64,000 bases of DNA. Source: Chloroflexota bacterium. GTDB taxonomy: Bacteria > Chloroflexota > Anaerolineae > Aggregatilineales > J027. This document shows, one piece after another, positions 1-64,000 of this stretch. A program made the position numbers and the translations under genes. The stretch lies in the NCBI GenBank assembly GCA_013112715.1, contig JABFGB010000004.1, positions 1 to 64,000 on the forward strand, given 5' to 3'. Every line of letters starts with the position of its first letter. Position 1 is the first letter of the stretch. The notes beneath the pieces were generated by a model, which saw only the letters and a program-made list of their open reading frames with translations, searched no databases and was not told the origin of the DNA.

Positions 1-207
1 AAGCGGCGGTGGTGCGGCAGGGGGTGGCGAACTCGGTGGCGGGTAGGGTTCTGAATATTGGGGCGGTGGTGGACTCATGCGGCGTTGGCTTTCATAGCCC
101 CGACGCGGCATTCGTTCTGGCAGAGGTAGCTTTTCCTCTGGGCGGGTTGAATCAAACATGCGGGTTGGGTCTTCGGACGGGTCGGTAGGAGGGGGTTGGT
201 TGCTCAT
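1..207 (-). CDS. Proline-rich protein, N-terminal part (runs off window)
   Basis: An open frame of 69 codons starts with ATG (207-205) and runs without a stop off the left edge. The protein starts MSNQPPPTDPSEDPTRMFD and is very rich in proline, arginine and serine, with a run of PPPPQ and later PPPSSPPPAAPPP. This is a disordered N-terminal region such as is seen in front of a membrane or FHA/Ser-Thr kinase domain, but no folded domain is visible here. It begins 17 bases after the polX stop codon on the same strand, so the two are probably co-transcribed. Function unknown. Confidence 0.6.
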   Translation of the reverse strand, partial: MSNQPPPTDPSEDPTRMFDSTRPEEKLPLPERMPRRGYESQRRMSPPPPQYSEPYPPPSSPPPAAPPPL

Positions 208-224
208 TTGAAATTATCCCTTCA

Positions 225-1964
225 TCACTGACCGCGTGATCGCAGCCAATCCAATAATTGCCCCGTTGACCATGTATTGATAACGTTTTCGGGTTGAATC
301 CACCCGCGCCGGGCGATTGCGACTCCGTAATGGGTCAAATCCAATTCACCCGCACTATGCGCATCGGTATTGATGGCGAGCTTAATCCCCAATTCTTGAG
401 CACGGCGGGCATGACTATCATCCAAATCCAAACGGCGCGGATTCGCGTTAATTTCCATCACCATGCCATGTTCCTTTGCTGCTGTAAATATCGTGTCCAT
501 ATCCAAGTCGGCGGGTTCGCGTTCAGGAATCAATTGACCACGTGGGTGCCCAATGATGTCCACATGCGGATTACGGATAGCATTTAACAATCGTTGCGTA
601 ATTTCTTCGCGCGACTGTCGTAAACTGGTATGTAATGAGGCAATCACTAAGTCGAGTTGGGCCAATACCTCATCGGGATAATCCAGCGCGCCGTCGGACT
701 TAATTTCCATTTCTGTGCCATGTAGAACTGTGAAATCCGGCCCCATTTCGGCGTCCACCTCACGGATCGCCTTTTGCTGTTCCATCAGGCGCTCGATGCT
801 GAGGCCATTGGCAATGCCTAGACTCCGCGAATGGTCGGTGATAACGATATGGCTTAGTCCACGCTGACGGGCGGCTTCTGCCATCTCACGTATCGAAAGA
901 TGGCCGTCGCTCCAAGTGGTGTGCATATGCAAATCGCCACGAATATCTGCTAATTCAATCAGGTGCGGTAAATTGCCAGCCTGCGCCGCTTCAACCTCGC
1001 CTCGGTCTTCGCGCAGTTCCGGCGGGATATAGGGCAGACCCAGCGTCTTATAAACTTCTTCCTCCGTTGCGCACAAAACTACCTCTTCACCTGTCGCCGC
1101 ATTGGAAAAGGCGGTTTCGTTCAAACTCAACCCTTTTTTGAGGGCAATTTCACGCAGTCGGACATTATGATCTTTTGACCCGGTGAAATAGGAGAGGGCC
1201 GTACCATAACGCGCCGCTGGCAAAACCCGCACATCCACCTGTAACCCTTGCAGAAGTTCCACCGAACTCTTGGTGGGGCCATGACCCAAGATTCGCGCGA
1301 CATCGGGCCGATTGACAAAGGCATCCATAATCGGTGCAGCATCATCCGACACAATCAGAATATCCACGTCCCCGATGGTGGATTTATAACGTCGTAGACT
1401 GCCTGCAATGTCACCATACTGTGCCTGTGGTAGCTTTAGCAGATCATTTAAGATGGATTGGGCAATGGGCAGAACGATGCCAATCGAGAGGCGGTTGGTG
1501 CGTCGTTTGAGCGCTTCGATCCCTTCCAAAATCTTCTGCTCGCTTTTGGCCCCCATCCCGCTCATCCCACGCAGTTTACCTTCGCGTGCAGCACTCTCCA
1601 ATTCTGGTAGCGTAAGAATACCCAATTCCTGCCAGAAGCGTTTGACCTTTTTTGGCCCAACGCCATTGACATGCAGAATTTCGACCAGACTCAATGGGAT
1701 TTCCGCCGTAATCCGCTTGTAAAATTGCAGTTCACCCGTCGTCAGCATTTCCTCAATTTTGTCGGCCAGTGTATCCCCAATGTTCGGCAGTTCGGTCAGC
1801 TTGCCTTCAGCGTGGATGGTACTGAGGTCGCGTGGCAAATCTCGAATGGTCTGCGCCCCTTCTCGATAGGCCAAGACCCGGAAAACACTCTCACCTTTGA
1901 TTTCGAGGAGGTCGGCAATGTTTTCGAAAATCTCTGCAATGTCGCGGTTGGTTAGCCGTGCCAA
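225..1964 (-). CDS. polX: DNA polymerase X family protein with PHP domain (PolX)
   Basis: 579 residues, the usual length of bacterial PolX. An N-terminal 8-kDa-like domain carries helix-hairpin-helix signatures (VNGVGPKK at about residue 99). The polymerase palm follows, with the GSLRR nucleotide-binding motif (residues 188-192) and the metal-binding pair in GDVDIL (D199, D201). From about residue 344 there is a PHP phosphoesterase domain beginning DLHMHTTWSDG and containing ITDHS and INTDAHS, its metal ligands. In this family the polymerase fills short gaps in base excision or break repair and the PHP domain gives 3'-5' exonuclease or phosphatase activity. It is first in a probable two-gene minus-strand operon. 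Confidence 0.95.
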   Translation of the reverse strand: MARLTNRDIAEIFENIADLLEIKGESVFRVLAYREGAQTIRDLPRDLSTIHAEGKLTELPNIGDTLADKIEEMLTTGELQFYKRITAEIPLSLVEILHVNGVGPKKVKRFWQELGILTLPELESAAREGKLRGMSGMGAKSEQKILEGIEALKRRTNRLSIGIVLPIAQSILNDLLKLPQAQYGDIAGSLRRYKSTIGDVDILIVSDDAAPIMDAFVNRPDVARILGHGPTKSSVELLQGLQVDVRVLPAARYGTALSYFTGSKDHNVRLREIALKKGLSLNETAFSNAATGEEVVLCATEEEVYKTLGLPYIPPELREDRGEVEAAQAGNLPHLIELADIRGDLHMHTTWSDGHLSIREMAEAARQRGLSHIVITDHSRSLGIANGLSIERLMEQQKAIREVDAEMGPDFTVLHGTEMEIKSDGALDYPDEVLAQLDLVIASLHTSLRQSREEITQRLLNAIRNPHVDIIGHPRGQLIPEREPADLDMDTIFTAAKEHGMVMEINANPRRLDLDDSHARRAQELGIKLAINTDAHSAGELDLTHYGVAIARRGWIQPENVINTWSTGQLLDWLRSRGQ

Positions 1965-2286
1965 TGGGCAGTCCTCTGTTGCTGGCGTTCAATTTCCAAA
2001 GTAAGTATAGCGCAAGCACATGGCCTTTGCAGGTCGTATCCTACACACTCGGCCACTCTCCAAATATTAGCACATTTATTCTGTTTTTTGAACCCGTATA
2101 GAAGACCGTATGAGATTGGTTATATTTGCGCTACAATCACCCCTTGTGAACAATTTAAGGTAAAATAGTGGATGAATTTAGACTTGATGCGAAAATTCAT
2201 TTTTTAAGGTAGAAGACTTACATATTATTAGAAAAATTATCTCGGACGCAATGATTATCTACTACACGGATTGATGCGGGGGAACT
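1965..2286. other. Intergenic region between divergent polX and FHA gene
   Basis: 322 bases without a gene, AT-rich in its right half. It must hold the promoters for polX (leftward) and the FHA gene (rightward). I see AT-rich hexamers (TAAAAT near 2161, TACAAT near 2131) but no -35/-10 pair with good spacing, so no promoter is called. The FHA gene has a good ribosome site, GGGGGAA, just before its ATG. Confidence 0.5.
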
Positions 2287-3135
2287 ATGCAGAAATGCCC
2301 AACCTGCGGTCACACGAACCGCCCCGGTGTTGTTTTTTGTGAGAACTGCGGTACCAATCTCATCGCCGGTGCGCGACCTCAGTCTACGAAGGCTTTAGAT
2401 GGCGAGAAGCAAACCGAACTGGAAACATCGTTGGGCCGTTCTGTGTTTGACACAGGGGAACAGGGAACCGCGATTTTCCCGGAAGACGGCATCTTGCGTA
2501 TGGAGATTGATGGAAGCCCCGACCCCATCATCATGCGTTTTGAGCATCACGAGATGATTCTAGGGCGTCGTGATCCTGCGACGGGTGCGCTTCCCGATGT
2601 TGATCTTACCCCATTTGCAGGCTATCGCATGGGGGTGAGCCGTCGTCACAGCCTCATACGTTTAACCGACAAACGTTTCCTTGAAATTTTGGATTTAGGC
2701 AGCGCCAATGGAACGATGGTGAATGGTCGCCGTTTAGAGCCACATCATCCAGAGACTTTGCATGACGGAGATCGTGTAAAACTAGGGGAAATCACTTTGA
2801 TGGTGCGTTTCCAAAAATCACCCACCGATGGAGAGACACCTGTCACCAAACCCATCGAACCGATGGACGCCACGAGTCAACCCCAGACGGCTTTACTTGG
2901 CGGTCCGGTTGAATCTTCGCCTGCACCTGTCCAACCACCGGCCAGTCCACCTCAACCGCTGGTCGTCCAGTCCCCTTCACCTGAACCACCACCACCGCCT
3001 GCTGGCACAACCACCAAGCCTGCTGCTCCATCCGATGCCCCACCTAGTCCTACACCGGATAAAACTTTGGATACTCAGCGTGTGGATGATAAACCGCCCT
3101 CAGATAAATCTAAATCCGAGCCTCCCAAGAGCTAA
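2287..3135 (+). CDS. Zinc-ribbon and FHA domain protein
   Basis: 282 residues. Residues 1-25 form a zinc ribbon with two CxxC knuckles (CPTC and CENC). An FHA domain spans about residues 80-180, with GRR, SRRH and the NG pair in LGSANGTMVNGRRL, the residues that read phosphothreonine. The C-terminal 90 residues are a proline- and serine-rich tail with no fold. No membrane segment. FHA proteins act as phosphothreonine-dependent adaptors, usually for Ser/Thr kinases; no kinase lies in this window, so the partner is unknown. The ATG at 2287 follows GGGGGAA at good spacing. Confidence 0.85.
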   Translation: MQKCPTCGHTNRPGVVFCENCGTNLIAGARPQSTKALDGEKQTELETSLGRSVFDTGEQGTAIFPEDGILRMEIDGSPDPIIMRFEHHEMILGRRDPATGALPDVDLTPFAGYRMGVSRRHSLIRLTDKRFLEILDLGSANGTMVNGRRLEPHHPETLHDGDRVKLGEITLMVRFQKSPTDGETPVTKPIEPMDATSQPQTALLGGPVESSPAPVQPPASPPQPLVVQSPSPEPPPPPAGTTTKPAAPSDAPPSPTPDKTLDTQRVDDKPPSDKSKSEPPKS

Positions 3136-3137
3136 TT

Positions 3138-4031
3138 TTAAACGGGGTAGTGATCTAGGGCCTCAAAATATCTGGTGGCGAAGCCGCCATTATCGGTGGC
3201 GATGAGCGCCCCTGACAATTTGTTGACCACCAATTCGCCAAAGTGATTAATCAACCGCCGTACTTGGTCGGTCATCACAGTCATAAAATCGTCCCATGTG
3301 ATGTCGCCGGGGAGTTCGGGTTCTTTCATAGCGCGGGTACTGGCGATGTAGTTGATCACAGGCTGCACTTCTGAAAATACAAATGCGCTTGGGATGTCGT
3401 GGCGCACAACGGCCCTAAAATGCCGTGCGAGCTTCACCGCCCCGTTTTCAAGTGAAAAGCTCCCTTGCAGTGGATTAAACAGGGCCTCTTCTTCTTTGAC
3501 GGGATGTCCGAGCAAGCTAAATGCACGCCGCATCAAAATGCTAAACTCTGCCATTGAAAGATGGCTGTTTGTGGCGGCAATCAACACCCCATCTGGCTTT
3601 AGAACACGGTGGATTTCTTGCACTGTCGTATCAAAATCGGCTACGTGAAACAAGACATGATTTGCCAGCACTACATCAAATGTATTGTCGGCAAAAGGAA
3701 TCGCTTCCAGATCGCCAACGAGCAACTCCGTTTCGGCGGCGCGTTCATGGGAACGGGCTTTGCGAATCATGCCCTCAGATAAATCGAATGACACCAGTCT
3801 ACCATTGGGGATATGGTTTAAAATGCCATCGAAATAAATCCCCGGCCCACATCCCGCATCCAAAGCAAATTCATCGCCGCGCCATTGATGCCGATCCAAG
3901 ACCCAATAAGGAAAATCGAATTGGGGAACACTATATAATTTATGTGTTTGGTATCGTAAGGTAACAGCCTGTTCATCGGCGTAGGCGTTTCGCAGCAGCA
4001 CATCGCGGTTGGTGTGGGGCTTGCTGGACAT
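3138..4031 (-). CDS. Class I SAM-dependent methyltransferase
   Basis: 297 residues. The SAM-binding motif I is ALDAGCGPG (residues about 56-64), followed by the acidic end of strand 2 (VSFDLS) and motif IV-like VLANHVLFHV, as in the Methyltransf_11 family. The C-terminal third is a helical cap with no recognised specificity. The gene is convergent with the FHA gene with only two bases between stops. The substrate cannot be read from the sequence; small-molecule or lipid methylation is typical of this subfamily. Confidence 0.85.
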   Translation of the reverse strand: MSSKPHTNRDVLLRNAYADEQAVTLRYQTHKLYSVPQFDFPYWVLDRHQWRGDEFALDAGCGPGIYFDGILNHIPNGRLVSFDLSEGMIRKARSHERAAETELLVGDLEAIPFADNTFDVVLANHVLFHVADFDTTVQEIHRVLKPDGVLIAATNSHLSMAEFSILMRRAFSLLGHPVKEEEALFNPLQGSFSLENGAVKLARHFRAVVRHDIPSAFVFSEVQPVINYIASTRAMKEPELPGDITWDDFMTVMTDQVRRLINHFGELVVNKLSGALIATDNGGFATRYFEALDHYPV

Positions 4032-4142
4032 AACAGATCAGCGTCCTCGTTTAGCGTGGTAAAACTTTATTCAAGAGTTCGATGCTTAGTTTACTATACA
4101 TTCAAGCCCACAAGAATACAAAAACCCTTGTGGGTAGCGTAT

Positions 4143-4664
4143 CTAACTTTCTGAATTTCGTTGAATTTCCACTGGATACCGGATCGTATTCAACACCGGA
4201 CAGGTCATTTCAACTTCTTCATGCAAGCGCCGTAGGTCATCCCCGGAGGCCGGACTTTCAACATGGGCCGTGTAAGTTATATCCTGCAAGCGCGGGGGTT
4301 TATCATAGGCCAATCCGACCACCCCTGCCATATCCAATTTGCCCATAATCTCGATTTCAATGTGATCGAGCGGGACATTCATCAACGCGGCTTGAATCAA
4401 ATAGGTATGCACTAAGCAACTTGCGACTGCCCCCAACAGCATTTCCGGCGCAGTTGGCCCCAACGCATGTCCGGCCAAACCCGGTGCGGCATCTGTGACC
4501 ATGACCGATTCACCCATCTTGGTTGGCCTTGCTCCTGTAATGCCAGCTACTTTGGATGAGGCCGTCAGCGTAATTACCGCTTTCTCCGGGGTGTTTTGGA
4601 AGTCGGTGCGGCGTTCCGCTAAAACCGATGATTTGCGTGCCAAATAGCTGTCGAGTTTCGCCAT
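4143..4664 (-). CDS. OsmC/Ohr family protein
   Basis: 173 residues counted from ATG 4664, which has AGGAA eight bases upstream; an in-frame start at 4745 has no ribosome site. The OsmC signature is clear: PTAPEMLLGAVASCLVHTY contains the first conserved cysteine and EVEMTCPVLNTI the second. The family comprises thiol peroxidases acting on organic hydroperoxides, or relatives of unknown substrate. It lies downstream of a terminator, so it is probably transcribed on its own. Confidence 0.85.
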   Translation of the reverse strand: MAKLDSYLARKSSVLAERRTDFQNTPEKAVITLTASSKVAGITGARPTKMGESVMVTDAAPGLAGHALGPTAPEMLLGAVASCLVHTYLIQAALMNVPLDHIEIEIMGKLDMAGVVGLAYDKPPRLQDITYTAHVESPASGDDLRRLHEEVEMTCPVLNTIRYPVEIQRNSES

Positions 4665-4733
4665 TGGGATATTCCTATAGTGGATTTTGAGCGTACTCTC
4701 AAGTGTAACACGCTCTGATAAAAAGGGAACAAA

Positions 4734-4762
4734 AAAGGCACGCACTTTGGGGGCGTACCTTT
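4734..4762 (-). terminator. Rho-independent terminator after DUF427 gene
   Basis: Inverted repeat AAAGG-N-ACGC / GCGT-N-CCTTT with a nine-base loop. On the minus strand the stem is followed by a T-run, so it fits the end of the gene at 4785-5069. Confidence 0.7.
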
Positions 4763-4784
4763 GGAAATTTACGATACGTCAGGT

Positions 4785-5069
4785 TTAGGGTTCAACTTTT
4801 ACACCGCGCCAAAAAGCCACATAACCCTTGATGTTGTTGGCGGCGGACTTGGGGTTAGGGTAGAACCAAGCGGCGTTCAAATTCGTCTGCCCGTTGACCT
4901 CAATATTGTAATAACTGGCCTCGCCCTTCCAGCCGCAGATGGTTTTCTTTTGGCTCTCGCTTAGAAACTCAGATTTGACGGTTTCGGGTGGAAAATAATG
5001 GTTGCCTTCAACCATCTCAGTACGTTTACTTTCTGCAATCACAACACCATTCCAAATTGCCTTGGGCAT
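4785..5069 (-). CDS. DUF427 domain protein
   Basis: 94 residues, full length for the single-domain form of this family. Diagnostic residues are AIWNGVVIAES, VEGNHYFPPE, CGWKGEASYY and AAWFYPNPK. The biochemical role is not established. The start is firm: GAGGAG stands nine bases before the ATG. It has its own terminator. Confidence 0.88.
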   Translation of the reverse strand: MPKAIWNGVVIAESKRTEMVEGNHYFPPETVKSEFLSESQKKTICGWKGEASYYNIEVNGQTNLNAAWFYPNPKSAANNIKGYVAFWRGVKVEP

Positions 5070-5206
5070 AACAATAACTCCTCACTGTCTTCCCTCAACA
5101 TGTACCTGTATATTTGACTCATAGTAGCCCTAAAAGGTTACTGCCTAAACCGCAATTTTAAGCAATATTAATCAGATTTTCATTTAATACACCCAAGTGA
5201 GGCAGT

Positions 5207-5713
5207 ATGTTTAATACTCAATTTCGACCTAACCAAATCCACCCCTCCGCGTTTATTGCATCCGGCGCGGTGATCGTCGGGGATGTCATCTTAGCCGAAC
5301 TGACCAGCATTTGGTTTAATGCCGTTTTGCGCGGCGATACCACCCCTATCACTATTGGCGCACGCAGCAATATTCAAGATGGGGCGATTCTCCATGCCGA
5401 CCCCGGTTTCCCGGCTGAAATTGGTGAAGGAGTGACGGTAGGGCATGGTGCGATTGTGCATGGCGCAAAAATCGGCCATAACACAGTCATTGGCATGGGG
5501 GCAATTGTATTAAATGGCGCTGTTGTGGGCGAAAATTGTATTGTAGGCGCGGGGGCGCTGATTACCGAAGGCAAGATTTTTCCATCTGGTGTCTTGATTA
5601 TAGGTAGCCCCGCCAAAGCCGTGCGTGAATTGACCGAAGATGACATTAACCGCAATTATCTGTCTGCGGAAACCTATGTGATGCGTTCACGGGCGTTTAT
5701 GACGGGGGAATGA
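5207..5713 (+). CDS. Gamma-class carbonic anhydrase-like left-handed beta-helix protein
   Basis: 168 residues. The protein is built of hexapeptide repeats (for example VIVGDV, TVGHGA, TVIGMG, CIVGAG). The three metal-ligand histidines of the gamma carbonic anhydrase/YrdA family are present in ILHADPG, TVGHGAIVHG. It ends in the usual C-terminal helix. Known members hydrate CO2 or are enzymatically silent; which applies here is not visible. GTGAGG precedes the ATG and a bidirectional terminator follows. Confidence 0.88.
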   Translation: MFNTQFRPNQIHPSAFIASGAVIVGDVILAELTSIWFNAVLRGDTTPITIGARSNIQDGAILHADPGFPAEIGEGVTVGHGAIVHGAKIGHNTVIGMGAIVLNGAVVGENCIVGAGALITEGKIFPSGVLIIGSPAKAVRELTEDDINRNYLSAETYVMRSRAFMTGE

Positions 5714-5746
5714 AAAAGGGGCAAGTCCGAAGACCTGCTCCCTTTT
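5713..5746. terminator. Bidirectional terminator between convergent genes
   Basis: Hairpin AAAAGGGGCAAGTC / GACCTGCTCCCTTTT with CGAA loop, one bulge and one mismatch. T-runs follow on both strands, so it serves the carbonic anhydrase-like gene and the pullulanase gene. Confidence 0.8.
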
Positions 5747-5757
5747 GATCTAAGAAT

Positions 5758-8700
5758 TTACTGCGCGGGGATCACAAATACGGCGGTAGTACGTGCCGGA
5801 ATGGTGAATGTACCGGAGGCACTGTCATAGGCCGAACCCTGCACGATGGGATCAACAGAAGTTGCCTGTACCGGATGTAGATTGAGGGTCAGGCCCGCCA
5901 ACTGCGCCTCGGTATAGGTAATATCTGCACCCGTCGCGTTGAAAATGACTACGACCATATCATAGTTCGGGTCAATATCGCCGCTGCTGCCTTCGACAAT
6001 TTGCATCACAATGACACCGGGCATTTGCTCTGGGCCGTTGTTGAAGAAGCGTACCTGTTCTTGAATTTGGGCCGCTGTTTGCAAACGGAACAAGGGCGAA
6101 CTCTTGCGGATTTGCAGCATCTCGCGGAAGTGCAGCACCGTGTTCATGATGTCATCCGGGCCGGGGACGATATTGGGATTTTCCAGCAAGGGCTGAATGA
6201 CGGGCCAATCGCCGCCATTGTCCCCTTCAGGTGGCAAGCCAACCGCCCAGTTGTTGGTTTGATAGGTGAAGTCTAGCACGTTGAACCAGTCGCCAGAGTT
6301 ATAGCTGTTCTTGTCCATTGACTTCGAGCGCAGCATATCCATCCCGGCATGGAAAAATGGCACACCTTGACTGAGCGCCACAATATCAATGCCAAGATTT
6401 TGCATACGCACCCGATCCGCTACGGTGGCTGCTTCAGGCGCTTTGTATTGAATCAGATCAAACAGCGTCTGATTATCATGCGCTTCAGCATAGACAATAT
6501 GTTCTTGCGGGTCGAGGGTATATCCAGCGGGATTGCCGTTATAGTCAATTTCCGCCCCTGTCACCGTTTCACCTTCAGCATTGACGAGGGTATAGTCACG
6601 CAGATTGCCTGCCAACCCAACTTTGATTTGGTCGGCAAAATGCAGCAAACGGGCCGCTTGTTCTTCAGGTGTGCCATCGGTGACGCCGTTGGGTTCAAGC
6701 GATAGGCCGCTGACGAAGCCTTGATCTTGGAAGCCACCAAAAGGACTACCACCACGCACCGCATCCCGCAGACGGTCATTAAATGTGCCGATGCCCGTGC
6801 CACCCATATTCAACTGGGTCGCATTGACGCCGCGTGCATTTTGGGCCACTTCGCCAAAATCCCAACCTTCACCATAAAGGTAAATGGATTTACCATCTAC
6901 GCCGCTGTTTTCAATCGTCAAGGCATCCAACGCCGCCCGGACATGCTCCATGTTGGCGCGCATATGATGACCCATCAGGTCAAAGCGGAAGCCATCCACC
7001 TTATACTGGGTGGCCCACATGACTACCGAGTCAATCATGAGTTTTTCCATCATGTTGTGTTCGGTAGCAGTATTGGCGCAGCAGGTACTGGTGGCAACTG
7101 TGCCGTTATCATCCAAACGGTGATAGTAGCCGGGCACGATACGATCCAGCACGGATTTTTCGTTCTGCCCGCTGGAATTGGTGTGGTTATAGACCACATC
7201 CATCACCACACGTAGCCCATTCTGATTGAGCGCCTGTACCATTTCGCGGAATTCAACGACACGGGTTGTACCATCAGGATTGGTGGAATAGCTGCCTTCG
7301 GGCACGCTGTAATGGTAAGGATCATAGCCCCAATTAAAGGCGTCTTGGTCACGAGTGGCATCAATGAGTTCCTGCTGGTTGGAGGCCGCCGGGCCAAACC
7401 CTGCCAGTTCTTCAAAGGTCGGGCCAACCCATGCGGTGCGGTCTTCATTGATGGTTGCAATGTCGAACACAGGCAGCAGATGGACATGAGTCAACCCTGC
7501 CTGTGCCAGCGCGATTAAGTGCGCCATGCCGTTGCTGTCGGTCAGGGTGAAGGCCTTGTATGTTCCCTTCAATTCGTCCGGTACAGCCGGGTCGCTTACA
7601 CTGAAATCGCGGACATGCAGTTCATACAACACAATATCTTCCGGCGCGGCGAGTGGCGGTTTCTGCAAATCTACCCAACCAGTCGGGGCAAGGGATGGGT
7701 CAGACAGGTCAACAATCTGGCTGCGGGTGCTGTTGGTCGAAAGGCTAACCGAATAGGGGTCAGTCACCAAATTCTTGACTACCGCCCCTTCTTTGGGCAC
7801 ATAGACCTCAACTTCATATAGATAGAACTTGCCATTCCAATCGTCTACCGAACCTGTCGCTGTCCAAACACCAGTGGCGGGGTCAAGCGTCATCGGGGTG
7901 GTGGTGCTGGTGGTCGCTTCGGCGGAATCGGCAAAAATGTGGAGGGTAACATTACGGGCGGTGGGTGCCCAGACGCTGAGGCTGATACCATCGGCGCTGT
8001 AGACCGGGCCAAGTTTGCCATCGTAGGTATACAGTTCATCCAATACACCCGGAATTTGTAGGCCAGTCGCATCTACCGCGTTGCCATCGGGGTCAATGGC
8101 GCCAACCGCGATCTGCCCTTTGAGCAATTCGGGCACTCGCGCGGCATCACTCAATTTCAGAGCCAACGCGCCTTCGAGATGCGGGAATTTCGCCAAGATT
8201 TCTTCACTGATTCCGCCGGGGTCTACCGTCAGGGGGAAGGATTCGCCGCCTGTGACACCCGTTGAAGTGAGGGTAAGCCCACCATCCGGCGCATAGTATA
8301 GGGTAAAGGTGCTGCCTTCTGGGGCATCCACTTTCCATGCAATCGTGTCGGGTGTCACCCAATGGGCTTGTAGCATGGATAGGTTGCCTTTGGGAGCACC
8401 TGCCACATTAATTGTCATCACTTTGGTTTCCGAGTTCCATTCAAAGAGGACTTCTTTGCCAATCGAAGAAAAGACAATGTTGGCACCGCCGGGAGCACCA
8501 TCCGCGCCATAGTTTTCGTCCCATGAAAGGTTAACGGCAACCTTTGCCTCGAAAGTACCTTCAGGGACACCACTCGCGGTATAGGTGTAGATGCCATCGC
8601 CGTCCGGGTCTTGCAGCCACGTTAGCAAGCAGGCGGGTTCCCAGTCACCACCATTGCCGTTGGTATCGGGACAACCAACTTCGCTTTGATAACTTCCCGG

Positions 8701-9786
8701 CACAGTGGCAATGATGGAATTAACGTTATCGGTGATCCAGTGAGTGTTGTGGCTGTAGTAGAAGGTGACGGTGGTCGTTTCGGCTAGGGATAGCGGGATA
8801 TTCGGGCCATCGCGTAGGGCGTTTAGACCATAATTTTCACCCCATCCGCCATTCAACGCGGCTTTATATTCATAATCACCAGCGGGGAGTTCCCATGAGC
8901 CTGACCAAACCTGATTGACTTCATCATAGGTCAGGAAAGTGGCTTCGCATTCTGGTTGCCAATCGCCCGGACAGCCCAAAACACTCTGAACCGTGCCAGC
9001 AATGGTCACGCTCTGGGGGAGCGCAGTCGCACCAGCAGTGGGAGCCTCAGCGGAACTGACAATCGTCATGACTTTGGAATTGGAGTCCCATTCAAAAACG
9101 GTGGGATCAGCGGATGTGGCAAAGGGGATATTCGCACCGCCGGGTGCGCCATCTAAGCCGTAATTTTCATCCCAAGAGAGATTCACAGCGACTTTGGCCT
9201 CAAATGAACCTTCGGGGAGACCAATCGCGGTAAAGGTATAGACACCATCGCCATCGGGGTCTTGCAGCCATGTCAACAAGCAGGCGGGTTCCCAGTCGCC
9301 GCCATTGCCGTTGGTATCGGGGCAACCTAATTCACTTTGATAACTTCCCGGCACAGTGGCGATAATCGAATTGACATTATCGGTAATCCAATGGGTGTTG
9401 TGGCTGTAATAAAAGGTAACGGTGGTCGTCTCCGCTAAGGATAACGGAATATTGGGGCCACTGGGTTCAGCGTTGAGGCCATAATTTTCCGTCCACGAGC
9501 CATTCAGCGCGGCCTTGTATTCATAATCACCAGCAGGGAGTTCCCATGAACCTGACCAAAGATCATTGGCCTCGTCATAGGTCAAAAACGTGACATCACA
9601 TTCTGGCTGCCAATCACTCGGACAGCCCAGCAACGCCTGAATCGTCCCCGCGATGGTGACACTTTGGGGTTGTTCAGTTTGGGCTATAACGGATGTCGGG
9701 AGAATGGGAGTCAGAATTGAGAGGACTACTGCGAACAAAATGATAGGCACCATCAGACGATGGAATGCCCTTGAAAGTTGGTGCAT
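5758..9786 (-). CDS. pulA: Secreted type I pullulanase (GH13) with four N-terminal starch-binding-like modules
   Basis: 1342 residues. A signal peptide of about 35 residues (MVPIILFAVVLSILTPILP then VIAQ) predicts export. Residues 41-470 hold four X25/SusE-like modules arranged as a duplicated pair. The middle has a CBM48-type domain (YSADGISLSVWAPTARNVTL). The catalytic barrel carries FNWGYDP, typical of pullulanases, and the four GH13 regions: VVMDVVYNH, GFRFDLMG (nucleophile Asp), YLYGEGWDFGE (acid Glu) and YAEAHDN (third Asp). A beta-sandwich ends the protein. It should cleave alpha-1,6 bonds of pullulan or branched starch outside the cell. A palindromic operator-like site and a perfect -10 lie upstream. 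Confidence 0.93.
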   Translation of the reverse strand: MHQLSRAFHRLMVPIILFAVVLSILTPILPTSVIAQTEQPQSVTIAGTIQALLGCPSDWQPECDVTFLTYDEANDLWSGSWELPAGDYEYKAALNGSWTENYGLNAEPSGPNIPLSLAETTTVTFYYSHNTHWITDNVNSIIATVPGSYQSELGCPDTNGNGGDWEPACLLTWLQDPDGDGVYTFTAIGLPEGSFEAKVAVNLSWDENYGLDGAPGGANIPFATSADPTVFEWDSNSKVMTIVSSAEAPTAGATALPQSVTIAGTVQSVLGCPGDWQPECEATFLTYDEVNQVWSGSWELPAGDYEYKAALNGGWGENYGLNALRDGPNIPLSLAETTTVTFYYSHNTHWITDNVNSIIATVPGSYQSEVGCPDTNGNGGDWEPACLLTWLQDPDGDGIYTYTASGVPEGTFEAKVAVNLSWDENYGADGAPGGANIVFSSIGKEVLFEWNSETKVMTINVAGAPKGNLSMLQAHWVTPDTIAWKVDAPEGSTFTLYYAPDGGLTLTSTGVTGGESFPLTVDPGGISEEILAKFPHLEGALALKLSDAARVPELLKGQIAVGAIDPDGNAVDATGLQIPGVLDELYTYDGKLGPVYSADGISLSVWAPTARNVTLHIFADSAEATTSTTTPMTLDPATGVWTATGSVDDWNGKFYLYEVEVYVPKEGAVVKNLVTDPYSVSLSTNSTRSQIVDLSDPSLAPTGWVDLQKPPLAAPEDIVLYELHVRDFSVSDPAVPDELKGTYKAFTLTDSNGMAHLIALAQAGLTHVHLLPVFDIATINEDRTAWVGPTFEELAGFGPAASNQQELIDATRDQDAFNWGYDPYHYSVPEGSYSTNPDGTTRVVEFREMVQALNQNGLRVVMDVVYNHTNSSGQNEKSVLDRIVPGYYHRLDDNGTVATSTCCANTATEHNMMEKLMIDSVVMWATQYKVDGFRFDLMGHHMRANMEHVRAALDALTIENSGVDGKSIYLYGEGWDFGEVAQNARGVNATQLNMGGTGIGTFNDRLRDAVRGGSPFGGFQDQGFVSGLSLEPNGVTDGTPEEQAARLLHFADQIKVGLAGNLRDYTLVNAEGETVTGAEIDYNGNPAGYTLDPQEHIVYAEAHDNQTLFDLIQYKAPEAATVADRVRMQNLGIDIVALSQGVPFFHAGMDMLRSKSMDKNSYNSGDWFNVLDFTYQTNNWAVGLPPEGDNGGDWPVIQPLLENPNIVPGPDDIMNTVLHFREMLQIRKSSPLFRLQTAAQIQEQVRFFNNGPEQMPGVIVMQIVEGSSGDIDPNYDMVVVIFNATGADITYTEAQLAGLTLNLHPVQATSVDPIVQGSAYDSASGTFTIPARTTAVFVIPAQ
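8405..9666 (-). repeat. Tandem duplication inside the pullulanase gene
   Basis: Two direct copies of about 610 bases, roughly 9058-9666 and 8405-9020. Each encodes the same pair of X25-like modules, beginning QSVTIAGT and ending KVMTI. Long blocks are identical at protein level, for example the stretch around HWITDNVNSIIATVPGSYQS, so the duplication is recent or kept uniform by gene conversion. Confidence 0.85.
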
Positions 9787-9903
9787 TGTAGCTCCTAGCT
9801 CCTTTGCAAAAAAATGTCGTTAAATACTTTTTGACCCCCTAATTTTAACGCCTCTTGGCTGCTGCTGCACATGATTAATCTCACATTTTTCTTTAGGTTA
9901 TAG

Positions 9904-9909
9904 ATTATA
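9904..9909 (-). promoter_or_regulatory. -10 element of the pullulanase promoter
   Basis: On the minus strand this reads TATAAT, a perfect -10. The best hexamer 17 bases upstream is TTATGG, a poor -35, which suggests an activator-dependent or weak promoter. It is about 118 bases before the pulA start codon. Confidence 0.5.
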
Positions 9910-9931
9910 TGTTCTATGTGTAAGAACCATA

Positions 9932-9955
9932 AATTCGTAACCACGGTTACGAATT
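9932..9955. promoter_or_regulatory. Perfect 11-bp inverted repeat, probable operator of pulA
   Basis: AATTCGTAACC, two bases, GGTTACGAATT: a perfect inverted repeat centred about 37 bases upstream of the minus-strand TATAAT. Size and symmetry suit a dimeric repressor or activator of the LacI type, common on starch genes. No such regulator is encoded in the window. Confidence 0.6.
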
Positions 9956-10008
9956 CAAAGCGGGGCCATATAAGGGATGAAAATAGAATATATGTTCGTA
10001 ATTAACAT

Positions 10009-10800
10009 TTAAGAATGGCGCTGTCGCACAACCTCGTACATCATCAAAGCGGCGGCGGCGGAGACATTGAGCGAATTGACCTTGCCGAACATGGGGATGC
10101 TGACGGCAATATCAGCGGTGCGTAACCATGCCTCACTGATGCCTTCGTGTTCGCTACCCATCACAATCGCAATCGGTTTGGTGAAATCGGCTTTGGTAAA
10201 GGGCAGTTTTGCGTCAGGCGTGGCGACGACACTCTGAATCCCCCGCCCTTTAATCCAATCCACAATTTCGGCGTGGCGGCCCTCGGCAACCTGCACGGTG
10301 AACAATGTGCCTTTGCTGGCACGCACGACATTCGGATTACCCCAATCGGTCAGCGGGTCGGAGGCAATCACCGCATCCACCCCGGCGGCGTCGGCGGTAC
10401 GCAACATCGCGCCAAGATTACCCGGTTTTTCGACCCCCTCCGCGATCACGATAAACGGCGCGGGGCTAAGGGTCAGTGTGTCCAACGATTTTTGTGGCAG
10501 GGGGACAGTCGCCAGCCAGCCATCGGGATTTTCACGATAGGCGATTTTTTGGAAGACCCGCTCATCTACTTCAATCAGGTGAGTTTGGGATAGGTGGTTA
10601 AGTAGATCGCGTTCGGTGGGGTCGCGGAAGAGGGCCGGACAGAAAAATAGCTCGGTGGGGGTGATGCCGCTTGCCAGCACAAGGGATAATTCGTCATGCC
10701 CCTCGACCAAGACAAGGCCACTTTGCAGACGTTCACGGCGATCTCGCAGGCTGATGACATATTTGATTTTGGGGTTTTGAGGGCTGGTGATGATAGTCAT
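10009..10800 (-). CDS. SpoU/TrmH family RNA 2'-O-methyltransferase
   Basis: 263 residues from the ATG at 10800, where the family N-terminus (MTIITSPQNPKIK) begins; an in-frame start 66 bases upstream adds only non-homologous residues. An N-terminal substrate-binding domain (LVEGHDEL) is followed by the SPOUT knot with the three motifs EGVEKPGNLGAMLRTADAAG, IVMGSEHEG and IPMFGKVNSLNVSAAAAL. The family methylates ribose 2'-O in rRNA or tRNA; the target base is not predictable. Confidence 0.9.
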   Translation of the reverse strand: MTIITSPQNPKIKYVISLRDRRERLQSGLVLVEGHDELSLVLASGITPTELFFCPALFRDPTERDLLNHLSQTHLIEVDERVFQKIAYRENPDGWLATVPLPQKSLDTLTLSPAPFIVIAEGVEKPGNLGAMLRTADAAGVDAVIASDPLTDWGNPNVVRASKGTLFTVQVAEGRHAEIVDWIKGRGIQSVVATPDAKLPFTKADFTKPIAIVMGSEHEGISEAWLRTADIAVSIPMFGKVNSLNVSAAAALMMYEVVRQRHS

Positions 10801-10916
10801 CGCTGAAATTCCATAAGTGGCGCTTATCTCGTCAATTAGCAAAAGTTGCTTGAATAGACAATGCAATTAGCCTAATCTTATAGGGACTTCGATGAAATCT
10901 CAAAGGGGAAGATGCC

Positions 10917-11603
10917 ATGCCAACATTACTTTCAATTCAAGTAGGGCAACCACAAGACTATACCATGCCCGATGGTGAAGTATGGCGAACGAGCATTTTC
11001 AAAACCCCAGTTGCAGGCCCGGTTCAGTTGAATAAAACCAATCTTGCGGGCGATGCCCAAGCGGATTTGAAACATCATGGCGGGGTGGACAAGGCCGCGA
11101 ATGTCTTTCCATCAGAGCATTATCCTTATTGGCGTGAAAAACTTGGACTCCCGGAGATGCCCTACGGCGGGTTTGGTGAAAATTTGACGATAACGGGCCT
11201 GCTGGAAGGGGAAGTCGCTATTGGGGATACTTTCCGCATTGGGACCGCGACGGTGCAAGTGTCCCAACCCCGTCAGCCGTGTTGGAAATTAGCGCGGCGG
11301 TGGGGCGTTAAGGATTTGGCGGCACAGGTGCAAAACATTGGCTCGACGGGTTGGTATTTTCGCGTTTTGGAGGAGGGGATTGTTGATGCAGGCCAAAATT
11401 TCGAACTGATTGACCATCCATATCCGCAATGGACGATTACGGAGGCCAATCGGTTGATGCACCATGACAAAAATGATTGGGAGGCATTAGCGGGATTAAT
11501 GACCTGTGCCGCGCTGGGGGTGAGTTGGAAAAAGACTTTTCAGGAACGGCTAGACAAGCGCGAGGTTGTTGTAGATAGCGGGGCGCGGTTGTTTGGGGAA
11601 TAG
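10917..11603 (+). CDS. MOSC domain protein (YiiM-like)
   Basis: 228 residues. A MOSC beta-barrel holds KHHGGVDKA, YGGFGENLTI and the conserved cysteine in QPRQPCWKLA, followed by a C-terminal 3-alpha region. YiiM-type proteins reduce N-hydroxylated compounds with a molybdenum cofactor held by this cysteine. An AAGGGGAAG ribosome site stands before the start. Confidence 0.88.
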   Translation: MPTLLSIQVGQPQDYTMPDGEVWRTSIFKTPVAGPVQLNKTNLAGDAQADLKHHGGVDKAANVFPSEHYPYWREKLGLPEMPYGGFGENLTITGLLEGEVAIGDTFRIGTATVQVSQPRQPCWKLARRWGVKDLAAQVQNIGSTGWYFRVLEEGIVDAGQNFELIDHPYPQWTITEANRLMHHDKNDWEALAGLMTCAALGVSWKKTFQERLDKREVVVDSGARLFGE

Positions 11604-11617
11604 TTTTCACTCGGGGG

Positions 11618-11648
11618 TTGATAGCCATCCAAGTGAACCCGCTATAAT
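11618..11648 (+). promoter_or_regulatory. Promoter of DUF4058 gene
   Basis: TTGATA, 19 bases, TATAAT, with a perfect -10. Spacing is one or two bases long. The start codon is 26 bases downstream. Confidence 0.55.
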
Positions 11649-11673
11649 GATTTTATGAGGAAAGGACTTTGAG

Positions 11674-12447
11674 ATGTCGTCACCATTTCCCGGCTTTGAC
11701 CCTTATATTGAGCAACCTGCCTTCTGGTCAAATTTTCATAACCGTTTTGGCGGTCTTGTTTGCGACCTGATTAATGAGCAATTGCCTACTCCCTATATAG
11801 CTGTGATTAATCCACGTCGGGAAATCGGGTTTTTTGCTGAGACCACCCATGCCTATTATCCCGATGTTGGAGTTTTTGAACAGTCACGACCTCACTGTAG
11901 CTCCATTGCAACCTCGCCATCTGGCATTACCAGCCCTTCATTGGAATTGACTATACCCCTGCGCGAAGAAATCACAACGGTTTCAGTAGAAATTCGCTAC
12001 ATGGACAACGAAATCCCTGTCACCACCATCGAAATTTTGTCTCCCATCAATAAACAACCCGGCAATGAGGCGTATCAAGCCTATCTCACAAAGCGGTTGG
12101 ATTTACTTGAAAATCGTTTGAATTTAATCGAGCTAGATTTTTTACGGGCAGGGCAAAAATTACCGACGATGCAGCCCCTACCGCCGAGCCATTACACGAT
12201 TTTTTTGCATCGAGCCAAGCGCCGTCCCATTGCCGAAATTTGGTTGCTGTCGGTTCGGGATACGCTGCCGATTATCCCTGTGCCGCTGCTGGATCAAGAC
12301 CCTGATATTCGATTGGATTTAGGGGAGGTATTCCAAAAAACCTATGAGGTGGCGCTTTTTGGAAGGCGTATCAATTATGCGAAAGACCCGCCGGGATATT
12401 TTTCGGCAGAGGATTTGGCGTGGGTACGGGAACGAATTCACCCCTAA
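11674..12447 (+). CDS. DUF4058 family protein
   Basis: 257 residues. The start MSSPFPGFDPYIEQPAFW and the sequence around INPRREIGFF and VTTIEILSPINK are the family pattern, which is common in Chloroflexota, Planctomycetota and cyanobacteria. The later VVE-type acidic and lysine residues of this fold recall PD-(D/E)XK-like or VTC-like enzymes, but no activity is known. GAGGAAAGG lies upstream of the ATG. It is convergent with the zinc-ribbon gene, four bases apart. Confidence 0.85.
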   Translation: MSSPFPGFDPYIEQPAFWSNFHNRFGGLVCDLINEQLPTPYIAVINPRREIGFFAETTHAYYPDVGVFEQSRPHCSSIATSPSGITSPSLELTIPLREEITTVSVEIRYMDNEIPVTTIEILSPINKQPGNEAYQAYLTKRLDLLENRLNLIELDFLRAGQKLPTMQPLPPSHYTIFLHRAKRRPIAEIWLLSVRDTLPIIPVPLLDQDPDIRLDLGEVFQKTYEVALFGRRINYAKDPPGYFSAEDLAWVRERIHP

Positions 12448-12451
12448 ACCG

Positions 12452-12874
12452 TTATCTCACCCGTCTCCTAAAGGTGTATTCACCAAAATTATCTCGACCT
12501 GTGGATTCCCAACCATCAACAGATAACTGCCTTATCAATTGGTCAAAAGCCCATTCTTTAGCCTTTTTGTTTCGATCATGGCTAGAGTTTGAATCGAAGA
12601 AAAGCCAAGAACCTTCTTCGATAAATTCCGGCGATCTTGCCGCTTCATATTGACCTTGTGAGCCAACGGCAATTGCGACGTAAATCCAAGTTGCTCCTCC
12701 TATAAAAAAGAAGAAATCGGGCTTACGTTTAATCACGGTTTGTTGAATTTTCACGATTCTCTCATAACGGACTTCTTGAGATGTTGTGTTAAGGCCATTC
12801 CGTTGAGGTTTGCCACATTTTGGGCAAAAGTTGCTGTCATCGGGAATTTGAGTTCCACAATTACTGCAAAACAT
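12452..12874 (-). CDS. Zinc-ribbon protein of unknown function
   Basis: 140 residues from the ATG at 12874, which has GGAGTGGG eight bases upstream; a GTG three codons earlier overlaps that ribosome site and is less likely. Residues 3-22 are a zinc ribbon (CSNCG and CPKCG). A hydrophobic segment (FFFFIGGATWIYVAIAVG) follows near residue 55. The C-terminal 60 residues end WESTGRDNFGEYTFRRRV, resembling short DUF4177-type domains. A membrane-linked small protein is likely; the role is unknown. Confidence 0.7.
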   Translation of the reverse strand: MFCSNCGTQIPDDSNFCPKCGKPQRNGLNTTSQEVRYERIVKIQQTVIKRKPDFFFFIGGATWIYVAIAVGSQGQYEAARSPEFIEEGSWLFFDSNSSHDRNKKAKEWAFDQLIRQLSVDGWESTGRDNFGEYTFRRRVR

Positions 12875-12886
12875 ATTTCCCACTCC

Positions 12887-12920
12887 AAAAAATAGGGATA
12901 AGTTTTATCTCATCCCTATT
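12887..12920 (-). terminator. Terminator after tal-pgi
   Basis: AATAGGGAT / ATCCCTATT, a perfect 9-bp stem with a 12-base loop, followed by TTTT on the minus strand. It directly precedes the ribosome site of the zinc-ribbon gene. Confidence 0.72.
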
Positions 12921-12944
12921 ATATTACCATTGTCATAAACCGTG

Positions 12945-15821
12945 TTAAATCAGTTTCGCTTCAGTCGCTTCGATGGCTTCCACGATGGTTTGGAGGCCAG
13001 ATTTCACATCGCCGGAAATGTGCAACCGAACCACGCGGCGGTGGCGCTGACGTAGGGTCTCCAAATCACCTAGCCCCTGTGCCTGTTTCAAAATGCTGAA
13101 GGTCAAGGACTGACCGGGGATAGGCAGTTCGGCGTCATCATCCACCGTAATTAAGATAAACACGCCGTTGTTGGGGCCACCCTTGTGCAGTTGTCCGGTG
13201 GAGTGCAGATAGCGTGGGCCATAACCGAGAGTCACGGCGCGGCAGGTCGCATGGCGCAGACGGCGGCGAATGGTTTCCAAAGCGGTCTCGTTGTCGTCGT
13301 TAGCATCCATATAGGCCAACAGCGCGAAGTAGTTGCCAGACCGGGCTAGGCTCAAAAACGCGGCCAGCCTCCCAGCCAAATTGCTGACATCGTAATGACG
13401 CTGGGTACAAATCTGATTGAGCATCTCGCCAGTACGGGCATCGGCATAAAGCGCCACGCCACCCTCGGAAATGACGGGTTTTTCGGCGGGGAAGCGGCCT
13501 TCTTTTTGGTGAATATCGAGCAAGGCTCTGGTCGCTTTTTTGGCGGAGGTGACATCAGGTTCGTCGAAGGGGTTGATCTTCAACATTTGGCCCATGACCG
13601 CCGTCGCAAATTCCCAGCGCAAAAATTCCCCTGCTAGGTCATAGGCGTCCTGCAATTCGAGCAGGTAGACCGGATGACCCGCCTCACGTAATTGTTGCAC
13701 TTGATCGTCTAGCGAGGGATCGTTATCGAGGCGCATATAGACAAACATGCGGTCATCATCATAATCGTGGGGATGGCCCACCGTCGCGCCAACGACGGGC
13801 AGGAATCCAACGCCTTCTTTGCCTGTACTTTCGGCAATCAATTGTTCGGCCCAATCACCAAAACTTTCGATTTGGGGGGAGGCGATAATCGTGATTTTGT
13901 CGCGGCCTTCTTTGCCAATCGTGCCCAAGACGACCCCCAACCATAGGGCTGGATTGAATTTGTAGGCTACTGCTTTATCAATGGCGTCGGTCATGCGCTC
14001 GGCACGGGCAAAAATCGTGTCGAGGTCGAGGCCCAACAGCGCGGCTGGCACAAGGCCAAAATAACTGAGGGCGGAATAGCGTCCCCCAATATCAGCGGGA
14101 TTTTCAAAGATGTCGTAGACCTTGCGCTGCTGCGAAAGCGTCACGAGTTCACTGCCGGGGTCGGTGATGGAGATAAAATGCTGACCCGCCTTGTCAGCGC
14201 CGACTAATCTCACCAGTTTGTCATAGAAATAGTCAAACATGACGGCGGTTTCGATGGTCGTGCCGGATTTACTGGCGACGATAAACACCGTTTGCTTGGG
14301 ATCAATCTGCTTTTCGATGCGCTGGACGGTGGCAGGCACGGTGCTATCGAGGACGAGTAAATCAGGATAGCCCGCCTGATGCCCAAAGGTCTTGCAGAGG
14401 ACTTCGGGAGCAAGACTGCTGCCACCCATGCCGAGCAGAACGACGTGTTTCCAATTATTGCGGGCTTTGGTCTTGAGGTTGTGCAGGCGCTGGCGGTCAA
14501 TACGGCCATCTACCGCAATCGTCAGCCAGCCGAGGCGATCATTGATGACTTCGACATGGGTTGGTTCGGGTTTCCACCACGCCGCGTTACGTTCCCAAAT
14601 TTGCTTGGGGGCGTCCTTCATACGATCCATTTCTTCACGCACGTTTGGTTCGTATTGACCCACTACCCCTGATTGCCGCTTGATGATGCCTGCCTTGAGC
14701 ATCTTGCGTTTGCCTTCGATGGCTTCCAAGAGAGCGTTATAGGATGCGGTGAATTTTTCGACCCCATCCAAAAGGAGATTGTTGGTTACTAGCGCCATAT
14801 CAATGCCGACCTCGGCCAGCATGTCCATTGTGTCGGCGGCTTTATCCAAATCCTGTTCGAGTGTGGCGGCAACCGTACCATGGTCTTTGAAAGCGACCAA
14901 CGTTTCTGGTGGGACGGTGTTGACAGTATGGGGGCCGATCAGGGCATCCACATACATGGTGTCGGGATAGGCGGGGTTCTTGGTGCTGGTGCTGGCCCAC
15001 AAGGGACGCTGTACCTGTGCCCCAGCTTCGCGCAGTTGTTTAAAACGTGCGCCTTCGAAAATGTTCTTAAATTCACGATAGGCGAGTTTGGCATTGGCGA
15101 TGGCGGCGGTGCCCAACAATTTGCGGTTGGCGGCGACCCGATCTAACGAACGGCCCTGCGCAGCGCGGATATTGCTGTCTAGCTGCTGGTCTACCAGTGA
15201 GTCAATGCGGCTGAGGAAGAAACTGGCGACTGAAGCGATTTGAGTGACATCCTGCCCTTTGGAGAGACGTCGTTCCAAACCACGAATGTAGGCTTCCGTC
15301 ACGCGCTTATAGTATTCCACCGAGAAAATCAGGGTGACATTGATGTTGACACCGCCTGCAATAGCTTCCTCAATAGCGGGGAGGCCAGCTTCGGTTGCCG
15401 GGATTTTAATCATGACATTGGGGCGGTCTACCATCTCGAACAGCCGAAAGGCCTCGCGGGTGGTGGTGGCGGTGTCGTTGGCGACGAGAGGTGAGACTTC
15501 GAGGCTGATATAACCATCCGCGCCATTGGTGCGGTCAAAAATTGGACGCAAAATATCGGCGACGGCACGAATATCATCTTTGGCTAAAGCCTCAAAAATG
15601 CTGTTGGCGTCGGAATCGAGATGTTGGGCAATGGTGGCGTCGTAGAAATTGGAATTGGCGATGGCCTTTTCAAAAATGGTCGGGTTGGAGGTCATGCCCA
15701 GCACGCCATCTTCATCCACCATACGTTTAATTTCGCCATTTTGGATGAGTTGGCGGCTGATATTGTCGTACCAGATGCTTTGTCCTAGCTTTTGGACATC
15801 TACCGGGGGATTGCCTGTCAT
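12945..15821 (-). CDS. tal-pgi: Bifunctional transaldolase / glucose-6-phosphate isomerase
   Basis: 958 residues, two enzymes in one chain. Residues 1-370 are transaldolase: LGMTSNPTIFEKA near the start and the Schiff-base lysine in VMIKIPATEAG. Residues from about 430 are phosphoglucose isomerase with the sugar-phosphate site VASKSGTTIETAVMF and GGRYSALSYFG. This fusion is known from several bacterial phyla and links the non-oxidative pentose phosphate pathway with glycolysis at fructose-6-phosphate. It lies 106 bases downstream of transketolase on the same strand, supporting one operon. It ends with a terminator. Confidence 0.95.
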   Translation of the reverse strand: MTGNPPVDVQKLGQSIWYDNISRQLIQNGEIKRMVDEDGVLGMTSNPTIFEKAIANSNFYDATIAQHLDSDANSIFEALAKDDIRAVADILRPIFDRTNGADGYISLEVSPLVANDTATTTREAFRLFEMVDRPNVMIKIPATEAGLPAIEEAIAGGVNINVTLIFSVEYYKRVTEAYIRGLERRLSKGQDVTQIASVASFFLSRIDSLVDQQLDSNIRAAQGRSLDRVAANRKLLGTAAIANAKLAYREFKNIFEGARFKQLREAGAQVQRPLWASTSTKNPAYPDTMYVDALIGPHTVNTVPPETLVAFKDHGTVAATLEQDLDKAADTMDMLAEVGIDMALVTNNLLLDGVEKFTASYNALLEAIEGKRKMLKAGIIKRQSGVVGQYEPNVREEMDRMKDAPKQIWERNAAWWKPEPTHVEVINDRLGWLTIAVDGRIDRQRLHNLKTKARNNWKHVVLLGMGGSSLAPEVLCKTFGHQAGYPDLLVLDSTVPATVQRIEKQIDPKQTVFIVASKSGTTIETAVMFDYFYDKLVRLVGADKAGQHFISITDPGSELVTLSQQRKVYDIFENPADIGGRYSALSYFGLVPAALLGLDLDTIFARAERMTDAIDKAVAYKFNPALWLGVVLGTIGKEGRDKITIIASPQIESFGDWAEQLIAESTGKEGVGFLPVVGATVGHPHDYDDDRMFVYMRLDNDPSLDDQVQQLREAGHPVYLLELQDAYDLAGEFLRWEFATAVMGQMLKINPFDEPDVTSAKKATRALLDIHQKEGRFPAEKPVISEGGVALYADARTGEMLNQICTQRHYDVSNLAGRLAAFLSLARSGNYFALLAYMDANDDNETALETIRRRLRHATCRAVTLGYGPRYLHSTGQLHKGGPNNGVFILITVDDDAELPIPGQSLTFSILKQAQGLGDLETLRQRHRRVVRLHISGDVKSGLQTIVEAIEATEAKLI

Positions 15822-15894
15822 AAGGTGTTACTCCTGATGAAAACCATGTTGTTGTTTTGACACGGGGCCAGAGCCGCCGTGCTGAATTGAGATG

Positions 15895-15917
15895 AAGAGG
15901 CAACGAAGCTGCCTCTT
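15895..15917 (-). terminator. Hairpin after tkt stop codon
   Basis: AAGAGGCA / TGCCTCTT, perfect 8-bp stem with a 7-base loop, ten bases beyond the transketolase stop. No T-run follows on the minus strand, so it may lower read-through or protect the 3' end rather than stop transcription. Confidence 0.4.
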
Positions 15918-15927
15918 AAAAATGCCA

Positions 15928-17937
15928 CTATGCTTTTTGCAGTGCTACTTGCATCTTGGCGGCTTCGACGACGGCTTCAGCGGTAATGCCGAGGTTTTGA
16001 TAGATTTGTTCATAGGGAGCCGATGCACCGAAGCGATTGAGGCCGATGAAGTGACCCCCCTGCAAATATTCCTGCCAGCCCTGTTTAACGCCTGCCTCGA
16101 CTGCCACTCGTGCTTTGACATTGGGTGGCAGGACGGATTGAATGTAATCTGCACCCTGCGCCTCGAATAATTCCATTGAAGGGATGCTGATGACGCGGGC
16201 TTGGATGCCGTCTTGGGCCAATAACTCTTGGGCCTTCAGAATCAACTGAACTTCCGAGCCGGTAGACATCAGCAAGACATCGGGTTCATCTTCGGAATCG
16301 GAAAGCACATAGCCTCCTTTTGGAACGCCTTCCCAGACGACAGGCTGTTCCAAAATTGGCACATTTTGGCGGGTAAAGACCAGCGTGACCGGGCCACCTT
16401 TGTGTTCCATTGCGACCTTCCACGCAGCGGCAGATTCATTGGCGTCGGCAGGGCGTAGTATGATGCTGTTGGGGATGGTTCGCAGAGCGGCGAGATGCTC
16501 AACGGGCTGGTGGGTTGGTCCGTCCTCACCTAAACCAATGCTGTCATGCGTAAAGACGAAAATCGGCTCGATACCCGACAGTGCAGCGAGGCGGATAGTG
16601 GGGCGCATGTAATCCGAAAAGACCAAAAAGGTCGCGGTGTAGGGTTTAATGATGCCGCCGTGCAAGGCCAACCCATTGGCGATTGATCCCATGGCGTGTT
16701 CACGGATGCCAAAACGCAGATTACGCTGATCGTAGCCGTCCACCCCAAAGTTGCCTTCGCCATCAATCAAGGTCTTGGTGCTTTCGGCAAGGTCAGCATC
16801 GCCCCCCATAAAGGTTGGCACACGCTTGGCGATGGCGTTCAAAATTTGACCGGAGGCGTTGCGGGTCGCCATGCCTTTGGCGTTCGGGCCATATTTCGGA
16901 ATGTCAAAATCCCACGCATCGGGCAGTTGGCCTGCTTGGGCGCGTCTGAATTGAATAGCAAGATCGGTATAGGCGGTTTCATAAGCTGCGAAATGATGCT
17001 GCCAATCGGCTTCGGCGGCTTTCCCGCGTTCGACAGCGCCGAGGAAATGCGCCCGTACATCTTGGGGAATTAGGAAGTCAGGTTCCAGCGGCCAACCGAG
17101 ATTTTCTTTACTGGCCTTAACTTCATCCGGGCCAAGCGGTGAGCCGTGTGCATGATACGTCCCGGCTTTCTTGGGGCTGCCGTAGCCGATGATGGTACGC
17201 ACACTAATCAGCGAGGGCTTGTCGGTGACTTTTTGGGCAAGTTGGATGGCGGCGGCAATGGCGTCTAGGTCATTACCATCTTCGACCTTGAGGGTGTGCC
17301 AGCCATACGCTTCAAAACGCTTGGGCACATCTTCTGAGAAAGTGACATCAGCGGGCGCGGCAAGGGTAATGCGGTTGTCGTCATAGAGCATAATCAGCTT
17401 GCCGAGTTTGAGATGTCCGGCAAGGGAGGCAGCTTCTTGGGCGACGCCTTCCATCACATCGCCGTCACTGACAATGGCATAGGTATAATGATCTACTACC
17501 TTATGGCCGTTGCGGTTAAAACGGGCTGCTAGGAATGCCTCGGCGACTGCCATCCCAACGGCATTACCAAAACCCTGACCGAGCGGGCCAGTGGTTGTTT
17601 CAACACCGGGGGTGTGTCCATATTCAGGATGACCGGGGGTTTTGCTGCCCCATTGACGGAAATTTTTGAGTTCATCCAGCGGTAAATCATAACCCGTGAG
17701 ATGCAGCAGAGCGTAGAGCAGCATCGAACCATGCCCCGCCGATAGCACAAAGCGGTCACGATCCGGCCATTTGGGATTGGATGGATTGTGTTTTAGAAAG
17801 CGTGTCCACAACACATAGGCCATTGCCGCTGCGCCCATTGGTAGGCCGGGATGACCGGAATTGGCTTTTTGGACAGCGTCTACGGCGAGAAAACGAATGG
17901 TATTGATTGCGCGGTTATCGAGTGATTGGGTGGTCAA
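15928..17937 (-). CDS. tkt: Transketolase
   Basis: 669 residues, normal length. The thiamine-diphosphate site is [18 protein letters not shown]. Other family marks are [26 protein letters not shown], the catalytic-glutamate region [20 protein letters not shown] and [21 protein letters not shown]. It transfers two-carbon units between ketoses and aldoses in the pentose phosphate or Calvin pathways. It is first gene of the tkt, tal-pgi pair. Confidence 0.97.
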
Positions 17938-18261
17938 GAAAGGGGACTCCTCATAATTGACATTGACGTGCCCAATGATTGGACAGTCGGAATAGGCGAA
18001 ATGTTACGTGGGCGACGGGCAGCACGCGGAGATGAGTATAACGCAGAGGTGGTTTTTTACCCTAGAGATAGATTTGGCTGGCTTAACTAATTATCTTCGT
18101 CATTAACCAATTCGATATCTTCAGCATAGTATCGTTTTCTAGCTATTTGCCTCTAAGTATTATGATTCAACAGGCGAGTTTCTTTCAGGAGACCTTTGCG
18201 GAGTTTTTTGCCGCGTGGCATTTAAGTGGGTTTAATGAAATGAACAACAACTGGAGGGAGT
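17938..18261. other. Intergenic region upstream of tkt and the 18262 gene
   Basis: 324 bases with no gene. It holds divergent promoters for tkt and the hypothetical gene; the latter has GGAGGG immediately before its ATG. I see no confident promoter pair or repeat. Confidence 0.5.
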
Positions 18262-18822
18262 ATGGATCAGAATTCTCTAGCTGGCTCAGCGAATACCGGA
18301 AATGAAACTAATAAATCTAAGGGAGAAAAGCTTCTTCCGCCGGAAATGGCAATTCCAATTTGCTGGTTTTGTAAGCATTTCCATAGCCCTGAAAAGCGTA
18401 AGGTGAGATCGGAAGGGGGAAAGACGTTCACCTGCAAGGCTTTTCCGGAAGCCATTCCTGGTGAAATACTTAGGAACAACTTTGATCATCGAATGCCTCA
18501 TCCCGATGACAATGACATTCAATTTGCATTGTATGAAACATGGGAATCTGTTTGGGGCTTTTTGGATCGGTTATCAGATGATGCCAAAAAAGAATGGGTT
18601 TCTGCAATATTTGATCACCTAGATATCCTTAGAAAAGATGGTCTCGCGCTTCCTCCTTTAGTTGAAGATGAAAATCATCAAGTCATTTTAGACCAACTGT
18701 TGCAGGCCAAGCAATATAGTGTCTATCCCTTGCCTTATATCCATGCTCCCTACTTTCCACCAAGCTTGATTGAAAAGCTAATACGCCAGGTGAGAAAGGA
18801 TATAGAACGCAATCAAAATTAG
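18262..18822 (+). CDS. Hypothetical protein with cysteine-pair motif
   Basis: 186 residues. Not assigned to a named family. Residues 33-60 hold CWFCKHF and FTCKAFPEAIP, followed by FDHRMPHPDDNDIQFA. This cysteine/histidine pattern is the kind seen in small uncharacterised bacterial proteins and may bind a metal. The rest is helical and acidic. No signal peptide or membrane segment. GC content is lower than in the neighbouring genes, so recent acquisition is possible. Confidence 0.65.
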   Translation: MDQNSLAGSANTGNETNKSKGEKLLPPEMAIPICWFCKHFHSPEKRKVRSEGGKTFTCKAFPEAIPGEILRNNFDHRMPHPDDNDIQFALYETWESVWGFLDRLSDDAKKEWVSAIFDHLDILRKDGLALPPLVEDENHQVILDQLLQAKQYSVYPLPYIHAPYFPPSLIEKLIRQVRKDIERNQN

Positions 18823-18914
18823 AACGCGAGTAAATCTGATTTGGAGAAAGATAAATAGCTTATGCCATTGCCACCCCAAGACTCTGAGAGTTCGCTGGAT
18901 ACTATCTATATCGC

Positions 18915-20486
18915 TCATTGTGTCCACCCCTCAAAAGCGCGGCAGTTGGGCCAATCATAGCAGGCAGTAGAGAGCGGATTGCCCTGTGCATCAAAGCGCC
19001 CAATCGAAAGGTCATTCAGGTCAATGACGTCTCGGTCATTGGGTAGCACACAGGCCGACCCACCCGCTGAATTCGGCGGGATACGTATGGTGGTTAGGGG
19101 GGCATCGGGATTAAAAAAGTTGTAGACCATGCGCGAAATTTCCCCAATTGCCATCCAGCGGGCCAGCGCGTAGGAATCAAAATTATCGAGGCGGTCATCC
19201 CAAATATACACGGTCAAAATATAATCACCACCGGGGGAAAAGACGATGCCTGCGTCCCCTGCCGCCTCCGCCCCATAACCGACTTTGTGGGCAATTCGCA
19301 CACCCTCTGGCACACCCAATTCCATCATATGCTGAAATTTTGTGCCGAGCAGCAAATTCATCATCCACTGGCACTCGGTCTGGGTAATTTCGTCGGGGAA
19401 AATTTGCGCCAGCCCTGCCCCAAATTCGGAACATTCGTAAAGCTGATTCAGAAAATGGCCCATATCGGCAGCGGTGGTGTGCAACTGCGGGTCAATTACG
19501 GCGCTAACGGAGGTATCTACCGGACTGGCGGCATCAGCCGGGCATGGGGTCGCACCGACGGAGGCATAATAATCGGATGGGACAGCGCCGTCCCCCGCGT
19601 CGCCAATCCAGAAATGGCGGTCTACAAGGGTATTGGTCGCTCCACCCCGGCAATAGGTATCAGACGTGCGGCGGATGCCATTTAAGGGGTCAGCGGGGTC
19701 GGTGGATTCCATCAACACGTTGGCGTTGGCGTTGGAGGAACAAATGACCGTCGCGGCAAGGCGGAATTCCATATCTTGATTGGGAGGCTGATAGATATAG
19801 CGGAAATAATTGGCGATGACCCCGATTTTGGCGGTACTGACGGCGTTTTGCAGCACATTTTCTTGGATGCCCATCGCCGCGCCTGTTTCCAAATCTTGCA
19901 CATAAATCGAAACGACGCTGTTCGGGCCATTGTAGACGATGCCGCGTGAGGCCAAATAGGTCAAAATGTCGCTTTGCAGAGTCGTAAAATCAAGGCCGGG
20001 AATGGTCGCGGTGGGGGTCAGGGTGACAATCGGCTGTTCAGTGGTCGGTGTAGCTGTAATGACGGCGGCATTTTCGATGGCGTCTACTGTTGGGCTTGGT
20101 TCGCTAGTCGGTGGTCGGGTAGAAGGTAAGGCAGCAGGGTCAATTTGTGGCAGACCCGTGCGATCACCGGTTAGCGCCACGACACTTTGATGCACCCACG
20201 CATAGCCATTCGGGGAGGCCGGAAATTCAATCAGCAACCATTCAAAATAATAGCCACGCACGGGATAGGATTCACCGGGTTGAATGGTAGCCAGTTGTTC
20301 ACCTGCGATATTTGGCTGATTGCGGATATTGGCGTTGGGATTAAGGGCCTCAGCAAAAACGGTAGCGGTTGAAGTGGGTGTTGCGGCGGCTTGGCGGGTC
20401 GGACTGCTCCATGCTGTCGGGAGGGCCACAAATAGAATGAACAAATTCGCCGCAATCAATACAAGCCAAAATCCACGCTGTTTCAT
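18915..20486 (-). CDS. Secreted beta-lactamase-like serine hydrolase with SH3b domain
   Basis: 523 residues from ATG 20486, chosen because TGAGG stands five bases upstream. A signal peptide or anchor (GFWLVLIAANLFILFVALP) opens the protein. A bacterial SH3 domain follows (LNPNANIRNQP to GYAWVHQSVV), then a Thr/Pro-rich linker. The C-terminal domain is class A beta-lactamase type: catalytic Ser and Lys in AVSTAKIG, the SxN-like SNANAN and the KxG triad in HKVGYG. Such proteins are penicillin-interacting hydrolases; true beta-lactam hydrolysis is not shown. SH3b suggests cell-wall binding. Confidence 0.82.
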   Translation of the reverse strand: MKQRGFWLVLIAANLFILFVALPTAWSSPTRQAAATPTSTATVFAEALNPNANIRNQPNIAGEQLATIQPGESYPVRGYYFEWLLIEFPASPNGYAWVHQSVVALTGDRTGLPQIDPAALPSTRPPTSEPSPTVDAIENAAVITATPTTEQPIVTLTPTATIPGLDFTTLQSDILTYLASRGIVYNGPNSVVSIYVQDLETGAAMGIQENVLQNAVSTAKIGVIANYFRYIYQPPNQDMEFRLAATVICSSNANANVLMESTDPADPLNGIRRTSDTYCRGGATNTLVDRHFWIGDAGDGAVPSDYYASVGATPCPADAASPVDTSVSAVIDPQLHTTAADMGHFLNQLYECSEFGAGLAQIFPDEITQTECQWMMNLLLGTKFQHMMELGVPEGVRIAHKVGYGAEAAGDAGIVFSPGGDYILTVYIWDDRLDNFDSYALARWMAIGEISRMVYNFFNPDAPLTTIRIPPNSAGGSACVLPNDRDVIDLNDLSIGRFDAQGNPLSTACYDWPNCRAFEGWTQ

Positions 20487-20636
20487 ATACGCCTCAAAAT
20501 TTGAATGCACCTATCGAACGGCGACAAATGATAATCGCTGCGTTGCTGAAAAGAAACACTGCTTGCCTGACGAATGACCGTCCCCTATTTGACAATATCA
20601 TAACAATTGAACCCTAGTGAACCCTAGATATGCTTA

Positions 20637-20666
20637 TTGACGTTTAGATAGGTTTTGTTATATCAT
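20637..20666 (+). promoter_or_regulatory. Promoter of Y RNA 1 and rsr
   Basis: TTGACG, 18 bases, TATCAT. The expected start point, seven or eight bases past the -10, falls on G20674, the first paired base of Y RNA 1. That agreement supports both calls. Confidence 0.75.
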
Positions 20667-20673
20667 AAATTCT

Positions 20674-20740
20674 GGTGGGCCGATGTGTTTGGATTATCGC
20701 TAGTAAAAGCTGAAAACGACCAACACGATTTTTGCCCACC
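20674..20740 (+). ncRNA. Y RNA 1 (minimal, in rsr leader)
   Basis: Stem 1 GGTGGGC / GCCCACC (20674-20680 with 20734-20740). Internal loop CGAU / GAUUUUU. Stem 2 GTGTTTGG / CCAACAC with one bulge (20685-20692 with 20720-20726). The conserved GGATTATC follows stem 2. The remaining loop has a three-pair hairpin only and no tRNA-like module. Shape and the GGGCCGA signature match the Ro60-binding arm of Y RNAs. It lies between the promoter and the rsr start, so it is either the 5' leader of that mRNA or is cut from it. Confidence 0.85.
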
Positions 20741-20784
20741 ACCTCAGACGGATGTATTGGAAGTTGGAGAAAGGCGGTGCGGTG

Positions 20785-22485
20785 ATGAAGAAATATTTGA
20801 CACACCTGATTACCAAAGCACCCACACCGCAAAATGCCCCCTTGCCGGGAACAACGCAGGTTGCAAACTCGGCAGGTGGGTATAGCTGGGCGGTGGATAA
20901 ATGGGGTCGCCTGCGTCGGTTTCTCATTTTGGGGAGCGAAGGCGGGTCGTATTATGCCAGCGAGCGTGCTTTGACGCTGGAAAACGCCAACAATGTCCTC
21001 AAGTGTATCCAAACCGACGGGGTGCGTGCGGTCAATGAAATCGTGGCGATTTCGCAAGAAGGCCGTGCGCCGAAAAACGATCCAGCGATTTTTGCCCTAG
21101 CACTGGCGGTGACCAAAGGTGATGAGGCCATTCGACAGGCGGCATTTAAGGCGCTACCCGACGTGTGCCGTACAGGAACGCATTTGTTCACCTTCGCGGA
21201 ACTGGTTAATGGGATGCGTGGTTGGGGGCGTGGCTTGCGTCGGGCGGTAGGTGGTTGGTATTTGGCGATGGATAACCGTTCGCTGGCCTACCAACTGGTG
21301 AAATATCGTCAGCGCAACGGCTGGACACACACCGACACCCTTCGGTTGGCGCACCCGACACCCGCCAATGATACACAGGGCACGATTTTCAAATGGGTGA
21401 CGTATAAGCCCAAAGAAAATGGCACGGGTGAAACGGCTCATGTAGAAACCAACCCATTGGAATGGGCCGAGGCGTTGAATGCGCCGGAAGATCAAGCCCT
21501 AGCGTTTATCTGGGCGTTTGAACGAGTCCAGAAGGCGGCTGATACGGATACAGTGGTCAAGCTGATTGAAGCCTATGATCTGCCGCGCGAGGCGTTGCCG
21601 ACCCAATGGCTAAATGACCCGGATGTATGGGCGGCACTGTTGACCAAAATGCCGATGACGGCCCTCATCCGTAACTTAGGGGTGATGTCGCGGATTGGCC
21701 TACTGAAGCCACTCAGCGAGGCCGAAAACAGGGTGGTTGAACGCCTGACCAATGCCGATACACTGCGGAAGGCACGGGTCCATCCCATCGCGGTGTTGAT
21801 TGCGCTACGGGCCTATTCGCTAGGGTACGCACTCAAGGGTAAGGTCAGCCGTCGGGGACAGGCCGGGGTCGAAAAATCGGCTGGTTGGACGCCTACCCCG
21901 CGTGTATTGGACGCACTCGACGCGGCTTTTGAACTGGCGTTCAAAAACGTTGAGCCGACCAACAAACGGATCATGCTGGCATTGGACGTATCGGGTTCGA
22001 TGTCGGGCGGGATGGTCGCAGGTGTGCCGGGGTTGACGCCGCGTGAAGGCAGCGCAGCGATGGCGATGGTGACGGCGCGTTCGGAGCCGAATTACACGGT
22101 GGTTTCGTTCCAAGACAAAATCGTGCCGCTGAATATCTCGGCGCGGATGCGGCTGACGGATGTGGTCAAGATGACCAATGGGCTGCCTTTCGGGGCGACC
22201 GACTGCGCTCAACCGATGCTGTATGCGCTGGAACACAAAATCGCAGTGGATACGTTTGTCATCTACACCGATAGCGAGACGTGGGCGAACCCGCAGTTAC
22301 ACCCAGTTCAAGCCCTTGCTCAATATCGTGAGAAGATGGGCATTCCGTCGAAGCTGATTGTCGTCGGGATGGTATCGAATGGATTCACGATTGCCGACCC
22401 GAATGATGCCGGGATGTTGGACGTAGTGGGTTTCGATGCCTCGGCTCCGGCGCTGATTGCGGATTTTGGCCGGGGCACCATTTGA
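20785..22485 (+). CDS. rsr: Ro60 orthologue (Rsr), TROVE domain Y RNA-binding protein
   Basis: 566 residues from ATG 20785, preceded by GGAGAAAGG; an in-frame ATG at 20752 lies next to the Y RNA 1 stem and is unlikely. The N-terminal two thirds is the TROVE ring of HEAT repeats (WAVDKWGRLRRFLILGSEGG, FTFAELVNGMRGWGRGLRRA). The C-terminal von Willebrand A-like domain has a complete MIDAS: DVSGSMSGG (D401, S403, S405), GATDCAQP and VIYTDSETW. Ro60 proteins bind Y RNAs on the ring surface and misfolded RNA ends in the hole. In Deinococcus, Rsr works with Y RNA and PNPase in RNA decay. Here Y RNA genes flank it on both sides, on the same strand. No rtcBA or pnp gene is near. Confidence 0.96.
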   Translation: MKKYLTHLITKAPTPQNAPLPGTTQVANSAGGYSWAVDKWGRLRRFLILGSEGGSYYASERALTLENANNVLKCIQTDGVRAVNEIVAISQEGRAPKNDPAIFALALAVTKGDEAIRQAAFKALPDVCRTGTHLFTFAELVNGMRGWGRGLRRAVGGWYLAMDNRSLAYQLVKYRQRNGWTHTDTLRLAHPTPANDTQGTIFKWVTYKPKENGTGETAHVETNPLEWAEALNAPEDQALAFIWAFERVQKAADTDTVVKLIEAYDLPREALPTQWLNDPDVWAALLTKMPMTALIRNLGVMSRIGLLKPLSEAENRVVERLTNADTLRKARVHPIAVLIALRAYSLGYALKGKVSRRGQAGVEKSAGWTPTPRVLDALDAAFELAFKNVEPTNKRIMLALDVSGSMSGGMVAGVPGLTPREGSAAMAMVTARSEPNYTVVSFQDKIVPLNISARMRLTDVVKMTNGLPFGATDCAQPMLYALEHKIAVDTFVIYTDSETWANPQLHPVQALAQYREKMGIPSKLIVVGMVSNGFTIADPNDAGMLDVVGFDASAPALIADFGRGTI

Positions 22486-22493
22486 CGTAAAAT
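22466..22493 (+). promoter_or_regulatory. Candidate promoter of the downstream Y RNA array
   Basis: TTGGCC, 16 bases, TAAAAT, overlapping the end of rsr. The predicted start is near G22501, the first base of Y RNA 2. The -35 is weak. No convincing promoter stands before Y RNAs 3-9, which suggests a long precursor. Confidence 0.45.
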
Positions 22494-22500
22494 AAGACTT

Positions 22501-22565
22501 GGTGTGGGCCGGAGTACATGGGTTATCAACTGAAACGACCCCATTTACGGCAACTTGCCTACACC
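22501..22565 (+). ncRNA. Y RNA 2 (minimal)
   Basis: Stem 1 GGTGTGGGC / GCCTACACC, nine pairs (22501-22509 with 22557-22565). Stem 2 GTACATGGG / CCCATTTAC with one mismatch (22514-22522 with 22540-22548). GGGTTATC is present. Apical loop of about 17 bases with no tRNA-like part. It starts 16 bases after the rsr stop. Confidence 0.85.
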
Positions 22566-22569
22566 ACCT

Positions 22570-22734
22570 ATCACCAAAGTGGGCCACAAGAAATGTTGGT
22601 TTGATAGCCCATGCGCTTTCTTGGCAAGAAAGAAGGCAGGCTTAACCAAGATTTTATGCGGCAGAGTCGGAGGATAGGGCCTTTGTAGATTTCGGTCTGC
22701 TCAGGCACTATCACTCCCAAAGTGGAATTGTTGA
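22570..22734 (+). other. Unassigned structured stretch inside the Y RNA array
   Basis: 165 bases between Y RNAs 2 and 3. It contains GTGGGCC pairing with GCCCAT (near 22579 and 22607), a strong hairpin CTTTCTT / AAGAAAG (about 22615-22633) and a GCAGA / TCTGC pair further on. It lacks the full GGGCCG...GGTTATC...TTTTGCC pattern. It may be a decayed Y RNA or a processing spacer. Confidence 0.35.
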
Positions 22735-22864
22735 GATGGGCCGCTGTGTGCTGGTTCTCGGCTAGGTAGTTCAGTTGGTAGAACGGTGGATAAACTATCC
22801 ATGCGTCTCCGGTTCAAGTCCGGACTTTGCCAATCAATTACCAGTATGCCAATTTTTGTCCATC
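22735..22864 (+). ncRNA. Y RNA 3 carrying an intact tRNA cloverleaf
   Basis: Stem 1 GATGGGC / GTCCATC (22735-22741 with 22858-22864). Stem 2 GTGTGCTGGT / ACCAGTATGC, ten pairs (22746-22755 with 22840-22849). The 3' internal loop is CAATTTTT. The apical loop holds a complete tRNA-like fold at 22760-22832 in normal order. It is thus joined to the Y stem through its acceptor end, unlike the permuted modules of Y RNAs 4, 7 and 8. The usual GGTTATC is GGTTCTC here. Confidence 0.85.
22760..22832 (+). other. tRNA-like cloverleaf within Y RNA 3
   Basis: All parts have exact tRNA sizes. Acceptor GGCTAGG / CTTTGCC (one U-U mismatch), D stem GTTC / GAAC with loop AGTTGGTA, anticodon stem GTGGA / TCCAT with loop TAAACTA, five-base variable loop, T stem TCCGG / CCGGA with loop TTCAAGT, and discriminator A. 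It resembles tRNA-Asn outside the anticodon loop. Position 33 is A rather than the universal U, position 37 is U, and no CCA is encoded, so it is probably not a translating tRNA. Confidence 0.8.
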
Positions 22865-22888
22865 TCCTTGATAATTGAATCAATTGAA

Positions 22889-23015
22889 GATGCGGGCCGT
22901 TGTGTTTGGGTTATCGTTCGGGACGACGAGGTGTGGGTTCGACTCCCACTGGATTCTACCGAATCTGTAGCTCAATGGCAGAGCGCGATTCCAGATACGC
23001 TCCTTTGCCTGCATC
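22889..23015 (+). ncRNA. Y RNA 4 with permuted tRNA-like module
   Basis: Stem 1 GATGCGGGC / GCCTGCATC (22889-22897 with 23007-23015). Stem 2 GTGTTTGG / CCAGATAC (22902-22909 with 22991-22998). In the loop come, in order: GGTTATC and a small hairpin; a T arm GTGGG-TTCGACT-CCCAC (22933-22949); a 7-pair acceptor stem TGGATTC / GAATCTG closed by TACC (22950-22967); and a D arm GCTC-AATGGCA-GAGC (22970-22984). This is a circularly permuted tRNA in which the Y stem replaces the anticodon stem, as in known YrlA RNAs. The D and T arms resemble tRNA-Trp. Confidence 0.9.
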
Positions 23016-23036
23016 TCCCAAAGCAATTGAAAATCG

Positions 23037-23167
23037 GTGCGGGCCGACGTGTGTGGGTTATCGGTTAACAATGGTTCGACTCCAGACCGCCACCCCTAAA
23101 CTCATGGTGGCGGGACTTCACTAGGCAACTGGTGAAGGTTTACCCATATGCAACTTTTTGTCTGCAC
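23037..23167 (+). ncRNA. Y RNA 5 with divergent permuted tRNA-like module
   Basis: Stem 1 GTGCGGGC / GTCTGCAC (23037-23044 with 23160-23167). Stem 2 GTGTGTGGGT / ACCCATATGC, ten pairs (23049-23058 with 23142-23151). The loop holds a short T-like arm TGG-TTCGACT-CCA (23072-23084), a strong 8-pair stem CCGCCACC / GGTGGCGG (23087-23113) with an 11-base loop, and a D-like arm CTTCAC / GTGAAG (23116-23137) with GG in its loop. Same order as Y RNA 4, but arm lengths depart from tRNA rules. Confidence 0.82.
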
Positions 23168-23195
23168 TGGTTTTTAACAATCGAATAGCAGAACG

Positions 23196-23275
23196 GGTGT
23201 GGGCCGGAATATATGGGTTATCACCGGACTTTGGATCCGGAAAGGATGCCCATCTAGTAATTTTTTGCCTACACC
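23196..23275 (+). ncRNA. Y RNA 6 with anticodon-arm-like hairpin
   Basis: Stem 1 GGTGTGGGC / GCCTACACC, nine pairs (23196-23204 with 23267-23275). Stem 2 ATATGGG / CCCATCT with one mismatch, then GGGTTATC. The loop has a perfect 5-pair hairpin CCGGA-CTTTGGA-TCCGG (23224-23240). Its seven-base loop has U33 and reads TTG at positions 34-36, as in the anticodon arm of tRNA-Gln. No T or D arm is present. Confidence 0.82.
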
Positions 23276-23306
23276 ATCTCTCAACATTAACAACCAAATC
23301 ATTTTT

Positions 23307-23434
23307 GGTACGGGCCGCTGTGACTGGGTTATCGTCTCCAACGATGGGGTGCGGGTTCGAGTCCTGCCTGATACTTCGGTATCAGTAGCTTAACTGGATA
23401 GAGCTTATACCAGACACGATCCTTTGCCTGTACC
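23307..23434 (+). ncRNA. Y RNA 7 with permuted tRNA-like module, UUCG-capped
   Basis: Stem 1 GGTACGGGC / GCCTGTACC (23307-23315 with 23426-23434). Stem 2 GTGACTGG / CCAGACAC with one mismatch (23320-23327 with 23410-23417). After GGGTTATC comes a hairpin ATCGT / ACGAT, then a T arm GCGGG-TTCGAGT-CCTGC (23351-23367). A perfect 7-pair acceptor stem CTGATAC / GTATCAG capped by a TTCG tetraloop follows (23368-23385), then a D arm GCTT-AACTGGATA-GAGC (23388-23404). The D arm is like that of tRNA-Arg. This is the clearest permuted tRNA of the array. Confidence 0.93.
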
Positions 23435-23455
23435 ACCCTCAGATTTGATTGCAAT

Positions 23456-23601
23456 GGCATGGGCCGACAGATGTGGGTTATCGGATCATTTGGCGGATGC
23501 CTTCGAGGGTTCGAGTCCCTCTCCTGTGTGGAATCTGCACAGGATGTCCCGAGTGGCAAAGGGGAATGACATTCTCCCATGTCGCCCTTTTTGCCCATGC
23601 C
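23456..23601 (+). ncRNA. Y RNA 8 with permuted Ser-like tRNA module
   Basis: Stem 1 GGCATGGGC / GCCCATGCC, nine perfect pairs (23456-23464 with 23593-23601). Stem 2 GATGTGGG / CCCATGTC (23470-23477 with 23576-23583). After GGGTTATC come a GGC-GGAT-GCC hairpin resembling a class II variable arm and a T arm GAGGG-TTCGAGT-CCCTC (23505-23521). Then a perfect 7-pair acceptor stem TCCTGTG / CACAGGA with a nine-base loop (23522-23544) and a D arm with TGTCCCGAGTGG. The D and variable arms are tRNA-Ser-like. Confidence 0.92.
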
Positions 23602-23626
23602 TCACCATAAAATGTCATTAGATATA

Positions 23627-23730
23627 GGCGCGGGCCGATAGTTGTTGGGTTATCGGTGGTTGTGAGGGTCAATGCTCTCCCTCCATGTCTCAAATGAGAT
23701 ATATCCCACAGCGCCCCTTTTGCCTTCCCC
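23627..23730 (+). ncRNA. Y RNA 9 (degenerate module)
   Basis: Stem 1 is imperfect (GGCGCGGGC with GCCTTCCCC). Stem 2 GTTGTTGGG / CCCACAGC has one bulge (23641-23649 with 23705-23712). GGGTTATC and the 3' CCCCTTTTGCC are present. The loop has GAGGG / CCCTC with a ten-base loop where the T arm would be, and an 8-pair ATGTCTCA / TGAGATAT hairpin, but no D arm. Last member of the array. Confidence 0.72.
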
Positions 23731-30993: not shown

Positions 30994-32808
30994 ATGACCA
31001 ACACCACCAAAAGCGAATTCAACGTTCAGAATGCCAAGACCTATAATCATTCCAGCACCACTGTCTGGTTATTGTCGCATCTGGCACGCCATTGGCCCTT
31101 TGCTCTCCTTGCCGTCGCCGCTTCCATTATCAACAGCGGGGGGCAGGCCGCCATCGCATTTTTTACTGGCAAGGCCTTCGATGTCATCAATCAGGACTCA
31201 CCTGATTTGGATAAGGTTCGCACCTATGTCCTGTATATCGGATTGTTAGGGCTGTTCTATGCAACGGGCCAGCTTTGCCGCAACTACTCCTTTGGCTTGC
31301 TGGCTCAACGCCTTGAACGGGATACCCGCGAAGAACTGTATATCAGCCTTTTGGGTAAGAGCCAGACCTTTCATGACCGCCAGCGGATTGGCGATGTGAT
31401 GGCCCGCGCTACGGACGATGTGCGCCAACTCAATATGATGCTCAATCCGGGCCTAATGCTCATTGTTGGGTCGTCTATGAGCCTGATTGTGCCGCTGATT
31501 TCGATTGCCCTGCTGCGGGCGGAACTGCTGCTCTCGCCCGTTGTTTTCACCGTGCTATTTTACATCGCCCTGTGGGACTATACACGGCGACTGCGCCCTG
31601 TGACCACCCATTCCCGTAACACCTTTGGCATCATGAACGCCGGATTGCAGGAAACGATTAGCGGGATCGAACTGGTCAAATCTTCGGCCCAAGAACAACA
31701 AGAACAAGCCAAGTTTATCCAAAATGCCCGCAAGTACCGCGATTATATGGTACAGCAGGGCGAAATAGAAGGGCGCTATCTGCCACTGCTCATGTTGAGT
31801 CTAGCCATCACCGCCGGATTTTTGCACGCCGTCATTTTATATGATCGGGGCGAAATCCCGGTGGGCACGATTATCGCCTATATTGGCATATTTGGGATCT
31901 TGCGCTTCCCGACCTTTATCAGCATTTTCACCTTTTCGCTGGTGCAGTTGGGGTATGCCGGGGCGACCCGTATTTTGTCGCTGATTAAAGCCGAAGCCGA
32001 TATTGATGAAAATACGACGGGACATCGAGCCAGCATTCGTGGCGATATTGAATTTAAGAATGTCAGCTTTGGATACTATGGCGCGGATAACCCCGTGCTG
32101 AAAAACGTCTCATTCAAAGTGCAGGCCGGACAGACAGTAGCGATTGTCGGGCAGACGGGCAGTGGCAAAACCAGCATCACCCGCCTCATCAATCGCATCT
32201 ATGACGCCAACTCCGGACAGGTTTTGCTGGATGGGGTGGATGTGCGCGATTGGGCGTTGGATAGCCTGCGCTCTCAGATCAGTGTAATCGAGCAGGATGT
32301 ATTTTTGTTCTCACGCACGGTGGCTGAAAACATTGCGTTTGGCGTGCCGGGAGCGACCCAAGCCGATATTGAACGGGCGGCCCAGGCTGCCCAAGCCCAT
32401 GATTTCATCATGAAATTTGAAAGCGGCTATGAAACGATGGTTGGTGAACGTGGGGTGACACTCTCTGGGGGTCAACGTCAGCGCATTGCGTTGGCACGGG
32501 CCTTTTTGACCGACCCGCGCATCTTGATTATGGATGACTCGACCAGCGCCGTAGATAGTGCCACCGAGGATGAAATTCAAAAAGCGATTCGCCGGGTACA
32601 AGAAGGGCGTACCGTTGTGCTGATTACCCACCGCCTAAGCCAAATTCGTTGGGCCGATATAATTCTCGTCGTCAAAAAGGGGCGGATTGTGGCACAGGGG
32701 TCGCATGAACATTTACTGGCGACGAGTGCCGATTATCGCAGTATTTTTGCGCGTTACGAAGTGGACTTGCCACCCCTGATGCAGGCCGAAGCTGAACCCG
32801 TTGCCTAA
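30994..32808 (+). CDS. ABC exporter half-transporter, degenerate-site subunit
   Basis: 604 residues. Six transmembrane helices (residues about 30-320) and a C-terminal ATPase: Walker A GQTGSGKTS, Q loop ISVIEQDVFLF, signature LSGGQRQR, Walker B ILIMDDSTSAVD and H loop ITHRLS. The catalytic glutamate after Walker B is Asp, as in the inactive-site subunit of heterodimers such as TM287/288 and BmrCD. Partner is the next gene. Drug or lipid export is the family role. Confidence 0.93.
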   Translation: MTNTTKSEFNVQNAKTYNHSSTTVWLLSHLARHWPFALLAVAASIINSGGQAAIAFFTGKAFDVINQDSPDLDKVRTYVLYIGLLGLFYATGQLCRNYSFGLLAQRLERDTREELYISLLGKSQTFHDRQRIGDVMARATDDVRQLNMMLNPGLMLIVGSSMSLIVPLISIALLRAELLLSPVVFTVLFYIALWDYTRRLRPVTTHSRNTFGIMNAGLQETISGIELVKSSAQEQQEQAKFIQNARKYRDYMVQQGEIEGRYLPLLMLSLAITAGFLHAVILYDRGEIPVGTIIAYIGIFGILRFPTFISIFTFSLVQLGYAGATRILSLIKAEADIDENTTGHRASIRGDIEFKNVSFGYYGADNPVLKNVSFKVQAGQTVAIVGQTGSGKTSITRLINRIYDANSGQVLLDGVDVRDWALDSLRSQISVIEQDVFLFSRTVAENIAFGVPGATQADIERAAQAAQAHDFIMKFESGYETMVGERGVTLSGGQRQRIALARAFLTDPRILIMDDSTSAVDSATEDEIQKAIRRVQEGRTVVLITHRLSQIRWADIILVVKKGRIVAQGSHEHLLATSADYRSIFARYEVDLPPLMQAEAEPVA

Positions 32809-32844
32809 GGGCCAAATAGATAAAACAAGAGGAGAACGATCACA

Positions 32845-34662
32845 ATGGGTTTTATCATGGATGGCCTTGAGGCCGAGAGTTATGATCGCAGCTACACCGA
32901 CGGGGAACTTATCCGCCGCATCTGGGCATTTTTCCGCCCACAATATCGCCGGATGACCATTGTCGGGATAACGGTTTTTCTGGCGGCCCTGTTTGACATT
33001 GCCCTGCCGCTGTTCCTCTCGCGCAGTATTGACCTGTTGGCGGAGGGGGCCAAAATTGGCACGATTGTCCTGCTGGTCGGGGTAATTAGTTTTTCGGGGG
33101 TGTCATCTTGGGTATCGAATTACATCCGACGGCGTACCTCGGCTCGCGCGGTCAATGATGTGGTTTTGGCCTTACGTGAACGCGCCTTTAAAGCCGTCAC
33201 CGAACGCGATTTGTCGTTTTATGACGAAAACCCGACGGGCAAGATTGTGTCGCGCGTGACTTCTGATACGCAAGATTTTGCTAATGTCGTCCAGCTTTCG
33301 ATTGACTTGATGAGCCAAGTGATGTTGGTGCTGTTCATGACCATTGTTCTGTTTATTATTGACCCCATCCTGTCGTTGTTAGTCGTGTCCTTTGCCCCGT
33401 TGGTGGTAATTATTGCCCTCGCGTTCCGCCGATTTGCCCGCTGGACAACCCAGCAGTCGCGTCGTATTTTGGCGGAGGTCAATTCCAATATTCAAGAGAG
33501 CATCAGTGGTATCTCGGTGGCAAAAGCCTATCGCCAAGAACAGGCCATCTATGACACGTTTAGCAATGTCAACCGCCGCGCCTTTCGGATTAATTTGCGG
33601 ACAGAGTTTACCTTTAGTTCGATTTTCCCCCTGCTAAATTTCACGGCATCGGTGATTGGGACCACTTCGATTGTCTATTTTGGCGCGACACGGGTGGCCG
33701 ATGCCCATCTCACCCCCGGTCAATGGTATCTATTCATTTTAGGGCTTGAGCAATTCTGGTTCCCGTTGACCAGCATCGCGTCATTCTGGAGCCAGTTCCA
33801 AAGCGGGCTGAGTGCCAGTGAGCGTGTGTTTGCGTTAATTGACGCCGAACCGAAAGTTGTCCAGACCGATAATCAACCCGTCAGCAGATTGCAAGGTGAG
33901 ATTGAGTTCAAAGATGTAGATTTTCGCTATACCGCCGAAGAAACGGTGCTGGAAGGATTTAACCTCAAAATCGAACAAGGTGAGACGATTGCGTTAGTCG
34001 GACATACAGGGGCAGGGAAATCCAGTCTGGGCAAGTTGATTGCGCGGTTCTATGAATTTCAGGACGGGCAATTATTGATTGATGGGCGTGACATCCGCAC
34101 CTTTGATTTAAGTGACTATCGGCGGAATCTGGGAATTGTGAACCAAAGCCCCTTCCTGTTCAGCGGCACGGTGCGCGAAAATATCCGCTATGGTAAACCG
34201 GAGGCTACCGACGCCGAAATTGAAGCGATGACGGCTCAAATCGCGGGCGGGGAATGGGTCGAAACCCTGCCGAATGGCCTTGATACCGAAGTGGGTGAGC
34301 GCGGGACGGGCATCAGTATGGGCCAGCGCCAATTGGTAGCTCTCAGTCGGGTGCTGCTGGAAGACCCCTCCATTTTTATCTTGGATGAAGCAACGGCGAG
34401 TGTTGACCCGCTGACCGAGGCGCAAATCCAAGAAGGGTTGGATTTGGTATTGCATCACCGCACCTCGATTGTCATTGCCCATCGTCTTAGCACCATTCGC
34501 AACGCTGACCGTATTATTGTCTTGCGACAGGGGGAGATTATCGAGGAGGGCAATCACGATTCGCTATTGGAATCTGGTGGACATTATGCCGAGTTGTATA
34601 ATACCTATTTCCGCCATCAGAGTTTGGAATATATTGAAAAAGCCTACGCTCTGGCAAATTAA
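32845..34662 (+). CDS. ABC exporter half-transporter, consensus-site subunit
   Basis: 605 residues, same layout as its neighbour. Walker A is GHTGAGKSS and Walker B IFILDEATASVD keeps the catalytic Glu, but the signature is ISMGQRQL rather than LSGGQ. In a heterodimer this altered signature pairs with the other subunit's altered Walker B, giving one dead and one live ATP site. GAGGAGA lies nine bases before the ATG; 36 bases separate the two genes. Confidence 0.93.
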   Translation: MGFIMDGLEAESYDRSYTDGELIRRIWAFFRPQYRRMTIVGITVFLAALFDIALPLFLSRSIDLLAEGAKIGTIVLLVGVISFSGVSSWVSNYIRRRTSARAVNDVVLALRERAFKAVTERDLSFYDENPTGKIVSRVTSDTQDFANVVQLSIDLMSQVMLVLFMTIVLFIIDPILSLLVVSFAPLVVIIALAFRRFARWTTQQSRRILAEVNSNIQESISGISVAKAYRQEQAIYDTFSNVNRRAFRINLRTEFTFSSIFPLLNFTASVIGTTSIVYFGATRVADAHLTPGQWYLFILGLEQFWFPLTSIASFWSQFQSGLSASERVFALIDAEPKVVQTDNQPVSRLQGEIEFKDVDFRYTAEETVLEGFNLKIEQGETIALVGHTGAGKSSLGKLIARFYEFQDGQLLIDGRDIRTFDLSDYRRNLGIVNQSPFLFSGTVRENIRYGKPEATDAEIEAMTAQIAGGEWVETLPNGLDTEVGERGTGISMGQRQLVALSRVLLEDPSIFILDEATASVDPLTEAQIQEGLDLVLHHRTSIVIAHRLSTIRNADRIIVLRQGEIIEEGNHDSLLESGGHYAELYNTYFRHQSLEYIEKAYALAN

Positions 34663-34688
34663 GCTTGGAGAATAGGAAAGGGGTAGAA

Positions 34689-35177
34689 ATGTTGTCCATT
34701 GAAATCGTGCCGTCCAAAGATGCGACGATCCTTGTCCCCATTTTGCATGAAGCAGAAGAAGGCGACGAGCGTATTTTAAAGACAATTGAAGACCCATCCA
34801 CTACCGCTTACCTTGCCCAAGTTGGGGATGATATTGTTGGGGCAGTGGTCATGCGATGGGCACCAGCCGAAAGCGAAATTGTCTATATCGCTACCGAACC
34901 TGCGTGGCGCGGTCAAGGGTATGGCAAGGCGATCATGCGCTGGATTATCGAAGAAGCACAGCGGCGGGGCACAGCAGAAATTATAGTAGGTACAGCCAAT
35001 GCGGGCTTGGATCAAATCGCCTTTTACCAAAAGTGCGGCTTCCGCATGGATTCGGTGCGGAAGAACTTTTTTGACTATTTTCCGGCCCCTGTGTATGAAA
35101 ACGGTATACGTTTACAGGATATGTTGATGTTGAAGCTGGTGGTTGCTGATTTGCCAGACGAAACCACCCACCCCTGA
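34689..35177 (+). CDS. GNAT family N-acetyltransferase
   Basis: 162 residues from ATG 34689, with AAAGGGG upstream; a TTG at 34665 is in frame but less likely. The acetyl-CoA loop is WRGQGYGKAIMRWIIEEA and the end has FYQKCGFRMDSVRKNFF. Substrate unknown. Same strand and 26 bases after the exporter, so it may belong to that operon. Confidence 0.85.
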   Translation: MLSIEIVPSKDATILVPILHEAEEGDERILKTIEDPSTTAYLAQVGDDIVGAVVMRWAPAESEIVYIATEPAWRGQGYGKAIMRWIIEEAQRRGTAEIIVGTANAGLDQIAFYQKCGFRMDSVRKNFFDYFPAPVYENGIRLQDMLMLKLVVADLPDETTHP

Positions 35178-35315
35178 TTATTGGCTACCTTAATGACTTG
35201 CTCCAATACCCAAGCAATGGCCCTAAACTGTTCCGTCAGTTGCTCCTCGCCAAAAGTGGCTTGGAAATTTTCACTTCAGGTCTAACCGCTATACACTCAT
35301 AATTGTTGACTCGGC

Positions 35316-37244
35316 ATGAAATTATCCGTAGGCCAATGCTCGATGACTCTCCCCCCTCCCACAAAACTATGGCTGGCGGCGTTGATTATTTTGCCACTGG
35401 CCTTTAATCCTATCAGCCGCTGGCAATATGAACCCGATAAGGTGGCCCTCCTATTGGCTTTTACAGGGCTTTTGTTGGGGGCAGCTTTTTGGCGTGGCGC
35501 AATCCCAAAACCATCTAAGAATCATACCGAAAAGTGGTTTGTGGTTTTTTTGCTGGTCAATTTACTGGCGGTGTTTGGCTCGGATATGCCGAATTGGGCG
35601 TTGTGGGGTGATCCGGCATGGCGCAATGGTTTTTTATTGACGCTTGCCAGCGCCATTCTATTTGGCTTGGCCCGCCGCCAGCTATTTTCAACGGATACGC
35701 AGCGCCGATTGCTGCAAACCGTCGTTTGGACAAGTGCTATGGTTTCGATATACGGCATCTTGGAGCAATTGCGCCTCAATCCCCTTATCAATGATGAAGA
35801 TACCGTGCGTGCTTCGGCAACACTGGCCCATGCGAATCTACTGGCCTTGTATTTGGCGATGACGATACCCCTCACCTTCACCCTAATGCTAAATCAGTGG
35901 CTGCGACGAGAAATCGGTGTGGTGATTTTGCTTGGGCAAGGGGTGTGTCTCATTTTTACCTATTCACGGGCGGGGTGGCTGGCGACATTGGCGAGTGTCT
36001 GTATTTTCGCCGGATTATGGCTGATGAATCGAGGGAGAAAAAATCTAGCCCGTCTCGTGTTGATGGGGACTACCGCCGGACTCATAGTCCTATTCGTTTT
36101 GAGTATGTTGCCGCCGCTGCCAAGTCATGCGCCCCATACCCTGCAAACGCTGACCAATATGTTTCGCTGGAAGGGTGCGACTGCCCAAATCCGCTTTTTG
36201 GGATGGGAGGCCGCTGCGGATGCCATCCAAGAGCGCCCGATTTTGGGGTATGGGCCTGCAAGTTATGGCATGGTATTGGAATGGCATCTCCCGCCGGAAC
36301 TTGCTCCCTTTGGTGGTGCAGAAGCATTGGGAGGACGACCTCACAATCGGCTGATTGAAGTTGGGATTGAGACGGGGGGAGTGGGCCTAGTGGTCTATAT
36401 CGGCTTACTGGTGGCCCTATTTTTGCCCCTTGTTCGACGAATATCGAAGTCTTCCCAATCTGAAAATTCCGTAAAAATCGGTCTCTTAGCGGCGCTGAGT
36501 GCCAATCTCGTCGGGACACAGCTTTCATTTGAGAGCGCGGCAACCGTGTTTTTGTTTTGGATGCTGGCAGGGATGGCTCATGCTGAAGCGATGCCGGTGG
36601 GGGTAATGTCTGTGACACGTCGGCAGCCTATTATCGGAGTGGGGATAGCAGGACTTGGCTTGTTGACGATGGGTCTGATTATCGTACCCGACATGCTGGC
36701 CTATCGAGGGGAATCGCAATGTGGCAAAAGCGCGGATTGTGACCCTGCTCAAACGCTTCAATGGGCGGTTGACCTCTCCCCGACCCCCGAAATATTTGAG
36801 ATGGCTCTAGGGAATGCCTACGCTGCTTCAAACGATGATTGGCAGGCAGGTGGGAATGTGCTGCAAAAATTAGTAGGCCGCTACCCGACGATTGTACAAT
36901 TCCGTCGAGCCTATGCCCTCTATTTGCGCCGCTGGAGTGCCGCCGAGCAGAATAATGAAATCGCCGCTGATTCGATTGACGAATATTCGCACACCCTCGT
37001 GTTAAGCCGACACGACCCCGATTTGTGGTTGGATCGTGGACTGGTCTGGTTGCAGATGGGGGAACCGAATTTTGCGCTGGCGGATTTTCAACAAGCCAAC
37101 ATGCTGTTAGGCGACTACCCCCGCTATTATGGGGCGATGTCGGTCTATGCCTCTATGCAAGGGGATGTTGCAGCAGCCCAAGAGTGGCAGCAGTTGGCGC
37201 TCGACGCTCAACGAAAGTGGGATAATTGGGTATGGCGTCGCTAG
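35316..37244 (+). CDS. O-antigen ligase/polymerase-like membrane protein
   Basis: 642 residues. About eleven transmembrane helices to residue 470, with the Wzy_C/WaaL-type periplasmic region GWEAAADAIQERPILGYGPASYG and PHNRLIEVGIETG. The last 160 residues are soluble and TPR-like (LWLDRGLVWLQMGEPNFALADFQQA). WaaL-type enzymes join or polymerise glycans at the outer face of the membrane. First gene of a run of five overlapping polysaccharide genes. No clear ribosome site at the chosen ATG. Confidence 0.83.
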   Translation: MKLSVGQCSMTLPPPTKLWLAALIILPLAFNPISRWQYEPDKVALLLAFTGLLLGAAFWRGAIPKPSKNHTEKWFVVFLLVNLLAVFGSDMPNWALWGDPAWRNGFLLTLASAILFGLARRQLFSTDTQRRLLQTVVWTSAMVSIYGILEQLRLNPLINDEDTVRASATLAHANLLALYLAMTIPLTFTLMLNQWLRREIGVVILLGQGVCLIFTYSRAGWLATLASVCIFAGLWLMNRGRKNLARLVLMGTTAGLIVLFVLSMLPPLPSHAPHTLQTLTNMFRWKGATAQIRFLGWEAAADAIQERPILGYGPASYGMVLEWHLPPELAPFGGAEALGGRPHNRLIEVGIETGGVGLVVYIGLLVALFLPLVRRISKSSQSENSVKIGLLAALSANLVGTQLSFESAATVFLFWMLAGMAHAEAMPVGVMSVTRRQPIIGVGIAGLGLLTMGLIIVPDMLAYRGESQCGKSADCDPAQTLQWAVDLSPTPEIFEMALGNAYAASNDDWQAGGNVLQKLVGRYPTIVQFRRAYALYLRRWSAAEQNNEIAADSIDEYSHTLVLSRHDPDLWLDRGLVWLQMGEPNFALADFQQANMLLGDYPRYYGAMSVYASMQGDVAAAQEWQQLALDAQRKWDNWVWRR

Positions 37245-38470
37245 AAAGGCTTAATCGCCACAGCCGCCAGTTGATGGTCTTGCAGGTGGGTCAAATTGGT
37301 ATCGGGATTCTGAGTCAGGTTATCTTATTGGCTCGTTGGTCGCCCCACCCGGAAACCGACTTATTTTTGGTCGTCAGCGGGATTCCTTGGTTGGTCAGTG
37401 CAGCCTTATTAATTTCTGGCCTCGAAATGGCTCTACCAGCGACCTATCATCGCACCGACGATACCAGCCATTTTTTGAACCTCCTGTTTGCCATAACCCT
37501 CATCATTGCTCTAGTTGCATCGTTTATAAGCGGGGGTGTCATTTTCATCCTCGCACAGCAGGCGGATTTACCCACCGTGTCCAGCTTAAGCATGGGGGCG
37601 CTGTTGGGATTTCAAATTTTACCCACCGCGTTAACGTGGCTTGGTCGAGGGGTGTTGGTGGCACGCGAACAACTCAGTGCGGCCCGCATGACCTTATTCA
37701 TCGGTAGTCTGGTAACGGCAATGGGTTATTTACTGTTAGGGGGAAGACCTGCGCTGACGTTATCGGCGGTGACATGTGGCGCGGCAGTCATAGCAGCAGG
37801 ATGGACGTGGTATTTTTGCGGGGGATTGGGATTCAACATCAACCGCAGCCTATTCCAACAATTTTTGCCTGAACTGAAAATATTGGGAAAGGCAATGGCA
37901 GGCATTAGCGCCGCAGCGGGGTTAGTGCATCTGCAATTATTGATTGAACGGGGAGCGATTTTGTCACTGGGGACGGGTTATGTCACGGCGTTTAATGTGG
38001 CAGGCCGCGGCTATGAGGCGCTGATGGCATTGGCGGTGTCTGGTTTTGTTATGCCCGCCTATCCCCATTGGGCTAAAAATACGGATGCCCGGCGACTATT
38101 GGGGTGGTCGTTTAAGCGGGTTGTGATGTTAAGCGCGCTGTTGAGTTTAGGGGCGGCGATTTTTGCCTTGATAACCTTTACCGTCTTGGAAAATCGGTGG
38201 ACGGCGGGGCGGCAAACCGCACAGGCGATTCTGGTACTGCTACCGCGTTTTTGGCTACTGACGAATCTGCAACCGCTCATTTTGAAACATTTCGCGCAGG
38301 GCAATACATGGCCGCCGGTGATTGGCAGCCTATTGGGAATTGGGGTTATGGCGGGCGGGGCGGTGATTTTCTTGCCACAAGCGGGGTTGTGGGGCATGGC
38401 AATTTTGGTGACAGGCAGTGTCGTGCCGGGGTGGATCATTCTAGGTTGGTGCGAATGGAGTGGTCACTAA
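37232..38470 (+). CDS. Polysaccharide flippase-like membrane protein (Wzx/MurJ type)
   Basis: 412 residues with about twelve hydrophobic helices and a MATE/MurJ-like start (MVLQVGQIGIGILSQVILLARW). ATG 37232 overlaps the end of the previous gene by 13 bases. Its place between a ligase and glycosyltransferases argues for flipping a lipid-linked glycan. No sharp motif, so the family call rests on topology and context. Confidence 0.65.
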   Translation: MASLERLNRHSRQLMVLQVGQIGIGILSQVILLARWSPHPETDLFLVVSGIPWLVSAALLISGLEMALPATYHRTDDTSHFLNLLFAITLIIALVASFISGGVIFILAQQADLPTVSSLSMGALLGFQILPTALTWLGRGVLVAREQLSAARMTLFIGSLVTAMGYLLLGGRPALTLSAVTCGAAVIAAGWTWYFCGGLGFNINRSLFQQFLPELKILGKAMAGISAAAGLVHLQLLIERGAILSLGTGYVTAFNVAGRGYEALMALAVSGFVMPAYPHWAKNTDARRLLGWSFKRVVMLSALLSLGAAIFALITFTVLENRWTAGRQTAQAILVLLPRFWLLTNLQPLILKHFAQGNTWPPVIGSLLGIGVMAGGAVIFLPQAGLWGMAILVTGSVVPGWIILGWCEWSGH

Positions 38471-39679
38471 ATGCGGCTGTTATTCATATCCCCCTTTGTG
38501 CCCCATCCCGAAATTTTACACGCCGGGGGACAGCATCTTTATCACTTGATGCGTGACCTTGTTCCCCATCATGAACTGCATTTGTTGGCCTATGGGCGGG
38601 GGGAATCGGCGGAACAACTGGCGACGATTCGTGGCCTGTGTGCCTCTGTTATTATCATCACCCCGGCCTATACGTGGGGGCAAAAATTGGGACAGTTGCG
38701 GCGCGGTTGGCGACATCTCCATCAACTGGGCAGGCGTACCCATCTTGAAATGCGCGATGCTATTCGACATATTTGTAAAGTGGCCCAAATTGAGGTGGCA
38801 CATCTGGCATGGACAGAAATGGCGCGTTATTTGGATGTGATTCCGGCACAGGTCGGTACAGTGGTCAATTTACATGATATTGAAGCGGTTGTCCGCCCTC
38901 GTGAAATTACGCTTTATCCGTTGGGGTTGGCGAAATTTCAGGCCATGTGTCGTACCCGTGGGCTAATTCGTCTAGAGCAGATAACGATGCAACGTGGCGA
39001 TCATCTAGTGGTATGTTCTGAAACAGATCGGGCATGGCTGTCAGATAGGATAGATGCTCGACGGGTTTCAGTTGCGCCAGTGTGGTCAGGATTGGAGTAT
39101 GATTCTCTGCCGATTGAAAAGATTGTGCCGGGGCGGTTAGTATTTTTTGGTGCGATGGATCGGATAGCGAATAGTGCCGCCGCCGAGTTTTTGATTCAAG
39201 AAGTATTCCCGCGCGTCGTCGCCGAACATCCAAGTGCAACTCTACGCATTGTTGGAGCGAATCCACCGCCAAAATTGGTGCGACGCATGGCGGATCATCC
39301 TCAGATCACAATTGCAGGGTATGTCTCGAACATCGCGGCGGAATGGGCGGCGGTGGACGTGGCGGTGCTACCAAGTTTGATAGGCGGAGGCCAAATCACC
39401 AAGATTGTTCAAGCGATGGCGGCAAGGCGACCTGTTGTGACTACCCTTTTTGGTAATGAGGGCATTGGAGCACCTGTCGGAACTGCGGTAGAGTTAGGGA
39501 GGGATGCAGAGGATTTTTCTGCTGCGGTGTTGCGTCTTTTGCGTGATCGTTCGTATTGGGAGGCCATCGCCAGTGGGGGATATGAATTTGTACGTCATCA
39601 GTTTAACTGGCAGACTTCCGTCCATACTTTTGAGGCGGCCTATCGTGCGGCTCTCACCACCCAAAGGGAAAGCACTTGA
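38471..39679 (+). CDS. Glycosyltransferase family 4-like
   Basis: 402 residues. GT-B fold: N-terminal LLFISPFVPHPEILHAGGQH and C-terminal nucleotide-sugar domain with VFFGAMDRIANSAAAEFL, VAVLPSLIGGGQITKIVQAM and RRPVVTT. Donor and acceptor unknown. The ATG abuts the previous stop. Confidence 0.85.
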   Translation: MRLLFISPFVPHPEILHAGGQHLYHLMRDLVPHHELHLLAYGRGESAEQLATIRGLCASVIIITPAYTWGQKLGQLRRGWRHLHQLGRRTHLEMRDAIRHICKVAQIEVAHLAWTEMARYLDVIPAQVGTVVNLHDIEAVVRPREITLYPLGLAKFQAMCRTRGLIRLEQITMQRGDHLVVCSETDRAWLSDRIDARRVSVAPVWSGLEYDSLPIEKIVPGRLVFFGAMDRIANSAAAEFLIQEVFPRVVAEHPSATLRIVGANPPPKLVRRMADHPQITIAGYVSNIAAEWAAVDVAVLPSLIGGGQITKIVQAMAARRPVVTTLFGNEGIGAPVGTAVELGRDAEDFSAAVLRLLRDRSYWEAIASGGYEFVRHQFNWQTSVHTFEAAYRAALTTQREST

Positions 39680-40623
39680 TTGGTATTGTGATTGTGACAT
39701 GGAACGGCCTGCATGACACGCTTAAATGTCTGACTTCGCTGCGCCATCAAACCCATCCCCATTGGCAGGCGGTGGTGGTGGATAATGCGTCGCAGGATGG
39801 CACACCCGATTGTATAGCCAATTATTTTCCCGAAGTGCATCTTATTCAGAACGAACACAACACGGGCTATGTGTATGCCAATAATCAGGGCATTGATTAT
39901 CTGATGGGGCAGGACTGTCAATGGATACTGCTGTTGAACAATGATGTCATCTTGCAACCGGACGCATTGGCGGAGATGGTGCGAGTCGGCGACGAAAATC
40001 CCCAAATTGGCGTGATTGGCCCCCTCATGCAGCGGACTTTACGACCCGACGTGATTGACTTGGGGGGCGACCTTGATTTTCGATGGGGACGGGTGCTGCT
40101 GCGACGCTGTGCCGATGAAACCCCGACTGCGGAAAATTGGCTACCGATTGATTACGTGTGGGGCTGCACGCTGATGGCGCGGCGGGAGATTATGGAAAAG
40201 GTGGGTGGGTTAGCGCCCATTTACGATGCCTATTTTGAGGACGCCGAGTTGTGCCTGCGGGCTAAAAAATTGGGCTATCTTACAGTGGTGGCGCTGCAAT
40301 CGAAGGTAATTCATGCGGTAGGCAGTTCGGGCGAAAAACGCTTTTTGTGGCAGACCTATCTGCGTACCCGCAACCATGCCCTGTTTTTCCTGCGATTTAG
40401 CCAACCGCGTGACTGGCCTACCTTGCTTCCCGCCCTTTTTTTGTGGCAGCTTCCCGAAATTGTCGCCCGGTCTGCCGCGCTGTTCCTCGCCCGCACGCTA
40501 CGCCGCAAAAAATACGCTGGCCGTCCGATCAAATTGTGGGGCTATATTCCCCCTGAGCGGCCTACTTCTGCCCAAATTCGGGCTTGGCTGCAAGAGGCAG
40601 GCTATTTTGAAGGACAATCATGA
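39676..40623 (+). CDS. Glycosyltransferase family 2 (rhamnosyltransferase-like)
   Basis: 315 residues. GT-A fold: VIVTWNGLHDTLKCLTSL, the VVDNASQDGT donor loop, the metal-binding LLLNNDV and the ED-type YDAYFEDAELCLRA. It starts with TTG overlapping the previous stop (TTGA), which signals translational coupling. Confidence 0.87.
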   Translation: MIGIVIVTWNGLHDTLKCLTSLRHQTHPHWQAVVVDNASQDGTPDCIANYFPEVHLIQNEHNTGYVYANNQGIDYLMGQDCQWILLLNNDVILQPDALAEMVRVGDENPQIGVIGPLMQRTLRPDVIDLGGDLDFRWGRVLLRRCADETPTAENWLPIDYVWGCTLMARREIMEKVGGLAPIYDAYFEDAELCLRAKKLGYLTVVALQSKVIHAVGSSGEKRFLWQTYLRTRNHALFFLRFSQPRDWPTLLPALFLWQLPEIVARSAALFLARTLRRKKYAGRPIKLWGYIPPERPTSAQIRAWLQEAGYFEGQS

Positions 40624-41492
40624 AAAATCCGTTTTTTTCGGTTATTGTGACTACCCATAACCGCGCTGCACTCATTACCCGCTGCATCGAAAGTTTGTTG
40701 ACCCAGAATTTCCCCTCTGACGATTTTGAAATCATCGTAGTGGATGACGGCAGCCGTCCCCGCACAGGCAAAATTTTGATGCCCTATCATCAATCCGGCC
40801 TGATTCGTTATCTCCGTCAATCTCAGCAGGGATGGGGAGCGGCACGATTAAACGGCGTGCGACACAGTCGGGGCGAAATTATGGTTTTTTTAGATGATGA
40901 CTGCCAAGCCCCGCCGGACTGGTTGGCGACCTATGCGACAGTATATGATCGGCTGGCCTCGGTGGTGGGGGTAGGAGGGGGATTGCGACATGGCGACAAA
41001 ATGAATGTGGCAGGCTGGAAGCAGTATCATGGACATATGGCCTATTTTGACCGTCTCAATGCGCCGCTTGGCATCATGAACACCCAATCCGGGCAGGCAT
41101 GGTTTACGTTTGGGGGCAATCGCAGTTTTCGCAAAGATGTTTGGTTGAGTGTGCAACCTAAATCCAATGACTGGTATTTTGACGATTACTCTATAGACCT
41201 CCGACTTCGGGAGCAAGGGGTACTGGTTTATTATGAGCCTGCTGCATGGGTTGAGCATTATTATTTTCTGAGCCTGCAACAGCGATTACATTCAGCTTAT
41301 CGTTATGGGCGGTCAGAAAAATCACTAGGCCGTGATGCTCAACCCAATGACCCCACAATTCGGTTGGGACTGTGGGGACGCTGGCGACGCATGAAATCGG
41401 AAGCGCCGAAAGCCAGTACGTGGGCGCATGTGTGGTATGCCCTCACCCAGCCCCTCATGTGGGTAGCACGGCACTGGGGACGGCGTAGATGA
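40620..41492 (+). CDS. Glycosyltransferase family 2
   Basis: 290 residues. FSVIVTTHNRAALITRC, IVVDDGSRP, the metal motif VFLDDDCQAP and DDYSIDLRLREQG are the GT2 landmarks. ATGA overlap with the previous gene. Probably a third sugar transferase of the same cluster. Confidence 0.88.
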   Translation: MKNPFFSVIVTTHNRAALITRCIESLLTQNFPSDDFEIIVVDDGSRPRTGKILMPYHQSGLIRYLRQSQQGWGAARLNGVRHSRGEIMVFLDDDCQAPPDWLATYATVYDRLASVVGVGGGLRHGDKMNVAGWKQYHGHMAYFDRLNAPLGIMNTQSGQAWFTFGGNRSFRKDVWLSVQPKSNDWYFDDYSIDLRLREQGVLVYYEPAAWVEHYYFLSLQQRLHSAYRYGRSEKSLGRDAQPNDPTIRLGLWGRWRRMKSEAPKASTWAHVWYALTQPLMWVARHWGRRR

Positions 41493-41576
41493 TTAATGTA
41501 TAGATATGGCCGCTACGAATTTCTGGGGTCGTCACTTTTTACCCAATTCCTGTTGAGAAAGGTTTATCAGTACCTT

Positions 41577-42158
41577 ATGAACAAGCGTCGTGTTTTTGTT
41601 GCCTTTTTGCTGGTGGCATTACTGAGTGTCGGTCTTTTTTCAGCCGCTAATCAACCTGCCAAAGCGCATGAGGGTCGGCAAGTTGGCCCCTATACGATTG
41701 AGCTAGGATGGGTGATCGAGCCTGCTTATGCTGGAGTTTACAATGGCGTGGAAGTACATATCAGCACGGGAGAGGATGAGCATACGGATGAGGCTACTGA
41801 TGAACATGCTGAAGCCGAAGTGATTGAAGCCAATCTGCAAATCGAAGTCAGTTTTGGGAATGCCTCTAAAGTGCTTGATTTGGAAATGAGCGGGAATGAA
41901 GCCAATCATTATATCGCTGCCATCATCCCGACCCGCGCTGGCGATTACACCTTCCATCTGACGGGCACGATTGGCGAAACCCCCGTTGATGAAATTTTCT
42001 CCTCCGCCGATGGTGAATTTAGCTCGGTTGAACCCATTAGCGATGTGCTGTTCCCCGAACCCGAAGCCTCAATTGAAGGACTGCAAAATCGAATTAGCCA
42101 ACTGGAAGCTCTCATTGCGGAATTGCAGGCCCAATTGACCGAACTGCAAGGTCAGTAG
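41577..42158 (+). CDS. Secreted protein with acidic/His insert, CopC-CopD neighbour
   Basis: 193 residues from ATG 41577. Signal peptide (VFVAFLLVALLSVGLFSAA). The mature part begins near HEGRQVGPYTIELGW and has a Ig-like fold in outline. An insert GEDEHTDEATDEHAEAE could bind metal. The end is a short coiled coil (ISQLEALIAELQAQLTEL). Sixteen bases before the CopC-CopD gene, so likely part of copper or metal handling. No named family recognised with confidence. Confidence 0.7.
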   Translation: MNKRRVFVAFLLVALLSVGLFSAANQPAKAHEGRQVGPYTIELGWVIEPAYAGVYNGVEVHISTGEDEHTDEATDEHAEAEVIEANLQIEVSFGNASKVLDLEMSGNEANHYIAAIIPTRAGDYTFHLTGTIGETPVDEIFSSADGEFSSVEPISDVLFPEPEASIEGLQNRISQLEALIAELQAQLTELQGQ

Positions 42159-42174
42159 TTTTGCAGGGAAAATC

Positions 42175-44955
42175 ATGCTGAAACGGATTTTGATTTTCAT
42201 CGGAATGATCGGGGCGGCGTTGTGGATGGCAACATCGGCACAGGCCCATGCCAATCTGTATCATTCCAATCCAGCGGCGAATGCGGTGTTGGAGGAATCC
42301 CCCGCCGAAATTCGCTTGTGGTTTACCGAGGCATTGGAAGCCGATTTCAGCAGCTTTTCCCTGCGTGACCGTGAAGGCATCGTGATTGAGACCTCCCCTT
42401 CTCAGCTTGATTCTGCCGATGCGCACCAGCTTTTTATGCGACCCGACCCCCTGCCAGATGGTTTATACACGGTGTCATGGCGGGTGGTGTCATCAGCGGA
42501 TGGACATCAAACACGCGGCAGTTTTGTGTTTACCATCGGGGAACCGATTGCAGGAGCAAGGGTGATGGGTCAGGGCAATGACCCCATCCCGACTAACAGT
42601 GCTGCCATTCGCTGCCTCAATCTGATAAGCCTTACTCTTGCAATGGGGGGTATTGGATTTTGGTTATTTGTCTGGCAGCCTGTGTTTGGCGATACACAGC
42701 CCATCATTGAATCCCGTATGCGGAAATGGATAGGGGTGGGATACTGGCTGTTGGGCTTAACTGGGGTGCTGATTCTCCTCCTACAAATTTCGCAGGCAAC
42801 AGGCAATGGCATTTTTAGCCCCATCAGCCAGACCGTGTTGAAACAAATCGTCATGGAAACACGCTTTGGACGATTGTGGTTGGCACGTATGGGGCTGTGG
42901 GGTGTGATGGGTGTCATTCTACGGTTGGCGAGACAGGATCGGCGTTTTTATTGGAATGGGCTGATCTTGGGTGGGGTGATTTTGTTGACCCACAGCCTCT
43001 TTAGTCATGCCAGTGCCGCGCAAGAACAAACGGCGGCGGTTGCGGCGGATTGGCTGCACTTATTGGCATCGGCGTTGTGGGTCGGTGGTTTGGCGCAGTT
43101 TATCCACGTGCTTGGCCCGCTGCACCGAAATTCCACCGATACGGGGCAGCAGATTGCGGCGTTGGTCGGTTATTTTTCCAACATGGCACGGGCTACAGTG
43201 ATGGCGCTTATCATCACGGGCAGTTATGCGGCATGGCTGCAAGTCGGCTCGGTAGATGGCCTGTTCGACACCCAATATGGACAAGCCCTGTTGGTGAAAT
43301 TATTGCTGATCTTGCCTCTGCTCGGCATCGCGGGTTTTAATCTCATTTTGACCCAGCGGGGTTTACAGCAGGGACAAAAAATTTGGACAGGGCGATTGCA
43401 GGGGTTAATAGGCATCGAAATTGCACTGGCGTGCGGGATTTTGATAGCTGTTGGTGTGATGACTGCGATTGCTCCCGCACGGGGGACGATTGAATTACGG
43501 GAGGCCCAAGCATCTGTTCAAACCGAACCCCCGCCACACCCGATTATCGAAACTCAAACAGCGGATGGCATGAATATCCAGTTAGACATCAGCCCCGGTT
43601 ATGTAGGCGAAAATACCTTCACGGTGCGCCTGCGCGATCTCAGCAGCAAGCCCATTGAAGATGCCAGCCTGATTCGCCTGCGTTTTGAAAATCAAGCCGA
43701 GGATTTGGGGCGCAGTGAATTAAATCCCACCCATCAAGGCGACGGCGTTTATAGTGTCTCCGGCAGCAATCTCAGCACCACCGGTGATTGGCAAATCCGG
43801 ATCAATATTCAACGCCCCAATGTCTTTGATACGGTAATTGATTTTAACCCCCAAGTGAATTTGCCTCCTGTGCCGCTTGCCCCACCCCCGCCACCTGATA
43901 CCAGTGCTCCCTTATCGCATCAGGGTCTCGCCCTTCTATTAACTGGATTGACCACAGCAGGTTTGGGCGGATGGGTCGTTGGGCAAAATCGGCGAAAATG
44001 GCTACGCGGCGAAAATTTGGTTGGGGCGGGTTTGGTTACGATAGGTGTGATACTGCTCGTCAGTGGGGCGATTGACTCAACCGATATGGTAGAACCTTCG
44101 ACCAAAGCCTCGGCTTTTCACCCTGCCCCCGGTGCGCCAATTCGTATGATTTTCACCAGTTCGGCGGATTATCCGTATTTACTTACCGCCGAGGGGGTGA
44201 TTTTGCGACCTATCGAATCGGATAATGACAGCCCTGAATGGCAAGCTGTTGCTCTTGAGACACCTGTCAATGACCTGTATGTTGACCCGGAGGGTGTGTT
44301 ATGGGCAGCCACCGATGAGGGGTTGCGGGTGAATCGGGAAGGCGTATGGGAAGTAGTGAATGATGTGCCGTCGCAGCTTTTGGAAATGACACACGGCTAT
44401 CTATTTTCGATGGGCATGGGCGAAATCATGCGCGGGCCAGATCATTGGACACTGTTGGATGCCCCATTACCCGACCAGCCAACGGGCGATCTAGTGATGA
44501 TGGGCAATCACACCCATATCCTGCAAAATGGCGACCAACTTTTCCAAACGCCAGATTTGGGCTTGGGTTGGAAGCCGATTCACGCGCCTGCCCCGGTCAA
44601 ATCCACGTGGTTTGATGAAGATGGCAATTTAATCGCTGTCACCACACAGGGGGTCTATCGCTGGAATTATGCCGACGCGACATGGAGTGAGCCTATCCCC
44701 TTGCCGGATAATCAGGCCATTGATGCCATTCGGCAGTTTGCTGGACGTTTTTATGTGGTAGCGGGTGGCAAATTGTATGTCTGGGCGAATGGAGAATGGC
44801 GTGTCATCAAAATCCCGGATTCAAAGAATGCCTACTTTTATGGGTTAGGAATGACGGGTACACTCTGGGTATTGGATTCTTCCGGCGCGGCGTTGTGGTC
44901 ATCTTCCGATGCGGAAACATGGACAAAGACTGAGGTGGTACAGGTCGCGCCCTAA
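42175..44955 (+). CDS. CopC-CopD fusion with C-terminal propeller-like domain
   Basis: 926 residues. Signal peptide, then a CopC domain whose mature start is HANLYHSNPA (N-terminal copper-ligand histidine) and which has VSSADGHQTRGSFVFTIG. Residues about 140-430 are a CopD-type eight-helix membrane domain (WLHLLASALWVGGLAQF, MARATVMALIITGSYAAW). A YtkA-like domain follows (GYVGENTFTVRLRDLSSKPI), then another helix. From about residue 640 there are WD/YCF48-like repeats (LYVDPEGVLWAATDEGL). CopCD imports or buffers copper; the propeller extension is unusual. Confidence 0.87.
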   Translation: MLKRILIFIGMIGAALWMATSAQAHANLYHSNPAANAVLEESPAEIRLWFTEALEADFSSFSLRDREGIVIETSPSQLDSADAHQLFMRPDPLPDGLYTVSWRVVSSADGHQTRGSFVFTIGEPIAGARVMGQGNDPIPTNSAAIRCLNLISLTLAMGGIGFWLFVWQPVFGDTQPIIESRMRKWIGVGYWLLGLTGVLILLLQISQATGNGIFSPISQTVLKQIVMETRFGRLWLARMGLWGVMGVILRLARQDRRFYWNGLILGGVILLTHSLFSHASAAQEQTAAVAADWLHLLASALWVGGLAQFIHVLGPLHRNSTDTGQQIAALVGYFSNMARATVMALIITGSYAAWLQVGSVDGLFDTQYGQALLVKLLLILPLLGIAGFNLILTQRGLQQGQKIWTGRLQGLIGIEIALACGILIAVGVMTAIAPARGTIELREAQASVQTEPPPHPIIETQTADGMNIQLDISPGYVGENTFTVRLRDLSSKPIEDASLIRLRFENQAEDLGRSELNPTHQGDGVYSVSGSNLSTTGDWQIRINIQRPNVFDTVIDFNPQVNLPPVPLAPPPPPDTSAPLSHQGLALLLTGLTTAGLGGWVVGQNRRKWLRGENLVGAGLVTIGVILLVSGAIDSTDMVEPSTKASAFHPAPGAPIRMIFTSSADYPYLLTAEGVILRPIESDNDSPEWQAVALETPVNDLYVDPEGVLWAATDEGLRVNREGVWEVVNDVPSQLLEMTHGYLFSMGMGEIMRGPDHWTLLDAPLPDQPTGDLVMMGNHTHILQNGDQLFQTPDLGLGWKPIHAPAPVKSTWFDEDGNLIAVTTQGVYRWNYADATWSEPIPLPDNQAIDAIRQFAGRFYVVAGGKLYVWANGEWRVIKIPDSKNAYFYGLGMTGTLWVLDSSGAALWSSSDAETWTKTEVVQVAP

Positions 44956-44976
44956 ACACTGGAAAGGGATTCGACC

Positions 44977-45612
44977 TTGTTAATCGCGGTGCTTTCCATA
45001 ATGGCATTGATTTCAGCCGCTTTGCACATCCGGGCCGAATATTTTGGGCCACAGAAGCATATCTATCTTTTTAAGCCATTGACGATGGCGTTCATCATTG
45101 TGATGGCGCTTTCGTTAGACCCCATCTCGGACACCTATAAAATCCTGATTTTAATTGGCCTGCTTTTTTCTGTCGGTGGCGACATTTTCCTGATGTTGCC
45201 CCAAGATCGTTTTGTTCCCGGCCTTGTCAGCTTTTTGATTGCCCATATTTTTTATATCGTCGCCTTTGCTGTCGAAGGCGATTTGCCGATTGTGCTATGG
45301 GTGGCTGTCCCATTGCTGATTTTCGGTGCGGGCATGGTGGCGATTTTGCTGCCAACGTTGGGGGAAATGAAAATCCCGGTCATGGTCTACATGCTGGTCA
45401 TCTTGACGATGGGGTGGATGGCAATTGGGCGTTGGTTGGATACTGAACAAACGGGGTCATGGTTGGCGGCACTGGGGGCTGTTCTATTTATGGCCTCTGA
45501 TGCGGTGCTGGCCTATAACCGCTTTAAGCAGCCCTTCCATCTGTCGAGATTGGTCATCTTGGGAACTTATTTTTCGGCGCAGTGGTTGATTGCCTTATCT
45601 ATTATGCGGTAA
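44977..45612 (+). CDS. YhhN family (lysoplasmalogenase-like) membrane protein
   Basis: 211 residues with eight hydrophobic helices. Family motifs include LFKPLTMAFI, GDIFLMLPQDRFVPGLVSFLIAH split over two helices, and SDAVLAYNRF. YhhN/TMEM86 enzymes cleave the vinyl ether of lysoplasmalogens. TTG start with GGAAAGGG nine bases upstream. Confidence 0.87.
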   Translation: MLIAVLSIMALISAALHIRAEYFGPQKHIYLFKPLTMAFIIVMALSLDPISDTYKILILIGLLFSVGGDIFLMLPQDRFVPGLVSFLIAHIFYIVAFAVEGDLPIVLWVAVPLLIFGAGMVAILLPTLGEMKIPVMVYMLVILTMGWMAIGRWLDTEQTGSWLAALGAVLFMASDAVLAYNRFKQPFHLSRLVILGTYFSAQWLIALSIMR

Positions 45613-45618
45613 TCAAAA

Positions 45619-45642
45619 GAGGGCGATTGTTACCCCGCCCTC
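45619..45642. terminator. Terminator between convergent genes
   Basis: GAGGGCG / CGCCCTC, seven pairs, ten-base loop. On the minus strand it is followed by TTTTGATT, so it mainly ends the lipoprotein gene at 45651. Confidence 0.65.
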
Positions 45643-45650
45643 CCTGAAGT

Positions 45651-46211
45651 TTATTGCACGACAGGCGGCACAAGCGCTATTTCCGCTAATGCTTGAGTGC
45701 TGATTCCATCGGCGGCAACCGTCAGCGGCACTTTGACCTCACGGCGGTCTACAAAACACAGGGTTTCGTTGACGGCCTCACACCAATAGATGCTGAGGTT
45801 GAGGGTCATGGTTGCTTCACCGGGGCGCAGGGTAATTGGAACCACGATGGGTAGTTTGGGTTCGATTTCTTCAATTTTGGCGTCGCTCTCAGTAATCGAA
45901 ACGGCACTGTTGTCGGAGCTAAATTCGCCGACAAACGGGGCGAGGTTGTTAAATTTATAACCCTCTGGCATCGAAATATTCAGTACCAGACGCCCTTCAC
46001 CGGGGGAGAGCTTTTGGGCAGGAATCGTTTCTGCTTGAATCCCGCTAGGGTTAGGGTTAATGGTCACGGGGCTTAAGGCCGCCGTTGGAGTCAGAGTGGG
46101 TAATGCCGGATTGCCATTACTGTCGCCATCCGAGGGTTTATCTTCATTCTGGCACGCCGCCAAAAGTAGCAACAAGGTGATGAGTGCAATGAGAAGGGTT
46201 TTGTGTCGCAT
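45651..46211 (-). CDS. Lipoprotein of unknown function
   Basis: 186 residues from ATG 46211 (AAGGAAA upstream). A lipoprotein signal peptide ends LLLLLAAC. A Thr/Pro linker follows, then a beta domain ending IYWCEAVNETLCFVDRREVKVPL, which resembles the DsbD N-terminal-like domain attached to some thioredoxin/NHL proteins and has its two cysteines. It may take part in periplasmic thiol exchange; not demonstrated. Confidence 0.7.
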   Translation of the reverse strand: MRHKTLLIALITLLLLLAACQNEDKPSDGDSNGNPALPTLTPTAALSPVTINPNPSGIQAETIPAQKLSPGEGRLVLNISMPEGYKFNNLAPFVGEFSSDNSAVSITESDAKIEEIEPKLPIVVPITLRPGEATMTLNLSIYWCEAVNETLCFVDRREVKVPLTVAADGISTQALAEIALVPPVVQ

Positions 46212-46268
46212 CCTAAAAATTTCCTTATCCACTAAACCTGTACCTGCTATCAATACCCGCTGACAACG

Positions 46269-47945
46269 TCAAAAACTCGGTTCGCGGGTGGCAGGCGCGT
46301 TAAATTCAAATACTTGGAAATACTGGCAACGATAAATCATGGCTTGGCGGATTTCATCCACAATGACACAGTGTTCGTCCACAAAATCATAGATGGGCTT
46401 CAGATTTTCAACATCGCGCCGTCCGCCGGAACGCCACCATTCATGGCGCAGGGCCGGATCAAGCGGCGGGACGCGATTGCCATCTTGCAGGGTGGTGTCA
46501 ATAATCATCTCCGGTGGATTTTCATTTAAATCTTGCAGCAAATCCGCCACATATTCTTCGCTGATTTCCCCCGGCACAAGCAGTGGATAAGCATAATGCA
46601 AATTGGTGGGACTGCGACGATCCGATTGAAAATTGATGCCGCTCGAGGCCCCCCAGACCAATACTTTGTCGTTCGGGTCAGTGTGGGCTTCGGCATAATC
46701 TGCTAGTCGCCATTCAATGGCAGGCCCGAACAAATCCCCATTGCGCTCAAAATAGACAAAAGTCGAGACAATCAGAGCAGCAAGGCTGATAAAGACGACG
46801 GTGGTATATGACCATGCCCCGACTCGAACGACCCGATAGACCGGATGTGACCAGTGAAGTTTGGGCAACGCCATCAAACCCATCAAAATCAGCAGGGTCA
46901 TGGCGGGCAGGGGTGTAATGTAATAGTGATAGTAGGCGCGGTTGGTGATGTTGGCGGCAATGAAATCCAACACAAAACATAGCGCCACCCACACCTGAAA
47001 GGTCATAAGGGTCAGCGATTCAGAATCATCCGAGGCACGCCGCACCGCTGAACGAATAGCGACCACCGCGCCTGTCAGATAGAGCGGGGCCAATGGGAAC
47101 AGCAGCGATTGAACCAGTTTATTTGTTAGGGAAGTATAGACCGTTTCCCAAATCGGCACATTGCGGCGGCTAATCCAGCTATGCAGTTGGGAGGGAGTAA
47201 TAAAAATGGCTTCAACGCCCTCCACCAATGCCTGATTGTAGGCCAAATAAAGCGCCATCACACCCAAGCCTGCCAGCGTGCCAAGCCCCATCGCCGTCAA
47301 CCATGTCTTGCGGCGGGGTGAACGGATAATTTCGTGGCGGGTCAGGAACAGGGCGGGGATGAATACTACCGCGACCCCAGCACTGGTTTGTTTCGCCATA
47401 AATGCGAGGCTGGCGGTTAGGCCGAACCAGAAACACCACTTGGCGGCGGGTTTTTGCAGAAATTGATAGCCAAAAATCAGGCACAGCACCTGAAACAATA
47501 GGGCATAACTTTCGGTGTAATTGCCATCCCCAATCAATTTCGGCTGGCGCATCAACATAATGAACAGTAGCGTCCCGAACAGCGCGAACCACTGTCGTTT
47601 ATAGAGGGTGTGGACGAGATTAAAAAATAGCAGGCTCGTCACCGCCAGCATGATAATTTCAATCAGCCAGATGGCCCAGCGGTTGACCCCGAACATCGAA
47701 AAAGCCGCTGCATTCAGCAAATAGACCAGCGGGGGTTTGTTGTCCCACGCATCACGGTAAGGGGCACCGCCTTCTTTGACGACTTGCCCGGTATACGCAA
47801 AAATGCCGCTGTCCCGTCCTTGTGGTCGCAGCGAGGGCACGTTGGTAAGCGAGGTCAACAGGACCAGCACCGCCAGCCCGATAAAGATAAACGTTCGGCT
47901 GTTGCGGACACAAAACGCGGCGAAACGGGAATTCTGAAATGGCAT
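46269..47945 (-). CDS. GT39/ArnT-like membrane glycosyltransferase
   Basis: 558 residues. About ten membrane helices to residue 410. The first periplasmic loop has GRDSGIFAYTGQVVKEGG and YRDAWDNKPPLVYLLNA, the acidic and NKPP pattern of lipid-phosphate-sugar dependent transferases. A soluble C-terminal domain follows (VLVWGASSGINFQSDRRSP). It would transfer a sugar from a polyprenyl carrier on the outer face. Confidence 0.82.
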   Translation of the reverse strand: MPFQNSRFAAFCVRNSRTFIFIGLAVLVLLTSLTNVPSLRPQGRDSGIFAYTGQVVKEGGAPYRDAWDNKPPLVYLLNAAAFSMFGVNRWAIWLIEIIMLAVTSLLFFNLVHTLYKRQWFALFGTLLFIMLMRQPKLIGDGNYTESYALLFQVLCLIFGYQFLQKPAAKWCFWFGLTASLAFMAKQTSAGVAVVFIPALFLTRHEIIRSPRRKTWLTAMGLGTLAGLGVMALYLAYNQALVEGVEAIFITPSQLHSWISRRNVPIWETVYTSLTNKLVQSLLFPLAPLYLTGAVVAIRSAVRRASDDSESLTLMTFQVWVALCFVLDFIAANITNRAYYHYYITPLPAMTLLILMGLMALPKLHWSHPVYRVVRVGAWSYTTVVFISLAALIVSTFVYFERNGDLFGPAIEWRLADYAEAHTDPNDKVLVWGASSGINFQSDRRSPTNLHYAYPLLVPGEISEEYVADLLQDLNENPPEMIIDTTLQDGNRVPPLDPALRHEWWRSGGRRDVENLKPIYDFVDEHCVIVDEIRQAMIYRCQYFQVFEFNAPATREPSF

Positions 47946-48302
47946 ATCAACCTATGAGAGTGAATGGATTCGATAATGACGGATGATGGTGATTACAAAA
48001 TTTAAGCAGGGCACTGATAATATTTAAGATTTTTAATTGAATTTAACGCGCTTAAACATTATAGGAGGGTTTTGGGAGGGGTTCAAGCCCACCCGGTATC
48101 AAAAGGGGGTGAGGTTGAGCATAATCCACAAAAGCCGCACAAATTTTAGACAATTCGCTGATTAGACCTCCATTAAATAGGGCTGTATTGGGCTTGGGGT
48201 GGGTACTACACTCTATTTCTGACTACGCTCAACTTGTGGTTTGCATGACGTCAGCACGAATTGAATGCCAATGCTTAGTATCCGTATTAGCCAGATTGAG
48301 CT
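47946..48302. other. Intergenic region
   Basis: 357 bases with no gene between two minus-strand genes. The left half is AT-rich and probably holds the promoter of the GT39-like gene. A GGAGGGTTTTGGGAGGGG tract is seen near 48064. No clear repeat or RNA. Confidence 0.5.
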
Positions 48303-48587
48303 TTATGGTAGGCTTTTCCGCGAATGTTCATATCGAAGATACCAGATGAGCATCAAGAGCGAGGTAACAGTGTAAAAACTGTGTAAGGCCCAAATCGGCC
48401 CCAATGGAAATGTCATAATGTAGGCCCAATATAACAGGTTGCCGACATTACATAACACCATATTGCTCAGGCTATACGAGCCTAAATTCCTCGTTTTATA
48501 GGCTTTCACCAGCATGGGAATATTGGCGGTCATGAAAAAGAGAGACGAAATACTTCCAGCCGCGATCTGAAGGGTTTCTCCACCCAT
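48303..48587 (-). CDS. SemiSWEET/PQ-loop membrane protein
   Basis: 94 residues, three transmembrane helices. The PQ-loop-like start FMTANIPMLVKAYKTRNLGSYS and the length fit a bacterial SemiSWEET, which dimerises into a sugar uniporter. The proline-glutamine pair itself is PM here. Single gene. Confidence 0.75.
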   Translation of the reverse strand: MGGETLQIAAGSISSLFFMTANIPMLVKAYKTRNLGSYSLSNMVLCNVGNLLYWAYIMTFPLGPIWALHSFYTVTSLLMLIWYLRYEHSRKSLP

Positions 48588-48717
48588 CGCTTCCCTAATA
48601 CCCTTTCGGAAAGTTAAAGTGATGGTGTCAGCTTACCAAACGGCCATCACAACCGCGTCACGATTGCGTCACAATCCAAAGAAAAGGCAGCCGTTTTTAT
48701 AGAGGGGTGATGTGGAG

Positions 48718-48787
48718 AGAAAAAGTCGGGGCTGTGGTATTTCCCGCCGCACTCAATTGATTATTGGCGCGATGCCAGCCCCGGCTT
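48718..48787 (-). terminator. Long-loop terminator after aminotransferase
   Basis: AAGTCGGGGCTG / CAGCCCCGGCTT, 12 pairs, with a 41-base loop that may fold further. On the minus strand it is followed by TTTTTCTC. Confidence 0.6.
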
Positions 48788-48818
48788 GAAGTGGAAGAGC
48801 AGATGAGAAAGTTAAATT

Positions 48819-50132
48819 TTATTCCAGCCCATTGAGACCTTCATAGAAGCGGCTAATGGCGGTAGCAGTACGCTCCGGAGGCAGGGCATAGGAGAAACGT
48901 ACCCAATTCTTGGCGGCGTCCGAGAAGAAAATCCCCGGTACAACCGCAACCCCAAACTGCTCGGCGATCTTTTGACCCAATTCGGCTGAATCCGCGAGAC
49001 CCTTCTTTTCAATCCATTCGGTCACGTCAATGAAGCCATAGTATCCATCCCCCATGATGGCCTTTAGCTGCTTATCGGCGATGAATTTTCGCAGCACTTG
49101 GCGGCTGGCATTGGTGGGTTCAACAATGCTCTTGCACGCCTCAATAAAGCCCATTTCATAGGCGACAATGGCGATGGCTTGGCTGAAAAAGCTGGTAATA
49201 ACGGCATGGGAGGCGCGGCTGGTGATGAAATCGCACACTTGCTTGGAGGCGACCAGATGGCAGCTTCGGATATTCGACGCACCAAGCGATTTGGTTAGGC
49301 CGTCCAAGAAAATGAGGCGATCACGTTCGGCGGGTTCAAAGGCATTCAACACCACGTTGATGTCCTGCGGCTGGCTCTGCGTGACATAGTGATAAATCCA
49401 GTCGAATAGGACATAGGACACGCCGAGTTCCAGCGCCTTTTTCGCAAGGGCAATTTGGATTTCGATATCGAGTGTGCGCCCAGTTGGATTGTCCGGAGAG
49501 GTAATCAAAATTCCGGCGGGCAGGCGACCTGATTTTTTGGCATAGTTGACGGCTTCGACCAGCGCATCTTCGGTATAGACCCATGCGGCATTAGGATCAC
49601 CGGGGGCACGTAACACATTCAGGCCCATCGCGTAGGGTCCCCAGTTGTAGCTAATCCACGGAACCGCTGAGGTAATGAGGACATCGCCGACCCGCCCATG
49701 CCCCAAATGGATCATGGCTTCATAGGCTTTTTGCAGGCCATCACGTCCACCCTGAACGGCCACTACATTGTTTGCTCCCCACCCAGTGGCAGGGTCTATT
49801 TTCCAATATTGTTCAGCAGTGGTTTTGCGGAAACGTTCAGTCCCCGCCGGGGCATCATATCCCGTCCCCGCTTCGATTTGCATTTGGGCGGCCCGTTCCA
49901 AAATGGCACGCGGCACCCCCGGTAGGCTTTCACCACCATCACCTTGTGAAGCGTCATAGATGGGTGCATCGGCTCCCGCATGACTGCGATATTTTTGCAA
50001 TGATTTTTTGATCGTGAACATGCGCGAGGGCGGAATGGCTTCCATGCGGCTGGGATGAGTGGCAATTTCAATCAGATGTTCATCTGAGACAGCATATTGA
50101 GGTTGGCTTTCGGACAGATTTACGGATGTCAT
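48819..50132 (-). CDS. PLP-dependent aminotransferase, class I/II
   Basis: 437 residues. Fold type I landmarks: substrate and PLP regions VAVQGGRDGLQKAYEAM, ITSPDNPTGRTLD, and the Schiff-base lysine in DGLTKSLGAS. The C-terminus has NWVRFSYALPPE with the substrate-carboxylate Arg. Amino-acid specificity cannot be told. Own terminator. Confidence 0.9.
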   Translation of the reverse strand: MTSVNLSESQPQYAVSDEHLIEIATHPSRMEAIPPSRMFTIKKSLQKYRSHAGADAPIYDASQGDGGESLPGVPRAILERAAQMQIEAGTGYDAPAGTERFRKTTAEQYWKIDPATGWGANNVVAVQGGRDGLQKAYEAMIHLGHGRVGDVLITSAVPWISYNWGPYAMGLNVLRAPGDPNAAWVYTEDALVEAVNYAKKSGRLPAGILITSPDNPTGRTLDIEIQIALAKKALELGVSYVLFDWIYHYVTQSQPQDINVVLNAFEPAERDRLIFLDGLTKSLGASNIRSCHLVASKQVCDFITSRASHAVITSFFSQAIAIVAYEMGFIEACKSIVEPTNASRQVLRKFIADKQLKAIMGDGYYGFIDVTEWIEKKGLADSAELGQKIAEQFGVAVVPGIFFSDAAKNWVRFSYALPPERTATAISRFYEGLNGLE

Positions 50133-50284
50133 GGGGTTTTCTCGCTAGAAAAGACTATTTTAGTAAATGGTCGAGCGATTTTGGCATTCGCTAAGGGAGA
50201 AATCAATCAGATTTGGTCATTTTGGTGAGTCGCTAGGGTGTGCCAACCAAATTTGAACTTACCCACCGAAGGTTAGACGATGGT

Positions 50285-50314
50285 TTGACAAGCCCCTATT
50301 GCGTGTGCTACATT
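50285..50314 (+). promoter_or_regulatory. Promoter of response regulator gene
   Basis: TTGACA, 18 bases, TACATT. The start point near 50321 excludes the upstream GTG at 50240 as the start codon of the following gene. Confidence 0.7.
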
Positions 50315-50359
50315 AACTTTGTTCCAGTGGTGATTCATGCGGTTCATTGGGGGTTCGCC

Positions 50360-51253
50360 TTGACCGAAAAAGCACGGATTTTGATTGTAGAAGATGATCT
50401 TGACCTTGCCGAAATGCTCAACGCCTATTTTCGGGTGCAGGGCTATGATGTTTCGACGGCAGCATGGGGTGAGGATGCCGTGCGGGTCAGCAAAGAAACC
50501 GCCCCCGATCTGGTAGTGTTGGATATTCGCCTGCCCGACATTGATGGCTACGAAGTCTGCCGCCGCATTCGTACCAATCGTCGCACCGCAAGCATTCCGG
50601 TAATTTTCTTGACCGAAAAACGCGACCGGGTAGATAAATTGGCGGGTTTGGAATTGGGTGTCGTGGATTACATCACCAAGCCCTTTGATATTCAGGAACT
50701 TCGCCTGCGTGTCCGTAATGCGCTACGTAGTGCGGTTCAACAGCCGCTCACTAACCCTATCACGAATCTGGCGGAAGGGGCGATGGTAGATGAGCAGCTT
50801 CAAAAATTGATCTTCAGCGAAAATGAATGGGCTATCCTTTCGATTGCCATTGTTGGCCTCGAAAATTTCCGCGAACTGTATGGATTTGTAGCCTCTGATG
50901 ACGTGCTGAGGGCCGTCAGTTTGATGATGAATAACGCCGTGCGTGAGGCAGGCAGTACCGAAGATTTTATCGGGCACATGGAAGCCAATGAGTTTATTAT
51001 CATCAGCAATAAAGAGCGCGTTGCAGGATTGCGTGAACGTATTCAAATCCGGTTGCAGCAGTCTATGGAATATTTCTATCCACTGAAAGACCGCGAAAAA
51101 GCCCGTCAAGCAATGGGTGAAAACAAGCTGCAATTGTTGATTGGGCAGGTGCTTTCGACGGATGGGTCATTTGTAGATGTCAATGGGCTAAAGACCGCCG
51201 TTTTAAACTCCCGTCAATTAGCTCCTAGCGCCCCCAATCCCGATACGGTGTAA
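50360..51253 (+). CDS. Response regulator with degenerate GGDEF-like output domain
   Basis: 297 residues from TTG 50360, chosen because a run of five G precedes it and the promoter at 50285-50314 lies inside the longer frame. Receiver domain: ILIVEDDLDLAEML, phospho-Asp in VVLDIRLPD and Lys in YITKPFD. The output domain has the order of a GGDEF domain (SIAIVGLENFRELYGFVASDDVL) but its signature reads MEANEFII. It therefore probably does not make cyclic di-GMP and may bind a nucleotide or only dimerise. Confidence 0.8.
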   Translation: MTEKARILIVEDDLDLAEMLNAYFRVQGYDVSTAAWGEDAVRVSKETAPDLVVLDIRLPDIDGYEVCRRIRTNRRTASIPVIFLTEKRDRVDKLAGLELGVVDYITKPFDIQELRLRVRNALRSAVQQPLTNPITNLAEGAMVDEQLQKLIFSENEWAILSIAIVGLENFRELYGFVASDDVLRAVSLMMNNAVREAGSTEDFIGHMEANEFIIISNKERVAGLRERIQIRLQQSMEYFYPLKDREKARQAMGENKLQLLIGQVLSTDGSFVDVNGLKTAVLNSRQLAPSAPNPDTV

Positions 51254-51262
51254 ACGGTTGGT

Positions 51263-52471
51263 GTGCGCATCCTATTTTTAACTTCCCATTTCCCATATCC
51301 TCCTCACAGCGGTGGTGCTCTACGTGCTTTTGGGTTGATGCGTGGTGCAGCAGAGGCAGGTCATTCTTTACATCTGCTGTGTTTTGCTGCCAACCCACCG
51401 ACCAATACCCCACTGCATAAGTGGTGTACCGGAATTGCGATTGTTCCCCCACCCACTCGCCATATCAAAGACCGTCTGCGTGATTTGGCGCTGACCTCCC
51501 AACCGGATATGGGGCGACGTTTTTGGTCGGATGTGATGGTGGAGGAACTCCGCAAATTATTGGCAGAACAAACCTTCGATGTCGTTCACGCCGAAAGCCT
51601 CGAAATGGCGGCTTATCTGCCCCTGATTCATGAGTGGTATCCCAATCTACCGTTAATTTATGGCTCACTCAATGCCGAGGCCGATTTACAGCGCACCATG
51701 TTTAGTACAGATCGGCGCAACCCCCAGCGATTCATTGGGGCGGTTTATTCATGGGTGCAGTGGCGACGATTAACCCGTTTTGAAGGCCATATTTGTGATA
51801 TTGCCGCGCATGTTTTAGCCGTCAGTGCGCCAGATCGGGCGCTGCTGCAAAAATGGTCTTCAACCCCGGTGACGGTGGTCGAAAATGGGATTGATACCGC
51901 GCCGTATGTGCAGTTACCGCGTAATCAAGATTTGGGCGAACAGGCTATCGTGTTTACGGGCACAATGGATTATCGTCCTAATGTAGACGCGGTGATGTGG
52001 TTTGCGGAGGCCATCCTCCCAGCGATTGTGGCCCAATTTCCCGACGTGCGTTTTTATGTGGTCGGTCAGCGCCCCCATGCTCGCCTTGATCCTCTGCGCG
52101 ATAATCCGCATATTGTGATTACCGGCGCCGTGCCGGAGATCGCGCCCTATCTACAGGGAGCGCAGGTCTATATCGCGCCCCTACGCATGGGCAGCGGCAC
52201 ACGTTTCAAATTATTGGAGGCGATGGCGGCAGGTTGTGGAGTCGTCTCGACGGATATTGGCGCACAGGGCTTGGGTGTACAATCAGGTCATGAGATGTTG
52301 ATTGCCGATACACCCGCCGATTTTGCGAGATGTGTAAATAACTTACTAGCCGATGAATCCCGGCGTAAGGAAATGGGCGCGGCTGCCCGTCAATTTGTGC
52401 AGACCCATTTTGATTGGTCGGTGATTGTGCCACGTCTGTTGGGTGTTTACAATCAATTAGACCGACACTAA
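51263..52471 (+). CDS. Glycosyltransferase family 4-like
   Basis: 402 residues with GTG start. N-terminal ILFLTSHFPYPPHSGGALRA and C-terminal VENGIDTAPY, FTGTMDYRPNVDAVMWF, VGQRPHARL and IAPLRMGSGTRFKLLEAM, typical of GT4 enzymes of exopolysaccharide synthesis. It is nine bases after the response regulator, so one operon. It is related in layout to the enzyme at 38471. Confidence 0.88.
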   Translation: MRILFLTSHFPYPPHSGGALRAFGLMRGAAEAGHSLHLLCFAANPPTNTPLHKWCTGIAIVPPPTRHIKDRLRDLALTSQPDMGRRFWSDVMVEELRKLLAEQTFDVVHAESLEMAAYLPLIHEWYPNLPLIYGSLNAEADLQRTMFSTDRRNPQRFIGAVYSWVQWRRLTRFEGHICDIAAHVLAVSAPDRALLQKWSSTPVTVVENGIDTAPYVQLPRNQDLGEQAIVFTGTMDYRPNVDAVMWFAEAILPAIVAQFPDVRFYVVGQRPHARLDPLRDNPHIVITGAVPEIAPYLQGAQVYIAPLRMGSGTRFKLLEAMAAGCGVVSTDIGAQGLGVQSGHEMLIADTPADFARCVNNLLADESRRKEMGAAARQFVQTHFDWSVIVPRLLGVYNQLDRH

Positions 52472-52483
52472 CGAAATGCCAAC

Positions 52484-52511
52484 TTGTTCTTGCCTATACC
52501 TGTTATATAAT
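52484..52511 (+). promoter_or_regulatory. Promoter of DNA methyltransferase
   Basis: TTGTTC, 16 bases, TATAAT. Perfect -10; start near 52518, so translation begins at ATG 52546 or 52549. Confidence 0.65.
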
Positions 52512-52545
52512 TTTTCTTATAGCACTCCTGTTCGCTGAATGGCTC

Positions 52546-53496
52546 ATGATGCACCTAACGGCAAACAAAATTTTATTAGGCGACTGCCTTGAGAGTTTAG
52601 CCACCATTCCAGATAACACTATTGATGTTTGTTTTGCCGACCCACCTTTTAATCTTGATAAAAAATATGGGTCAAGTAAAGACAGCCTCCCATTGGATGA
52701 TTATGTGGAATGGTGCGAAAAATGGTTGTTGGAATTAGTACGTGTCACCAAGCCCACCGGCTCAATTTTGGTGCATAACATCCCCAAATGGCTGACCTAT
52801 TATGCCACCATCCTCAACAAACATGCTCATTTTAGGCATTGGATTGCGTGGGATGCGATGAGTGCGCCATTAGGTAAAACATTGCTACCTGCCCACTATG
52901 GGATTTTGTTCTGTAGCAAAGAACCAAAAGGTACCAAATTCTATGAAATTCGTGCCCCGCACAAAAAATGCCGAGTGTGTGATGCCTATTTGAAAGACTA
53001 TGGTGGCAAAAAAGACCAGATGCACCCCTTTGGCTTTTTGGTCAGTGATGTTTGGACGGATATTCATCGCATTCGCCACGCCAGCCGCCGCGATGAACAC
53101 CCCTGCCAGTTGCCCATTCATCTGCTAGAGCGATTGGTTTTGATGACAACAGATGTTGGGGATGTAGTATTAGACCCATTTTTAGGTACGGGCACGACGG
53201 CGATTGCGGCTAAAAAACTGCAACGCAATTATGTCGGCATTGAACTGGACACGTTTTATTATGGAGTAGCTCAGAAGAAACTGGATGAAATCAAAGAACC
53301 GACGCTCTATCAAGGTTATCCGGTTTCGATGTTTCTAGGCAAAATCCAGAGTATCCGGGATTGTGATGCCGCCGAATTATTCCCCAAGCAGTTAACTTCG
53401 ACTGAGAAGAAACGCAAAAAGTCGGCTGCAAACGGCGATAATGGACACGAATCTACCGAAACCGAACCAGTTGTTCAATTAACATGGCCCTTCTAA
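52546..53496 (+). CDS. Solitary DNA methyltransferase, probable N6-adenine, beta class
   Basis: 316 residues. Motif IV is CFADPPFNL, near the N-terminus, and the SAM motif I is VVLDPFLGTGTTA near the C-terminus, the beta-class order. DPPF points to adenine N6 rather than cytosine. The target-recognition region between them has CRVC, DVWTDIHRIRH and HPCQLPIHLLERL. The end is a Lys/Glu-rich tail. No restriction enzyme gene is adjacent, so it may act in regulation or replication control. Confidence 0.88.
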   Translation: MMHLTANKILLGDCLESLATIPDNTIDVCFADPPFNLDKKYGSSKDSLPLDDYVEWCEKWLLELVRVTKPTGSILVHNIPKWLTYYATILNKHAHFRHWIAWDAMSAPLGKTLLPAHYGILFCSKEPKGTKFYEIRAPHKKCRVCDAYLKDYGGKKDQMHPFGFLVSDVWTDIHRIRHASRRDEHPCQLPIHLLERLVLMTTDVGDVVLDPFLGTGTTAIAAKKLQRNYVGIELDTFYYGVAQKKLDEIKEPTLYQGYPVSMFLGKIQSIRDCDAAELFPKQLTSTEKKRKKSAANGDNGHESTETEPVVQLTWPF

Positions 53497-53502
53497 CCGA
53501 CT

Positions 53503-54282
53503 ATGATTGAAGCCCAACAACTTGCCAAACAGTTCAAAAAATTTCAAGCCGTCAAAAATGTCACCTTCCAAGCGCATGAGGGTGAGGTTTTTGGTTTATT
53601 AGGGCCAAACGGGGCAGGTAAAACCACCACCCTGCGGATGCTCTCCACCGTCGTTGAACCGAGTGATGGTACGGCGGTGATTGACGGCTTCGACATCCGC
53701 CACCAAAAAGACAAGGTGCGCTCACGATTGGGGATATTGGTTGAAAGTGCTGGCCTCTATGCCCATTCCACCACCCGTGAACATTTACGCTATATCGGCA
53801 ATCTACATGGGCTTGATGGGGCGGGGTTGGAAAGCCATATTGATTATCTCATTGGGGCGCTGGAAATGCGGGATTTTGCGGATCGGCGAGCCAAAGGATT
53901 TTCACGGGGCATGGTGCGAAAAGTTGTCATGGGCATGGCGCTGATTCACAATCCCCCCAATGTCATTTTGGATGAGCCGACACAGGGCCTAGATGTGGTG
54001 AGCACGCGGGCAGTACGTGAGATTATTCTAAAATTTAAGTCCGAGGGGCGCTGTGTCATCCTTAGCACCCATCATATGGATGAAGTTGAACGCCTGTGTG
54101 ATCGGGTAGCCATTATCCATCGAGGCGAGATTTTAGAATCGGGCACCCCTGCCGAATTAACCGAAAAATATCAGGCCGCTGATTTGGAAACTGCCTTTGT
54201 CCAGATTGTGGGTGCCGAAGCCCTGCTCCAAGAAGCCGAACGGGAAGCCACCGATAAAAAGAGAAAGCACAAGTCGGAATAG
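53503..54282 (+). CDS. natA: ABC exporter ATPase, NatA-like
   Basis: 259 residues. Walker A GLLGPNGAGKTTTL, signature FSRGMVRK in place of LSGGQ, Walker B NVILDEPTQGLD and switch His in ILSTHHMDE. This is the NatA/DRR-type subgroup. The permease follows after two bases. NatAB exports sodium; drug export is an alternative. Confidence 0.88.
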   Translation: MIEAQQLAKQFKKFQAVKNVTFQAHEGEVFGLLGPNGAGKTTTLRMLSTVVEPSDGTAVIDGFDIRHQKDKVRSRLGILVESAGLYAHSTTREHLRYIGNLHGLDGAGLESHIDYLIGALEMRDFADRRAKGFSRGMVRKVVMGMALIHNPPNVILDEPTQGLDVVSTRAVREIILKFKSEGRCVILSTHHMDEVERLCDRVAIIHRGEILESGTPAELTEKYQAADLETAFVQIVGAEALLQEAEREATDKKRKHKSE

Positions 54283-54284
54283 TT

Positions 54285-55529
54285 ATGAGACTGCGTACCG
54301 TCTACCGCATTGTATTTCGCAAGGAATTTCGAGAACTGCTTCGTGACCGCCGTTCGCTGTTCTGGCTGTTTGCGCCGCCGATTGTCCTGCCCAGTTTGGC
54401 AATTTGCGCGGGATTGTTCATCGGGACGCAGGTCATTCGTATCGCCAATGAGGGCTTTCCCATCTTCATTGAAAACAGCGACCAAGCACCCGAACTGGTC
54501 GAGCGCTTGAAAAAAGAAGACGCCATCAAGGTATTGGACGAAAATTCTGCCGATGAAGCCATCGTCATTGTAGCCTTACCCGCAGATTTTAAGTCCCAAT
54601 TGGACGGCAACGGCACAGCCAATTTGGAGGTTATCACCAAAGACAATTCGATCATCACTTTTTTTGGGCGTTCAGCGGTGCGGGGGGTAATTGAGGACTA
54701 CAGTGATGATTTGCTGGATGAACGACTAGCCTCGCAGGGACTAGACCGTGATTGGCTAGAACCCATCCAAATTGGGGAAGCCACCCAAAGAACGGAAGCC
54801 TCCGTCGGCACATCCGCTGATGAAGATGGGAACAGCATTTTTGGCACGATTTTTCTCCCACTAGCGGTGACTTCATGGCTGCTTGGCGGTGGTATGGGCT
54901 TGATTTTGGATACTACCGTCGGTGAAAAAGAACGCCAAACCGTCGAAAATCTTTTGGTGACACCTGCCAGCCGTGTTGGGATTGTCATGGGCAAAATGAC
55001 AGTGGTATTTATTGCGTCAATGGCGGTTATGAGCATGTGGCTAACCGAGGGCTTATTGTTAAGCGCCTTTAGTGATGCCAGTCCGCAATTTTCCAATGCT
55101 GACAGTCTGACAACCGGGGAGGCCATCAAAATCTTGGCGGAAAGTGGCAGTGGGGCACTGGGCCTATTAGCAGCATTGGTTGTTATGATTATCCCCTTCA
55201 CGGTCATGCTCAATGGACTGGTGATGGCGTGGTGTGCCTATGCCGCCAATTACCGCGAGGCCAATTTGTTTATGGCGCTGGTGCAGCTTGGCCTACCCGC
55301 GACGGTGTTGCTGACGATTTTTAGTATGCCTGCCAACGTCGCCGATGTAGTTTATGCCATCCCACTGTTTGGCACGATTGTAGCGATTCGGGACTTGTTT
55401 AGTGAATCACTTTCCACAGGTGGCCTCGTCGTTAATTTCATTAGTGGTCTGATTTATGCGGCGGGGGGAATTGGGGTAGCGGCGTGGATGTTTGGGCGTG
55501 AATGGTCACTGACACGCGGCCTGCAATAA
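54285..55529 (+). CDS. natB: ABC exporter permease, NatB-like
   Basis: 414 residues. An N-terminal helix and a large extracytoplasmic domain (residues about 50-190) precede five or six helices in the C-terminal half (FLPLAVTSWLLGGGMGLILD, KMTVVFIASMAVMSMW). VGEKERQTVENLLVTPASR is the ABC2 membrane 3 family signature. Partner of the ATPase upstream. A terminator follows. Confidence 0.85.
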   Translation: MRLRTVYRIVFRKEFRELLRDRRSLFWLFAPPIVLPSLAICAGLFIGTQVIRIANEGFPIFIENSDQAPELVERLKKEDAIKVLDENSADEAIVIVALPADFKSQLDGNGTANLEVITKDNSIITFFGRSAVRGVIEDYSDDLLDERLASQGLDRDWLEPIQIGEATQRTEASVGTSADEDGNSIFGTIFLPLAVTSWLLGGGMGLILDTTVGEKERQTVENLLVTPASRVGIVMGKMTVVFIASMAVMSMWLTEGLLLSAFSDASPQFSNADSLTTGEAIKILAESGSGALGLLAALVVMIIPFTVMLNGLVMAWCAYAANYREANLFMALVQLGLPATVLLTIFSMPANVADVVYAIPLFGTIVAIRDLFSESLSTGGLVVNFISGLIYAAGGIGVAAWMFGREWSLTRGLQ

Positions 55530-55556
55530 AACCGACCTATCCATTTTAGTACCTTT

Positions 55557-55596
55557 AACGGTCTGAAGTCGTTATATTTCAGGCCGTTTTCATTTC
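55557..55596 (+). terminator. Terminator of NatAB-like operon
   Basis: AACGGTCTGAA / TTCAGGCCGTT, 11 pairs with one G-U, ten-base loop, then TTCATTTC. Confidence 0.78.
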
Positions 55597-55611
55597 AATT
55601 TTGCGAGGTCG

Positions 55612-56280
55612 GTGAATATGAATGCGTACCCCACAGATACCGAATCGGATGTCAAAGAGACGGGTCGAGTAGAAGCCTTCAGCGATGGTGTGATTGCCAT
55701 TGCCATTACCCTGCTGGTACTGGAAATTCGTGTGCCGCATTTGGAAGAAGGGCAGCGATTAGCCGATGGGCTGTGGGATATTTGGCCTGCCTATCTCGCC
55801 TATATCATCAGTTTTTTTACGATTGGCATTATGTGGATTAATCATCATCGGCTGTTTCATTTGATTAAGCGGGTAGATGACGTCTTTTTGGGGCTGAATA
55901 CTCTGCTACTCATGATGATTACCTTTGTTAACTTCCCCACCTCATTGTTAGCCGATCATCTGGACAACCCGGATGAACGCCGGACAGCCGCTTTGGTCTA
56001 TAGTGGTACATTTGTCGTGACAGCGATTGCATTTAATGGTCTTTGGCGCTATGCCTCCCACCACAACCGGCTGATTGATCGCAAAACGGATTTGACACAG
56101 GTCAATGCCATTACCCAACAATACAATTATGGGCCATTAATGTATCTAGCTGCGTTTCTCGCCGCATTTATCAGTGTGCCATTAAGCCTTGCCATCAATT
56201 TTGGGCTGGCACTCTTTTTTGCTTTGCCGGGCCGGGCCAAAAAAGGAGGAGAGACCCTAAACAAAAAGGGCGACTCGTGA
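55612..56280 (+). CDS. TMEM175 family potassium channel-like protein
   Basis: 222 residues with six hydrophobic helices. The family signature RVEAFSDGVIAIAITLLVLEI is on the first helix, where it lines the pore, and IMWINHHRLF follows. Bacterial members are K+ channels built as tetramers of six-helix chains. GAGG precedes the ATG. The stop codon lies in the following terminator. Confidence 0.9.
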   Translation: MNMNAYPTDTESDVKETGRVEAFSDGVIAIAITLLVLEIRVPHLEEGQRLADGLWDIWPAYLAYIISFFTIGIMWINHHRLFHLIKRVDDVFLGLNTLLLMMITFVNFPTSLLADHLDNPDERRTAALVYSGTFVVTAIAFNGLWRYASHHNRLIDRKTDLTQVNAITQQYNYGPLMYLAAFLAAFISVPLSLAINFGLALFFALPGRAKKGGETLNKKGDS

Positions 56281-56298
56281 TGAATCGCCCTGTATTTT
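56267..56298. terminator. Bidirectional terminator
   Basis: AGGGCGA / TCGCCCT, seven pairs with an 11-base loop. GTATTTTAG follows on plus and TTTTTG on minus, so it ends both the TMEM175 gene and the substrate-binding protein gene. Confidence 0.8.
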
Positions 56299-56315
56299 AG
56301 AAGTTAAACATTAGA

Positions 56316-58079
56316 TTACGAGCCTTGCGCGGCTAGTTTCGCGGCCATATCAATATTACGCGAATCCCAATGGCTGCCACCTGACAACCCATCGGTGTCG
56401 AATGGGCCAGTGTACCACGGTTGGTACATCACATAAGCTCCGGGAGTATATAAGGGGATGAATGGGAACTCACCCTCTTCCCCGAAGAACATATCTTCAA
56501 TTTCAGCATACAACTGGGTGCGGATTTGGGGATCTGTTTCCGCTGCGGCTTCGTCAATGAGATCATCTACTTCACTGCATGGACGGAGGAAACGATTTGC
56601 TACATTACAACTTAAAACGTCGCCGACAAAATTGTGTGAATCGAGATAATCCGCATACCAGTTGCTGAACCACATATTGGGGCGGTCAGAAGAAGGACTT
56701 TGTGGGCTGGTTAATTCTTGCTGTACCGAAAATTCGACCTGCTCGGCGGTGAACACGCCGGGGTCGCAGCCGAGATGTTCTTCAACGGCGGCCAACAAAA
56801 ATTCAACGGCAGCGGCGCGACGGGCGGTGGACAAAATCCGAATATTGGGGAAGCCCTCGCAATCAGGATAGCCTGCCTCGGCGAATTCGGCTTGAGCATA
56901 TGCTACATCAAAGCCTATGCCAACTTCATTGATGGGTGGAGCACCAAACATCGAGGGTGGTGTAAAGTGGATCATTGGCACACCCTGACCAGCCGCCACT
57001 TCTTCAACCATTTTCACGCGGTCAATCGAGGCACTAAACGCACGGCGAGCATGAACGTTGTCGAAGGGGGCTTTGCCGTAGTCAAAGGCGAAATAATTGG
57101 TCGCCAAGTCAAAGAACTGCTTAACTTGTTGTGATCGTTCTGGGTCAGTCAGCACACTTTCCAGTTCAGCATCAGGAATACCCGCCGTGTCCAATTGACC
57201 GGACAGGTAGAGCGCATACGTTGTGCCTTCGTCTTCAATGAAGGTGGCGCGTACCATCTCGATATTGCCACCATCGCCCAAATCAGCGGGGAGGGCATCA
57301 TTGCGAACAAAGGTCCGCTGGACGCCCGTAACGACTTCTTTCACAAAATAAGGGCCGTTGGTCACAATGTTGCCGGGGTCAGTCCAATCGTCGCCAAATT
57401 CCTCGATTGTTTCTTGGGGCAGAGGACGAATCATCCACATGGGGGTCATCGAGAAGAAATAACCCGCCGCAAATTGCAATTCAATGACGACGGTAGAGTC
57501 ATCGGGTGCGGAGACTTTGGTGGTATCCCCATAGACCTGATCGTCGGTCATGGCATCGCTGCTGGTCTGGTTAATCAAGTCGCACCCCGCGATGACGGTT
57601 GAGGCGATGCTGCCATAATAGCTGGCAATACGTGGGTCACAGGCGCGTTTGATGGCATATACAAAGTCGCCTGCCACGACAGGACGCACCACTTCAGCGG
57701 TGTCGCTGGTGGGGTCATAGCGCATCCAATTGACATCATTGCGCAGGGTAAATGTCCATGTGAGGCCGTCTTCGCTAATCGTCCAAGAGGTGGCTAGTTC
57801 CGGCACGACTTCATTTGTGAAGGCATCGAGATCGGTCAAGCCCAGAAACAGATTTTCATAGACTTCAATCGAGACCACATCAGTGCCGAGTTGGGGGTCA
57901 AGCGAGCTAATTTCGGTAGTGGTTGCGGTGTCGAGCGTAACAGGGGTATCTTGACGATAGAGGGCCACGATAGTGAATTCAGTATCACTTGCCGCTGCAA
58001 AACCACTAGGGAGAATAGATACGATGAGCGCCAACAACAGGGTCAGCGCAGGCAGATAACCAAAAGTTCTCTTACGCAT
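56316..58079 (-). CDS. Peptide/oligopeptide ABC transporter substrate-binding protein
   Basis: 587 residues from ATG 58079, with AGGAG seven bases upstream. Signal peptide of about 32 residues. SBP family 5 marks: SLDPQLGTDVVSIEVYENLF, LATSWTISEDGLTWTFTLR and VVRPVVAGDFVYAIKRACD. It should bind peptides outside the cell for an Opp/Dpp permease not seen here. Its neighbours process murein peptides, so those are a possible ligand. Confidence 0.9.
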   Translation of the reverse strand: MRKRTFGYLPALTLLLALIVSILPSGFAAASDTEFTIVALYRQDTPVTLDTATTTEISSLDPQLGTDVVSIEVYENLFLGLTDLDAFTNEVVPELATSWTISEDGLTWTFTLRNDVNWMRYDPTSDTAEVVRPVVAGDFVYAIKRACDPRIASYYGSIASTVIAGCDLINQTSSDAMTDDQVYGDTTKVSAPDDSTVVIELQFAAGYFFSMTPMWMIRPLPQETIEEFGDDWTDPGNIVTNGPYFVKEVVTGVQRTFVRNDALPADLGDGGNIEMVRATFIEDEGTTYALYLSGQLDTAGIPDAELESVLTDPERSQQVKQFFDLATNYFAFDYGKAPFDNVHARRAFSASIDRVKMVEEVAAGQGVPMIHFTPPSMFGAPPINEVGIGFDVAYAQAEFAEAGYPDCEGFPNIRILSTARRAAAVEFLLAAVEEHLGCDPGVFTAEQVEFSVQQELTSPQSPSSDRPNMWFSNWYADYLDSHNFVGDVLSCNVANRFLRPCSEVDDLIDEAAAETDPQIRTQLYAEIEDMFFGEEGEFPFIPLYTPGAYVMYQPWYTGPFDTDGLSGGSHWDSRNIDMAAKLAAQGS

Positions 58080-58175
58080 CAAAAACACTCCTATGGGTAC
58101 TTTTAAATAAATTATGGAGAGGGGACTCCCAAAGTTGAACGTTTCACCGGATTTTATTTTTTATGAGGATTCCTG

Positions 58176-59426
58176 TCAAATTTTGTAGTAAGCGTTTTCA
58201 GATAGTTCCTGTCGCAATAGATCGTCCCATGTTTCGCGCCGCCGTACCACCCGCCATTGACCGCCTTCTACCAAAATTTCCGCCGGACGGGTTCGCATAT
58301 TGTAATTGGATGCCATGACCATGCCATAGGCCCCGGCGACCATTACCGCTAGTAAATCACCTGTCTGCAAAGTTGGCAGCATAGCGCCACGATTCAGCAC
58401 ATCGGTAGATTCACAGACTGGCCCCACGACAATCATTTCTTGCACGACAGGGGCATTTTTCAGCGGCAAAATTGGGTGGACGGCTTCATAGAGGGCGGGG
58501 CGAATCAGTTCGGTCATGCTGCCATCGGTAATAGCGAAATGCTGACCTGCTTGATCTTTGAGATATAGCACCGAAACCAACAGCACTCCGGCGTCGGCGA
58601 CGATCGAGCGTCCCGGCTCCATCATGACTTGCCACCCTTTCAAAACGGGCGCAAGTGCGTCGGCAAAATGTTCAGGTTGGGGGTATTCGTCACTTTCCAC
58701 ATAACGCACCGGGAAACCGCCGCCGATATTGAGGGTACGTAGATCAGGATAGGGAGCGGCGAGTTGTTGGGCGCGGCGCACGGCCTCAACGGTCTCGTCT
58801 ACGTCCCCCAATTGGCTGCCGATATGCACATGCAGGCCGTGAATACGGAGATGAGGTGTTTCATCGCGGTGGGCCAAAATATGGGCAATCGTGTCAGCGC
58901 TCATGCCAAATTTTGCCCCAAAATGCCCGGTGGCAATGTGGTGGTGAGTTTTGGCTTGCACATCGGGATTGAGGCGCAGGGCCACCGACGGATATTTTTT
59001 TAACTCCCCCGCTAATTGATTGAGCAATTGTAGTTCGCCATGACTCTCGACATTAAACCAGCCGACCCCAACTTGCAGCGCATAGGTCAATTCTTCACGG
59101 GTTTTGCCGACCCCCGCAAACACGATATGCGATGGGTCAACCCCGGCTTGTTGGGCACGATAGATTTCGCCGGCGCTGACAGCATCCATGCCCAAACCGA
59201 GACCTGCCAGTAAACGAATAATCGCAAGATTATTGTTGGCTTTTAGGCTGTAGTGCAAGGTCGCGCTGAGAGGGGCGAAGGCTTGTTGCAGACGTTGGGC
59301 GTTTTGCATCAGGCGGTTGGCGCTGTAGACATACGTCGGGGTGCCCTGTGCTGCTGCAACCTCACGGAGGGGCACACCATCGCAGGTTAATTCGCCGTTC
59401 TGATAACGAAAAGAGTCATTCAACAA
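58176..59426 (-). CDS. lysA: Diaminopimelate decarboxylase
   Basis: 416 residues, TTG start overlapping the end of the epimerase gene by 11 bases. Fold type III PLP enzyme: PLP lysine in LHYSLKANNN, HVHIGSQLGD, LNIGGGFPV, VMMEPGRSIVA and GPVCESTDVL. It converts meso-diaminopimelate to lysine. Coupled to a dipeptide epimerase, it may also use diaminopimelate freed from murein peptides. Confidence 0.93.
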   Translation of the reverse strand: MLNDSFRYQNGELTCDGVPLREVAAAQGTPTYVYSANRLMQNAQRLQQAFAPLSATLHYSLKANNNLAIIRLLAGLGLGMDAVSAGEIYRAQQAGVDPSHIVFAGVGKTREELTYALQVGVGWFNVESHGELQLLNQLAGELKKYPSVALRLNPDVQAKTHHHIATGHFGAKFGMSADTIAHILAHRDETPHLRIHGLHVHIGSQLGDVDETVEAVRRAQQLAAPYPDLRTLNIGGGFPVRYVESDEYPQPEHFADALAPVLKGWQVMMEPGRSIVADAGVLLVSVLYLKDQAGQHFAITDGSMTELIRPALYEAVHPILPLKNAPVVQEMIVVGPVCESTDVLNRGAMLPTLQTGDLLAVMVAGAYGMVMASNYNMRTRPAEILVEGGQWRVVRRRETWDDLLRQELSENAYYKI

Positions 59427-60456
59427 GGCGTTCTACTCCTAGACCGGGGAGGTCGGGAAGGGTCAACTTGCCGTGAATATTACATGCTCCCCGATACGGG
59501 TCATTGGTAATTAATAAGTTACCATCCAGATCGGCATAATCGGCCAGAGGAGTCAGGGCCGCCGCCGCTGAAATCGCCACCGAGCTTTCGACCATGCAAC
59601 CAATCATGATTCGCAGCCCCAACGCACGCGCCAACATAATCATTTGTCGGGCGGGCCGCAAACCACCGCATTTCGCCAATTTGATATTGATGCCGTCCGC
59701 TAATCCTGCTAAGGGGAGAATGCTTTCGACCCCTTGTACTGATTCGTCGGCAATCAAAGGGGGCATATCGGCTGGAAGTTGGTGACGCAGGGTACGCCAG
59801 CCCTCAAAATCGGCTTTGGCGACGGGCTGCTCCACAAACATTACACCCATTTCGGCAAGGTGGGGAATGATGGTGAGCGCGTCTTGGGCCGACCATCCGC
59901 CATTGGCATCCACACAAATTTGGGCCGATAGTGTGGTCATCGCCATCTGGGTGAATTGCAAATCACTATCAATGCTGCCACTGCCCAATTTCAATTTGAC
60001 CACCGGATAATCACAGGCGGTTTCGAGCAGTTTACGATAGGCGGGTTCATCATCGGCAAGGGCAACCGTGTAGGAACTCGTGGCGCAGCGATCAGGATTC
60101 AACCCCCACAGCCGATAGAGGGGCTGACCGAGTTTCTTGGCCCACAGGTCATGCAGGGCCATGTCAACGGCTGCACGCGCTGCTGAGGATGCCGTTGCGG
60201 GTAATTGGTCAAAGGCATCCTCCAATAAGTACAAGTCTTCACCAATGGCATTTGGAAGAGCAGGGTCTTCAAAATAGGCACAGACCCGCTCGGGGGTTTC
60301 GCCATAATAGGGTACAACAGCGGCCTCACCAACCCCTGTCAATTCTCCATCATGGAGATGCACCAGCACATTTTGGCGAGAAGTGGTTGCCCCATACGAA
60401 ATTTTGAAGGGATTTTCCAGTTGCAGGGATAATTGTTCGCTGTGGATGCGCATCAT
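59416..60456 (-). CDS. Dipeptide epimerase (L-Ala-D/L-Glu type), enolase superfamily
   Basis: 346 residues. Catalytic lysines in VVKLKLGSG, metal ligands in CVDANGGW, FVEQPV and IADESV, second-face Lys in NIKLAKCGG, and DLDGNLL near the end. These fit L-Ala-D/L-Glu epimerases of murein peptide recycling, though substrate specificity in this family varies. It is tightly coupled to lysA downstream and the glyoxalase-like gene upstream. Confidence 0.87.
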   Translation of the reverse strand: MMRIHSEQLSLQLENPFKISYGATTSRQNVLVHLHDGELTGVGEAAVVPYYGETPERVCAYFEDPALPNAIGEDLYLLEDAFDQLPATASSAARAAVDMALHDLWAKKLGQPLYRLWGLNPDRCATSSYTVALADDEPAYRKLLETACDYPVVKLKLGSGSIDSDLQFTQMAMTTLSAQICVDANGGWSAQDALTIIPHLAEMGVMFVEQPVAKADFEGWRTLRHQLPADMPPLIADESVQGVESILPLAGLADGINIKLAKCGGLRPARQMIMLARALGLRIMIGCMVESSVAISAAAALTPLADYADLDGNLLITNDPYRGACNIHGKLTLPDLPGLGVERLVE

Positions 60457-60813
60457 TTAATCTTCAGGCCCTTCAAAAATGACAATATATCCACTAGGGG
60501 ATTTAATTTTGACCGTCCACTCGCCCCATGCCTGCGCGGTAGGCTCTTCGACGATTTCCAAATAAGCGTTCTTGCCGATCTCATAAACCTCTCGTACACT
60601 CGTCGTGCCGATTTGCCAGATCATGGGGACGTTTTCGTTCATCTGAAAGGTGGGTTTATCCAATAGGCCAAATTGGACACACTCGGCGAATGAGATGGCG
60701 ACAAAATCATCCGACTCATACGATACCTCAAACCCCAATTTAAGATAGAATTCTTTTTCGGCTGCCAAATTACTCACAAATAGAAGCGGTTGCAAGCGAG
60801 TATATATGTTCAT
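60457..60813 (-). CDS. VOC (glyoxalase/bleomycin-resistance) superfamily protein
   Basis: 118 residues, one VOC module of two beta-alpha-beta-beta-beta units. LQPLLFVSNLAAEKEFYLKL and SPSGYIVIFEG are typical. The function in this operon is unknown. Its stop directly precedes the epimerase start codon. Confidence 0.8.
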   Translation of the reverse strand: MNIYTRLQPLLFVSNLAAEKEFYLKLGFEVSYESDDFVAISFAECVQFGLLDKPTFQMNENVPMIWQIGTTSVREVYEIGKNAYLEIVEEPTAQAWGEWTVKIKSPSGYIVIFEGPED

Positions 60814-60840
60814 AATTGATGTTTTCGCCTCAACAATCTA

Positions 60841-62448
60841 ATGGAAACTCTAGCCATGCTAAATATTTTTGCACTTGAACGGCATATTGTATCGCAAATG
60901 CAGGCGCATCAAGTACCCGGCTTGGCATTGGCGTTGGTCGAAGGTGAAGAAATCCTCTATGCACGTGGTTTTGGCGTAACCAGTGTCGAGGATGGCGGTG
61001 TACCTGTGACACCACAAACCCTATTTCGTGTCGGCTCCATCACCAAGCCCATGACAGGTACGCTGATTATGCGTTTGGTTGAAATGGGCAAATTAGAGCT
61101 AGATGCCCTCGCCAAAAAATACGTGCCTAATTTGGCTTTTAGTGATGCAAGGGCAGTCGAAAAAATAACCCTACGGATGTTATTGAGCCATACAGCGGGA
61201 CTGCCGACCAGCCATGAACCCTTTGGGAGACGTGATCCGACGGGTTTGCGGGATTATATCCGCGAACAGATGCCGCGTTATGAAATGATCGCCCCTCCCG
61301 GCAAAGTTTATTCCTACAGCAACCCCGGCATCCGTTTGTTGGGATATATTGCGGAGGTGGTCTGCGGCAAACCCTACACCCAGTTGATGCAGGAATACAT
61401 TTTTGATCCGTTGGAGATGCGCTACAGCACATTCGACCCCACTGTTGCCATGACGTATGCGCTGGCCCATTCGCATGACCTGAATGACGATGGCACTTTG
61501 AGTGTGCAGCATCGGTTTGGCGATAACGCGGCGGGTTATCCTTCCGGGTCGGTGATTTCCAATGTCACTGATTTGACCCATTTTGCGATGATGTTGATTC
61601 AGGAGGGGCGCTTTGGGAATCGGCGAATTATTTCAACTGAATCCATTCGACAGATGCAAACGATTCACGGGGATATGATGACGGTCAGCAGGGCGGGCTA
61701 TGGCTTAACCCTCAGCCTTGACCATGCACAAGGGTTACGGCTGGTGGGGCATCAAGGGGCGGTTGGCACCTATGGCAGCGTACTCACCGTACTGCCCGAT
61801 GTGAAACGGGCGGTCATCATGACCTGTAACCGCGCTTTTGGGTTTTGGGATACGCTGTATGCCATCGGAGACCGGGTAATTGCAGAATGGCTAGGCCTCT
61901 CCACTATGCAGCCTGCCCCAGCCATCATTCACCCTGAAAAATCGCTCTGGTCAGGTTATACGGGTCAGTATGTCGGGCAACTACGCGGCTTGGTCAATGT
62001 TTCGGCTGAAGATGGCGGCCTAATGTTGGAGTGGCATGGCGAAAAAACACAATTAGAGGCCCATCGCCCCAATGTCTATTTCGCAAAATTGGGCGGGGAA
62101 ATCGTCTCAATCGGGTTTGTCCCGGAAGCGACTGACCCGACCCAATATATCATGCTGAATGGCGCACCCTGCCGTCGCATAGACTATATGCTCCCCATCG
62201 TCAAAGACCTTGATCTGTGGCAAAAATTCACCGGGGTCTATGTGGGGGTGGATAAACTCAAAGTCACGCTGCGAGATGATTTGCTGCATGTGTACTCAGA
62301 TGAGATGGCAGCGGAGTACGCCTGTGTTGCGCTAAGTGATATGGCCTTTGCCTGCAAGATGGGCCTTGTTGAATTTGAGACCGCCGCTGATGGCAGTGTG
62401 ACGGTGCTGCGCTTGCAGGGGGCATATCACCTTAAACGGCGAGTTTAG
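60841..62448 (+). CDS. Class C beta-lactamase-like serine hydrolase
   Basis: 535 residues. Catalytic Ser/Lys in FRVGSITKPM (S66, K69), the Tyr motif in YSYSNPGI, and VGHQGAVGTY in place of KTG. No signal peptide, so cytoplasmic. The C-terminal 180 residues are beta-rich, as in peptidase S12-type enzymes. It is divergent from the epimerase operon with 27 bases between, and convergent with the NlpC/P60 gene with a 4-base overlap. A D-amino-acid peptide or ester hydrolase is likely. Confidence 0.85.
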   Translation: METLAMLNIFALERHIVSQMQAHQVPGLALALVEGEEILYARGFGVTSVEDGGVPVTPQTLFRVGSITKPMTGTLIMRLVEMGKLELDALAKKYVPNLAFSDARAVEKITLRMLLSHTAGLPTSHEPFGRRDPTGLRDYIREQMPRYEMIAPPGKVYSYSNPGIRLLGYIAEVVCGKPYTQLMQEYIFDPLEMRYSTFDPTVAMTYALAHSHDLNDDGTLSVQHRFGDNAAGYPSGSVISNVTDLTHFAMMLIQEGRFGNRRIISTESIRQMQTIHGDMMTVSRAGYGLTLSLDHAQGLRLVGHQGAVGTYGSVLTVLPDVKRAVIMTCNRAFGFWDTLYAIGDRVIAEWLGLSTMQPAPAIIHPEKSLWSGYTGQYVGQLRGLVNVSAEDGGLMLEWHGEKTQLEAHRPNVYFAKLGGEIVSIGFVPEATDPTQYIMLNGAPCRRIDYMLPIVKDLDLWQKFTGVYVGVDKLKVTLRDDLLHVYSDEMAAEYACVALSDMAFACKMGLVEFETAADGSVTVLRLQGAYHLKRRV

Positions 62449-63710
62449 GCTTTACCGTTTTCGATGCCTACCACCACCGCCACATTCAATTGTTGCAGCA
62501 GAGAGCCGCTTTCTGTGCCTGCGCCTGCGCTCAGATCAGAGACCAAGATACATGCCCAAGGACGGCGATTTGTGTCGTGGATGACATAGGGTTCGCCGCC
62601 GACATGCCCGATATACATCATGATGTGCCCATCGAGTTCTAGCAATGCTCCCGGTGTGGCCTGTTCAATCAAAAGCTGCTTACGTTCGGCCTCGCTCATA
62701 TTGACCGAAAAAACCACTTGTTTGGCCCCGACGGTGGCTTGTTCGTTGGCATTACGCGGCCACACCACTCCGGTTGGTGCGTAGGCGTCTCTGACAAACC
62801 GTGAACAGTCCCGCCCAAAGATACCTAAACGTGAGCATCCCCACGCATACGACTCCCCCAATAGACTAAAAGCGTTATAAAACACATTCCGCAAGGTGAG
62901 CGGTTGATAACCCACACGAAATTGCCCAACCGAACGATCAATGGTTCCTTCGACCAGCGCCAGTGTGCCATCAGGATTACGTGCTGGGACACGGACGCGG
63001 TAGGTGGTCGTGGTTTCTTCGATCAATGGCAGGCGAGTGCCCATTTGTGGGGCCACGCCGTTCTCATTGCGAATGGCAACAAGGCCGCGATTGGCAACCG
63101 TGACAACAAAGGGTTGGGATTCCACATATTCGATGACTGTCTCACGTGGCGCGATGGCGACATGCTCTTGACGCAGCCAGCCCCAATAGAGGGGTGTCAG
63201 GCAGAAAACCCACTGACCGTCGCGGCTACTGGTCAAAATAGCGACAGGCCAACCGACATCAACGGCGGTTTCCTGAAAGCGGTCAATCGCAAAATCCAAC
63301 GGAACGGAGGTCGCTACTTCGTTGGTGGGGAACGTTCGTAAATCGGTGCGCTTGGTTGCCAAGCCATAGAGCAAGGGAATATCGCCCATGAGCGACGGAT
63401 TGGCATTTTCTAAAAGGGCCGCAAAATAAGCATCATCCAATTCTTGCCCCGCCGCCCCATAGCGGGTTCGGGTGGGAGGTTGATACATGCCGATTTGCTG
63501 CAAAATAGTGTCTGCGCTCAAGACCATAGGCAGATCACGGAAATCGGGGATTTCCAATGTCGAATGGACACAGCGATTAAAATTGGCGATGGTATCCGGG
63601 GTTTGCAATATCGCATCAGGATCAGGGACACGGGCCAGCCAAAATTCGGGATCGAGCATTTCTGGCACGACATTCGGCGGTAATTTTCGGAATAACTCAA
63701 ACGCACTCAT
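62445..63710 (-). CDS. NlpC/P60 endopeptidase with SH3 domains
   Basis: 421 residues, no signal peptide. An N-terminal stabilising region is followed by two SH3-like domains (residues about 150-285). The NlpC/P60 domain has the catalytic Cys in GRDCSRFVRDAY and His in LDGHIMMYIGHV, with HDTNRRPW after it. Members with this layout cleave gamma-D-Glu-diaminopimelate bonds in free murein peptides in the cytoplasm. Confidence 0.9.
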   Translation of the reverse strand: MSAFELFRKLPPNVVPEMLDPEFWLARVPDPDAILQTPDTIANFNRCVHSTLEIPDFRDLPMVLSADTILQQIGMYQPPTRTRYGAAGQELDDAYFAALLENANPSLMGDIPLLYGLATKRTDLRTFPTNEVATSVPLDFAIDRFQETAVDVGWPVAILTSSRDGQWVFCLTPLYWGWLRQEHVAIAPRETVIEYVESQPFVVTVANRGLVAIRNENGVAPQMGTRLPLIEETTTTYRVRVPARNPDGTLALVEGTIDRSVGQFRVGYQPLTLRNVFYNAFSLLGESYAWGCSRLGIFGRDCSRFVRDAYAPTGVVWPRNANEQATVGAKQVVFSVNMSEAERKQLLIEQATPGALLELDGHIMMYIGHVGGEPYVIHDTNRRPWACILVSDLSAGAGTESGSLLQQLNVAVVVGIENGKA

Positions 63711-63745
63711 AGCAAATCACTTCCTTTTCGGCCTCAATCTTCGGC

Positions 63746-63751
63746 TATAAT
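63746..63751 (+). promoter_or_regulatory. -10 element before the right-edge gene
   Basis: TATAAT, 39 bases before the ATG at 63791. No good -35 is seen at the proper distance. Confidence 0.4.
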
Positions 63752-63790
63752 ACCCCAAATTGTTGCCTACCCCTACTGTGGAGCAAAAGT

Positions 63791-64000
63791 ATGAGTAATT
63801 GGGAACAACTGAGCATTGGGCAGAAAATTACCCGCATTCTTGAGGATGTGAGCCTGCCTAAAGAACATCATTTTGAAGATTTTGGAAGGCCATTTTTGAC
63901 GGTTTATCAAATCGCTATTGAGTTTGAGAAACGCTACCCCGAAGATGCCAAAGTTTTGCGAGAGAATGGCGATTTTATCTATCGCTATTTTGCCAATGAA
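63791..64000 (+). CDS. Hypothetical protein, N-terminal part (runs off window)
   Basis: 70 codons open from ATG 63791 to the right edge. Starts MSNWEQLSIGQKITRILEDV and continues helical and charged (TVYQIAIEFEKRYPEDAKVL). No family recognised; no signal peptide. Confidence 0.6.
   Translation, partial: MSNWEQLSIGQKITRILEDVSLPKEHHFEDFGRPFLTVYQIAIEFEKRYPEDAKVLRENGDFIYRYFANE

Follow-up and report, generated by a model that had tools for sequence, protein, structure and literature searches.

What bacteria and phages gain by retaining Ro60, and with it several Y RNAs in each genome, is a standing question. In the 64,000-nucleotide stretch of Chloroflexota DNA analysed here (the window), the Ro60 gene is accompanied by nine Y RNAs, one of which (Y RNA 6; 23196-23275, forward strand) was said in a preliminary description to display the anticodon arm of a tRNA.

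The rsr locus and its Y RNA array

The bacterial Ro60 orthologue, rsr, is encoded on the forward strand at 20785-22485, with TROVE and Ro60 vWA domains (Pfam TROVE, 2.8e-46; vWA_Ro60, 9.7e-67). Y RNAs were recognized by the motif GGGCCG...GGGTTATC...TTTGCC, and by this reading of the window one lies upstream of rsr and eight downstream, all on the forward strand. Y RNA 1 (20673-20743), with a promoter-like site at 20637-20666, lies upstream; the gene is followed by the short Y RNA 2 (22500-22566), Y RNA 3 (22732-22867), Y RNA 4 (22888-23016), Y RNA 5 (23035-23169), Y RNA 6 (sixth when Y RNA 1 is counted), Y RNA 7 (23306-23435), Y RNA 8 (23455-23602, end approximate) and Y RNA 9 (23626-23733, end approximate).

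Several of these RNAs have tRNA-like domains. Y RNA 3 contains a whole tRNA-like cloverleaf at 22760-22832 (Rfam tRNA, 47.6 bits; ARAGORN, tRNA-Val(aac)), the anticodon arm of which, GTGGA-TAAACTA-TCCAT, lacks U33. Descent of Y RNA 3 from tRNA-Gln was considered and set aside, as tRNA-Phe aligns slightly better (50 vs 48 identities), and no parent was assigned. The tRNA-Val(AAC) called there by ARAGORN and Rfam is the tRNA-like domain of Y RNA 3, and a second such call, tRNA-Asp(ATC) at 22877-22957, also falls across a Y RNA; such calls on Y RNA tRNA-like domains are a likely source of misannotated tRNAs. A possible tRNA with a CTA anticodon was also seen elsewhere in the genome (G000:C3:216700-216771; ARAGORN tRNA-Pyl, Rfam 42 bits). 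Y RNAs 4 and 7 are YrlA-like, with T and D arms, and Y RNA 8 has a tRNA-Tyr-like permuted domain with a long variable arm. Read from their sequence, the YrlA-like copies begin the domain with an anticodon arm and a variable region, followed by the T arm, a closed acceptor stem and finally the D arm. This describes a circular permutation of a tRNA in which the Y stem separates the D arm from the anticodon arm.

The preliminary description set Y RNA 6, as a mimic of the anticodon arm, against other copies mimicking the tRNA elbow. That contrast is incomplete, since anticodon loops also occur in further copies, both within the array and among congeners. The hairpin of Y RNA 4, TCG-TTCGGGA-CGA (22914-22926), has a loop identical to that of the genome's own tRNA-Pro(CGG), while that of Y RNA 7 is ATCG-TCTCCAA-CGAT, with a compensated stem (ATCA/TGAT) in the congener G027.

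The anticodon arm of Y RNA 6

Y RNA 6 has two features of a bacterial Y RNA: it is encoded beside a Ro60 orthologue, and its long terminal stem contains the conserved Ro-binding motif GGCCG...GGUUAUC...UUGCC. Its landmarks are GGGCCG at 23201, GGGTTATC at 23215 and TTTTGCC at 23263, with TTTTGCCTACACC as the closing strand, and the whole folds at -32.8 kcal/mol. It is of the short type; inspection of its sequence found no T arm or D arm, and neither ARAGORN nor Rfam called a whole-tRNA cloverleaf with acceptor stem in it.

Its outer hairpin, CCGGA-CTTTGGA-TCCGG (23224-23240, forward strand), is exactly as first described. Five Watson-Crick pairs enclose a 7-nt loop (23229-23235) that corresponds to positions 32-38 of an anticodon arm, with T33, the anticodon UUG at 34-36 and a purine at 37. 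This anatomy is well supported: across the partition function of the whole Y RNA, the five pairs have pairing probabilities of 0.97-1.00. In the minimum-energy fold one extra pair forms within the loop, a gain of 0.6 kcal/mol over the open 7-nt loop; the isolated tRNA-Gln arm behaves likewise. The 7-mer CTTTGGA occurs 16 times in the window (both strands) but within a 5-bp stem only in Y RNA 6, the hairpin of which is the sole case of U33 with UUG among the window's 5-bp/7-nt hairpins (67 per strand).

Comparison with the genome's own tRNA-Gln(UUG), proposed as a check in the preliminary description, strengthens the resemblance. The arm of this tRNA (G000:C11:152572-152643) is GTGGA-CTTTGGA-TCCAT; the loop is identical to that of Y RNA 6, three stem pairs also match, and 13 consecutive nucleotides (GGACTTTGGATCC) are common to the two arms. 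No other tRNA recovered from the genome has the CTTTGGA loop. Anticodon-arm mimicry is strongly supported by this identity, together with the pattern across Y RNAs described below. We infer that Y RNA 6 is transcribed and bound by Ro60; judged by its sequence, it is probably a noncoding RNA associated with Ro60, and its outer hairpin faithfully reproduces the anticodon arm of tRNA-Gln(UUG).

Conservation and exchange of loops among relatives

Loss of the 7-nt loop or of TTG from a retained stem, named at the outset as the pattern that would speak against mimicry, is not seen in the two known orthologues of Y RNA 6. In these congeners (G026 and G027) the CTTTGGA loop and its TTG are invariant, and the stem has one change, which leaves a U-G pair; the copies are otherwise identical, so this evidence of conservation is weak and shallow. 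Y RNA 6 is missing from two other congeners examined. In the neighbouring Y RNA at 22888, five congeners keep the TCG/CGA pairs around the loop; three of them have the loop TTCGGGA (Pro CGG), a fourth has TTCGGGG and a fifth CTGATAA (Ile GAU). The anticodon of this RNA thus differs among congeners on a kept stem, but the Ile loop that stands in place of the window's Pro loop is another real anticodon loop. Four congeners have a tRNA-Asn arm, TTACC-CTGTTAA-GGTAA, in the Y RNA that precedes rsr, whereas the window copy has none.

Similar exchange is seen further afield. In a set of orthologous Verrucomicrobiota Y RNAs, the stems change in concert (tca/tga, tcga/tcga, tcgt/acga and tatcg/cgatg), and all of them surround a loop of 7 nt. 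The anticodon within it varies, and a few of the loops (e.g. CTATAAC and CAGCAAA) correspond to no real anticodon loop. The loci L118 and L119 carry cagaCTTTGAAtctg, and the local tRNA-Gln(UUG) loop there is CTTTGAA; as the Gln loop is CTTTGGA in the window and CTTTGAA in L118 and L119, in each case that of the local tRNA-Gln, the mimic tracks the local variant. Exchange of loops between real anticodons, and stem changes that keep the hairpin, argue for selection.

Anticodon loops in Y RNAs across Rsr loci

The wider pattern was surveyed at the Rsr loci of 80 named genomes from many phyla, of order-level relatives and of 80 viral contigs (classed as viral by the source collection's own sorting), which when pooled gave 235 non-redundant Y RNA cores. 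A phylum-wide search for Y RNA cores without an rsr anchor was discarded, since it returned mostly chance matches, about equal in number to a reversed-pattern control; counts were therefore restricted to rsr loci. Only hairpins beginning directly after the Ro-binding GGUUAYC motif were counted, and the null consisted of 200-500 mononucleotide shuffles of the downstream 30 nt. The idea was formed on loci of the same order, leaving the validation bacteria and the viral contigs as two sets outside its making.

Loops of seven nucleotides after GGUUAYC are in clear excess in bacteria (63 vs 18.1 in shuffles), with loops of 5, 6, 8 and 9 nt near the null (3-bp stem). The excess recurs in the validation bacteria (43 vs 12.7 expected) and the viral contigs (26 vs 7.2), with loops of 5, 6 and 8 nt near the null in both. 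Loops exactly matching anticodon loops of the window's genome number 11 in the validation bacteria (0.04 expected) and nine in the viral contigs (0.03 expected); in the pooled sample they make up 29 of 87 hairpins and comprise 14 distinct loops, against 0.074 in shuffles. The pattern is non-random. When loop columns were shuffled among U33 loops, keeping the make-up of a U-turn, matches averaged 12.9 and reached at most 22 in 5000 trials; as the 29 seen were never attained, the full loops are those of tRNAs rather than mere U-turns. Y RNA loops also follow tRNA rules, with U33, purine 37 and A34 in only two of 51, A34 being nearly absent from tRNAs as well. Position 36 is A or U in 40 of 51 Y RNA loops, compared with 195 of 371 tRNA loops (p = 0.0005).

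The feature is far from universal: 153 of the 235 Y RNAs are without such a hairpin, and many anticodon-like arms have just three pairs. Eleven of the 29 exact loops (Y RNA 6 and 10 others) are in Y RNAs without a T arm. As read from these loci, bacterial and phage Y RNAs can show a 7-nt anticodon loop on a small stem, alone or within a permuted tRNA domain. In the viral-contig Y RNAs (L212-L291), the anticodon loops favour Ser (GCU, UGA, CGA) and Thr UGU. Rsr is present in 341 phage records, and Gordonia phage Cashline has two Y RNAs, one with a Cys loop (CCU-CUGCAAA-AGG) and one with a UUG-type loop (CCA-AUUUGGA-UGG).

Genomic surroundings and rRNA-like Y RNAs

At least 10 tRNAs lie near rsr at 18 of 76 bacterial and nine of 80 viral loci. 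In L118 (6557-8608), L119 (7696-9814), L153, L158 and L174, rsr and Y RNAs are located within or beside arrays of ~14-23 tRNA genes. The RNA ligase RtcB is encoded near rsr at 13 of 80 bacterial loci; that of the present genome is encoded away from the rsr locus.

In L150 (6826), L164 (12042), L174 (2216) and L082 (9227), the stretch after the Y RNA core nearly reproduces helix 69-71 of 23S rRNA (GTAACTATAACGGACCTAAGGTAGCGAA). The copy in L150 is 93% identical over 28 nt (E 6e-7), and those in L174 and L082 are shorter or weaker; this suggests that some Y RNAs mimic rRNA. A short Y RNA in L093 (6586-6649) has a loop starting with AGTACGAGAGGAC, the 13-nt core of the 23S sarcin-ricin loop, which could be chance. 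Mimicry of the sarcin-ricin loop is not claimed, as it rests on these 13 nt and a reversed control reaches similar lengths.

Possible functions of the arm

The reading tentatively favoured here, with slightly less than an even chance of being right, is that the arm of Y RNA 6 serves as bait on the Ro60 particle for enzymes acting on anticodon loops, and that this forms part of a wider Y RNA design. Held on Rsr, the Y RNA would present an anticodon loop that competes with real tRNAs for such enzymes, or captures them; the likeliest targets would be anticodon nucleases released during stress or phage conflict, an identity that we infer, and Y RNAs may exchange loops with one another when the threat shifts. 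Besides the loop evidence above, the tRNA arrays and RtcB genes near rsr speak for this reading. The Salmonella rsr-yrlBA-rtcBA operon is switched on when tRNAs are cleaved within the anticodon loop, frequently at A36/A37, and the authors of that study raised competitive inhibition of the nuclease by the tRNA-like domain of YrlA (PMC7790460). Anticodon arms on Y RNAs would suit a competitive-inhibitor bait as proposed there. Counting against bait, Salmonella YrlA is itself uncut by that nuclease (PMC7790460); the many Y RNAs that lack the hairpin, the frequency of three-pair arms and the shallow conservation of Y RNA 6 also weigh on that side.

The A/U bias at position 36 fits enzymes that modify A37 equally well, and for this reason a role in tRNA modification is retained as a less probable but serious contender. 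The arm would then be a substrate or sink for tRNA-modifying enzymes (e.g. those acting on A37, wobble U34 or G34, or U38-40), and modification or binding would tune the Ro60-PNPase particle or report tRNA hypomodification. The bias corresponds to the t6A/i6A classes of tRNA, and the helix 69-71 that some Y RNAs copy is a site of 23S rRNA dense in modifications; the Gln(UUG) and Asp loops, however, are no substrates for t6A or i6A. Salmonella YrlA is a substrate for modification by TruB and by a Dus enzyme (reviewed in PMC8394870). It is unlikely, though still conceivable, that recombination brought tRNA genes into Y RNAs and that the arm is what they left behind, a remnant without function. 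The tRNA arrays around rsr loci offer raw material for this, and the many array Y RNAs whose T and D arms look like those of particular tRNAs lend it weight. Such a remnant is difficult to reconcile with the exchange of loops between real anticodons, the stem changes that retain the hairpin, and the exact loops in Y RNAs without a T arm. Y RNA 6 itself retains the anticodon arm alone, and its lack of T and D arms points to more than the leftover of a captured tRNA.

Two further explanations carry little weight. A decoy for aminoacyl-tRNA synthetases, or a codon-reading element, is very improbable. In its favour, GlnRS reads the UUG anticodon; against it, loops of the Ser type rank among the most frequent, and SerRS recognizes its tRNAs without reading the anticodon. 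The hairpin is, moreover, carried on a long Y stem and has no acceptor CCA end. That a single short motif picked by eye out of nine Y RNAs merely resembles an anticodon arm by chance would be a natural suspicion, but is scarcely credible against 11 and nine exact matches in two sets that had no part in shaping the idea, where 0.04 and 0.03 were expected.

Relation to known RNAs and wider meaning

Among the closest known RNAs is YrlA (Rfam RF02553), exemplified by Salmonella YrlA, a Y RNA that likewise associates with Ro60, contains a tRNA-like domain and lies near rsr. The YrlA covariance model scores the copies at 22888 and 23306 at 33.3 and 34.5 bits, under its 69-bit gathering cut-off, and gives no match to Y RNA 6. 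The RF02553 consensus combines D, T and acceptor-like stems and lacks an anticodon hairpin, whereas Y RNA 6 has the anticodon arm alone. Y RNA 6 also resembles those short bacterial Y RNAs that have no tRNA-like domain, such as YrlB of the Salmonella operon, in being a short Y stem-loop beside rsr. The nematode stem-bulge RNA (Rfam RF01656) shares the core GGCCGGAGU...UGGGUUAUC with the window Y RNAs, with matches of 34.1 and 31.5 bits, under the gathering score of 38; unlike the array Y RNAs it is eukaryotic, and to our knowledge no anticodon arm has been described in it. Phage tRNAs that counter anticodon nucleases (PMC10264068) evade cleavage through loop mutations. Like Y RNA 6, they combine a tRNA anticodon loop with a proposed role in tRNA-cleavage conflicts, but the phage molecules described there are real tRNAs with mutated loops, whereas Y RNA 6 places an exact loop on a non-tRNA.

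A full-text literature search, with the primary Y RNA papers outside its scope, found no mention of an anticodon arm in the loops of short bacterial Y RNAs or on Y RNAs generally. Since tRNA mimicry by Y RNAs is already published and the YrlA model is without an anticodon arm, the arm is provisionally regarded as a new module on a known RNA. A broader and more doubtful proposal sees the Ro60-Y RNA arrays of bacteria and phages as evolving libraries of anticodon-arm baits that can stand in for one another, with a different tRNA loop on each copy and, in some lineages, 23S helix 69-71, which would shield the translation apparatus by intercepting or sensing RNases. Genuine, exchangeable anticodon loops on many Y RNAs give the question of their retention a concrete target, the enzymes that act on anticodon loops, and connect Ro60 particles with the cleavage of tRNAs, with RNA repair and with conflict involving phages.
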